A stretch of 44,335 bases of DNA from Desulfobacterales bacterium (lineage in GTDB: Bacteria; Desulfobacterota; Desulfobacteria; Desulfobacterales; UBA5852). The translations under genes and the position numbers were made by a program. Of the stretch, positions 1 to 44,335 are shown piece by piece. Location: NCBI GenBank assembly GCA_030066135.1, contig JASJCD010000002.1, positions 1 to 44,335 on the forward strand. The letters are read 5' to 3'. The notes beneath the pieces are model-generated. The model was not told the origin of the DNA. It ran no database searches and saw only the letters and a program-made list of their open reading frames with translations. Position 1 is the first letter of the stretch. Every line of letters starts with the position of its first letter.

Positions 1-90
1 GGTCATAACCGGCGAGTACACTAAACATGCAGTCAGTTCATTTAAATGGTTTATGTTTCCAGCAGTAAATTCTTTCCCAAAAAATTAATC

Positions 91-1044
91 TCAGCTCTCC
101 AAGCTGTCCAATTGCCGCCTGAAAAGATCCAGGTCATCAATAACGACAGCTTTTATATTTTCATCTGTTTGCATTATTTTATCAGCGCCAGAACCACCTA
201 TAAAAATTGGAACCTGCCCTTTGACCATACGGCGAATTTTCCGCAGCTCAATCAGCAGTTTGTGCTGGTTGAGACGATGGCAGAGACTTAGCGTGAGTGC
301 GCCCGCATCGATTTTCTGTACGGCGTAGACAATTTCCTCTGAAGGTAGATTGGGACCAAAATAAAACGGTTGCCAACCCGATTCGGTGGCCACGAGCGCG
401 CAAGCCAGAGCGCCAAACTCGTGCCAATGGCCGCTGGGTGTAGCGATAACGATGCGGGGGGCGGCGGCGGACAATTCGACAGTACGCAGCATGTCCCACA
501 GAATCGAACGCACGATCACCGACGCCATGTGCTCGTTGATAATTTTCATCCGACCGGACCGCCAAAGCAGACCGATCTCCCTGAAGAGCGGCATGATCAC
601 TTCCTGTAGGAATGCCTGCCGTGGCATATCGACGGCCGCCTCGTTCAGAACTTTCTCCAGCGCGAGTGAATCCAGGTGTACGACATGCGAGAGGGCCTTT
701 TCTACGATTGCATGGTAGTTACCCTCCGGAACGGCAGCGGGCAGGGATTGATCGTCATTGGGCCCATCACCGGCGCCGGGGGTTCTGGTCTGGTCTCGCC
801 TGACGACGTTCATCAGTTCATCGGTGCTGAGCCGGGCCACGGCAGAGATGTTGTGGCCGCTGTCCACGGCCTGTTTCAGGAGCGCTAAGCGCTGAATATC
901 GCCTTCGGAGTAAAGTCGGCGGTTGGTATGGGAGCGCTCCGGCTTGACAGCGCCATAGCGCTCCTCCCAACTCCGTATATTGTGCGCTTTGACGCCTGAT
1001 TGGGCCGCTACGAATTTGATGGGATATAGTTTTTTCATTTTCAT
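91..1044 (-). CDS. MerR-family regulator with cobalamin-binding domain (CarH/LitR-like)
   Basis: Predicted transcription repressor that senses B12 and possibly light. Residues 1-75 form a MerR-type winged helix (SGVKAHNIRSWEERYG). Residues about 110-195 resemble the helical cap and 197-300 the Rossmann-like B12 domain (PSGHWHEFGAL, then IFIGGSGAD). The CarH signature W-x9-E-H is present as W161, E171, H172, and H208 of WHEFG sits 47 residues after the Trp, close to the spacing of the lower cobalt ligand in known CarH. The usual E/D two residues before that His is His here. It lies divergent from lon, so it may control lon-ftsH or itself; that is inference. No Shine-Dalgarno is obvious before either Met 1 (1044) or Met 3 (1038). 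The AT-rich gap 1045-1158 is the likely operator region. MerR/B12 class is confident; photoreception is only inferred from conserved ligands. Confidence 0.88.
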   Translation of the reverse strand: MKMKKLYPIKFVAAQSGVKAHNIRSWEERYGAVKPERSHTNRRLYSEGDIQRLALLKQAVDSGHNISAVARLSTDELMNVVRRDQTRTPGAGDGPNDDQSLPAAVPEGNYHAIVEKALSHVVHLDSLALEKVLNEAAVDMPRQAFLQEVIMPLFREIGLLWRSGRMKIINEHMASVIVRSILWDMLRTVELSAAAPRIVIATPSGHWHEFGALACALVATESGWQPFYFGPNLPSEEIVYAVQKIDAGALTLSLCHRLNQHKLLIELRKIRRMVKGQVPIFIGGSGADKIMQTDENIKAVVIDDLDLFRRQLDSLES

Positions 1045-1158
1045 GAGGTTAATTTATTAAAAAATGTTGCAAATGTCAATAAGGTGTTTAAAGTTTGTTT
1101 AAATAAATCTTGTAAAACTTTTGTTCACTTTAATCATAACAGTATGCGAGGTGACGGA

Positions 1159-3690
1159 ATGAGCGATAACAATGATGATATGCCGATAGTGAGCAACACG
1201 AGCAACACGCCAACCCCATCGCTGCTGGACACGGATACCATTCCCATACTGCCCGTTCGTGAGCTGGTGGCCTTTCCTCAGATGACACTGCCTTTCATGG
1301 TATCGCTGGAGTCGGCGCAATTAATCGAGGATGCAGTTAATGCCGACGGCCATATCGGTCTCGTAACGGTCAAGGACGAAGACGCCGAAGATCCTGTTCC
1401 CGGAGAGTTGTTCGAGGTCGGCACCCTGGCCAAAATCATGCATGCCAAAAAAAACAGCGACGGCATCTGGGTGGTACTGCTCAACGCACTTCACCGATTT
1501 CGTATATCGGCCTGGGAGGCAGGCGGTCCTTATCTGCGCGCCCACGTCACGCAGGCTCCCGAGATCGTTGAGTCCGATCTCGAGACCGAAGCCCTGCAGC
1601 GCCAGCTGTTGGTCACTTTTCAGGCGGTCCTGGCGATGACGCCGGACGCTCCCGATGAGATGGGCAAGACGATTGCACAGATCGAGGATCCTCTGCAACT
1701 GGCCTACGTCACAGCCTTCAATATGAAGCTTTCCACCAAGAGGCGCCAGGCCCTGTTGGAACTGGACAGCGTCAATGCCAAACTGAGAGAATTGCTGGCG
1801 CGCCTTGCGCGCGAGAAAGAAATGTTGAGCATCGGCCAGAAGATCCAGACTGAAGTCCGGGAGAAGATGACCAAATCCCAGCGTGAGTACGTTCTGCGCC
1901 AGCAGTTGGACGCTATTAAAAAGGAACTGGGGGAAAACGAGGAGGAATCGACCGAATCCGATGATTATGCGCGGCGGCTCGAAGAAGCGGATCTGCCGAA
2001 AGAGGCCCGCAAAGAGGCGCAGCGTGAGCTCGAACGGATGCAGAACATGTCACCCCAGTCCGCCGAGTACCCCATGATCAAGAATTACCTGGACTGGTTG
2101 ATCGATTTGCCCTGGAACAAGACGAGCGAAGACAACACCGATATAACCGCCGCCCGCGACATCTTGGAGGCCGATCACTTCGGTCTGGACGAAGTCAAGG
2201 AGCGGCTGATCGAGTACCTGGCCGTGCGCCGCCTGATGCAGACGCGCGAAGAGGCATCCTCGTCAGAAGATGACAACCAGGCCCCAGGGGTCATTCTCTG
2301 CCTGGCTGGACCGCCGGGGGTCGGTAAAACCAGCCTGGGACGCAGTGTGGCCCGCGCGCTGGGCCGTTCGTTCACGCGGATGAGCCTGGGCGGCGTACGC
2401 GACGAGGCGGAAATCCGGGGACACCGGCGCACTTACATCGGCGCCTTGCCCGGGCGGATTATCCAGGCCATCAAGCGGGCGGGAACGCGCAACCCGGTTT
2501 TCATGCTGGATGAAATCGATAAGGTCGGCCAGGACTGGCGCGGCGATCCCAGCAGCGCCCTCCTGGAGGTGCTCGATCCGGCCCAGAACGGCGCCTTCCG
2601 CGATCATTATCTGGACGTGGATTTCGATCTGAGCGAGGTGATTTTCATTGCCACGGCCAATCAACTCGATACCATACCAGGGCCTTTGCGTGACCGCATG
2701 GAAATCATCACGCTGGACGGCTACACCGAACTCGAGAAGCTGCAGATCGCCAAACGGCACCTGATCCCGCGTCAGCTTGCGGCCCACCGCCTGCGCGACG
2801 ACGAGGTGACCTTCATTGATGATGCCATCCAAAAGATCATTCAGGACTACACCCGCGAAGCAGGCGTGCGCAATCTGGAGCGCCACATCGCGGCCGTATG
2901 CCGCAAGGGCATCGTCCAGCTGAGCGAAAAGGGCTGGCCGCATGTGGTCATCACTTCCAAAATGGTACGGGCCTACCTCAAGAAGGAACGCTTCGAATCC
3001 GAGTACGCGGAACATATCGCCGTACCCGGCATCGCCACCGGTCTGGCCGTAACCGCTGTCGGCGGCGACATTCTTTACATCGAAGCCTCGCGCATGCCCG
3101 GGACGGGGCGCTTGAATCTCACCGGTCAGTTGGGCGACGTCATGCGGGAGAGCGCCGAGATCGCTCATTCCTATGTACGCTCCCAGGCCGAAGCACTGCA
3201 GATCGATCCAACCCTGTTCGAGAAATCGGATGTCCATCTGCATGTGCCGGCCGGCGCGCTGCCCAAGGACGGCCCCTCGGCGGGAGTGGCCATGACGATG
3301 GCGCTGACCAGTCTTTTCAGCGAACGGCCGGTACGCAGCGAAGTCGGGATCACGGGCGAGGTTACGCTGCGCGGCCGTGTGCTACCGGTGGGAGGCATCA
3401 AAATGAAAGTGCTGGCCGCCCATCGGGCCGGGCTGAAAACCGTCGTCCTGCCCGCGCGCAATCGGCCGGACCTCGATGAACTGCCGGATGAGGTTCGCCG
3501 CGGCATGGAATTCGTGACCGTCGACCACGTTGACGACGCTGTGGCCGTTGCCTTCGCGTCACCACCGGCGCCTGCAGACGACGCCGGCGGCAAAAACGAA
3601 AAACCGGCGGCAGAGGGTTGCAACCGCAATGCCCACCTGGTTCCGCTGGCCTGCCGCGACTGCCATCATGACCCGTCGCTGGCGGGCTAG
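1159..3690 (+). CDS. lon: ATP-dependent protease La (Lon)
   Basis: Cytoplasmic AAA+ serine protease that degrades misfolded and regulatory proteins. The order is an N-terminal substrate-binding domain (IPILPVRELVAFPQMTLPF), a coiled middle region, an AAA+ module with Walker A GPPGVGKTS and Walker B VFMLDEIDK, and a C-terminal protease domain with the Ser-Lys dyad, S707 in PKDGPSAG and K750 in IKMKVLAAHRAG. The 43-residue spacing equals that of E. coli Lon. The ORF opens at 1084, but I place the start at 1159 because GAGGT lies six bases upstream; this gives 843 residues. The last ~44 residues extend beyond the usual end and carry C821 and CRDCHH (C832, C835, H836, H837). ftsH follows about 120 bases later on the same strand, so a proteostasis operon is likely. 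Confidence 0.97.
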   Translation: MSDNNDDMPIVSNTSNTPTPSLLDTDTIPILPVRELVAFPQMTLPFMVSLESAQLIEDAVNADGHIGLVTVKDEDAEDPVPGELFEVGTLAKIMHAKKNSDGIWVVLLNALHRFRISAWEAGGPYLRAHVTQAPEIVESDLETEALQRQLLVTFQAVLAMTPDAPDEMGKTIAQIEDPLQLAYVTAFNMKLSTKRRQALLELDSVNAKLRELLARLAREKEMLSIGQKIQTEVREKMTKSQREYVLRQQLDAIKKELGENEEESTESDDYARRLEEADLPKEARKEAQRELERMQNMSPQSAEYPMIKNYLDWLIDLPWNKTSEDNTDITAARDILEADHFGLDEVKERLIEYLAVRRLMQTREEASSSEDDNQAPGVILCLAGPPGVGKTSLGRSVARALGRSFTRMSLGGVRDEAEIRGHRRTYIGALPGRIIQAIKRAGTRNPVFMLDEIDKVGQDWRGDPSSALLEVLDPAQNGAFRDHYLDVDFDLSEVIFIATANQLDTIPGPLRDRMEIITLDGYTELEKLQIAKRHLIPRQLAAHRLRDDEVTFIDDAIQKIIQDYTREAGVRNLERHIAAVCRKGIVQLSEKGWPHVVITSKMVRAYLKKERFESEYAEHIAVPGIATGLAVTAVGGDILYIEASRMPGTGRLNLTGQLGDVMRESAEIAHSYVRSQAEALQIDPTLFEKSDVHLHVPAGALPKDGPSAGVAMTMALTSLFSERPVRSEVGITGEVTLRGRVLPVGGIKMKVLAAHRAGLKTVVLPARNRPDLDELPDEVRRGMEFVTVDHVDDAVAVAFASPPAPADDAGGKNEKPAAEGCNRNAHLVPLACRDCHHDPSLAG

Positions 3691-3811
3691 AGACGCGCAG
3701 GGCAAGCTGTTGGCTGTCGGGCGGTGGATGCCGGCCGGCAGCTTTCATATTTTAATAGATAACTGAGTAGCAATCCGCGGGTCGCACCGCAAAAATAGGA
3801 GTATGGGTACC

Positions 3812-5671
3812 ATGAAAAAACAACATCGCTTTTCAATCTGGTATGCGATCCTGGGGGTGTGGCTCGTGTTGCTGCTGCACAATATGATCGCCTCTGCATT
3901 CCTGGTTAAAAACATCCCCTACAGCGAATTCGTCAAGCTGGTGGAAGAGGGTAAAGTCGCCGAGATTGCCATTTCCGAAAACGATATACAGGGCAAGATG
4001 GTGGCTTCGGAGGATGGTCTTGACAAGGAAACCCTATTTCGCACCGTCAGGGTCGACGCCGAAATCGCACAACTCCTGGACGCCAACGGTATCAAGTATT
4101 CCGGCCGTATCCAGTCCAATTTTCTGGGGACCCTCATGTCCTGGCTGATTCCGATCGCCCTGTTTCTGGGCATATGGATATTCATGATGCGGCGTTTCCA
4201 ACAGCAGTCCGGTTTCATGCAGATCGGCAAGAACAAGGCCAAGATTTATATGGAAGATGACGTGGGCGTGCACTTTGCGGACGCGGCCGGCGTGGACGAA
4301 TCCAAGCAGGAGCTCGAGGAGGTGACCGCGTTTCTTAAGGAGCCGGAGCGCTACACGCGGGTCGGCGGTCAGATTCCACGCGGTATCCTACTGGTGGGCC
4401 CACCCGGTACTGGCAAGACACTGTTGGCCAAAGCTGTGGCCGGCGAGAGCGGTGTGCCGTTTTTCAGCCTCAGCGGTTCCGAATTCGTGGAGATGTTCGT
4501 TGGGCTGGGTGCCGCCCGGGTGCGCGACCTGTTCAAGCAGGCCAAGGAAAAAGCGCCCTGCATTATCTTTATCGACGAGCTGGATGCTTTGGGCAAAGCG
4601 CGGGGGGTCGCCATGACCGGCGGTCATGACGAACGCGAGCAGACCCTCAACCAGCTGTTGGTGGAACTCGACGGCTTCGATCCCAACGTGGGGGTCATTC
4701 TCATGGCGGCCACCAACCGACCGGAGATTCTGGACCCGGCCCTGCTGCGGCCTGGACGCTTCGACCGTCAGGTGCTCGTCGATCGCCCGGACAAGATCGG
4801 TCGCGCCGACATTCTCAAGATTTATCTCGACAAGGTGGAGACCGAAGCCAACATCGATCCGGAAAAGATCGCCGGCATGACCGCCGGCATGGTGGGGGCG
4901 GATCTGGCCAACTTGGTCAACGAGGCGGCCTTGCTGGCGGTGCGCCGCGACAAACGGACTATCGGCATGGCCGAAATCGAAGAGGCGGTCGAGCGCCTGG
5001 TGGCAGGCCTCGAAAAGAAAAATCGCCTCATCAATGCGGACGAAAAAGAGATTGTGGCCTACCATGAACTTGGGCATGCCCTCGTGGCCATGGCGCTGCC
5101 GGCAACCGATCCTGTTCAAAAGATATCGATCATTCCCCGCGGCATCGCCGCCCTGGGCTATACCATGCAGGTGCCCACCGAAGATCGCTTTCTGCTGCGC
5201 AAGACCGAACTCCAGAATCGTATTGCCACCCTTCTAGGCGGCCGGGCAGCGGAAGAGTTGGTCTTCAACGATATCTCCACCGGGGCGCACAACGACCTCT
5301 CGCGGGCCACCGACATCGCCCGCAGCATGGTCCGGGAGTACGGCATGAGTTCGCGCCTGGGGCAGGTTTACTTCGCCCCCCCGCGGCAGGCCCAGTTTCT
5401 GGGAACGGCAGCGGAAGCCGGACGTGAATACAGCGATGAGACCGCGCAGATCATCGACGAGGAAGTGCGCCGCATCATCGACGATCAATACGCCGTGGCC
5501 CTGCGCATCCTCAGGACCAATCGCGATCTGCTGAATAAAACCGCGAAAACACTGCTGGTCGACGAGGTGATCGCGGGGGATGCGCTTCAGGACCTGGCGG
5601 GCGCCGTTCAGGCGCCTGACCCGGAAGAGACTGTGGTGCCTGACGCCGCCCGGCGCATTGCCGCGGCCTGA
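3812..5671 (+). CDS. ftsH: ATP-dependent zinc metalloprotease FtsH
   Basis: Membrane-anchored AAA+ protease for membrane-protein quality control. It has two N-terminal membrane segments (about residues 10-30 and 105-125) around a periplasmic loop, then the AAA+ module with Walker A GPPGTGKT and Walker [13 protein letters not shown], the second region of homology [20 protein letters not shown], and an M41 peptidase domain. The zinc site reads HELGH (H418, H422) where most FtsH proteins have HEAGH; HExxH is intact. The ORF track starts at 3803, but AGGAG at 3797-3801 would be only one base away, so the ATG at 3812 fits better (619 residues). It follows lon on the same strand and is closed by a strong hairpin terminator. 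Confidence 0.96.
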
Positions 5672-5729
5672 AGCGCCCGCCGTAAAAGAAGGGTGGTGCT
5701 CCGACTGAAATCGGCGTCCCGCTAAAAAG

Positions 5730-5770
5730 GCCCTTGCCGGTATTCTTCCGACGGCAAGGGCTTATTTTTT
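5730..5770 (+). terminator. Rho-independent terminator after ftsH
   Basis: A perfect 10-bp stem (GCCCTTGCCG / CGGCAAGGGC) with a 12-base loop is followed by TTATTTTTT. It lies 58 bases after the ftsH stop and should end the lon-ftsH transcript. Confidence 0.9.
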
Positions 5771-5810
5771 CCCAAATCCTCAACTTGTATATAAATGAGA
5801 AGCGTTTCGT

Positions 5811-6000
5811 CTGTTCACGTGTAAGAAAACGAACCAAAAGAAGACGCCCGTGTCCCGCTCAATCCCTCGATGCCTACAAAGAAGAACAACCAAAGTCATG
5901 CCGGATAGACCAGGCTCTTCGCTTGTGGGGCTTGCCCACGACCTTCGGGTTTGCAGGGGGAACACCAATGTGGCGGCTGGCCATTGGACTCGGGTGTTGG
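5811..6000. repeat. Dispersed repeat element, copy 1
   Basis: This gene-free stretch between the ftsH terminator and the aminotransferase stop contains AACGAACCAAAAGAAGACG followed by CCCGTGTCCC. It closely parallels AGTAACCAAAAGAAGGCG and CCTCTGTCCC of the copy near 29.9 kb. ORFs through it in several frames have low-complexity, Pro/Arg/Gly-rich translations and look spurious. Sequence relation is seen by eye; the element's nature is unknown. Confidence 0.5.
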
Positions 6001-6007
6001 TCGGGTT

Positions 6008-7306
6008 TTAAAATAGGTTTTGGCCCGCGGCCAGGAAGTCCTGGAAGCCCGCCGCGTCGCGGCCGGCCCGATCGAGCCGCCGCACGCCCTCCTCCAGCGT
6101 CTCCAGATCGGCGGCGATCGAAAGCCGCAGAAAATGCAGGCCTTCCGCGCCAATGGCGCCGAAGGAACGACGGTCCATCACGGCCAGGTGGTGCCGGTAG
6201 AGCGCGAACATCTGGAAAAGGGTGGCCGGCGAGGTCTGCCGGCGGGTATCCGACGGAAGCCCGGCAAAGGCCTCCAACGCCCCCAGGCGCTCGCAAAGCC
6301 CCGTGATGTTGGGAAAGAGATAGAAGGCCCCCCCCGGCTTCTGGCAGGTCACGCCGTCGATGGCGTTGAGCCGCGCCAGGATCACGTTCCGCCGTTCTTC
6401 GAAGGTGCGGGCCATTTCAGCCATCCAGGGGCCGGACCGGGGGTTATCCAGCGCCTCGCGACCGCCTTCCTGGTTGTAGGGGGGAATGCAGGAGAAATAG
6501 TTGATGTTCAAGTTTTTGAAGGCGGCGGCCTCCTCGGCAGTGGGCAGTACGGCGTAGCCGATCCGCCCCCCGGTCCAGGCAAACGACTTGGAAAGGCCGC
6601 TGCTGATGATGGTGCGGGCCGCCATGCCGGGAACCGAGGCGATCGAGAAATGGGCCTGCCCGTCAAAGACGATATTTTCGTAAATTTCGTCCGAATAGAC
6701 CCGCACGTCTGCGGGGCATTTCTCCAGAATCACCCGGGCGACAGCCTCGAGTTGCTCCGGCGTGGCCACCCCTCCCGTGGGGTTGGAGGGGAAGTTTAGA
6801 ATGATCAGTTTGGTGCGGGGCGTGACCAGGGCGGCCAGTTCTTCGGCCGTGAAGGTGAAGCCGTTCGCCTCGCGCAGGTGCAGGGGCACGGGTACGGCCC
6901 CCACGTAGCCGATGAAGGACTCGTAGATCGGAAAGCCCGGGCTGGGGTAGATGACCTCGTCTCCGGGATCGCAGTAGATCTGCTGGGCAAACCCGATGGA
7001 GGGCTTGCCGCCCGGAAATACGCAGACCCGGTCGGCGCTGACATCCAACCCGCGGGAGGCGGAAACCTGGCGGGCGATGGCCTGTCGAAAGGACAGGAGA
7101 CCCTGGGGGTCGCAGTAGTGCGAATTGTCTGCTTCGATTTGGCGGATGACTTCATCTTTGACCCAGCTGGGCGCGCTGAAGTCCGGCTCCCCCAGGTTGA
7201 GTTTGATGACGCGGTGGCCCCGGGTTTCGAGCCCGGCGATATGCGGTCCGATCTTAAAGGCGTTTTCCGTTCCGATCGTGGCGGTGCGCTCTGCGTAGAG
7301 GGTCAT
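6008..7306 (-). CDS. Class I/II PLP-dependent aminotransferase
   Basis: Fold-type I aminotransferase of the AspC/AlaT-like group (432 residues). Visible motifs are KLNLGEPDF near the N-terminus, NFPSNPTGG for cofactor/substrate binding, the YSDEIYENI segment with the pyridine-contacting Asp, the PLP-lysine motif SGLSKSFAWTGGR (K240), and an Arg-containing C-terminal segment FLRLSIAAD. The ORF runs up to 7744, but the upstream part is not conserved-looking and overlaps the start of proA on the other strand; AAAGGA before the ATG at 7306 decides the start. It is divergent from proA with about 190 bases between. Substrate cannot be told from sequence; aspartate, alanine or aromatic amino acids are possible. 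Confidence 0.92.
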   Translation of the reverse strand: MTLYAERTATIGTENAFKIGPHIAGLETRGHRVIKLNLGEPDFSAPSWVKDEVIRQIEADNSHYCDPQGLLSFRQAIARQVSASRGLDVSADRVCVFPGGKPSIGFAQQIYCDPGDEVIYPSPGFPIYESFIGYVGAVPVPLHLREANGFTFTAEELAALVTPRTKLIILNFPSNPTGGVATPEQLEAVARVILEKCPADVRVYSDEIYENIVFDGQAHFSIASVPGMAARTIISSGLSKSFAWTGGRIGYAVLPTAEEAAAFKNLNINYFSCIPPYNQEGGREALDNPRSGPWMAEMARTFEERRNVILARLNAIDGVTCQKPGGAFYLFPNITGLCERLGALEAFAGLPSDTRRQTSPATLFQMFALYRHHLAVMDRRSFGAIGAEGLHFLRLSIAADLETLEEGVRRLDRAGRDAAGFQDFLAAGQNLF

Positions 7307-7498
7307 CAGGGGTCCTTTCCATGGCGCGCGTATGGGCGGGTTAAAGGGCGCGATTATGGCACGCGGGCGTTCAAAGATCAATCGATGCGGTTTCAACCGC
7401 GGACGGGAGGGGAGTTGATGTTTTGCATACCTTGGGATACGGTTACGGCCGGCGATCGCAAATGCTTCCCAACCACCCATCTTGCGAGAGGTCTGACC

Positions 7499-8797
7499 AT
7501 GGAAATGGAACAAATCGCCCGGCAGGCCAAGGCGGCAGCCATTCAGCTGGCGGCCGCCGACAGCGATGCCAAGAATAGCGCCCTGGCCAACATTGCCCGG
7601 GCGCTCAAAGACCGGTCCCACGCTATTCTGGCCGCCAATCAGGCCGACCTGGAGCGTTCGGAACGCGAGGCGCTGGCCGCTCCGCTGTTGAAGCGCCTGC
7701 GCTTCGACGCCGCCAAAATCGACGAAGCCTGCGAGGGGCTCCAAAGCCTGATACGTCTGGACGACCCGGTGGGGGCCACCCTGGAGGCCACCGAACTGGA
7801 CGACGACCTGACCCTCTACCGGGTCAGCCGCCCCATCGGCGTGATCGGCGTGATCTTCGAATCGCGACCGGATGCCCTGGTGCAGATTTCTTCCCTGTGT
7901 CTGAAAAGCGGCAATGCCGTGCTGCTCAAGGGCGGCAGCGAAGCCGCCGAAACCAACCGCGTGCTGGCCGATACCATCACACAGGCCGGGCAGGAAGCCG
8001 GCATGCCCGCCGGCTGGCTCAACCTAATGGAGACCCGCGCGGATGTGGCCGCCATGCTGGGGATGGACGCCTTCATCGATCTGATCATTCCCCGGGGCAG
8101 CAACGAATTCGTTCGCCATATCATGGACAATACCCGCATTCCGGTCCTGGGCCATGCGGACGGGATCTGCCATGTCTATATCGACCGTGCGGCCGACCCC
8201 GACATGGCCCGCCGGATTGCGGTGGACAGCAAGACCCAGTATGTGGCCGTCTGCAATGCCGCCGAAACCCTTCTGGTGCATGCCGACATGGCCGAAAGCC
8301 TGTTGCCGGCGCTGAAGGCCGATCTGGAGGCCAAAGGCGTCGAGATCCGCGGCTGCGAACGGACGGCCGCCATCATTGCGGTCAATCCAGCCACCGCCGA
8401 AGACTGGCAAACCGAGTATCTCGACCTGGTGGTGTCGATCCGGGTGGTGGACGGGCTGGATGCGGCCATCGACCACATCAACCGCTACGGCTCGGGCCAC
8501 ACCGATGTGATCGTGACCGCCGACCGCGCGCTGGCCCGGCGTTTCATGGACCTGGTGGACACCGCCGATGTCTTCGTAAACTGCAGCAGCCGCTTCAGCG
8601 ACGGCTTCCGTTTCGGTTTGGGGGCCGAGGTGGGGATCAGCACCAACAAGATTCACGCCCGGGGGCCGGTGGGGCTGGAAGGGTTGCTGATTTACCAGTG
8701 GCGCCTGGTGGGCGACGGTCAGATCGTGGCCGACTACAGCGGGGCCGAGGGGCGGGCTTTCAAGCATATCAAACTGGACAAAGATTTCGAGATCTGA
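7499..8797 (+). CDS. proA: Gamma-glutamyl phosphate reductase
   Basis: Catalyses the NADPH-dependent reduction of gamma-glutamyl phosphate to glutamate semialdehyde, second step of proline synthesis, in the cytoplasm. It belongs to the aldehyde dehydrogenase superfamily: PIGVIGVIFESRPDA, LKSGNAVLLKGG, the catalytic Cys in YVAVCNAAET (C252), and GLGAEVGISTNKIHARGPVGLEGL near the C-terminus are ProA hallmarks. The length of 432 is normal. The ORF track extends it to 6878, but GAGAGG seven bases before the ATG at 7499 and the family N-terminus fix the start there. proB is not in the window, so the pathway is split in this genome or proB lies elsewhere. Confidence 0.97.
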   Translation: MEMEQIARQAKAAAIQLAAADSDAKNSALANIARALKDRSHAILAANQADLERSEREALAAPLLKRLRFDAAKIDEACEGLQSLIRLDDPVGATLEATELDDDLTLYRVSRPIGVIGVIFESRPDALVQISSLCLKSGNAVLLKGGSEAAETNRVLADTITQAGQEAGMPAGWLNLMETRADVAAMLGMDAFIDLIIPRGSNEFVRHIMDNTRIPVLGHADGICHVYIDRAADPDMARRIAVDSKTQYVAVCNAAETLLVHADMAESLLPALKADLEAKGVEIRGCERTAAIIAVNPATAEDWQTEYLDLVVSIRVVDGLDAAIDHINRYGSGHTDVIVTADRALARRFMDLVDTADVFVNCSSRFSDGFRFGLGAEVGISTNKIHARGPVGLEGLLIYQWRLVGDGQIVADYSGAEGRAFKHIKLDKDFEI

Positions 8798-8852
8798 TGG
8801 TGAGAACGGTGACGGCTTATCTCAGATCGGGGGATGAAGTCCAGCCACCGGG

Positions 8853-8928
8853 TTCGGAATCGGAATCGGAATCGGGATCGCAATCGGAATCGGCTTTCGG
8901 CATGGGGTAATTTCGACCCCGATTCCGA
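8853..8928. repeat. GGAATC hexamer tract with inverted counterpart
   Basis: Six to seven imperfect copies of CGGAAT/CGGGAT run from 8853 to 8893, followed at 8920-8928 by CGATTCCGA, the reverse complement of TCGGAATCG. The tract can fold back on itself and lies between the convergent ends of proA and the small Cys protein. There is no T-run, so a terminator role is only possible. Confidence 0.65.
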
Positions 8929-8989
8929 GTAACGCGCGTCTGGTAATGCGGATCGCATCTCCCGCGCAAGTGCTCCTATACCGGAGGTC

Positions 8990-9253
8990 TTAAAGACTGC
9001 CGGTGTTTTTTTGGGCTTGTTCGATCAGGTCGATCAGGCTGGTGAGTTTTTCGGGCGGGCGGCGGTGGCCCAGGGCCTCGAACTCTTCGCGGGTCAGGCA
9101 GGCGGCCAGATGGCCGGCCACATCGAAACGCTGCCACCAGCAGTCCAGGATTTTGAAGCAGGGCTTGGCATCCTTTTCCGGCTGACGGCAGTAGCCGAAG
9201 TTGACCGGGCCACCCAAACGGGGGCAGCGCATTTCGAGTTCGTCGAAGAACAA
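8990..9253 (-). CDS. Small Cys-containing protein, function unknown
   Basis: An 87-residue protein that I do not recognise by function. It carries four cysteines before its midpoint: MRCPRLGGPV, FGYCRQPEKD, KPCFKILDCWW, and one further on in AACLTREEF. The pattern CPRLG...YCR...PCFKILDCW suggests a small metal- or cluster-binding fold. The rest is soluble and helical with no membrane segment or signal peptide. The start is uncertain: Met 1 at 9253 or Met 8 just before CPRLGG. It stands alone, convergent with proA and upstream of a repeat cluster on the same strand as trpB. Coding status rests on composition and the conserved-looking Cys pattern. Confidence 0.6.
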   Translation of the reverse strand: MFFDELEMRCPRLGGPVNFGYCRQPEKDAKPCFKILDCWWQRFDVAGHLAACLTREEFEALGHRRPPEKLTSLIDLIEQAQKNTGSL

Positions 9254-9263
9254 AGTAACGTCC

Positions 9264-9403
9264 AGTCGTCAGAAGTCAGAAGGCAGAAGTTAGTAGTCAG
9301 AAGACAGGAGTCAGGAGTTAGAAGTCAGTAGTCAGAAGCATCAGGGTATCTACCCTATCATTCTGTCTCCTGACTTCTATCCCTATTCTGTCTCCTGACT
9401 TCT
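9264..9403. repeat. Degenerate AGTCAGAAG/AGTCAGGAG repeats with inverted arm
   Basis: From 9264 to 9339 at least eight degenerate 7-8-base units (GTCAGAA, GTCAGGA, GTTAGAA, GTCAGTA) follow each other. From 9360 to 9403 the inverse appears twice as ATTCTGTCTCCTGACTTCT. Between them AGGGTA-TC-TACCCT is a perfect palindrome (9343-9356). The whole can form a long hairpin between the small Cys gene and the end of trpB. Confidence 0.85.
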
Positions 9404-9410
9404 CTCTTTT

Positions 9411-10790
9411 TTATTTCCCGCTTTTGAGGCTTTCGGGTTTGGGGAATTCGGAAAACACCTCCTGGGAAGCCTGCATTTCCTCATCCAGCATGCAGACATC
9501 CGTCAGCTCCCCTTCGAAATACTTGTCATAGGCGGCCAGGTCCAGCAGGCCATGTCCGCTGAAGCTCACCGCGATGGTTTTTTCCTGGCCCTCCTCCTTG
9601 GCCTGTCGAGCCTCCTTCACCACCTGGGCCAGGGCGTTGGTGGTCTCGGGGGCGGGGATAAAACCCTCGCTGCGGGCCCACAAGACCCCGGCCTCGTAGG
9701 CCTCGGTCTGTCTGACCGAACGCGGTTCGATCAGCCCTTCGTGGACCAGTTGGCTGACCGTCGGGGCCATGCCGTGGTAGCGCAGGCCGCCGGCGTGGAT
9801 CGGCGGCGGCACGAAGGCGTGCCCCAGGCTGTGCATGGGCAGCAGCGGCGTATAACCGGCCGTATCCCCGTGATCGTAGACGAACGGGGCCTGGGTGAGG
9901 GTGGGGCAGGCGGCCGGTTCGACCGGGTAGATGGCAATGTCCTGGCCGTTGATCTTGTCGCGCACGTACGGAAACGCCAGCCCCGCGAAATTGCTGCCGC
10001 CGCCGGCGCAGCCGATGATCACATCCGGCGTCTCGCCGATCATGGCAAACTGTTTCTGGGCCTCCAGGCCGATGATGGTCTGGTGCAGCATGACGTGGTT
10101 CAGCACGCTGCCCAGGGAGTAGCGGGTTTTGCCGCTGGTATCGGATACGGCGGCCTCGATGGCTTCGCTGATGGCAATGCCGAGGCTGCCCGGGGTCTGC
10201 GGGTCTTTCTCAAGGGCATTGCGCCCGGCCTGGGTTTCCTCGCTCGGGCTGGGGACGCACTGGCCGCCCCAGGCCTGCATCATGGCCTTGCGGTAGGGTT
10301 TCTGGTCGAAACTGATGCGGACCATGTAGACCTTGCACTCCAGGCCGAACTGCGAACAGGCGAAGGACAGGGCGCTGCCCCACTGGCCGGCGCCGGTTTC
10401 GGTGGTCATGCGTTCGATCCCGAAAACCTTGTTGTAGTAGGCCTGGGGAACGGCCGTATTGGGCTTGTGGCTGCCGGGGGGGCTGCCGCCCTCGTATTTG
10501 TAGTAGATTTTGGCGGGGGTCCCCAGTGCCTTTTCCAATCCCCGGGCGCGCAACAGGGGGGCGGGGCGCCAGAGGCTCAGCACGTCCATTACCGGCTCAG
10601 GAATATCGATCCAGCGTTCGGGGCTCATTTCCTGCTCGATCAGATTCATGGGAAAGACCGGTGCCAGATCCTCAGGCCCGACGGGGGAGCCATCCGGCTT
10701 GAGCGGGGGGTTGAGCGGAATGTCCGCCAGAATGTTGTACCATTGCCGGGGCATCTCCCGGGTGGGCAGGTCGATCTTGCGATCATGCAT
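9411..10790 (-). CDS. trpB: TrpB2-type tryptophan synthase beta chain
   Basis: PLP enzyme that condenses indole (or a related nucleophile) with serine to give tryptophan. At 459 residues, with the long N-terminal extension ([15 protein letters not shown]), it belongs to the TrpB2 class rather than the shorter TrpB1. The PLP lysine is K109 in [10 protein letters not shown]; the phosphate-binding loop is [17 protein letters not shown] is the catalytic Glu region. AGGAGAC upstream of the ATG supports the start. No trpA or other trp gene is adjacent. TrpB2 proteins often act without TrpA, so indole salvage is a reasonable role, but this is inference from the class. It is divergent from the hybrid kinase and has a candidate promoter and palindrome upstream. 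Confidence 0.94.
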
Positions 10791-10815
10791 GAACTTGTCT
10801 CCTTGCTTGGGTCTA

Positions 10816-10854
10816 AAACGTAACGTTTCTAAATGGTTGCCCTTTATTTGTCAA
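10816..10854 (-). promoter_or_regulatory. Candidate trpB promoter with palindromic operator
   Basis: On the minus strand TTGACA (10854-10849), 17 bases and TAGAAA (10831-10826) form a sigma-70-like promoter. The palindrome AAACGT-T-ACGTTT (10816-10828) overlaps and follows the -10 box, where a repressor could sit. A similar GTTACGTAAAC lies at about 10902-10912. Confidence 0.5.
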
Positions 10855-10981
10855 GACATCGGCCGGGGCGGGCCTTAACCTTTTGAAACGTCATCGAATG
10901 TGTTACGTAAACATCATCTCCGGCCGCAATGGTCCACTGAGCCTTATCCGAAACTTTTTCGACCGCGCACGAAGGTAAGCC

Positions 10982-13900
10982 ATGAAACCGATTCGCTGCT
11001 TTTTGCGGGTGGCCGTGGTTTTAGCCCTGATGGCCATCGCCCCGTATATTCACGCGCAGGAACCCCTCCAAATTGTCTACAACACCGGGGTCGCCCCGCT
11101 GAAATTCGAAGACGCCGATGGACAGCCCCAGGGCCTGTTTCCCGATCTGTGGCGCGAATGGGCCCGCAAGTCCCGGCGTGAAATCGCCTTTATTCGGGTG
11201 GAAACCTTCGCGGAATCCCTCGAGATGGTGCGCCGCGGTGACGCGGACCTGCATGCCGGGTTGTTCAAGACACCCGAGCGGGAAGCCCACCTGGCTTATT
11301 CCCAGCCGATTCTGACGCTCGACTACCATATTTTCACCCATCCGAGCATCCAGCCTCTGGAGAATCTGGATCAAGCTGCAGGATTTCTTGTCGGCCTGGT
11401 TCGCGGCGGCTATACCGAAGATTTCGTGCGGGCCCGCATACCATCGCGCCTGCTTGTATTTTACAGCAGCAACGAGGCGATGTTCCGGGCCGCGCTGCGC
11501 GGCGAAATCAAGGTGTTCGTGAGCAGCAAGATCAGCCTGCTCTATTTTTTGAGTGAGCAGCGCCTGGCCAACATCTTCGGATACACCAAGGGCCGACCAC
11601 TTTACACCCAGACCTATTTCGCTGCCACAGCCAGGCCCAACAACGATTTGATCGCGGCCGTGAACGACGGGCTGCAGTCCATCCTTCCCGATGACCGTCG
11701 CCGAATGGAAGACAAGTGGATCCTCCGCAAGGCCAAGACCATTCCCATGGATTTCGCCGTGAATCTTTCGGTGGACGAGGCCGCCTACCTGGCCCGCACC
11801 GAGACGATCAAAGTCCACAACGAAACCGACTGGCCCCCGTTCAACTTCAACCAGAACGGTACCCCCCGGGGTTACTCGGTCGACTACATCGAGCTGCTGG
11901 CGGCCAAGACCGGGCTGGAGATCGAGTTCGTCAGCGGCCCCACCTGGGACGAATTCCTGAAGCGGATGAAAACGGGCGAGCTGGACGTCATGCTCAACAT
12001 TGCCATGACGCCCGAACGGAAAGGCTTTCTGACCTTTACACCGCCCTATCTCCAGATGATCCAGGCCCTCTACACCCGGGAGGACTTCCCCGCTGTGGAC
12101 GGGATCGAGGATCTCTTCGGACGGCGTCTGGCCGTGCCACGGGGCTATTTCCTGCAGGAGATGGTGGCCGAGCGTTATCCCCGGATCGAGGTGCTGGAAG
12201 TCGAGAATACCACCGAAGCCGTCCTGGCGGTATCCACCGGCAAGGCTGACGCCCTGTACGATCTGATGCCGGTGGTCAACCATATCAAGGACCAGCTGCA
12301 GGTCACCAATCTCAGGGTCGGCGGCGATCTGGGCATCGCCGCGGGCAAACCCATCCCCCTGCACATCGCCACCCGCAGCGACGATGTGCTCCTGGCCCGC
12401 ATTCTGGCCAAAGGCATGAATTTGATCACCGATGCCGAGCAGCGTGAACTGCATTGGCGCTGGATCGAGCCCCGCGCCAGTTCCCGAGAAACGGCCGATC
12501 TGACGACCGAGGAGCGGCGGTGGCTCGAAGACCATCCGCAAATCCGCCTGGGTGTCGATCCCACCTGGCCGCCTTTCGAGCAAAAGAACGCCGACGGTGA
12601 CTATGCCGGGATCACCGCGGACTATGTGCGCCTGCTGAACCAGCGGCTGGGCACCCGCATGCAGCCCATGATGGGGCTTTCATGGACCGAGGTGCTGGCA
12701 AAGGTCCAAAATGGCGAGTTGGATGTGGTGCCCTGCATTTCGCCGACACCCGAGCGGGCGCGATTCCTGCGCTTCACCAAACCCTACCTTGTTTTTCAGA
12801 TGGTGATCGCGACCCATAAGGACGCCCCTTTTATAAGCGGCCTGGCGGATTTGAACGCGGAGACGGTGGGTGTCGTCGAAGGCTATGTCAGCCACGCGTC
12901 GATTGCGCGCGACTACCCCCAGATCGAAATCCGCACCTTCGGCAATGTCGAAGAAGGCCTCCAGGCCGTCGCCAACGGACAGATAAAGGCCTTTGTGGAC
13001 AATCTGGCCTCGATTACCTTCATTATGAATCGCATGGATCTGGACAGCCTGAAAGTGGCCTCCACAACGGAATACACCTTCGATCTGGCCATGGGGGTGC
13101 GGCCCGACTGGCCCGAGCTTCTCACCATCCTCGAGAAGGGGCTGCAAACCATCGGCAAAAGCGAGCGGGCCCAGATCCACGACCGCTGGATCAACGTGAT
13201 CATCGAGCGCGCGGTGGACTGGCCTTTTGTGTGGCGGATCATTTCCATCGTCGCCGCCGCGGCAGGCGCCCTCGTGCTGATGGTTCTCTTGTGGAATCGC
13301 CGCCTGGCCCAGGAAGTCGAGGAACGACGCCAGGTTCAGCGCCAGCTGACCAAGGTCTCCCAGGCGGTCGAGCAGAGTCCGATTTCGGTTGTGATCACGG
13401 ACAACAATGGCCGCATCGAATACGTCAACCCGAAATTCGTCGAGTTCACGGGCTACACCATGGAAGAGGCGCGGGGACAGACGCCGCGCATTCTGAAAGC
13501 CAGCGATGTCTCCGCGTCGGTTTACGACGAAATCCGGCGAACGATCGACGGCGGCCGGATCTGGTCAGGCGAGTTGCGCAACCGCCACAAGAACGGTGAG
13601 TTGTTCTGGGAACGGGCGGCCATCGCCCCGATTTTCGACGACCACGGGAGTATCAGTCATTTCGTGGCCATGGAGGAGGACATCACCGAGCGCAAGGAGC
13701 AGGAGGAACGTTTCCGGGCCCTGCTCGAAGCGGCCCCGGATGCCATGGTGATCGTCGACCGCGGCGGTTCCATCGTGCTGGTCAATTCCCAGACCGAGCG
13801 TCTTTTCGGCTATCGGCGCGAAGATCTGCTGGGGCAGCCCATTGAAATCCTCGTGCCCGAGGAAAAACGTGCCGGGCACCCGGTGCTGCGCGACCAGTAC

Positions 13901-16900
13901 CTCGCCAGGGCCCAGGTGCGGGCCATCGGCGAAGCCCTCGATCTGATGGCCCAGGCCAAGGACGGCACCCTTATCCCCGTCGACATCAGCCTGAGCCCCA
14001 TCGACACCCGGGAAGGAACGCTGGTGGTGGCTTCCGTGCGCGACATCACCGAACGCAAGAAAGCCGAGGAAGCCATCCGGGCCCAGAGGGATTTCGTGGA
14101 AACGGTGGTCAACAGCATACCGGACGCGATCTCCATCCTCGATGTCGAAACCGGCGCCATCGTTGACGCCAACGAGGCCTTTCTGGCGGAGATGAACAAA
14201 CCCCGGGAAGAGGTCATCGGCAAGCCATGTTACGAGATGACCCATGGCCTGCAGGAAATCTGCGCGCCGCCGCACCACGAGTGCCCCATGCTCGAAACCA
14301 TGCACACCGGGCGCAAGTGCATGACCGAGCATATTCATACCGGCCCCCGGGGTGAGAAGCTGATCATGGAGGTTTCCACTTTTCCCATCCGGGCTGAAGA
14401 CGGGGCGGTGCGCCAGGTGGTGCATGTGGCCCGGGACATTACGGAGCGCAAGCAGGCCGATGAAAAAATCCGGGATTCCCAGCGGCAGCTCTCCCAGATC
14501 GTCAATTTTCTGCCCGATCCAACCTGGGTGGTGGATTGCGACGGCAAGGTGGTTTCCTGGAACCAGGCCATCGAAAAACTGACCGGTGTGCCTTCCGATC
14601 AGATGGTGGGCCGGAGCAACTTCGAGTACGCGCTGCCTTTCTACGATGAGCGGCGCCCCGTGCTGATCGACCTCGTGCGGGAATGGCAGGAGTCTTACCG
14701 GGAAAAATACCTGACGGTGAAAAAGGACGGTGAGAACCTCAAGGCCGAATCCTATCACCCGCACCTCGGGGACGGGGGGGTCTATCTAAACGCCACCGCC
14801 AGCCTGCTATACGATACGGCCGGCAACGTCACCGGGGCCATCGAGTCGCTGCGGGACATCACGGAGAGCAAGCACCTGCAGGAGGAACTGCTGCAGGCCA
14901 AGCAGGCGGCGGACGAGGCCAGCCAGGCCAAGAGCGATTTTCTGGCGAACATGAGCCACGAGATACGCACGCCCATGAACGCCGTGATCGGCATGGCGCA
15001 TCTGGCACTGAAGACGGAGCTCACCCCCAAGCAGCGCGACTACGTGAGCAAGATCCAGTCCTCGGCCAATTCGCTCCTGGGGATCATCAACGACATCCTG
15101 GACTTCTCCAAGATCGAGGCCGGCAAACTGGACATGGAGGCCGTCGACTTCAGCCTGGAGGACGTCCTGGAGAATCTGGGCAACCTCGTGACGGTGAAGG
15201 CGGCCGAGAAGAAGGATCTGGAAGTTCTTTTTTCCACGGGGGTGGATGTGCCGCGTTTCCTGGTGGGCGATCCGCTCCGGCTCGGTCAGGTGCTGCTCAA
15301 CCTGGTCAACAACGCCATCAAGTTTACCGAAACGGGTGAGATCGTGGTGTCCACGATCCTGGAATCACGCCAGCCGGATCATGTGATGCTGCGCTTTACG
15401 GTGAGCGACACGGGCATCGGGATCACCGAGGCGCAGCAGGCGCAGCTGTTTCAGTCCTTTTCCCAGGCGGACACCTCGACCACCCGCAAGTACGGGGGCA
15501 CCGGACTGGGCCTGGCCATCAGCCAGCGCCTGGTGAAGATGATGGGCGGCGATATCCGTGTGGAGAGCGAACCGGGCCGCGGCAGTCGCTTTGTCTTTAC
15601 GGCCCGCTTCGAATTGGGCGCGGAGAAGGCCAAGAAGCAGTTTGTGCCGCACGCTGATTTGCGGGGCATAAAGGTGCTGGTGGTGGATGACAACGCCACC
15701 AGTCGCAATATCTTCCGGGAGATGCTGGAGTCGTTTTCCTTCGAGGTGGCCCAGGCGGCCTCGGGGCAGGAGGGGCTGAGCGAGTTGGAGAACGCACCCG
15801 CGGATGCGCCCTACGAGCTGGTGATCATGGACTGGAAGATGCCACAGATGGACGGTATCGAAACGGCACAGCGGATCAAGACCCACCGGGCGCTGGCCAA
15901 GATTCCGGCGGTGGTCATGGCCACGGCCTACGGCCGCGAGGAGGTCATGCGCCAGGCGGAGAAAGCGGGGCTGGAGGGGTTTCTGATCAAACCGGTCAAC
16001 GCCTCGGTGCTCTTCGACACGATTATTCAGGCCTTGAACCCGGAGCACGACGATAGCGGTGAAGCCGACGCCGGCCCGGCCGAGGCTGGCCGGGACGTTG
16101 CCCATCTGTCCGGTTGTCGCGTGCTCCTGGTGGAAGACAATGAGATTAACCAACAGGTGGCCAAAGAGATCCTGGAAGGGGCCGGCATCGTGGTCAGTCT
16201 GGCCGACGACGGACGCGCCGGTGTCGAGGCAATCCAGCGTGGGGATTTCGATGCCGTACTGATGGATATTCAGATGCCGGTGATGGACGGCCATGAGGCC
16301 ACGCGCGTGATCCGTGCGAACCCTGAATTCAAGGATTTACCGATCATCGCCATGACCGCTCACGCCATGACCGGGGATGCGGACAAAAGCCTGGAAGCCG
16401 GGATGAATGGGCATGTGACCAAACCCATCGACCCGGATCAGCTGTTTGAAACCCTGCTGCAATGGGTGGCATCGAAAAAACCGTCAGGCGATCCGCCGGA
16501 GACGCCCGCTTCCGTGGTCCCGGAACCGGCTGCGGCGGATCATCTACCCGCCCACCTGCCGGGATTTGAACTCGACGCCGGCCTCAGGCGGCTGCAGGGC
16601 AACCGGTCCCTGTACCGCCGCTTGATCATTGATTTCGCCGCCAAATGCCAGGGGGCGAACGAAGAAATCCGGCAGGCCCTCGACGATGGCGATCTGGCGC
16701 ACTGCCACCAGCTGGTGCACGGCATCAAGGGGGCGGCCGGCAACCTGGCGGCCGCGCGTCTCCAGGCGGCGGCAACGGACATGGAGGCCCTGGTCAAGGA
16801 TGCGACCGTTATGCCGGCGGCCGAACGCCTCGATCCGGCGCTGAAGGGTCTGGCGGCGTGTCTGGATGAGATCGTTGCCGCCGCCGGGTTTCTGGGCGCG

Positions 16901-17152
16901 GTCCCTGAAACAGGTGATGACGCCCCGCCTGAAGATGTTATCTCCGTCGTACCGCAGGCGTTGCGCCGGGAAATCGCCGGGCGTATTCGCGCGGCCGCCG
17001 ACATTGGCGATGTGGGCGCGCTGAGCACCATTGCCGCCGATCTTGAAAGCCGTTCAACGGACTACCGGCCTTTGAGCCGGCGTCTGGCCTCCCTGGCCGA
17101 CGATTTCGATCTGGATGGGGTCGGGGGGTTGGCGGACGAATTAGATGAATAG
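10982..17152 (+). CDS. Hybrid sensor histidine kinase, three SBP domains, four PAS, two REC, HPt
   Basis: A 2056-residue BvgS/EvgS-like unorthodox kinase. A signal peptide (res 1-26, ending IHAQEP) leads to three tandem SBP_bac_3-type periplasmic modules (about 27-260, 270-500, 510-745), each starting with a strand-loop like [35 protein letters not shown]. One membrane helix (749-771) follows. Inside are four PAS domains (about 785-910, 910-1035, 1035-1165, 1165-1300); PAS3 carries a Cys/His-rich loop ([12 protein letters not shown]). Then come HisKA (H1326 in [11 protein letters not shown]), HATPase ([15 protein letters not shown]), receiver 1 (D1617), receiver 2 (D1762) and HPt (H1913 in [10 protein letters not shown]). 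A His-Asp-His phosphorelay to an unknown response regulator is expected; no separate regulator gene is adjacent. Ligands are probably amino acids or similar small solutes. AAGG precedes the start. Confidence 0.96.
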
Positions 17153-17365
17153 CGCCCCGCTGGGGGTGTCTATCGGCCCAGGCGGCGTTATCGATCCCTG
17201 CAGGTTCTTGATCTAGCAGAGCTGCGCCTGTGGCCGCTTGCCCCCTTCCAAAGCAGTTCACCCGCCGACTGCTGGGGATCGCCATTAAAAAGGCTTCCGT
17301 ATCGTACGCTGCAATGACGAGGGGTGAAGCGTAACGCTGCTATCGGGCTATTTGCGAAACCCTCC

Positions 17366-18040
17366 TTAGAAAAAGGCTTCGGTGTAGACCCGCGCAGATG
17401 GAAAACAGCTGTCGATCATCGGCATGGCATCCTGAATCATCGCCATGCGTCCGGCCAGATAGAAGTCGCAGGTAATCGGGGCGAGGCGGGTTTGCAGATA
17501 GCGGGTGACATAGCCGTGGAAGGCGCCGGTCGGCATTTCGTCATCCGTACTGAGGCAGGGGACGTAATTTTTTACCGCGGCCTGGATTTCATCCCGGTAG
17601 TAGAGCTCGTCAACCCGGCGCACGCCGTGCAGCAGCATAAAGGGCCGAGCGCCCGCCCGCAGCATGGCCATAAATGGGGCGATGCCGGTGCCGGTGGCCA
17701 CCATGACGGCCGGTCGCTGGCCGGGGTGGAAGACAAAACGGCCATCGGGACCGTTGAAAGACAGCGGCGTGCCCACAGGGACCTGGTCGAGAAAGGGTGT
17801 CAGCCGGCCGCCGGGGATCCGGCGCACGAGAACGGCCAGTGCATTTTCCGTCGGGGAGGTCACGAGGGAATATTCCCGTTCGGTCCCCTCGGCCTGCAGC
17901 GCGATGTGCTGTCCCGGGTTGAAATCGAATCCCGTCGGCCGGCTCAGGCGAAGCTCGAACGTGTTCGCGGTCAGCCGCCGCCGCTCCTCGAGCCGCGCCG
18001 ACCAGGCTTTGACCGGCATCGTTTGATCGCTGGCCGCCAT
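17366..18040 (-). CDS. FNR-like FAD/NAD(P) oxidoreductase
   Basis: Single-chain flavoprotein of the ferredoxin-NADP reductase superfamily (224 residues), without an iron-sulfur or globin domain. The FAD-binding barrel shows GQHIALQ and REYSLVTSP (RxYS motif); the pyridine-nucleotide domain shows VMVATGTGIAPFMAML; the C-terminus YTEAFF is typical of flavodoxin/ferredoxin reductases. Its stop-start junction with the upstream adenosyltransferase is TGATG, so the two are translated together. The ORF track starts at TTG 18043; I use ATG 18040. It could supply electrons to reduce cob(II)alamin for the adenosyltransferase, or to ferredoxin/flavodoxin; the coupling argues for the first but does not prove it. 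Confidence 0.9.
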   Translation of the reverse strand: MAASDQTMPVKAWSARLEERRRLTANTFELRLSRPTGFDFNPGQHIALQAEGTEREYSLVTSPTENALAVLVRRIPGGRLTPFLDQVPVGTPLSFNGPDGRFVFHPGQRPAVMVATGTGIAPFMAMLRAGARPFMLLHGVRRVDELYYRDEIQAAVKNYVPCLSTDDEMPTGAFHGYVTRYLQTRLAPITCDFYLAGRMAMIQDAMPMIDSCFPSARVYTEAFF

Positions 18041-18609
18041 CAACCCTTCCAGGTTTTTTCGGTGGTGCCCGAGACGTGGTTGCAGTAGCGCGCCAGCACG
18101 AAGAGATAATCGGACAGGCGGTTGAGGTAAGACTGCAGACCGCTGTATTCCTGGTTTTCATCCTGCGCGGCGTTCTCGCGGCAGAGCCGCACGATATGGC
18201 GCTCGGCCCGCCGGCAGACGCAGCGCGCCACATGGCAGGCGCAGGCGGCCGGATGGCCGACCGGGAGGATGAAACGTTTTAGCCGGGGCAGTTCGTCGTC
18301 CAGCCGGTCGATGGCCTGCTCCAGCCAGGCAACCCGCTCGGCGGGCAGATCCTGAAAGGCTGCGGCACCCTGGCTGCCGGGTGTCGAGGCCAGACAGGCG
18401 CCGGCATGGAAGAGATCGGTCAGGATGGCTTCGAGTTGGGCCGCTTCGGGGTCACAGTCAGGGGGCAGGGCATTGGGAATCGATCCGATCAGGGCACTGA
18501 GTTCATCCACGTCGCCGTAAGCTTCCACGCGGATATCGGATTTTTCAATGCGCTCCCCGCTGAACAGGCTGGTTTTTCCACGATCTCCCGTACCCGTGTA
18601 AATTTTCAT
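18040..18609 (-). CDS. PduO-type cob(I)alamin adenosyltransferase
   Basis: Transfers the adenosyl group of ATP to cob(I)alamin to form coenzyme B12. The N-terminal ATP-binding signature KIYTGTGDRGKTSLFSG is diagnostic of the PduO class; downstream CRRAERHIVRL and YLNRLSDYLFVLARY are the other conserved helices of the trimeric five-helix bundle. The ORF extends to 18675, but the family begins at MKIYTGTGD and AAAAGGTG precedes the ATG at 18609, giving 189 residues. It overlaps the FNR-like gene by one base. A Cys/His run (ACACHVARCVC) in the middle is denser than usual. Its product is also the cofactor of CarH-type regulators such as the one at the left end of the window. Confidence 0.95.
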   Translation of the reverse strand: MKIYTGTGDRGKTSLFSGERIEKSDIRVEAYGDVDELSALIGSIPNALPPDCDPEAAQLEAILTDLFHAGACLASTPGSQGAAAFQDLPAERVAWLEQAIDRLDDELPRLKRFILPVGHPAACACHVARCVCRRAERHIVRLCRENAAQDENQEYSGLQSYLNRLSDYLFVLARYCNHVSGTTEKTWKG

Positions 18610-18675
18610 GGTGACACCTTTTCTCCGGTCCTGCCGAGGCAGGCACCAAATCCGTTGGATTTCGACCGCTGGCAT

Positions 18676-18993
18676 TCACATGCCATTCACCCTTACCCAG
18701 TACCATACGCTGCTGATCAGGAAATAGAGCGCCACTCCCTCCCAGCACAGGTAGAAGGCATAGTACCAGAGTTTGTGGGCCAGGCCAACCGGAACCAGCA
18801 GGCCGAATTCCACCACAAGCAGCGCCGCCAGGGAGAAATAGGTGTAAAAATAGCCGTGGCGCGTGACCAGCTCGGTCAAAAAGAAAAGACTGATGTTGAG
18901 GATGATCAGCAGTGTGGTGAAACGGGAAAGGTTCATCCAATACAGGTTCATGTGGTCTTCAAAGCGTCTGCTGATGTTAACCGGGCGTTTCAT
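18676..18993 (-). CDS. Small three-helix membrane protein, function unknown
   Basis: A 105-residue integral membrane protein that I do not recognise. Three hydrophobic segments are visible: FTTLLIILNISLFFLTELV, FSLAALLVVEFGLLVPVGL and YLCWEGVALYFLISSVWYW. The N-terminus is basic and polar (MKRPVNISRRFEDH). The ORF track starts at 19023; I prefer the Met at 18993, which has GGGGGTG just upstream. It is first in the minus-strand row with the adenosyltransferase and FNR-like genes, 66 bases upstream of the former, so co-transcription is likely. Nothing in it binds a cofactor by sequence. Confidence 0.75.
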   Translation of the reverse strand: MKRPVNISRRFEDHMNLYWMNLSRFTTLLIILNISLFFLTELVTRHGYFYTYFSLAALLVVEFGLLVPVGLAHKLWYYAFYLCWEGVALYFLISSVWYWVRVNGM

Positions 18994-19254
18994 GGCACCC
19001 CCATTGCTCGGGCGGCGCTCCATCTGACGTGCCGCCGGTATTAGCGTTCTAGTGTCAGTCGTGCCGATCCTGCAAACCTTTCATTATCCATTCCGTCATT
19101 CATTCGTGTCCGAGGGCATTGCGGATGGTGACAGGTGGGTACCGCTGCTGGCGAGCCGGTTCGGCCGTCCGGACCTGGACGTATCCGGCATGGCCGGCGG
19201 CCGCGCCACGGTGCGGTGCAAACCTGTCCGGCCGGGGGGAAAGGGGCTTAAAGG

Positions 19255-19288
19255 CCGGCGGCATCGCCGCTAGGGACGATGCCGCCGG
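19255..19288 (-). terminator. Hairpin after the chemoreceptor gene
   Basis: A perfect 12-bp stem (CCGGCGGCATCG / CGATGCCGCCGG) with a 10-base loop lies 35 bases beyond the chemoreceptor stop. Reading minus, it is followed by CCTTTAAG, only a weak T-run, so termination is likely but may be inefficient. The rest of 19024-19323 shows no gene. Confidence 0.7.
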
Positions 19289-19323
19289 AATATGGGGGGC
19301 TCAATTATGAGGGCGTTTTAGCC

Positions 19324-20793
19324 CTAAACCTTGAAGCTGCCGGTCGAAGCCGAAAGCTGTTCGGCCGTGGCGGCGTTCTGCTGGGTGCTGCGGTCCATTT
19401 CGGTCACCGCGGCATTGATCTGGCGGATGCCGTTGGTCTGCTCCTGGGAAGCCGAAGCGATTTCATTCATGAAAGTGGCCACCTTGTTGGCGTTATCCAC
19501 CATTTCGCCAAACGCCTTGGACGTATCGCCCACCAGGGCGCTGCCATCCTTGATCGTCTTGACCGTGCCATCGATAAGCCCGGCGGTCTCGTGGGCGGCC
19601 TCCGCCGCCCGCATGGCCAGATTGCGGACCTCGTCGGCCACCACCGAGAACCCGGCCCCGGCTTCCCCGGCCCGGGCAGCTTCCACGGCGGCATTCAAGG
19701 CCAGCAGGTTGGTCTGAAAGGCGATTTCATCGATGGTTTCCACGATATGGGCAATCTTGGTGCTCGAGGTGGTGATGTCCTGCATGGCGCTCGAAAGCCG
19801 GCCCATGGATTCACCTGCGCTCTGGGCCTGGTCGATGGCCGCGGTCATCAACTGGTCGGCCTGGGTGGCGTTGTCGCTGTTCTGGCTGGCCATGGCGGTC
19901 AGCTCTTCCAGAGAGGCGCTCGTTTCCTGGATGGCCGCAGCCTGCTGGGAAGCGGATGCCGCCACACTCTGTGAAGCGGCGGCGATTTCGCCGATCATCT
20001 CGCACAGGTTTTCGTTGACCATGTTCATGCGCGCACTCATATGGCTAATCTCGTCGCGTCCCCGGACCTCGATGTTATGGGTCAGATCCCCCTGGCGCAT
20101 GCTGCCGGCAACGGCCAGTACCTCGCGGATGGGACGGTTGACCAGTTTATGGAACAGAAAATAGATCAAGACCGAGAGCATGACGGCGCCGGCGGTCCCG
20201 ATCAGGATACTCTGGTTGCGCAGGCCGCGGGCGGCCAGCTGAGTGGCCTCGGTGGCGGTGCGCACATGGATGCCGCCCAGGGTTTTGCGTGACTGGCCGT
20301 GGCAGTGAAAACAACGCGATTCGTTGCGGATGGGGCGATAGATACTCAGGTAGGGTTTGTCCGCAACGGTTTCGGCGAAGGCCCTTTGGGGTTCCGATCC
20401 TTTGGCCAGCAGGGTATTGATAGCTTCGTGGGAGGCTTCCGAATGGGTGTAGGCCTTGATATTTTTCCCGACCCGTTCGGCTTCGGTGGCAAAGGCGATG
20501 TCACCGTTGAAATCGAAAATATGGACCTCCAGGCCGTCCGCCTTGGCGTTCAGACGCCTGAACTGGGCGCGGACCTCGTCGTTGTTGCCGATGGCCAGGG
20601 CATCGAACATGCCGCCCTCGATGGCCGTGGCCGTAAGGTTGGCATTCTGTTCGGTCTGCTGGGCCAGAATCCGGGACTGGGAATGAACATTGCTGAAAAT
20701 GATCAGACCGAAAATCAACAGAACGATCGGCAGCAGGGCCAGCATGACCTTGGCCCAGAGATGATGGGTGATGGCAGAAAATAGCGTTTTCAT
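19324..20793 (-). CDS. Methyl-accepting chemotaxis protein with periplasmic heme-binding motif
   Basis: A transmembrane chemoreceptor of 489 residues. TM1 is about residues 13-33 ([17 protein letters not shown]), then a periplasmic sensor region 34-187, TM2 about 190-212, HAMP about 213-265, and a signalling domain with the hairpin tip [22 protein letters not shown]. The sensor region contains C161-F-H-C164-H165, a CxxCH motif for covalent heme c, just before TM2. Heme c-bearing chemoreceptor sensors are known in sulfate and metal reducers as redox or oxygen sensors. It lies 18 bases after the tetraheme cytochrome on the same strand, which argues for a joint redox-sensing function. No CheB/R-binding pentapeptide is seen at the C-terminus (STGSFKV). 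Confidence 0.95.
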
Positions 20794-20811
20794 TTCGTCC
20801 TCCGGTCCCGT

Positions 20812-21300
20812 CTAGTGCGCCCCGCCAAAGAGCAGGGGTTTGAACTTGAAATTGGCGACCCGTTCAGGGTTATGGCAGCGCTCGCAATCCGCGGGTGACA
20901 GCTCACCCACGATGTCTTCCGGATCGCCGGATTCGACGTGGTCGCTTCCGGGGCCGTGGCAGGACTCGCAACCCAGATTTTGCAGATGGGGCGTTTCGGC
21001 GGGGGAGGTGAACCCGCCGGGCTTGCCGAATCCGGTGGCGTGGCATTGGAGGCATTCCAGGTATTCGGCTTCGGTGAGGCCCTTGCGCATCACCTTTACG
21101 CTTTCGTAAGAATGGGCCTTCTTGGAGTGGGCGTTGTAGCTTTCATACTGATCCTCGTGGCATTCCTGGCACGATTCGGAACCCACATAAGTTAGGTCTT
21201 CGGCGGTCGCCGCCGGCAGTTTGACACCCGTAACGGCAAGGGCCGGCAGGATGAACACCATCGCCAGGATCCAGGCCCGGCAATTGCGCTGTGCAATCAT
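20812..21300 (-). CDS. Tetraheme c-type cytochrome (cytochrome c554-like)
   Basis: A periplasmic electron carrier of 162 residues. A signal peptide (about res 1-33, ending PAATAEDL) precedes four CxxCH motifs: CQECH, CLQCH, CESCH and CERCH. Extra histidines (SYNAHSKKAHSY, TPHLQN, SDHVESG, GGAH) are available as distal ligands. The pattern YVGSESCQECHEDQ at the mature N-terminus matches the cytochrome c554 / multiheme family. GGAGGG before the ATG supports the start. It is co-directional with the heme chemoreceptor, with an 18-base gap. It could pass electrons to or report redox state to that receptor; no oxidoreductase partner is adjacent. Confidence 0.94.
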   Translation of the reverse strand: MIAQRNCRAWILAMVFILPALAVTGVKLPAATAEDLTYVGSESCQECHEDQYESYNAHSKKAHSYESVKVMRKGLTEAEYLECLQCHATGFGKPGGFTSPAETPHLQNLGCESCHGPGSDHVESGDPEDIVGELSPADCERCHNPERVANFKFKPLLFGGAH

Positions 21301-21670
21301 CTTTTCCCTCCAGAATGTTGGTGCAGTCGTTTTGAGGTTCGAACGATTCCGGATCCAGCGGGGCCTGCAGGCGTCCGGCCCTCCCCAGCCATTGGCCTCC
21401 CGTCACCCGGGCGCGTGCATGGGACGAACAAGGTGTCGATCCGTGCACGGTCTTACTTATAGGGCCTTATCGGCGATTTTAAGCTATACTTTAATTTTAA
21501 GGCAAAAATTAAAAATTCCGGTGGGTCGGGTACATCCGGGGTGGGGATCCATGAATGGGGTTTCAGGTGCCGGCTTCGGGCCTGCGGGGAGGGCCATCCT
21601 GCGCATGCCCGCAAGATAGGGGCCGCCGGCTTCACACGCGGGGCATCGCCGGGCAGGAGGCGATTGCGTT
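21301..21670. other. Gene-free stretch upstream of the cytochrome operon
   Basis: About 370 bases without a credible gene. An AT-rich core (about 21460-21520) holds the candidate promoter listed separately. The part beside the thioesterase stop shows no feature I can name. Confidence 0.6.
21476..21505 (-). promoter_or_regulatory. Candidate promoter for the cytochrome-chemoreceptor operon
   Basis: Reading the minus strand, TTGCCT (21505-21500), an 18-base AT-rich spacer and TAAAAT (21481-21476) resemble a sigma-70 promoter. It lies about 175 bases before the cytochrome ATG, so a long leader would result. Confidence 0.4.
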
Positions 21671-22057
21671 TCAGTCGAGGACGTGCCGGTCGAGGACGAA
21701 GCAGGTAAAGTCGCCCTTGAAAACAGCCTCGCCCCCTTCCCGGGAAACGGTCACGGTTACACGGTGTTTTTTGCCCTCGGCGGCATCGACCTGGGCTTCG
21801 GCCACGATTTTTTCGCCGGTGCGCACCGGTTTGAGAAACCGTGCTTCGGCGGCCCCGAGAACGACATGGGGATCGTTGACGGCCAGCATGGCGGCATAAT
21901 CGGCCATGCCGAAGATAAAGCCGCCGTGAACGAGGCCTCTGTCGTCGGCGGCCATCCGCGTGGTTGCGGTCATGTGCACCCGGCAGTAATGCGGGCGCAG
22001 TTCGGCCGGCTGTCCGCAGAGTTCGGCATCGATGGCCAGATGGGTCTGTGCGTCCAT
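21671..22057 (-). CDS. Hotdog-fold acyl-CoA thioesterase-like protein
   Basis: A 128-residue single-hotdog protein of the PaaI/4HBT type. The central helix motif LVHGGFIFGMADYAAMLAVN is the usual thioesterase signature, followed by the strand RFLKPVRTGEKIVAEAQV. The ORF track starts at 22210, but GGGAGGAG directly before the ATG at 22057 (MDAQTHLAID) and the normal family length set the start there. It lies 31 bases after the rubrerythrin-like gene and likely shares its transcript. Substrate is unknown. With alkB upstream, medium- or long-chain acyl-CoA is a reasonable guess, not shown by sequence. Confidence 0.88.
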   Translation of the reverse strand: MDAQTHLAIDAELCGQPAELRPHYCRVHMTATTRMAADDRGLVHGGFIFGMADYAAMLAVNDPHVVLGAAEARFLKPVRTGEKIVAEAQVDAAEGKKHRVTVTVSREGGEAVFKGDFTCFVLDRHVLD

Positions 22058-22088
22058 TTTCTCCTCCCGTCCAATTCGCAGCGCGCTG

Positions 22089-22583
22089 TCAGATGGACTC
22101 TTCTTTGAAGCGTTCGGGAACCGCCCCGCAAACCGGGCATCTGTCGGGAATTTCCTCGGCCGCGACATAGCCGCAAACCTGGCAGACAAAATAGGGGCCC
22201 CCGGTTTCATCGGCTGCCAGTGCGGTCAGTTGCGCCACGTGGTTGGCGTTGACCTGTTCAAACTGATCCAGGGCCGCCTCGGCGGACTTGTCGCCGGTCT
22301 GCCGGGCAAGCGCGCGCGCCTGCGGATAAACCTCCCCGGCCAGGATCTCTTTTTCTTTTCGCAGGGCGCTCAGATGGTCTTCCAGGGCGCTGATTTTGCC
22401 GCGCAGGTAGGTCAGGGCGCGCCGCGCGCTGATCTCCTCGCCCCGCGCCAGGGCAGCCAGCAGCCGAGCCTGTTGGTTGCGGCCCTCGCGCTTGACCTTG
22501 GTGACATAGAGACGGTTGCGGGCGGCCGAGGCCGATTCCGTAGCAAAGGAAAGCCGCATGCTGGTTTCCAGATCGGATGCCAT
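22089..22583 (-). CDS. Rubrerythrin-like protein with rubredoxin domain, diiron site altered
   Basis: A 164-residue protein with a ferritin-like four-helix domain (1-130) and a C-terminal rubredoxin-like domain with two CxxC pairs, CQVCGY and CPVCGA. The first helix keeps FATESASAARNR, matching the ligand Glu of rubrerythrin. By eye alignment the other ligands are changed: the ExxH of helix 2 is EEIS, and the ExxH of helix 4 is NANH. The rubredoxin iron site is intact. Thus peroxide reductase activity is doubtful, and an electron-transfer role is more plausible. AGGAGGAG precedes the ATG. It follows alkB by 123 bases and precedes the thioesterase; rubredoxins are the electron donors of AlkB enzymes, which makes this placement notable. 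Confidence 0.88.
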   Translation of the reverse strand: MASDLETSMRLSFATESASAARNRLYVTKVKREGRNQQARLLAALARGEEISARRALTYLRGKISALEDHLSALRKEKEILAGEVYPQARALARQTGDKSAEAALDQFEQVNANHVAQLTALAADETGGPYFVCQVCGYVAAEEIPDRCPVCGAVPERFKEESI

Positions 22584-22643
22584 GGCATCTCCTCCTGATG
22601 GGGCTGCTGCCGGTGTATGGGTTTCCGGGGACGTGGAAGACGG

Positions 22644-22667
22644 TCGGGTTGGATATTCGTAACCCGA
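22644..22667 (-). other. Hairpin between alkB and the rubrerythrin-like gene
   Basis: TCGGGTT and AACCCGA form a perfect 7-bp stem with a 10-base loop in the 123-base gap. There is no T-run. It may be a processing site or partial terminator. Confidence 0.4.
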
Positions 22668-22706
22668 TTGGCAGAGGATGTAAATGCCTTTCGGGATTCT
22701 CTCGGA

Positions 22707-23792
22707 TCAGGGGGTCGGCCGACGCAGGGCGCTGAGGGCGCGCTTGTCCATTACCCGGCGCCACAGCGGCGGCACCATGGCCAGAACGATCATGCCGGCG
22801 TAGCCTGTGGGCAACTGGGGGCTTTCGCTATGGTGGCGCAGCACTTGATAACGATTGGCGGGACGGTAGTGATGATCGGAATGGCGCTGAAGGTTGAACA
22901 GAAAACGGTTGGTCAGCCAGTGGCTTGAATTCCAGGAGTGCCAGACGCGAACCGGTTCATGCTGATCGCCCCTGCGGCGCCGCAGCAGGCCGTAGTGTTC
23001 GACATAATTGACCACTTCCAGCAGCACGACGGCCACGAGGCTCTGCAGCAGCCAGTAGGGCAGGGCCCGCCAGCCGAATAGGAACACGAGACCCAGCACC
23101 CCGGCCGTTTCCAGCAGCAGGTATTGCAGCAAGCGGTTGCGGATGGAAAGGGAGGGCTGTCCCTTGCGTTTCAGGCGTGCGGCTTCGATGGCCCAGGCGC
23201 TGCGGAAGCCGCCCCCGATGCTTCGCGGCAGAAAACGATAGACCGATTCGCCCAGGCGGGCGGTAGCCGGATCCCGGGGCGTGGCCACATGGCGGTGGTG
23301 GCCGGCAACGTGCTCCACGGCCCAGTGCATATAGCCGACAGTCAGCAGCATGACCCGGGACAGGAAGATTTCCAGACCGGAATCGATGCGGTGCTGAAGC
23401 TCGTGGGAGACATTGATACCCATGATACCGGAACTCACGCCTACCGCCACCGTAAGCCCCAGGGCTTCGATGAACCCGTTCCCCGACCCGCCCACTACCC
23501 AGGCACCCCAGAGCACCAGCGCCAGTTGGCAGGGCACGCACAGCCAGGTGAGCACACGGTAGATCGGTATCGTGGCGCGCGTTTGGGCCTCTTCGGGGGA
23601 AAGGTTGGTCGTGTCAGTACCCACAAGCGCGTCCAGGAGCGGGACCAGACCGAAGACCAGGAAAGGGGTCAGCAGGTTGCCCCAGCCACCCAGCCGATAG
23701 CCGATCAGGACGCTCAGCGGGATGGTGAAGACGAGGGCAAAGGCGAGGGCATCCCGGCGTTGATTGTGGGGCGCGGGTTGATGGGCTTCCAT
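22707..23792 (-). CDS. alkB: Alkane 1-monooxygenase (AlkB type)
   Basis: Integral-membrane non-heme diiron hydroxylase; the family oxidises the terminal methyl of medium- and long-chain alkanes with O2 and reduced rubredoxin. All diagnostic boxes are present: NVSHELQHR (first His H130), EHVAGHHRHVATPRDPATAR, the HYG box NYVEHYGLLR, and LQRHSDHHY. Five to six membrane segments lie between and before them. Length is 361 residues from the ATG at 23792, chosen over the ORF start 23888 because AGGAGG lies just upstream. It is followed by the rubredoxin-domain and thioesterase genes. An O2-dependent enzyme is unexpected if the host is a strict anaerobe. A related membrane hydroxylase with another substrate cannot be excluded, but the box sequences match AlkB closely. 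Confidence 0.93.
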   Translation of the reverse strand: MEAHQPAPHNQRRDALAFALVFTIPLSVLIGYRLGGWGNLLTPFLVFGLVPLLDALVGTDTTNLSPEEAQTRATIPIYRVLTWLCVPCQLALVLWGAWVVGGSGNGFIEALGLTVAVGVSSGIMGINVSHELQHRIDSGLEIFLSRVMLLTVGYMHWAVEHVAGHHRHVATPRDPATARLGESVYRFLPRSIGGGFRSAWAIEAARLKRKGQPSLSIRNRLLQYLLLETAGVLGLVFLFGWRALPYWLLQSLVAVVLLEVVNYVEHYGLLRRRRGDQHEPVRVWHSWNSSHWLTNRFLFNLQRHSDHHYRPANRYQVLRHHSESPQLPTGYAGMIVLAMVPPLWRRVMDKRALSALRRPTP

Positions 23793-24406
23793 GGGTGGCC
23801 TCCTGTCGCCGATAGGGTGGTTGCCGTCGCCGCGGCGGGGAGGGCCGCCAGGGCGAATGAGAGCGCCCTGACCAGACGGCGCATACAATTTGATCGACCA
23901 AGCGTTTCACGGAGGTCACGGTCGATCTCCAGCTGAACCCCCTTACCGCGGCGGCCGCGGTTGCAAAGGTTGGCTGGATGGCGGCCGGCGAGCGCCCTGC
24001 CGCCGTAGCGGCGGGCCCTGAATCCCGCCTGCTGCAGACAGCGCTTAAAGATGCGGCCCCCCTCTCGATCGCGGCCCCCGATGCGAATGGTGCCCTTCGT
24101 CTGCGCGCAGCCGTGAATGGTAAGAACCCATACGGCCCGGCGTGTCATGCGCCGGGCCAACGGCTCGTCGAACCGGTGGCTGGTAATATGCAAGTCCCTG
24201 TTGCCGCGGGGCTTCAGGCCGAGAAAACTGTATAAAGCGTGCCGCCTGCCGGCCAGGATCGCGGCCAGAATGTCCGTTCCCGGCTCGATGCCGCCCCCGT
24301 GCGGGGCCATGACGAGCAGGCCGGTGCGCCCCAGGCGGGACCGTACCCGGTAGTCGCGCATCGGTTGTTCGTGGCGCGCAAGTTCACGAAAAGAGCGATA
24401 GGGCAT
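23714..24406 (-). CDS. Poly-gamma-glutamate hydrolase-like protein
   Basis: Resembles the poly-gamma-glutamate hydrolase family (PF05908, YmaC/YjqB-like zinc amidohydrolases found in phages and bacteria). The motifs are VMAPHGGGIEPGT (metal His), LHITSHRFDEPLA, VLTIHGCAQ (His) and GKGVQLEI (Glu). The domain normally ends soon after that last motif, about residue 190; here the frame continues about 40 residues to a Pro/Ser-rich end and overlaps the start of alkB by 79 bases in another frame. The extra tail may be a lost stop codon. No strong ribosome-binding site is seen at 24406; Met 16 is an alternative. It lies 45 bases after the GATase gene on the same strand. Its cellular substrate is unknown. 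Confidence 0.75.
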   Translation of the reverse strand: MPYRSFRELARHEQPMRDYRVRSRLGRTGLLVMAPHGGGIEPGTDILAAILAGRRHALYSFLGLKPRGNRDLHITSHRFDEPLARRMTRRAVWVLTIHGCAQTKGTIRIGGRDREGGRIFKRCLQQAGFRARRYGGRALAGRHPANLCNRGRRGKGVQLEIDRDLRETLGRSNCMRRLVRALSFALAALPAAATATTLSATGGHPWKPINPRPTINAGMPSPLPSSSPSR

Positions 24407-24451
24407 AAGTCATGACGGGGTGCAACGCCACCGGTGTCTGACGGTTCAGGT

Positions 24452-25159
24452 TTACCCGCGCAAGTGGGCCGTCAGCTGCGTCAGGATCCTGTCGAGCACG
24501 TCGTAATTGGGACCATACCATTTGTCCGTGCTTTGCATGGCATCGGGCGTCTGGACATAGGGCCCCGGAGACAGGTCGTCCTGGCCGTTTTCGATCAGCG
24601 CCTGCAGGCTTTGCGGTGTTGTTTCGAGGTGGAATTGCAGCCCCACGACCCGGTCGCCGATGGCATAGCCCTGTTGCCGGCAGGCGGCGCTGCGGGCCAG
24701 CGGCAAGGCCCCCGCCGGAAGGTTAAACGTATCCCCGTGCCAGTGAAAGACCTTGATTCGGGGAGGTAGACATTTGCCAATGGGATGATCGGCGGCGATC
24801 CGGGTTCGCTGGATGTCGAACCATCCGATTTCACGTTGATCATTGGGATAAACCTTGGCCCCCAGCGCATCGGCAATAAGTTGGGCCCCCAGGCATATGC
24901 CCAGAATTGCCTTCTGGGCCGCAACGGCATCGCGGATGAAACGCTTTTCGCGTAACAGCCAGGGATAGCGGTCGGTCTCATGGGTGCTCATGGGCCCGCC
25001 CATGATCACCAGAACATCGAAGGCCTCCAATGCGGGCAGCGGCTGGTTTTCATAAAACCGCGTGGCCGTCACGGCGGCGCCGGCCGCTTCGGACCATGGG
25101 CCGATCCGGCCCAGACCTTCGAATGCGACGTGCTGCAGATAATGGAGCCGTAAAGTCAT
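24452..25159 (-). CDS. Class I glutamine amidotransferase-like protein
   Basis: A stand-alone GATase1 domain of 235 residues, like the GMP-synthase-type amidotransferase homologues. The nucleophile elbow GICLGAQL holds the catalytic Cys, and VVGLQFHLETTPQ holds the His-x-Glu of the triad. The oxyanion region is VLVIMGGPMSTHETDRYPWL. GGAG lies ten bases before the ATG. It is followed by the poly-gamma-glutamate hydrolase-like gene; both act on gamma-glutamyl or glutamine amide bonds, so a shared gamma-glutamyl metabolism is conceivable. The acceptor partner is not encoded nearby, and some such proteins are gamma-glutamyl hydrolases rather than amidotransferases. Confidence 0.9.
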   Translation of the reverse strand: MTLRLHYLQHVAFEGLGRIGPWSEAAGAAVTATRFYENQPLPALEAFDVLVIMGGPMSTHETDRYPWLLREKRFIRDAVAAQKAILGICLGAQLIADALGAKVYPNDQREIGWFDIQRTRIAADHPIGKCLPPRIKVFHWHGDTFNLPAGALPLARSAACRQQGYAIGDRVVGLQFHLETTPQSLQALIENGQDDLSPGPYVQTPDAMQSTDKWYGPNYDVLDRILTQLTAHLRG

Positions 25160-25184
25160 AGGCGTGATGCTCCTAGAGTGTGTT

Positions 25185-25345
25185 CTTGAAGGGGTTGAAT
25201 CTTCCCTTCCGAAGAAGACTAAAAGCGTATTCGCTTTGACCTAAACCTTCCCCCTCCGGGTGTTTACCTGAGGCCTCCCGCTCTGCGGGCGGCGCTTCGC
25301 TTTGGTGGGGCCAATGCAATACAATGATCGCACCCGCGGCCGGGA
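25185..25345. repeat. Dispersed repeat element, copy 2
   Basis: Between the GATase start and the DUF1189-like stop, TACCTGAGGCCTCCCGCTC then TGCGGGCGGCG closely matches TACCTGATGCCTCCCCCTG then CGCGGGAGGCG of copy 3. It contains a CCCGC-TCT-GCGGG hairpin. No gene is seen here. Confidence 0.5.
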
Positions 25346-25347
25346 GG

Positions 25348-26439
25348 TCAGGCGGTTTCGGTCGCCGCCCTGATCCCGAAGAGCAGAAAGACCAGGGCCA
25401 CGACAAAGCTGCCGGTATCCCAAAAAGGCAGATCAAGTTTAAGGAGCATCAGCAGGGTATCCACCAGGATGACCGGTGTCATGGCCATTACGGCCACAGC
25501 CACAGTTGCGCCGAAGGGCAAGGGCCGCCTGAGAAGCATGGCCACCGCCATGCCGATGCCGCCGTAGATCAGCACCTGGACGGTGCGCAGACAATAGCTG
25601 AAAACGAGCATCAGCGGGTAGAGGACGACCGGTGCCCAGCGCAGCGAGGTTTGCAGCCACTGGTCGATATCATCCCGGGTCAGGTCCAGTTTTTCGATTG
25701 GGCGCAGGTCGATGACCCGACTGCTGCCGGAACCGATGCGCGCCGTCAGGCGGGACTGGGTCAACAGCAGCATGGCCTCGGTCTGGCGCAAAGATGTGAT
25801 CTGGCCGGTGGTGTCGATAACGGCAAAAATGCGCCGGCTGTCGCCCCCGTAAATCTGATAGGGCTGCTCAACCGTCACCGTGACCTTGCCGTCCTCGATG
25901 GTGATCGGTGGTATTTGTGCCAGGATGGCCGGCGCCTGATCGTTCACAAAGGTGGCGGCCAGGGCCTGGAAATGGAGCATGAAGGCCACGCCTGTCAGGG
26001 CGAGCAGAATTAGCAGGTGGCCAAAGGCCAGTCCGCGCCAGTGGCGGGCCACGTCGCGGTAGAAGGGCTTGTGGAAAAAGGCCAACACATAGGGATGCTG
26101 CAAACCGTAGCGGCGCTTTGCCATTGGCGCGTCGGCGGCGGCATCATCCTCTGACGCGCCGGTCTTGCGGTGGGTGGGGTCTTCTTCGGGCTCAGGCGCC
26201 CGAGCGGGTTCGGGCTGAAGTTCGATTCGGCAGAGCGCACCGGTGTTTTGAAAAGCAGCCTGGTCCTGACGGGCCGTTTCGATGTCGAGGCCATCTTTCA
26301 GCACAACGGGCGCGCGCTCGAAAAGGGATTCGACCTCAGAAACCGGGACACCGAAAAGGGATGCCAGGTTCAGCCTTACCGTTGCCGGGTCCTGTCCCTC
26401 CTGGATTTCGCCCTCGAAAATAAGCTCGTATGCGCGCAT
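25348..26439 (-). CDS. DUF1189-like membrane protein with N-terminal soluble domain
   Basis: A 363-residue membrane protein. Residues 1-75 form a soluble domain (YELIFEGEIQEGQDPATVRL, then LFGVPVSEVESLF) of a type often fused to membrane parts. A charged, Pro/Glu-rich linker (75-110) follows. The membrane part resembles DUF1189: FFHKPFYRDVARHWRGLAF, then TM1 about 140-160, a large extracytoplasmic domain with PPITIEDGKVTVTVEQPYQI, and three or more C-terminal membrane segments. DUF1189 proteins have no firm function; a link to envelope stress or polysaccharide synthesis is suggested for some. It is followed by repeat copy 2 and then the GATase gene on the same strand. Confidence 0.8.
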   Translation of the reverse strand: MRAYELIFEGEIQEGQDPATVRLNLASLFGVPVSEVESLFERAPVVLKDGLDIETARQDQAAFQNTGALCRIELQPEPARAPEPEEDPTHRKTGASEDDAAADAPMAKRRYGLQHPYVLAFFHKPFYRDVARHWRGLAFGHLLILLALTGVAFMLHFQALAATFVNDQAPAILAQIPPITIEDGKVTVTVEQPYQIYGGDSRRIFAVIDTTGQITSLRQTEAMLLLTQSRLTARIGSGSSRVIDLRPIEKLDLTRDDIDQWLQTSLRWAPVVLYPLMLVFSYCLRTVQVLIYGGIGMAVAMLLRRPLPFGATVAVAVMAMTPVILVDTLLMLLKLDLPFWDTGSFVVALVFLLFGIRAATETA

Positions 26440-26524
26440 GCCGATCTCGTTATGGAATCAAGCGACCGTCCCTGCCGCCGGCGGTTGCCGGCGGGTTCGC
26501 AGGTCAAAGCAGAAGGGACCTATA

Positions 26525-27145
26525 TCAGTAAGGTGCGAGGTGTGCAAGCACACGCCCGGGGACGGGCGAAAATTCAGACGCCCCGGGCGGTTGCCAGTAA
26601 AACTGAAAGGCGGCGGTGCCTTTGCGCTGGAAATAGCGGATGCGCAGCGAATACCAGGCCGGCGTCTGGACCACGAATTCGGCCGGCGGGGTCAATTGAT
26701 CGCCGGAGGGATGCCAGGCCGGATCTTCCAGCAGCACGCGGCCGTCGAGCGAGAGCCGAAAGCCATCGTTGCTGTTGACCTGGAATTGATAGCGGCCGGG
26801 CTTGTCCAGAAGGATGAAGCCGCTCATTTCCATACCGATACCGCGGTTGGTGCCGCTTTTGAATACCTCTCCACGGCCGAAACGCCGGTTCAGATTGGTG
26901 ACCGGGGGGCCGGCCACGCCTTTGGCAAGGGCCTCTTCACCCTGGGGCAGCATGTCGACGTGCCGGACGAAGCGTTTGGGAAAATAGAGCACCGCCAGAC
27001 CGGGCTTCATCTCATCGGCCATTTCGGGCATGGGCGCTGCCGCCGGCCGGGCAAAACCGCCATCGCGCACACTGGCGCAGCCCGCCAGCAGCGTTGCCGA
27101 AAGGAGAAGAATAATTGCCGCCGTCTGCAGCCGCTTCGTGCTCAT
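26525..27145 (-). CDS. PA14-domain lipoprotein
   Basis: A predicted outer-membrane or periplasmic lipoprotein of 206 residues. The signal peptide MSTKRLQTAAIILLLSATLLAGC has a lipobox LLAGC. Residues about 50-200 look like a compact PA14 fold: LAVLYFPKRFVRHVDMLP, then FILLDKPGRYQFQVNSNDG, DGRVLLEDPAWHPSG and WYSLRIRYFQRKGTAAFQF. PA14 domains usually bind carbohydrates. The ORF track starts at 27241; AAGGATGG before the ATG at 27145 and the signal peptide favour the shorter form. It follows the 140-residue unknown gene by about 90 bases on the same strand. Confidence 0.85.
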   Translation of the reverse strand: MSTKRLQTAAIILLLSATLLAGCASVRDGGFARPAAAPMPEMADEMKPGLAVLYFPKRFVRHVDMLPQGEEALAKGVAGPPVTNLNRRFGRGEVFKSGTNRGIGMEMSGFILLDKPGRYQFQVNSNDGFRLSLDGRVLLEDPAWHPSGDQLTPPAEFVVQTPAWYSLRIRYFQRKGTAAFQFYWQPPGASEFSPVPGRVLAHLAPY

Positions 27146-27237
27146 GTGTCCATCCTTGTAAATTTTCATGGGAGGTCGGTCGCCGGCGTCATCCGCACCC
27201 TGTGGTTGACGTCGGCGGGGCGCAGGGTGGATGCCGA

Positions 27238-27660
27238 TCAATGCGGGAACTTGATAGATACCTTCTCGTAGCCTTTTTTTGATTTGAGCTTGACCTCCAA
27301 ATCGATACTGCTGTCCCGCATGCCGAGCGCCAGGCGCGTTTTGCCCTTTTCCGTATCGATGTGGGTGATTTCCCGGATGGCGGCCAGAATTTTATCGCCG
27401 ACGTTCGGACCGGGTGAAGGCAAATCGGCGGTGCGGTATTCGGCGGTCACCCGAATGTTGCCGTCGTCGGCCTTGCTCAGCGTTATTTTGCTGGCATTGC
27501 TGTTCACACCGTGAAGCGCCGCCAGGGCCAGCCACTTGAGACCGATTTCTTCTTCATCGGCTGCGGCCGGTATCTGTGACATCTCCCTGAGCGGGTCCGT
27601 CGTGGCAAAGCAGTCACACAGTTCCTGTACTTTCAAGTGTAGATTACGTTCGTCTTTCAT
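27238..27660 (-). CDS. Conserved-looking soluble protein, function unknown
   Basis: A 140-residue soluble protein that I do not recognise. It starts with a helical stretch (MKDERNLHLKVQELCDCFAT) containing CDC, then EEEIGLKWLALAALHGVN, and ends in a beta-rich half (KITLSKADDGNIRVTAEYRT, then DSSIDLEVKLKSKKG). No signal peptide or membrane segment is present. The ORF track begins at a TTG at 27666; GGGAGAG upstream and the ATG at 27660 make the latter likelier. It lies upstream of the PA14 lipoprotein on the same strand. Codon use matches its neighbours, which supports it as a real gene. Confidence 0.7.
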   Translation of the reverse strand: MKDERNLHLKVQELCDCFATTDPLREMSQIPAAADEEEIGLKWLALAALHGVNSNASKITLSKADDGNIRVTAEYRTADLPSPGPNVGDKILAAIREITHIDTEKGKTRLALGMRDSSIDLEVKLKSKKGYEKVSIKFPH

Positions 27661-27789
27661 GATCAAGGCTCTCCCTCGTCGATGGTTGTAATTGTTTAAA
27701 ACCCTGTCATGCTAGGATGCTGGAACATTAAGGATCGTTTGTTAAAAAGCAAGAACGTCTCCGCCCTCGTTGCCCCTGCGGTGACGCGG

Positions 27790-28239
27790 TTATTCTCCGC
27801 AGGATTCGGCGGCGGGATCAAAGACCGGGCGGCGATCCTGGACGAAACGCTGCATGAAGCGGCGATAGCGGCGGCGCAGAAAGTCGCGCCGGTTCCACAG
27901 GACGGGGGCCAGGCGCCTCTGCCGGGCCGGGCGGACCACATAGGTCCAGACGCCCCGGCGGCGGCCGTCGCCGAGGCGTACCGTCAGTCGCCGCCGCTGG
28001 TAGAGGGCGCCTTCGAATCGGTCGAGGATTTCCAGTTCGGTGGGGCTCAGGTCGAAGTACACCTGACCGCGGGTGACGCGTAAAGGGTCTGGCCGCAGTC
28101 CGGGATATTCCGCCCGGCGAACCTGAAAGGCGCCGTATCCGGCAAGTTCGGCCCGGCGGCCTTTGAAACGCCGTCCGACCACCGCATGCATCACAGCGGG
28201 AATTTGCAGGGTGCCGTAGCAGAAAAGATCGTGACGCAA
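27790..28239 (-). CDS. Gamma-glutamylcyclotransferase-like (AIG2-like) protein
   Basis: Small GGCT-fold protein. The substrate-binding loop FCYGTLQIPAVM and the motif EILDRFEGALYQRRRLTVRL (with the acidic residue of this family) are clear. A basic C-terminal part (RRYRRFMQRFVQDRR) extends past the fold. The ORF track places Met at 28374, deep inside the upstream gene, and no ATG lies near the conserved start. A TTG at 28239 preceded by AAAGG at about ten bases gives 149 residues and leaves a 22-base gap to the upstream stop. GGCT enzymes release 5-oxoproline from gamma-glutamyl compounds; many bacterial homologues are uncharacterised. Confidence 0.75.
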   Translation of the reverse strand: MRHDLFCYGTLQIPAVMHAVVGRRFKGRRAELAGYGAFQVRRAEYPGLRPDPLRVTRGQVYFDLSPTELEILDRFEGALYQRRRLTVRLGDGRRRGVWTYVVRPARQRRLAPVLWNRRDFLRRRYRRFMQRFVQDRRPVFDPAAESCGE

Positions 28240-28261
28240 ACGATGCCGGCCTTTCAAGGCG

Positions 28262-29164
28262 TCAGGATTGAAGGTTGGCTTGCAGCAAACGCAGCTTGTC
28301 GTCGAGATACAACTCCGCCTGCCGGACGATCTCGGTGCTGTCCGTGCGGGTTTCAAGCTCCTTGAGGATCGCATGGTAGCGCTCGATGGCCTGCCCCTCG
28401 GCGGCAGTGGGAATGTCCGGGCGGGGATGGCGGTGGTCGTTGAAAAAGTAATTGACGAGTCGCAGCGGTCCCGGTCGACGGAACGGCCAGGAGACGCGCA
28501 GCAGAAAGAGGTTGTAGAGCGCCTCCCGGGCGCCGGCGTTGTGGATGAAATCGTCCATGAAAACCTGGCGGTTGAGGCGATGTTCGATTTCTTCGAAAAC
28601 GGCCAGCAGCAGGCGATGTTCGGTTACCAGAAGCCCGTAGAGGTACCAATCGGTGATCACGGTCCGGACGATCTGTTTGCACCGTGTGGGCAGCAGCCGT
28701 GTGGCCGGGCAGAAGTAAATGTGGCAGGCCATGCCGCCATAGTGGCTCAGGCTGCGAAAATCCATGCCCCGGTTCAGGGGCTCCAGGGGATGCAGCATGC
28801 AGCCCACAGTTTCTTTGGACGGACCGACAAACCCCAGAAAGGGACAGTGGTGGAAATCCGGCATGGGACGGTTCTGGTTCTCGAGCGTTTCGATTTCGCG
28901 CCGAAACGCCATGATACCGTCGATGGTGCGTGTCACACGGCCGAAGCGGCGGGTGCGATCGCCCAGCAGGCGCTCGAGCGTTCGCCGGGAAACATCGGCC
29001 ACATTGTAAAGTCCGCAGCAGGCACCGCATGAGAGCGACGCGCCGACCTGACAGAGGTAATCATCGCCCAGATGCGGTTCGCGCCGTGGCGAAATCGGTC
29101 GGCCGTTGAGGATGTTTCTGTCTGTGGTGTCGATGTGTTCCATGGTTGCGGTGCGCTCGGGCAC
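28262..29164 (-). CDS. CxxCC-type Cys-rich protein (YkgJ-like)
   Basis: A 300-residue soluble protein with cysteines arranged as SCGACCGLY (about residue 40), HHCPFLGF, VGCMLHP and MACHIYFCP, resembling the zinc- or iron-binding YkgJ/CxxCxxCC family but longer. The C-terminal half is helical without cysteines. The ORF begins at 29266; AGAGGGA six bases before a GTG at 29164 suggests that start, with ATG 29143 as the alternative. The GGCT-like gene follows by 22 bases and is likely co-translated. The function of the family is unknown; metal delivery or cluster binding is an inference from the Cys pattern. Confidence 0.75.
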   Translation of the reverse strand: MPERTATMEHIDTTDRNILNGRPISPRREPHLGDDYLCQVGASLSCGACCGLYNVADVSRRTLERLLGDRTRRFGRVTRTIDGIMAFRREIETLENQNRPMPDFHHCPFLGFVGPSKETVGCMLHPLEPLNRGMDFRSLSHYGGMACHIYFCPATRLLPTRCKQIVRTVITDWYLYGLLVTEHRLLLAVFEEIEHRLNRQVFMDDFIHNAGAREALYNLFLLRVSWPFRRPGPLRLVNYFFNDHRHPRPDIPTAAEGQAIERYHAILKELETRTDSTEIVRQAELYLDDKLRLLQANLQS

Positions 29165-29374
29165 TGGAATTCCCTCTGTTCTGTTCACCCCTGGCACGCA
29201 TCCAGCGGTGCGGACCGGTCCTGCCTGCAAATCGTTGTGCCGGCCAGGTGGCCCCGTCGTTGACAAGGCTACACCTCCCCCCGGACCGAAAACGTCTTGT
29301 GCCCTTTCATCCGGTTTGCGCTCGTCCAGGATGGATACCAGCTTTACCTTTTAAAAAACGAAAACACCCGGAAG

Positions 29375-29758
29375 TCAACTCACCAGGGCCACGGCTTCGA
29401 TTTCGATCTGGACGTCTTTGGGCAGCCGGGCCACTTCCACGCAGGCGCGGGCGGGCGGATCTGTCTGGAAATACTCGGCGTAGATTGCGTTGATCGTGCC
29501 GAATTGATTCATATCGGCAATGAACAGCGTTGCCTTGACCACCTTTTCCAGTGAACTGCCGGCCGCTTCCAAAATGGCCTTGAGATTGTTCAGAACCTGG
29601 CGTGTTTCCGCCTCGACGCCGCCCTGAACGAGTTCTCCGCTGACCGGGTCGATGGGAATCTGGCCGGATACGAACAACATTCCGCCGACCTGGACGGCCT
29701 GCGAATAGGGGCCAATAGCGGAAGGTGCCTCGGTGGTGCTGATGATCTGGCGTTCCAT
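29375..29758 (-). CDS. ridA: RidA-family reactive enamine/imine deaminase
   Basis: A 127-residue trimeric RidA/YjgF protein that hydrolyses reactive 2-aminoacrylate and related imines made by PLP enzymes such as threonine or serine dehydratases. The signature [20 protein letters not shown] is at the N-terminus, and the catalytic Arg is in [31 protein letters not shown] precedes the ATG. It stands alone on the minus strand, with T-rich sequence (CGTTTTTTAAAA) just after the stop that may help end transcription. PLP enzymes in the window (TrpB2, aminotransferase) are not near. Confidence 0.96.
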
Positions 29759-30174
29759 GCAACACTCCTTTCCTGAACGGCGGTTCGATTTTAGTTCGGG
29801 TCTAAGCCCCCCACCTCCGGTGGAGGATTCGAAGCGGTTCTACCGATCCGGTGTTCGTTACGGTTACTTTTCTCGGACGCCTATGAAAAGTAACCAAAAG
29901 AAGGCGCCTCTGTCCCCGATGCTTGGCGCGGTTCAAAGGGGGGGCTCGAGCAGAGCGCCTGAAAGCGTTTCCAAGTGCCCTTACGGGAGGCTACCTGATG
30001 CCTCCCCCTGCGCGGGAGGCGATTCACGTTGCGGCCGACCGCATCCTGCCACCGGGTCTGGTATACGGCGGCGGGGCGGCGCCCCCGCGAAGCCTCGCTG
30101 TCGTGCTCGATTCAAAGCCGGCCTTACCATACCACAGATTGGATTGAAGGGAATCGTTGTCGTCAACGCGGTGC
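29759..30174. repeat. Dispersed repeat element, copy 3, in a 415-base gene-free gap
   Basis: The gap between ridA and the Rrf2 gene holds an 11-bp perfect inverted repeat (GGTTACTTTTC 29862-29872 / GAAAAGTAACC 29885-29895), then CAAAAGAAGGCGCCTCTGTC shared with copy 1, and a 7-bp stem GCCTCCC / GGGAGGC (30000-30006 / 30014-30020) in a block shared with copy 2. ORFs across it (KSNQKKAP) look spurious. Confidence 0.6.
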
Positions 30175-30606
30175 TTAGGTCAGGATAGGGGTTATCTTTT
30201 CATTGTCGAGAAGATCCTGTATGGTGGTCTCGTCGTAGACGCTGAAGATGGCTTGGCAAACGCGATCCCACATGGGTTTGAAGGCACAATTGTCATACAA
30301 CGGGCATCCGTCCCGGGCGATGCATATATCGCAGCGATCCTGACTCTGGCGATCGTCGATGAACCGGAAGATGGTGCCCACGGTGACGCGCTCTGGCGGT
30401 ATGAGGAGCGCATAGCCTCCGTGGCAGCCGCGCTTGGAAGCCACCAGCCCCGAGCCTTTGAGCTGGGCCATGATGACCTCCAAAAAGCGCAGCGGGATGG
30501 CCTGGTTTTCGGCAATATCCGCAAGCTTGGTCTGGCCTCCGTCGCGGTGCTTGGCCAGTTCGAAAACTGCCCGCAGGGCGTATTTGTGCCTCTGTGTGAT
30601 CAGCAT
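30175..30606 (-). CDS. Rrf2-family regulator, IscR-like with Cys triad
   Basis: A 143-residue winged-helix repressor. The DNA-binding part reads MLITQRHKYALRAVFELAKH and LRFLEVIMAQLKGSGLVASKRG. The cluster loop has C92 and then C95-x5-C101-x5-C107, exactly the C-x5-C-x5-C spacing of E. coli IscR, followed by AFKPMWDRV which parallels the IscR helix after its last Cys. A [2Fe-2S] sensor is therefore likely. The ORF extends to 30660, but the ATG at 30606 begins the conserved domain. It is not next to isc or suf genes. It is divergent from der, and an IscR-type palindrome overlies its own promoter, suggesting autoregulation. Confidence 0.92.
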   Translation of the reverse strand: MLITQRHKYALRAVFELAKHRDGGQTKLADIAENQAIPLRFLEVIMAQLKGSGLVASKRGCHGGYALLIPPERVTVGTIFRFIDDRQSQDRCDICIARDGCPLYDNCAFKPMWDRVCQAIFSVYDETTIQDLLDNEKITPILT

Positions 30607-30674
30607 GCGTATACGGCTCCCCGTGATTATTACGGCCGGATACCTGCCGGGGGAATCCACTGCTACTGCGGGTT

Positions 30675-30708
30675 AGTTTAGAATAGCTGAATACCGAAGT
30701 CAAGTTAT
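30675..30708 (-). promoter_or_regulatory. Promoter and IscR-type operator of the Rrf2 gene
   Basis: On the minus strand TTGACT (30703-30698), a 17-base spacer and TAAACT (30680-30675) form a promoter. The plus-strand sequence ATAGCTGAATACC-GAAGTCAAGTTAT (30683-30708) is an imperfect palindrome close to the IscR type-1 consensus ATASYYGACTRWWWYAGTCRRSTAT and covers the -35 box and spacer. Confidence 0.6.
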
Positions 30709-30842
30709 AGATATCGTTGCGTTTTTTAAATCGCATGATCGGCCGGTACCCACTGGATGCGAGGTCATGCGGTGTAAGCCTTCATTCGGCCGTCTTGGCA
30801 CCCGATGCCGGCCGAAGGGCCAAGGCAAGGAAACGGATACCC

Positions 30843-32216
30843 ATGAAACCGATGGTCGCCGTCGTGGGGCGCCCCAATGTGGGCAAATCCACCCTGTTCA
30901 ACCAGGTTACCCGCAGCCGTGATGCGCTGGTGGACGACTTTCCCGGGGTCACCCGCGACCGGATCTGCGGTGACGCCCTCTGGAACGACATCCCCTTCAC
31001 CCTGGTCGACACCGGCGGCTTCTCCGGCCAGCTCGACGACACCTTTGCCGATTCGATCCGCCACCAGGTTTTCGAAGCCCTGAGCGCCGCCGATGCCATC
31101 ATTATGCTGATGGACGGCCGGCAGGGGCTCTCGCCCTATGACCGCGACATCGTCGACACATTGCGCGATCAGGCCAAACCGGTATTCTTTGCGGTCAACA
31201 AGATCGACGGCCCCGAACAGGAAGACCGCATGGCGGACTTCTTCACACTGGGTATCGATAAACTTTATCCCCTCTCGGCCGAACACCGCTTCGGGTTGAA
31301 CGACCTGCTCGACGATGTCGTGGCAACCTTCAGGCGCCATACGGAGCCCGAACGGGACGAAATCAAACTGGCCGTGGTGGGCCGCCCGAACGTGGGCAAG
31401 TCTTCGCTGCTCAACCGCCTGGTTGGCGCCGAACGTCACCTGGTGAGTGCTATACCGGGAACCACCCGCGATGCGGTCGACTCGCTGATCAAACGCGACG
31501 GGCGCCACTACCGCCTGATCGACACCGCCGGCATCCGCCGCAAGGGCAGGGTCACACACAAACTGGAGAAATTCTCCGTTTTAAAGGCCCTGCGGAGCCT
31601 GGACCGCTGCGACGTGGCCCTGATCGTCATCGACGCGGCCGAAGGGATAACGGATCAGGACGTGAGTGTGGCCGGCTACGCCCACGAGCGCGGCTGCGGC
31701 TGTATTTTTCTTATAAACAAATGGGATCTGGTGGCCAAGGATCAGCACAGCGCACGGCGTTTCACGGACGCGCTTCGCACGGCGGCCAAATTTCTCAATT
31801 TCGCTCCGGTCCTGACCCTGTCGGCCCTCACCGGACAGCGTGTCCAGCGGATTTTCAAGTTGGTGGATAACGTGTATGCCCAATATGTCACCCGGGTGAA
31901 CACCGGCCGCATCAACCGCATCCTGGAGCAGGCCCTGGCCGACAACGAGCCTTCCCTGCACCGCGGTCGACGCATCAAGTTCTTCTATGCCACCCAGGCT
32001 GCGAAGCGACCGCCGACCTTCATCATGTTCGTCAACTATCCGGAAGCGGTCCATTTCTCCTACCAACGTTTTCTGATCAACCGGCTGCGTGAGGGGACCG
32101 GTCTGCACGATACGCCGATTCGGCTGGTGCTGCGGCCGCGCAGCGGCCGCAAGGAGATCAGCCCACGCGCCAAACGTCGGGCGCGTAAAGGCCGTAAACG
32201 CAAACGATCGCGCTGA
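30843..32216 (+). CDS. der: Ribosome-associated GTPase Der (EngA)
   Basis: Essential double-GTPase for 50S ribosome assembly. Two G domains each carry the full set: VVGRPNVGKSTLFNQ, DTGGF and NKIDG in the first; VVGRPNVGKSSLLNRL, DTAGIRRKG and NKWDL in the second. A KH-like C-terminal domain (KFFYATQAAKRPPTFIMFVN) ends with a basic tail (RAKRRARKGRKRKRSR). The length of 457 is standard. The ORF begins at 30717; AAGGAA before the ATG at 30843 and the family N-terminus MKPMVAVVGRPN set the start. rarA follows 35 bases later. Confidence 0.98.
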   Translation: MKPMVAVVGRPNVGKSTLFNQVTRSRDALVDDFPGVTRDRICGDALWNDIPFTLVDTGGFSGQLDDTFADSIRHQVFEALSAADAIIMLMDGRQGLSPYDRDIVDTLRDQAKPVFFAVNKIDGPEQEDRMADFFTLGIDKLYPLSAEHRFGLNDLLDDVVATFRRHTEPERDEIKLAVVGRPNVGKSSLLNRLVGAERHLVSAIPGTTRDAVDSLIKRDGRHYRLIDTAGIRRKGRVTHKLEKFSVLKALRSLDRCDVALIVIDAAEGITDQDVSVAGYAHERGCGCIFLINKWDLVAKDQHSARRFTDALRTAAKFLNFAPVLTLSALTGQRVQRIFKLVDNVYAQYVTRVNTGRINRILEQALADNEPSLHRGRRIKFFYATQAAKRPPTFIMFVNYPEAVHFSYQRFLINRLREGTGLHDTPIRLVLRPRSGRKEISPRAKRRARKGRKRKRSR

Positions 32217-32251
32217 AGACTTGGCGCCAACCCCTTCGCGAGGTGTCAGCG

Positions 32252-33604
32252 GTGGATCTGTTCGAGCACAGCGCACGCCAGAAATTGGACAAACCCCTGG
32301 CCGACCGCATGCGACCGCAGCGGCTGGAAGACTTCGTGGGCCAGTCCCAGGCGGTGGGGGAGGGCTCTCTGATCCGGCAGGTGCTGGGAACCGACCGTCT
32401 CTTCTCGCTTATCCTGTGGGGGCCGCCGGGAACCGGCAAGACCACCCTGGCCCGACTGGTGGCGGGCGCCAAGCAGGCCCACTTTATCGAGTTTTCGGCG
32501 GTCTTGAGCGGCGTCAAGGATATTCGGCGGGTAATTGAAGAGGCACGCCAACAGCGTGATTTCCACCACCGCCGCACGATTTTGTTCGTGGACGAGATCC
32601 ATCGCTTCAACAAGGCCCAGCAGGACGCTTTTCTACATCACGTCGAAAACGGACTGATTACCCTCATCGGGGCCACCACCGAGAATCCCTCCTTCGAAGT
32701 CATCCCGGCCCTGATGTCCCGCTGCCGGGTGGTGCTCCTCAAATCTCATACGGACGAGGATTTAAAAAACATTCTGTCCCAGGCCCTGACGGATCGCGAA
32801 CGCGGACTGGGACGCCAGGGGCAGACGATAACGCCCGAGGCGCTTGATTTTCTGGTCCGGTCGGCCGACGGCGATGCCCGCCGGGCCCTGAACAGCCTGG
32901 AAGTGGCTGCCAGCCTGTGTGCCGCCGCCGGTCGTGAATCCAGCGGCCCCTGCGCGCCTATTGACCTCCCCATGCTCGAAGCCGCATTTCAGAAGAAGGC
33001 GCTGCGCTACGACAAATCCGGCGAGGAGCATTTCAACCTCATCTCGGCGCTGCACAAAAGCCTGCGCGGCAGCGACGCGGACGCCGCCCTCTACTGGCTG
33101 GCCCGCATGCTGGCGGCCGGGGAGGATCCGCTCTACATTGCGCGCCGCATGGTGCGTTTTGCCTGCGAGGATATCGGCCTGGCCGATCCGCAGGCCCTGA
33201 CGACCGCCTTGAACGCCATGGAAGCTTTCCGTTTTCTCGGTCGCCCCGAAGGTGAACTGGCCCTGGCCCAGGCCGCACTCTATCTGGCCACGGCGCCCAA
33301 GAGCAACAGCATCTACCGGGCTTGGCGGACGGCGGCGCGATCGGCGGAAGACCACGGCAGCCTGCCCGTGCCCCTGCATATCCGCAACGCCCCCACCAGT
33401 TTGATGAAAAACCTGGGCTACGGACGCGGCTACCGCTACGCTCACGACTACAAGGATGCCTTTATCCCGCAGGATTATTTTCCGGATCAGCTCAAGGGGA
33501 CGATCTTCTTCGAACCCAGCGATCGCGGCTATGAAAAGGAGATTAAGCGCCGCCTGGACCGCTGGCGGCCTTTGACGGGCAAGAAAGCCCCTCGCGAGCC
33601 TTGA
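32252..33604 (+). CDS. rarA: Replication-associated recombination protein A
   Basis: Clamp-loader-like AAA+ ATPase acting at stalled replication forks (RarA/MgsA, WRNIP1 homologue). It shows PLADRMRPQRLEDFVGQSQ, Walker [12 protein letters not shown], Walker B ILFVDEIHRFNKAQQDAFL, the sensor GATTENPSFEVIPALMSRCRV, and the C-terminal tetramerisation part (HNLISALHKSLRGSD-like FNLISALHKSLRGS; YKDAFIPQDYFPD). Two GTG starts are possible; GAGGT seven bases before the second (32252) favours it, giving 450 residues. It follows der closely and is likely on the same transcript. Confidence 0.97.
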   Translation: MDLFEHSARQKLDKPLADRMRPQRLEDFVGQSQAVGEGSLIRQVLGTDRLFSLILWGPPGTGKTTLARLVAGAKQAHFIEFSAVLSGVKDIRRVIEEARQQRDFHHRRTILFVDEIHRFNKAQQDAFLHHVENGLITLIGATTENPSFEVIPALMSRCRVVLLKSHTDEDLKNILSQALTDRERGLGRQGQTITPEALDFLVRSADGDARRALNSLEVAASLCAAAGRESSGPCAPIDLPMLEAAFQKKALRYDKSGEEHFNLISALHKSLRGSDADAALYWLARMLAAGEDPLYIARRMVRFACEDIGLADPQALTTALNAMEAFRFLGRPEGELALAQAALYLATAPKSNSIYRAWRTAARSAEDHGSLPVPLHIRNAPTSLMKNLGYGRGYRYAHDYKDAFIPQDYFPDQLKGTIFFEPSDRGYEKEIKRRLDRWRPLTGKKAPREP

Positions 33605-33635
33605 GCCTGCGGGGTCGGCGCACACATGTCGCGGC

Positions 33636-33665
33636 TTGACAGCGAGCTTCCGGGACTCTTATTAT
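33636..33665 (+). promoter_or_regulatory. Sigma-70 promoter before the CBS gene
   Basis: A perfect TTGACA (33636-33641), an 18-base spacer and TATTAT (33660-33665) lie 83 bases before the ATG of the CBS-pair gene, in the AT-rich gap after rarA. Confidence 0.75.
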
Positions 33666-33747
33666 TTAAATATATCTACAATCTTCCTCCCGCAGCGTGC
33701 ACGCACACCCCAGCGCCCCCGTATAACCGTCAACGAAAGGGGTTACC

Positions 33748-34203
33748 ATGCAAACGGCCGCCGACATCATGACCACCAATGTCATTTCGGTGAATCCGGA
33801 GACGGAAATCCTTCGGGCGGTGCAGCTTCTGCTCGAAAACAGGATCAACGGCTTGCCGGTGATCGATGATCAGGGCCGTCTGGTTGGCATTGTCTGTCAG
33901 AGCGACCTTATTGTTCAGCAGAAGCGGGTCCGCGTGCCTTCGTTGTTCACTCTTCTCGATGGCTATATAAGCCTCTCCTCGGCCCGGCATTTTGAACGTG
34001 AAGTCGAAAAGATCGCGGCCTCCCAGGTACGGCAGGCCATGACACCCAACCCGGCCAGCATTGCGCCCGAAACACCCGTCGAGGAGGTGGCGACCCTCAT
34101 GGTGGAAAAAAATTATCATACCCTGCCGGTGGTCTCCGACGGCCGCCTGGTGGGCATCGTCGGCAAGGAAGACATGCTGCGGACCATCATGCAGGAGAAA
34201 TGA
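33748..34203 (+). CDS. CBS-domain pair protein
   Basis: A 151-residue stand-alone Bateman module. CBS1 (about 8-60) has MTTNVISVNPETEILRAVQL and NGLPVIDDQGRLVGIV; CBS2 (about 93-148) has MTPNPASIAPETPVEEVATL and HTLPVVSDGRLVGIVGKEDM. Such proteins bind AMP, ATP or similar nucleotides and signal energy status to partners. AAAGGGG precedes the ATG, and a good sigma-70 promoter lies upstream. The universal stress gene follows after about 200 bases; pairing of CBS and UspA-type proteins is common and suggests a shared stress or energy response. Confidence 0.92.
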   Translation: MQTAADIMTTNVISVNPETEILRAVQLLLENRINGLPVIDDQGRLVGIVCQSDLIVQQKRVRVPSLFTLLDGYISLSSARHFEREVEKIAASQVRQAMTPNPASIAPETPVEEVATLMVEKNYHTLPVVSDGRLVGIVGKEDMLRTIMQEK

Positions 34204-34401
34204 GGGCAACCTGCAGAGCATCGAGGCGGACCACAGAGATACAGGCCGGGCCCGGAAAACCCCGATAGGGGCCGCCTGCGGTTGACCGCGCATCGGGGAT
34301 CTTGGGATTATTTGCCATCACATCATCGGAGGCCGACTGTCTCCGCTTAAAAAAATGCGGCCTACGACATGCGGCCCTCTGCAGTCTATCAAGGAGGCCA
34401 T

Positions 34402-34854
34402 ATGGCGATAAGGACGATTGCCTGCTGCACCGATTTTTCGGACAATGCCCATCGGGCCGTAACCCAGGCCATCGACATGGCGGCCCGCTGCAACGCCAAA
34501 CTCTTCCTCCTGCATGTGCTGCCCCCGCTGATCAATCCGGTGTTGCTGGACAGCGGCTGGATTCCCCCGGAGATGCCGCGGGATGCCGTGATTCTCAAAA
34601 TCGAGGAGCAGATGCAGGAGCGCTATGGCGGCCAGGTGCCCCATGAGGTCGACTACGAGCTGGTGGTCCGGGACGGCCACGTTTCCTCCGAGATCCTTGA
34701 ATTCATCCAGACGGAGTCGATTGACCTGGTGGTCACCGGGGCCTATGGCCTTTCGGGGATGGGCTTGGTGCTCTTCGGCAGTGTGGCCAAGCGCGTGGCC
34801 CAGAAAGCCGCTTGCTCGGTCATGATTGTCAGGGATAACGCGCCAACACATTAG
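34402..34854 (+). CDS. Universal stress protein (UspA family)
   Basis: A 150-residue Usp domain with the nucleotide-binding fold: IRTIACCTDFSDNAHRAV at the first strand and the ATP-binding motif VVTGAYGLSGMGLVLFGSVAKRV (G-x2-G-x9-G-S pattern) near the C-terminus, so an ATP-binding Usp is likely. The ORF begins at 34369; AAGGAGG just before the ATG at 34402 decides the start. The protein is cytoplasmic; Usp proteins help survival under starvation and oxidative stress. It lies downstream of the CBS-pair gene on the same strand. Confidence 0.94.
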   Translation: MAIRTIACCTDFSDNAHRAVTQAIDMAARCNAKLFLLHVLPPLINPVLLDSGWIPPEMPRDAVILKIEEQMQERYGGQVPHEVDYELVVRDGHVSSEILEFIQTESIDLVVTGAYGLSGMGLVLFGSVAKRVAQKAACSVMIVRDNAPTH

Positions 34855-34873
34855 TCGTGCTCCGGCGGCGGGG

Positions 34874-35641
34874 TCAGACTGGCACCTGTAACTCGAAGGT
34901 GCGGGTCTGCGCGCTAGCATCGGGTCCGAAAGTGCGTTCGATGAAGCGGGTGCGGCCGTCAGCGGCCATCAGCAGAACAGTTGACGAGCGTGTTCCGTAG
35001 GTGGGGCTTTGAATAAAGGCCGGGGCCAGCATGCGTTCCCAGGCGAGACCGATTCCGGTTGTGGGCAGATCTTCATCCGGCGGTTGGTACCGGTCCTGAA
35101 GAAACGCCATCAATTCTTCAGGCTCCGGGGGGTGTTCCCGGCCCACAAGGGCGGCCATGGCCTGCCGGGCCCTTTCGACCTTGGGCCAGGGGGTGCCCAG
35201 CAGGTGGTTGCTGAGACCATGGATGCCTGCCTGGACCGGACAGGGGGCGTTGCCGCGGTTGCCGTAATAGTAGAGGGCACCCAACCGGCCGGCGATGAGG
35301 TTGAAACCGTTGTAGCGCTGACCGTCGCGCTGCAACGCGGCAAGATAGCGATCGGCTTTCACATGGCCGCCGATGAAGTCACTCACCAGATGCCCGCGGG
35401 TGGGCGCCTCCGAACGGAAGCGGTCGGGTTCTCTGAAATTCGTGATCGCGGCCAGACGCCCGTTGCGGTGCAGCCCCATCCAGGTACCGCCGCCGCGCAG
35501 GTCGCGGCCGGCTAAAATGTCTTTCTGCTCCAGCCAGAAGTCCAGCGGGAGTGTCGGCCGTTCATAAAATTCATCGCGATTGGCCGCTATGATCAATGGA
35601 TAGTCAGCCCGGCACTGGTGGGCCAGAATCAGAAGACACAT
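34874..35641 (-). CDS. NRDE (TANGO2-like) family protein
   Basis: A 255-residue protein whose N-terminus MCLLILAHQC...IIAANRDEFYERP carries the NRDE motif that names the family. Further conserved parts are ILAGRDLRGGGTWMGLHRNG and AITNFREP, and near the C-terminus GTRSSTVLLMAADGRTRFIER. The Cys at position 2 could serve as an N-terminal nucleophile after Met removal, as in Ntn hydrolases; that is inference. GAGGTAA precedes the ATG. Family function is poorly known; the eukaryotic TANGO2 homologue is tied to heme and lipid handling. It is convergent with the Usp gene. Confidence 0.92.
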   Translation of the reverse strand: MCLLILAHQCRADYPLIIAANRDEFYERPTLPLDFWLEQKDILAGRDLRGGGTWMGLHRNGRLAAITNFREPDRFRSEAPTRGHLVSDFIGGHVKADRYLAALQRDGQRYNGFNLIAGRLGALYYYGNRGNAPCPVQAGIHGLSNHLLGTPWPKVERARQAMAALVGREHPPEPEELMAFLQDRYQPPDEDLPTTGIGLAWERMLAPAFIQSPTYGTRSSTVLLMAADGRTRFIERTFGPDASAQTRTFELQVPV

Positions 35642-35960
35642 CGGCGTTTACCTCGGTTCGGGTGGCCCGGTGGCCTCAAGACCGACCGATTGCGGTGACA
35701 GGGCACGTGGTCCATCGCACCGCGCGTTTGGCACCATTTGCCGATGGACACCGCATCGGAAGGGTGTTACTTTGACGTTCCGGTAAGAAGTTCGATGCCG
35801 GCCCTACGCGCCTCGATTATCGTGGCGGCGTATATCATTTGCACCTCATCCCTCGGGTTCGTAAGTCGTATCTCGAGCTATATACATTCATCTCGCTTGA
35901 ACGCCATTTAGAAAATTTCTAATGCATGCCGGTTGAAGTTGCAACCAGGGAGGAAACAAC
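35642..35960. other. Intergenic stretch with palindrome upstream of thiolase
   Basis: A 319-base gap between the divergent NRDE and thiolase genes. TTAGAAA-A-TTTCTAA at 35908-35922 is a perfect 7+1+7 palindrome. TTGAAC (35897-35902) and TCTAAT (35918-35923) flank and enter it with 15-base spacing, a short but possible promoter. The palindrome would sit inside that promoter and could bind a repressor. Confidence 0.45.
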
Positions 35961-37250
35961 ATGAACGAAGTCGTGATTGTCAGCGGGGCCAGGACGGCCG
36001 TAGGGGCTTTTGGGGGAACACTCAAAGATGTGCCGGTCGTCGATCTGGGCGCCGCGGTCATCAAGGATATTTTCAAACGCCGCAAGCTCAAGCCGGTGGC
36101 CAGTGAAATGATGCAGGCCGTGGCCCCCGAGACCTTGAAGGACCAGGGCGCCATCGATCTGGAGAAAGAATTTCAGGATTGGGATGGCGATGCCGCCCCG
36201 ATCAGCGTGGACGAAGTCATCATGGGCAATGTGCTCCAGACGGCCCAGGGTCAGAATCCGGCCCGGCAGGCCATGATCCGGGCGGGTGTGCCCAAGGAGA
36301 CACCGGCCTTCACGATCAACAAAGTCTGCGGCTCGGGTCTCAAGGCCATCGCCCTGGGGGCCGCCAGCATCGCCGCCGGTCAGGCCGAGGTGATTGTGGC
36401 CGGGGGCATGGAAAACATGAGCCAGGTGCCCATGGCCCTGCCCAAGGCGCGCTGGGGGTATCGCATGGAAGTGACGGGCACGGGCGCGATCCATGACCTC
36501 ATGGTGCTCGACGGCCTTTTCGAGATATTTTACGGTTATCATATGGGGCAGACGGCCGAGAATATTGCCGCCCTTTACGGGATCGGCCGGACGGAGCAGG
36601 ACGAACTGGGTGTGCTCAGCCATTCCCGGGCATTCGGGGCCGTCCGGGAGGGGCTTTTCAAAGAGGAGATCGTGCCGATCGTGCGCCAGACCCGCAAGGG
36701 CGAGGTTATCGTCGATACGGATGAGCGCCCCATGGAAACGGATGTAGAAAAGATGGGCCGTTTGCGGCCGGTTTTCAAAAAGGACGGCACCGTTACGGCC
36801 GGCAATGCCTCGGGCCTCAATGATGCCGCGGCCGCCGTCCTGCTGATGACCCCTGAAAAAGCAAACGCCCTTGGGCTTGAGGTCATGGCCCGCATCAAGA
36901 CCTACGCTGCGGCCGGCCTGGATCCGGCCTATATGGGACTCGGACCGGTGCCGGCCGTGCGCAAGGCGCTCAAGACCGCTGGCATGGCGATCGGGGATGT
37001 CGACACGATTGAACTCAACGAAGCCTTCGCTGTTCAGGCCATTGCCTGCTGCCGTGAATTGGGCCTCGCCGCCGACCGGCCCAATGAACTCGGCAGCGGC
37101 ATATCGATCGGCCATCCCATCGGCTGCACCGGTGCCCGCCAGATGGTGACGGCGATTCACCAGATGCGCCGTAAAGATTATGCCACCGGGCTGATTTCCA
37201 TGTGCATCGGCGGCGGCATGGGTATGGCCATGCTCGTCGAGCAGGTCTAA
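35961..37250 (+). CDS. Acetyl-CoA C-acyltransferase (thiolase)
   Basis: Cytoplasmic thiolase making or cleaving acetoacetyl-CoA or 3-oxoacyl-CoA. The acylated Cys is C123 in NKVCGSGLKAI, with H385 in GHPIGCTGARQ and C415 in SMCIGGGMGMA completing the active site; ELNEAFAVQAIA is also present. At 429 residues it is about 35 longer than usual: the extra piece lies at about residues 44-80 (SEMMQAVAPETLKDQG...), between IKDIFKRRKLKP and VDEVIMGN. GGGAGGAA precedes the ATG. No other beta-oxidation or PHB gene is adjacent, so direction and chain length cannot be told. Confidence 0.95.
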   Translation: MNEVVIVSGARTAVGAFGGTLKDVPVVDLGAAVIKDIFKRRKLKPVASEMMQAVAPETLKDQGAIDLEKEFQDWDGDAAPISVDEVIMGNVLQTAQGQNPARQAMIRAGVPKETPAFTINKVCGSGLKAIALGAASIAAGQAEVIVAGGMENMSQVPMALPKARWGYRMEVTGTGAIHDLMVLDGLFEIFYGYHMGQTAENIAALYGIGRTEQDELGVLSHSRAFGAVREGLFKEEIVPIVRQTRKGEVIVDTDERPMETDVEKMGRLRPVFKKDGTVTAGNASGLNDAAAAVLLMTPEKANALGLEVMARIKTYAAAGLDPAYMGLGPVPAVRKALKTAGMAIGDVDTIELNEAFAVQAIACCRELGLAADRPNELGSGISIGHPIGCTGARQMVTAIHQMRRKDYATGLISMCIGGGMGMAMLVEQV

Positions 37251-37488
37251 ACGACCCGTTGGCGACATTATGGTCTTGGTGGATCGGCGTGCGCACCGCG
37301 CTGACCTAGCCCGGGCAGTGACGGCTCTTCCGATGGGTTGGGCCGTTAAGCCCGGGAGCGTTTGATGAACCCATGGCCACGATCCGTCATTGGCGACAGG
37401 CGCCTACGACGACGAGCTACGCCGTTCGCACAGAAACACAGTCTGATGCGGCCATCCGCCCCGCAATTCTAATGATCGACGCCTGAAT

Positions 37489-39225
37489 ATGCTTATATCC
37501 TTGATGGCTGACATTGGTCGACATGAGCAAAGCGCCATTCACAGAGGGCGCGTTCTATCCGCCCTCTGGCGGTTTGCGGGTCCCGAACGGATCGATCATT
37601 TCCTGATCCTGACCCTTTTGGTATTCGGTCTGAGTACCATACCGGCGCGCGCACTGGTGGAAACACACCCGCTGGCGCCACCCGATCTCGGCAGCCCGCG
37701 CAGCACGCTGGCTTATTTCACGCAACATATGAATCAGGCCTACCAGATCCAGCTCAGCGCTGGATTCGAGAGCCCGGAGGCCAGGGCACATATACAAAAG
37801 GCCGTCCGGGCCCTGGATCTAAGCGACGTGGCCCCGGCCGATCGCCAGGATGTCGGTTTCGAAACGGCCCTGCTCCTGAAGGAGATCCTGGACCGCCTCG
37901 ATCTGCCCTCCGAAAACGAAATTCCCGACGCGGCCTTGATGAATCTGGGGAAAATGACGCAATGGACCATCCCGCACACCGAGATCACCATGGCCGGCGC
38001 AACCGAAGGCCCCCGTATGGGCCAATTTCTCTTCAATCGCCAGACCGTTGATCGCATTCGTGTTTTTTTCGACCGTATCCGTGAGTTGCCCTACAAGGAG
38101 GGCGCGGCCGTCGGCATCTACGAAGACTATATTTTCAGCCCCGGTCCACTGATCCCCAATCGCCTGATCCAGGCTCTGCCCCAATGGGCCCATGTGGGCT
38201 ATTTAGAGCAAGCCGTCTGGCAGTGGTTTGGCGCCTTTCTGCTTCTGGTTATCGGTTCCGCGACCGTCATCATGGTCTTTCAATGGTCGCGCGGCGGTGC
38301 GGACGGCGCTGCGCAGCCTGCCCAAACAGTCCATTGGCGACGATTCGCTCCTCCTGTAACGCTTCTGATCGTCTCCGGCATTCTGCGCTATCTGGTGGAC
38401 GAACAGATCAATTTCACCGGCGCGGTCTTGGAATATCATACGCGGACCTTACGCCTCGTGCTCTTTCTCAGCGGCGCCTGGTTCATCCTGGTGGCCGGAC
38501 GGGTCGTCACCGAACTGATCGTGAACTCCCCCCGGCTCAGGCCTAAACACATCGATCCCAACCTGACGCGCCTCATTTGCAAGCTGTTGACCTGGGTGCT
38601 GCTGATTTTCCTGATCTGGAATGTGTCGGAATACCTGGGGCTCTCCTTTACGGCTGTCTTCGCCTCGGCCGGTATCGCCGGTATCGCCCTGGCACTGGCC
38701 GCCCGCGAAACCCTGGCCAATTTTTTCGGCGGAATCAGCATCCTCATGGACCGGCCTTTCAAGACCGGCGATTTCATCCTGCTCGAATCCGGCGAGCGCG
38801 GCATGGTGGTGAACGTGGGCATGCGCAGCACGCGCCTGCTGACCCGCGACGATATCCAGATCGCCATTCCCAACTCCATTATCACCAATACCAAGGTCAT
38901 CAACGAAAGTGCGCCCCAGCCGCGGTTTCGCATACGGATACAAGTGGGTGTGGCGTACGATTCTGATATTGACCACGTGGAGAAGGTCTTGCTGGCCATA
39001 GCGGGGGCCAACAAGCTGGTCTCCCCCACCCCGACGCCGCGGGTACGATTCCGGTCCTTCGGTGATTCGGCCCTGGACTTCGAGCTGCTCTGCTGGGCCC
39101 GCAGGCCCCACGACAAAGGCCGGCTGATCCACGAGCTCAACCAGGCGATCTTTAAGTCTTTCAAGGCCGAAGGCATCGAAATCCCCTTTCCCCAGCGTGA
39201 TGTGCACCTGATCAAAGGCGACTGA
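37489..39225 (+). CDS. MscS-family mechanosensitive channel
   Basis: A 578-residue channel of the longer MscS type. An N-terminal hydrophobic segment (FLILTLLVFGLSTIPARA) and a large extracytoplasmic region of about 170 residues precede four to five membrane helices (WFGAFLLLVIGSATVIMVF; LVLFLSGAWFILVAGRVV; LLTWVLLIFLIWNV). The pore helix AGIAGIALALAARETLANFFGG and the MscS beta-domain RPFKTGDFILLESGERGMV with LLTRDDIQIAIPNSIIT are clear. No ribosome-binding site is evident before ATG 37489 or ATG 37504, so the start is uncertain. Such channels release solutes on hypo-osmotic shock; the BCCT transporter downstream imports them, which fits an osmoregulatory pair. Confidence 0.94.
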   Translation: MLISLMADIGRHEQSAIHRGRVLSALWRFAGPERIDHFLILTLLVFGLSTIPARALVETHPLAPPDLGSPRSTLAYFTQHMNQAYQIQLSAGFESPEARAHIQKAVRALDLSDVAPADRQDVGFETALLLKEILDRLDLPSENEIPDAALMNLGKMTQWTIPHTEITMAGATEGPRMGQFLFNRQTVDRIRVFFDRIRELPYKEGAAVGIYEDYIFSPGPLIPNRLIQALPQWAHVGYLEQAVWQWFGAFLLLVIGSATVIMVFQWSRGGADGAAQPAQTVHWRRFAPPVTLLIVSGILRYLVDEQINFTGAVLEYHTRTLRLVLFLSGAWFILVAGRVVTELIVNSPRLRPKHIDPNLTRLICKLLTWVLLIFLIWNVSEYLGLSFTAVFASAGIAGIALALAARETLANFFGGISILMDRPFKTGDFILLESGERGMVVNVGMRSTRLLTRDDIQIAIPNSIITNTKVINESAPQPRFRIRIQVGVAYDSDIDHVEKVLLAIAGANKLVSPTPTPRVRFRSFGDSALDFELLCWARRPHDKGRLIHELNQAIFKSFKAEGIEIPFPQRDVHLIKGD

Positions 39226-39481
39226 TCCCGGACAGAATCTTCCGGTCTGGCACGGTCTGCAAGGTGGCGCCCGACAAAGCCCTTGCAAAGGCGGATCGGT
39301 GTGTATACATTTTTAGTCGTTCCAGTGTCCTCCCTTCCCAATAACCTTACTAGCTGAACGATGCGCACCCATGTCATCACGGTACGGTGGCGGCTCAGCC
39401 GATGCCGGGCCACCGCCGGCCGGGTGATAAAGAACGGCAGCCCTGCGTTGGCAGCCACTCGATCGCTAAAAGGAGCGGACC

Positions 39482-40969
39482 GTGTTTAAAAATCCTCTGT
39501 TGCTCATCGCTTTGGCCCTGACCGGAATGGTCGCCGGCTGGGGCATCATCGACAATGCCGGGCTGGCTGCCTTTGCCAAAACCATGACCGGCGCCATGTT
39601 CACCAGCCGCGGCTGGTTCGTGATGCTTTCGGCAAGCCTGCTTTTGCTCCTGTGCATCTGGCTGGCATTTTCCCGCTACGGCCAAATCAAGCTCGGCCGC
39701 GACGACGACGAACCCGAGTTTTCCACGATAAGCTGGCTGACCATGCTATTTGCCGCCGGTATGGGGGTGGGGCTGCTTTTCTTTGGCACGGCCGAGCCCC
39801 TTTCCCACTTTAAAATCGTGCGCGATTATACCGATGTGTTCGATGCCGCCGAACACTCCCTGTTTGTCACTCATTTCCACTGGGGTCTGCATGCCTGGGC
39901 CATCTATGCCGTCACCGGCCTGGTGATCGCCTATTTCAGTTTTCGCAAGGGCCAGCCCACCCTGGTGAGCGCTCCGATGCAGACCGTTTTCGGCCGGCGT
40001 ACCTGGACGAAGGGACTCGGCTGGTTCAGCGACCTTTTGGCCATCTATGCCATTGCCATCGGCATCGGCGGCTCCATCGCCATGGGCGTCTTCCAGATCC
40101 AGAGCGGGGTCGAGTCCCTTTTGGGCCTTGAGAACCCCGGTCTGTGGTTGGCACTGGTCATATTGGCGGTGCTGTGTATCGCTTACATCCTGCCGCTGAC
40201 GGTGGATCTGAGTAAGGGCATGGCAACCCTCTCCAACACGGCCATGGCCATTGCCGCCGGCCTGATGGTCTTCGTGCTGCTGACCGGCCCGACCTTCTAT
40301 CTCATGAACGGCATCACGGCATCCATCGGCACCTATTTCTCCCGGGTGGTGCCGCAGGGATTTCAGACCTACACCTTTTTCGACGAAAACGTGACCGCCT
40401 GGTTTCAGTCCTGGACCCTTACTTTCATGGTATGGTGGTTTGCCTGGTCGCCCTTTGTGGGGGTGTTCATCGCCCGCATCTCCAAAGGCCGCACCATCCG
40501 GGAATATCTTTTAGGGGTCGTGCTGGTGCCGACCTTTTTTTCGATATTCTGGTTCGGCGTCTTCGGCAGTGCCGGATTCTTCGGCGTGCTCGAGTTCGAC
40601 AGCGGCATTCTGGACGTGGTCGAGACCAATATCAACGACACCACTTTTTTTGTGTTGCGGCATCTGCCCATGACGACCATCACTGTTTTCGCCACCGTGG
40701 TGGCCGCTTTCCTCTTTGTTGTCACGAGCGTGGTCAGCGCCGCCTTCGTGCTCTCCATGTTCTCGATCGGCGGCGACCTGAATCCCCCGACGAAGATGAA
40801 ACTTGTCTGGGGCGTCATCCTGGGCGCCCTGGGATTGGTGATGATTCTGTCCAACAGCATCGACGCGGTCAAGAGCATCATCGGCCTGGCCGCCCTGCCC
40901 TTTATTTTCATCGTCCTTCTAATTACGGTTTGCCTGCTAAAGGCCCTTAAATCCGAGGAGACCCCATGA
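39482..40969 (+). CDS. BCCT-family betaine/choline/carnitine transporter
   Basis: A 495-residue secondary transporter with about 12 membrane helices. The glycine-rich TM3 stretch AAGMGVGLLFFGTAEP and the TM8 signature WWFAWSPFVGVFIARISKGRT are diagnostic, and the latter keeps the three tryptophans of the BetP substrate cage, so a quaternary ammonium compound such as glycine betaine is the likely substrate. It starts with GTG at 39482, eight bases after AAGGAG. The short cytoplasmic ends lack the long C-terminal osmosensor helix of BetP. Its stop overlaps the start of a 34-residue membrane microprotein (ATGA). MscS upstream suggests osmotic function. Confidence 0.96.
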   Translation: MFKNPLLLIALALTGMVAGWGIIDNAGLAAFAKTMTGAMFTSRGWFVMLSASLLLLLCIWLAFSRYGQIKLGRDDDEPEFSTISWLTMLFAAGMGVGLLFFGTAEPLSHFKIVRDYTDVFDAAEHSLFVTHFHWGLHAWAIYAVTGLVIAYFSFRKGQPTLVSAPMQTVFGRRTWTKGLGWFSDLLAIYAIAIGIGGSIAMGVFQIQSGVESLLGLENPGLWLALVILAVLCIAYILPLTVDLSKGMATLSNTAMAIAAGLMVFVLLTGPTFYLMNGITASIGTYFSRVVPQGFQTYTFFDENVTAWFQSWTLTFMVWWFAWSPFVGVFIARISKGRTIREYLLGVVLVPTFFSIFWFGVFGSAGFFGVLEFDSGILDVVETNINDTTFFVLRHLPMTTITVFATVVAAFLFVVTSVVSAAFVLSMFSIGGDLNPPTKMKLVWGVILGALGLVMILSNSIDAVKSIIGLAALPFIFIVLLITVCLLKALKSEETP

Positions 40970-41070
40970 CCATCGCAGATTTGGTCGATACCTATCTCAA
41001 CGTCGGCGTGTTTGTCTTTATCGGCCTTCTGGTCTGGCTCTACTTCAAAAGTGACCCCGATGGCCGTTAG
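40966..41070 (+). CDS. 34-residue single-span membrane microprotein coupled to BCCT
   Basis: Too short for the ORF track. It translates as MTIADLVDTYLNVGVFVFI then GLLVWLYFKSDPDGR: a polar N-terminus, one hydrophobic span (about residues 12-27) and a short charged tail. Its ATG overlaps the transporter's TGA (ATGA), and GAGGAG lies eight bases upstream inside the BCCT gene, so translation is coupled. By analogy with small subunits of other secondary transporters (MetS of MetPS, the small partners of some sodium symporters), it could be an accessory subunit. That function is inference; the reading frame, coupling and hydrophobic span are seen directly. Confidence 0.75.
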   Translation: MTIADLVDTYLNVGVFVFIGLLVWLYFKSDPDGR

Positions 41071-41322
41071 CAGCTACGGCCGCGGTCCCCAATGCCGGAT
41101 GCGACTGCGGAACGCAATCACCTGATCACTCAGGCGCCTGTCCGATGTACACGCTGCCGATAAGGCCCAAGACAACGTGGTGTTATCCCATGCCACTTTT
41201 CCGAAACAGTGTCGCTGATTACGGCCTTCCCGAGGCTGGCCGATGCTGCGTTCCCCCCCATCCCTGCTTGAACACCTCGAATCAGTGCATACCCATTACA
41301 AATTAAAAAATATAGGTCGAAC

Positions 41323-43029
41323 ATGGATGAGTTAACGCAGCTAGAAGAAACCCAACGCGAGATGGCCAGACTCCGTCAGGAATTGCGCGCCTGTCGGGAG
41401 ACCAGCGAGGCGCTGCGACAAAACGAAACCAAATACCGTCACCTGGTGGAGAAAGCCAACGAGGCCATCCTGGTGGCGCAGGACGGTTTTTTTCAATATG
41501 CCAACCCCAAGGCCGTAGAACTGTTCGGTCATCCACGGCAGGTGCTGACCACCCGGCCGCTGGCCTCCTTTGTTCACCCCGATGACCGCGAGATGGTGCA
41601 ACAAAGACATGCCGGGCGCACCCGGGGTGAAAATCTGCCGGAGACCTACGCCTTCCGCATCGTCCTTCCCAACAGCGCAACCCGGTGGGTCGAATTGAGG
41701 GTCAAACGCTTCACCTGGCATGGCCAGCCGGCCGCGCTTTGTTTCATCGCTGACATCACCCCGCGGATCCAAGCCGAAAAAAAATACCAGCGCGCCCTGG
41801 CCAGTCGCTTTGAAGGGTTCCTGATGCTCAGTAAGGAAAGGATTATCACGGAGGTCAACCAAGCCCTGCTGAAGATTTCCGGGTTCCGTACGAAAGACTT
41901 CATCGGACATCCGATCGACCAGTTCTACGCACGCGGCTCGGTTGATTTCTATTCGGCCAGCCCCGACCACTTCAGCTTCGAAGCCCTGTTTCGCGCCCGG
42001 GATGGCCGGCAGATTCCCATGCTCTTCAGCCGCAGCACGTTAAAGGATGAAAATGATCAAGCGACAGGCTTCATGTATTTTCTGACCGATCTGACCGACC
42101 TGAAAACCGCCCAGGAAGCCCTGCAGCGGGCGGAGCAGCGCTACCGCAGCATGTATCAAAACGCGCTGCAGGGCATGTTCCAGAGCCACCTGGCGGGCCA
42201 ACTGATCCGGGTCAATCCAGCCTTCGCCCGCATCCTCGGCTATGACTCCGTCGATGAGGTGCTTTCACTGCCCAGGGGAGCCAAAAGCTTTTACCGGCAT
42301 GCCGAAGACCGATCCCGGATGATTCGGGCCGTTCTCAAAAAAGGGGCGGTCACCAATCACGAATTGGAGCTCAAACGCAAGGACGGGCGACCGGTATGGG
42401 TGCTGGCCAATATCCGCCATATACGCGATGACAACGGGAAGATCATTCTCGAAGGCATGCTGGTAGACAACACCCATAAAAAATCGATGGAAACGGCCCT
42501 CAAGCGTGACCGCCGCAAATTCCGCGAGCTGGCGATCCACAACAACCTGACCGGGCTCTACAATACGCGCTACCTCTACCGGAAGCTCGATCAGATTATC
42601 GCCGAAAGCCATAGGATCCGGAGGCCGTTTTCTCTGGTTTTTATGGATATGGACAATTTCAAACAGGTGGTCGACACCTATGGCCACCTGAATGGCAGCC
42701 AGGCCCTCAAAGAAGTGGCCGCCACCATCAAAAGCTGCCTTCAAAAACCCTGTTTCGGCGTGGCCTACGGGGGGGACGAATTTGTCATCGTTCTGCCCGG
42801 ATACGATAAGTCACGGGCCCTGCGCAAGCTGGAGCAGATCCGCACCCGCATGGGCCAAACCCTTTATTTGACCCGGGCCGGTCTGCGGGTTCACCTGGGG
42901 GCCAGTTTCGGCGTGGCGACCTTTCCCGACGAGACGGATACCCGCGAGGGGCTTTTGGCGCTGGCCGACCAGGCCATGTTTCGGATCAAACAAACCGGCA
43001 AGGGGGCCATTGGCCAAGCCCCGCCCTGA
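41323..43029 (+). CDS. PAS-PAS-PAS-GGDEF nucleotide cyclase, Hypr-like
   Basis: A soluble 568-residue signalling protein: a short coiled N-terminus (2-30), three PAS domains (about 35-150, 155-260, 270-395) and a C-terminal GGDEF domain (about 410-565). The catalytic motif GGDEF (483-487) is intact. The guanine-recognition stretch reads FKQVVDTYGHLNGSQA: Asn of the usual ND pair is Val, and the Asp of GHxxGD is Ser (S459). Ser at that position is the hallmark of Hypr GGDEF enzymes of Geobacter that make 3',3'-cGAMP. No RxxD inhibitory site precedes GGDEF. The product could thus be cGAMP, c-di-GMP or neither. No heme or flavin motif is evident in the PAS domains. The gene stands alone after the BCCT unit. 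Confidence 0.94.
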   Translation: MDELTQLEETQREMARLRQELRACRETSEALRQNETKYRHLVEKANEAILVAQDGFFQYANPKAVELFGHPRQVLTTRPLASFVHPDDREMVQQRHAGRTRGENLPETYAFRIVLPNSATRWVELRVKRFTWHGQPAALCFIADITPRIQAEKKYQRALASRFEGFLMLSKERIITEVNQALLKISGFRTKDFIGHPIDQFYARGSVDFYSASPDHFSFEALFRARDGRQIPMLFSRSTLKDENDQATGFMYFLTDLTDLKTAQEALQRAEQRYRSMYQNALQGMFQSHLAGQLIRVNPAFARILGYDSVDEVLSLPRGAKSFYRHAEDRSRMIRAVLKKGAVTNHELELKRKDGRPVWVLANIRHIRDDNGKIILEGMLVDNTHKKSMETALKRDRRKFRELAIHNNLTGLYNTRYLYRKLDQIIAESHRIRRPFSLVFMDMDNFKQVVDTYGHLNGSQALKEVAATIKSCLQKPCFGVAYGGDEFVIVLPGYDKSRALRKLEQIRTRMGQTLYLTRAGLRVHLGASFGVATFPDETDTREGLLALADQAMFRIKQTGKGAIGQAPP

Positions 43030-43148
43030 TTGGAAAGGAACCAGGGCCGGCCCGGCGGCAGTTGTTTTGCATTTTCGGCAGGCGTGGGCTATGATCCATG
43101 GCATTCGTCGATCGTTATGGCCCAACTAACGTCGATTGCCATTCGCCC

Positions 43149-44335
43149 ATGCACCTGTTTTCAATCCTTCACGTCTTCGGCACCCTGTTTCTGGTTACGG
43201 GCATCTCTATGGTGCTGCCGATCGTCTGTGCGCTGATTTTCCCTGAAGGCGATTTTTTCGCTCTTTTCGTATCCGCCGTCCTGACCCTGATGTTGGGCGC
43301 TCCGCTGTGGTGGTTTTTCCGGCAGCACCACGAACTCGCCATCCGCGACGGCATCTTTATCGCCGTTTTCGGATGGGTGGCGGTTTCCGCCCTGAGCGCC
43401 CTGCCGTTCATGATTCATGGGGCCATCCCGTCGTTCACCGACGCCTTTTTCGAGATGATGTCCGGCTACACCACCAGCGGGGCCACCATCCTGACCGATA
43501 TTGAAGTCGTGCCCCACGGTCTTCTGTTCTGGCGCAGCCAGACCCACCTGCTGGGGGGCATGGGCTTTTTGACCCTGACCGTCATTTTCCTGCCCCACGG
43601 CGTGGGCGGACAGCGCATCTTCCGGGCCGAATCTTCCCCCGGCCAGGTGATCACCAAGGAAAAATTCCACTCCCGCAACCGCGACACCATGGTCCGGCTG
43701 TGGATCATCTACATGGTCTTAAACGCCGCTGAGACGCTGCTTCTGTGCCTGGGGGGCATGCCCCTGTTCGACTCCCTCTGCCACTCCTTCGGCACCGTTT
43801 CCACCTCCGGCTATTCCCCCTGGAACGCCAGCATCGGGCACTATGACAACGCCTATTTCGACTGGGTCATCATTATATTCATGTTCCTGGGCGGCATGAC
43901 CTTCGTTCTTTTCTACCAGATGATCAAAGGCGACTGGCGGGGGCTGCGGATTAACACCGAGTTTCGCTGGTACGTTAGTTTCCTGCTTTTCTTCTGCGGG
44001 ATGGTGTCGTGGATATTGTGGCGGGAGAACACCTACAGCCTGATGGATGCCATCCGTTTCGGGACGTTTCAGGTCGTGAGCCTGCTGACCACCACCGGCT
44101 TCACCACGGCCGACTACGAGCAGTGGCCTCAGGCGGCCCAGATGTTCCTCTTTGCCGTATGCTTCATCGGGGCCTGTGCGGGCTCCACCACCAGCGGCAT
44201 CAAGATCGTCCATTACGTGGTGCTGTGCAAGTTCATGGCGGCCGCCGTCAAGAAAATCTTTCTGCAGCCCATGAGCGTCATCTCGGTGCGCCTGAACCAG
44301 CGCCCGGTAGACGATTCCATCATCCAGCTTTCGGT
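43149..44335 (+). CDS. trkH: TrkH-family potassium uptake protein (partial, cut by window end)
   Basis: The first ~395 residues of a Trk potassium channel subunit; the frame is open at the window end, which is why the ORF track omits it. The typical N-terminus MHLFSILHVFGTLFLVTGISMVLP starts TM1. Four pore loops are seen: SGYTTSGATI, GTVSTSGYSP, SLLTTTGFTT and GACAGSTTSGIKI, with the expected filter glycines. An in-frame ATG at 43098 would add 17 residues, but the family starts at 43149; neither has a strong ribosome-binding site. TrkH works with the NAD-binding subunit TrkA, expected just downstream. With MscS and BCCT it rounds off an osmolarity/potassium neighbourhood. Confidence 0.93.
   Translation, partial: MHLFSILHVFGTLFLVTGISMVLPIVCALIFPEGDFFALFVSAVLTLMLGAPLWWFFRQHHELAIRDGIFIAVFGWVAVSALSALPFMIHGAIPSFTDAFFEMMSGYTTSGATILTDIEVVPHGLLFWRSQTHLLGGMGFLTLTVIFLPHGVGGQRIFRAESSPGQVITKEKFHSRNRDTMVRLWIIYMVLNAAETLLLCLGGMPLFDSLCHSFGTVSTSGYSPWNASIGHYDNAYFDWVIIIFMFLGGMTFVLFYQMIKGDWRGLRINTEFRWYVSFLLFFCGMVSWILWRENTYSLMDAIRFGTFQVVSLLTTTGFTTADYEQWPQAAQMFLFAVCFIGACAGSTTSGIKIVHYVVLCKFMAAAVKKIFLQPMSVISVRLNQRPVDDSIIQLS

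Follow-up and report, generated by a model that had tools for sequence, protein, structure and literature searches.

In canonical diguanylate cyclases such as PleD, the guanine base is bound by N335 and D344, which have been reported to be essential (PMC7288161) and have been named as the source of GTP specificity (PMC7186502). The Hypr enzymes, reported to constitute 0.17% of GGDEF domains (PMC9140294), carry a serine (Ser348) in place of D344, and this serine must be paired with a GGDEF rather than a GGEEF signature (the Goldilocks rule, GGDE[F/Y]; eLife 2019, PMC6456294). The cGAMP-dominant Hypr domains also have a residue other than Arg at the cross-dimer position, which is a correlate and not strictly defining, and in the solved Hypr structure Asn339 touches the base edge, a general GGDEF feature that was not stated to be Hypr-defining (PMC6456294). 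Two Hypr enzymes that have been assayed, Ddes1475 and Cabther_A1065, are of the Arg type. The selection of the base has, thus far, been explained chiefly by a single residue, aided by a second one across the dimer.

GacA of Geobacter (GSU1658; Gmet_1914, PDB 5VS9/6D9M) and Bd0367 of Bdellovibrio carry Ser at the D344 position, a GGDEF motif with Asp as its third residue, and a non-Arg cross-dimer residue, and the protein described here resembles them in all three respects. It differs from them by a Val in place of the base-contacting Asn, by the absence of an RxxD I-site, and by an Ala at R366, and its input domains are PAS rather than the Rec domain of GacA. The second Hypr enzyme of Geobacter sulfurreducens, GSU1937, shares the Hypr Ser with the query and, according to PMC8835794, likewise has no phosphodiesterase domain, whereas its motif is GGDDF and its input is of the HAMP/transmembrane type. 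Homologues of GSU1937 are stated in that source to occur in Deltaproteobacteria; no GSU1937-like GGDDF gene was matched in four Geobacter-like genomes.

Domain organization and residues of the nucleotide pocket

The protein is encoded by a Desulfobacterales bacterium (UBA5852; GCA_030066135.1, contig JASJCD010000002.1), and the window, meaning the whole stretch of DNA that was analyzed, comprises positions 1-44,335 (44,335 nucleotides). Orthologues of comparable length were found in two other genomes (G001, 574-aa frame; G033, 592-aa frame). The features of the gene are as follows.

41323..43029, + strand: PAS-PAS-PAS-GGDEF protein, 568 aa (ORF list; Pfam/NCBIfam profile matches)
41416..41784, + strand: PAS domain 1, residues 32-154 (best TIGR00229 stretch)
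41785..42126, + strand: PAS domain 2, about residues 155-268 (sensory_box/PAS_9 stretches, three in the protein; limits inferred)
42127..42504, + strand: PAS domain 3 and linker, about residues 269-394 (PAS_9, 288-383)
42532..43002, + strand: GGDEF domain, about residues 405-560 (PF00990 in the whole-genome search; AlphaFold2; Foldseek)
42565..42567, + strand: Thr415 at the cross-dimer Arg position (PleD R300; Tyr304 in GmGacA) (alignment; role from PMC6456294)
42646..42654, + strand: D442-M-D444 metal site (PleD D327/D329), both Asp 100% conserved in the lineage
42670..42672, + strand: Val450 in place of PleD N335, the guanine sugar-edge contact (alignment; role from PMC7288161 and PMC6456294)
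42697..42699, + strand: Ser459 in place of PleD D344, the Hypr-type residue (alignment)
42742..42753, + strand: QKPC at the position of the inhibitory RxxD (I-site) of canonical and Hypr enzymes (alignment)
42763..42765, + strand: Ala481 in place of PleD R366 (alignment)
42769..42783, + strand: intact GGDEF signature, residues 483-487 (ORF translation)
42988..43002, + strand: phosphate-binding Lys556 (K442) and Lys560 (R446 position) (alignment)

The first-pass annotation had described three PAS domains (three TIGR00229 stretches were found with NCBIfam) and a GGDEF domain with an intact signature, no inhibitory RxxD, and Ser and Val in place of the guanine-reading Asp and Asn. The alignments bore out each of these points: Ser459 is aligned with PleD D344 and GmGacA Ser348, Val450 with PleD N335 and GmGacA Asn339, and the I-site is QKPC. 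Three further changes, Thr415, Ala481 (R366), and Lys560 (R446), lie beyond its list. The Hypr rules regarding Ser, GGDEF rather than GGEEF, and a non-Arg cross-dimer residue (Thr415) are, thus, all followed in the query, while the base contact equivalent to that of Asn339 is lost to Val450. Compared with PleD, the fold, metal ligands, general base, and P-loop Lys are shared, whereas N335, D344, the I-site, R366, and R300 all differ; an RxxD I-site is common among canonical diguanylate cyclases but is not found in all of them. The equivalents of D327, D329, K332, D370, E371, and K442 are retained, and the marks of a degenerate domain (a lost metal ligand or a broken [GAS]G[DE]E[FY] motif) are absent, both features being intact in the query and invariant in its lineage.

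Placement beside GacA and the V335 lineage

Searches with the single sequence identified the Geobacter metallireducens Hypr GGDEF domain (6d9m) as the best PDB match (104 bits, versus 85 for PleD), and a profile of 30 relatives gave the same entry at 200 bits, with the next at 165. The AlphaFold2 model of the GGDEF domain (mean pLDDT 95.2) was also ranked by Foldseek closest to 6d9m (TM 0.95, rmsd 1.1), although all GGDEF domains score well, so that this rank discriminates weakly. The first-pass annotation had proposed a phylogeny with the Geobacter Hypr proteins; in trees built after the trait columns had been left out of the alignments, the query domain stands beside GmGacA, which is also its closest relative in sequence and fold. 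Domains with Ser or Thr at position 344, including GmGacA, grouped together (SH-aLRT 93 in the first tree; 79/88 in the second, which had a slightly smaller set), and the domains with Val at position 335 were nested within this group (SH-aLRT 97, first tree). Common descent of the query domain with GacA has moderate support from these trees. On the basis of this descent and of the Ser, GGDEF, and non-Arg features, we place the protein within the Hypr lineage, as a member of a distinct V335 sub-lineage.

Three main sets were distinguished among the aligned domains from related genomes, combining V335 and Ser/Thr344 (n = 61), N335 and Ser344 (n = 33), or N335 and D344 (n = 55). The V335 set was partly gathered by the V335 pattern and then defined by it, so that its 100% Val is a selection effect; the invariance of its catalytic residues is not. 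D327, D329, F331, K332, D370, and E371 are conserved in 100% and K442 in 98% of the 61 V335 domains, which share a mean identity of about 51% with the query. The third residue of the GGDEF motif is Asp in 61 of 61, the I-site Arg is almost absent, and about 70% of the lineage has another residue at R366, the Arg being kept, for example, in members L272 and L279. The position of N335 is occupied by Asn in all 33 N335/Ser344 domains and in GmGacA. In the second tree, for which a half-sample of the V335 domains was taken (n = 31), 30 of the 31 formed one clade (99/94). A V335/S344 domain lying outside the main clade (L263, genome G412) retains R366, has a long branch, and may represent an independent gain of the pair.

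A DNA pattern of the motif matched 34 of 395 evenly drawn genomes of the phylum (about 9%), belonging to 25 of 246 genera, while its reversed control gave one match. Together with the 61 aligned domains, this count indicates that the V335/S-T344 pair is not due to chance. The first-pass annotation had called the Val atypical; it is no peculiarity of a single protein, however, since the aligned domains show it to be a fixed marker of the lineage. The N335/S344 pattern was absent from all 58 near relatives; within the order, Ser-type GGDEF domains were, thus, detected in the V335 lineage alone. A literature search, in which coverage of subscription papers was limited, returned neither a description of GGDEF domains with V335 as a lineage nor any biochemistry on V335 enzymes; the group is apparently an undescribed Hypr-type sub-lineage.

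Catalysis, gene neighborhood, and riboswitches

One alternative, which we consider rather unlikely, is that the GGDEF domain serves for NTP binding or hydrolysis, or as a dimerization module relaying PAS signals, and makes no cyclic dinucleotide. Consistent with such a role, the query lacks both N335 and D344, the two residues reported as essential in canonical enzymes (PMC7288161), and R366, Arg300, the I-site Arg, and R446 have all been replaced; there is also no conserved neighbor or partner gene beyond close relatives. Hypr enzymes, however, have D344 replaced without loss of activity (PMC6456294), and E371 and the metal ligands have stayed invariant across the 61 domains despite their divergence. 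This invariance of the metal ligands and general base argues for catalysis. The input domains of the lineage members that were scanned vary (PAS, REC, REC-PAS, and GAF), as expected for a catalytic output that is reused, which also speaks against a non-enzymatic role; no EAL or HD-GYP domain was found in the members scanned.

The gene is preceded by genes for a thiolase, an MscS-type channel, and a BCCT transporter, and is followed by TrkH. An osmotic/potassium cluster can, thus, be delineated at 37489-44335 of the window, consisting of the MscS-type channel (37489-39225), the BCCT betaine-type transporter (39482-40969), and TrkH (from 43098), the last of which extends past the window end. A 34-codon ORF, MTIADLVDTYLNVGVFVFIGLLVWLYFKSDPDGR (40966-41070), begins at an ATGA overlap with the stop codon of the BCCT gene and appears to encode a small membrane protein that is coupled with that transporter. 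Elsewhere in the window (10982-17152), a hybrid histidine kinase of 2056 residues is encoded, with three SBP_bac_3 stretches, several PAS domains, HisKA, HATPase, two receivers, and an Hpt domain.

In Firmicutes, TrkH, BCCT, and MscS functions are under c-di-AMP control. The adjoining of these genes at the query locus, as well as the loss of both guanine-specific contacts, including the sugar-edge Asn that is kept in the solved Hypr enzyme, would fit a second alternative, in which ATP is the better substrate, because Val lies beside C2 of the base and hydrogen bonds specific to guanine are no longer made, and in which the main product is 3′,3′-c-di-AMP (or cGAMP, with ATP favored). We know of no GGDEF enzyme with c-di-AMP as its main product. 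TrkH was the sole recurring neighbor, found again beside the gene in two genomes of the same genus (in one with TrkA beyond), whereas orthologues at 70-78% identity lack it as a neighbor; the neighborhood is, therefore, weak functional evidence. The host already has two genes for DAC-domain c-di-AMP synthases, no c-di-AMP riboswitch was found in its genome, and the presence of the lineage among the relatives does not replace DAC (p = 0.24-1.0). On these grounds, a link to c-di-AMP through the neighboring genes was rejected, and an adenine preference of this kind appears improbable.

The A20 base of GEMM-I aptamers is reportedly the mark of cGAMP recognition, according to papers from 2015. Aptamers were classed by eye and by script, using only matches inside Infernal hits, as the regular expression alone gave spurious extras; the base numbers used are consistent with A14 and A41 as given in PMC6274999. 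The first-pass annotation had suggested a search of the genome for cGAMP riboswitches, whose presence would support a Hypr assignment without defining it, and this turned out against its proposal: all four GEMM-I aptamers in the host genome, which is 80% complete, are of the G20/A47, c-di-GMP type, and none is of the A20 type. A20 aptamers were detected in 10 of 58 relatives, namely 5 of 20 with the V335 lineage and 5 of 38 without it (p = 0.29; counted over the stronger hits and part of the weaker ones). One genome with an A20 aptamer (G004) carries a domain that is 95% identical to the query. With the host aptamers all G20 and A20 not tracking the lineage in the relatives, a link between the enzyme and cGAMP riboswitches was unsupported.

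The four G20 aptamers would instead fit a domain that uses GTP despite its changes and supplies c-di-GMP to the c-di-GMP riboswitches of the host, and there is a precedent in GSU3350, a GGDEF-motif enzyme whose D-to-S mutant remained a pure diguanylate cyclase (PMC6456294). Such a reading would, however, offer no selective reason to fix N335V and D344S together, the cross-dimer Arg that favors guanine is Thr in the query, and most other GGDEF proteins of the host keep N335 and D344 and can supply c-di-GMP. A diguanylate cyclase in practice is, thus, very improbable.

Tandem arrays of aptamers were also observed among the relatives. At L162 (G044:C102:7430-7900), four tandem c-di-GMP-I aptamers have the key bases A20, G20, G20, and A20, and the array could read two ligands; the same genome also carries the V335 GGDEF lineage. 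Further tandem c-di-GMP-I-type arrays were found at L225 (G025:C1:232150-232550), L199 (G014), and L175 and L185 (both G022), with some aptamers of L225 and L185 matching best to the Rfam c-di-GMP-I-UAU model, and some of L185 and L199 to the Rfam GGC model.

A sensor-controlled Hypr-type cyclase as the proposed function

The reading that we tentatively favor is that of a Hypr-type, sensor-controlled dinucleotide cyclase of the V335 sub-lineage, which tolerates ATP, is free of feedback, and has cGAMP as its likeliest product. Signals sensed by the PAS domains would set the arrangement of the GGDEF domains in the dimer, and the intact metal ligands D327 and D370, together with E371 as the general base, would join two purine NTPs. 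As the guanine-selecting side chains are Ser and Val, ATP would be accepted beside GTP, the pocket discriminating weakly against it; the Val at N335 could mean either a further relaxed base choice or a weakened activity, and a shift in base choice across the whole V335 lineage is a reasonable hypothesis. No product feedback is predicted, because the I-site has been lost. The likeliest output would be 3′,3′-cGAMP, for which GacA and Bd0367 (PMC9140294) serve as the analogy, mixed with c-di-GMP and c-di-AMP. The proposal of the first-pass annotation, a Hypr-type candidate cGAMP synthase, stands as to type, which is indicated by the Ser, the GGDEF motif, Thr415, the trees, and the fold. As to product, we infer cGAMP rather than assert it, because N335 is reported as essential, R366 is Ala, the host aptamers are all G20, and A20 is not tied to the lineage.

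The V335 domains constitute a naturally occurring lineage, carried by about 9% of the sampled genomes of the phylum, that has lost the inhibitory site and has another residue at the second base contact as well. If inactive, they would serve as a warning against naming cGAMP synthases by the Ser alone. If active, they would allow the selection of GTP or ATP by GGDEF enzymes to be examined in a case already supplied by nature, and signaling by cGAMP (or c-di-AMP) would extend to many Desulfobacterota.
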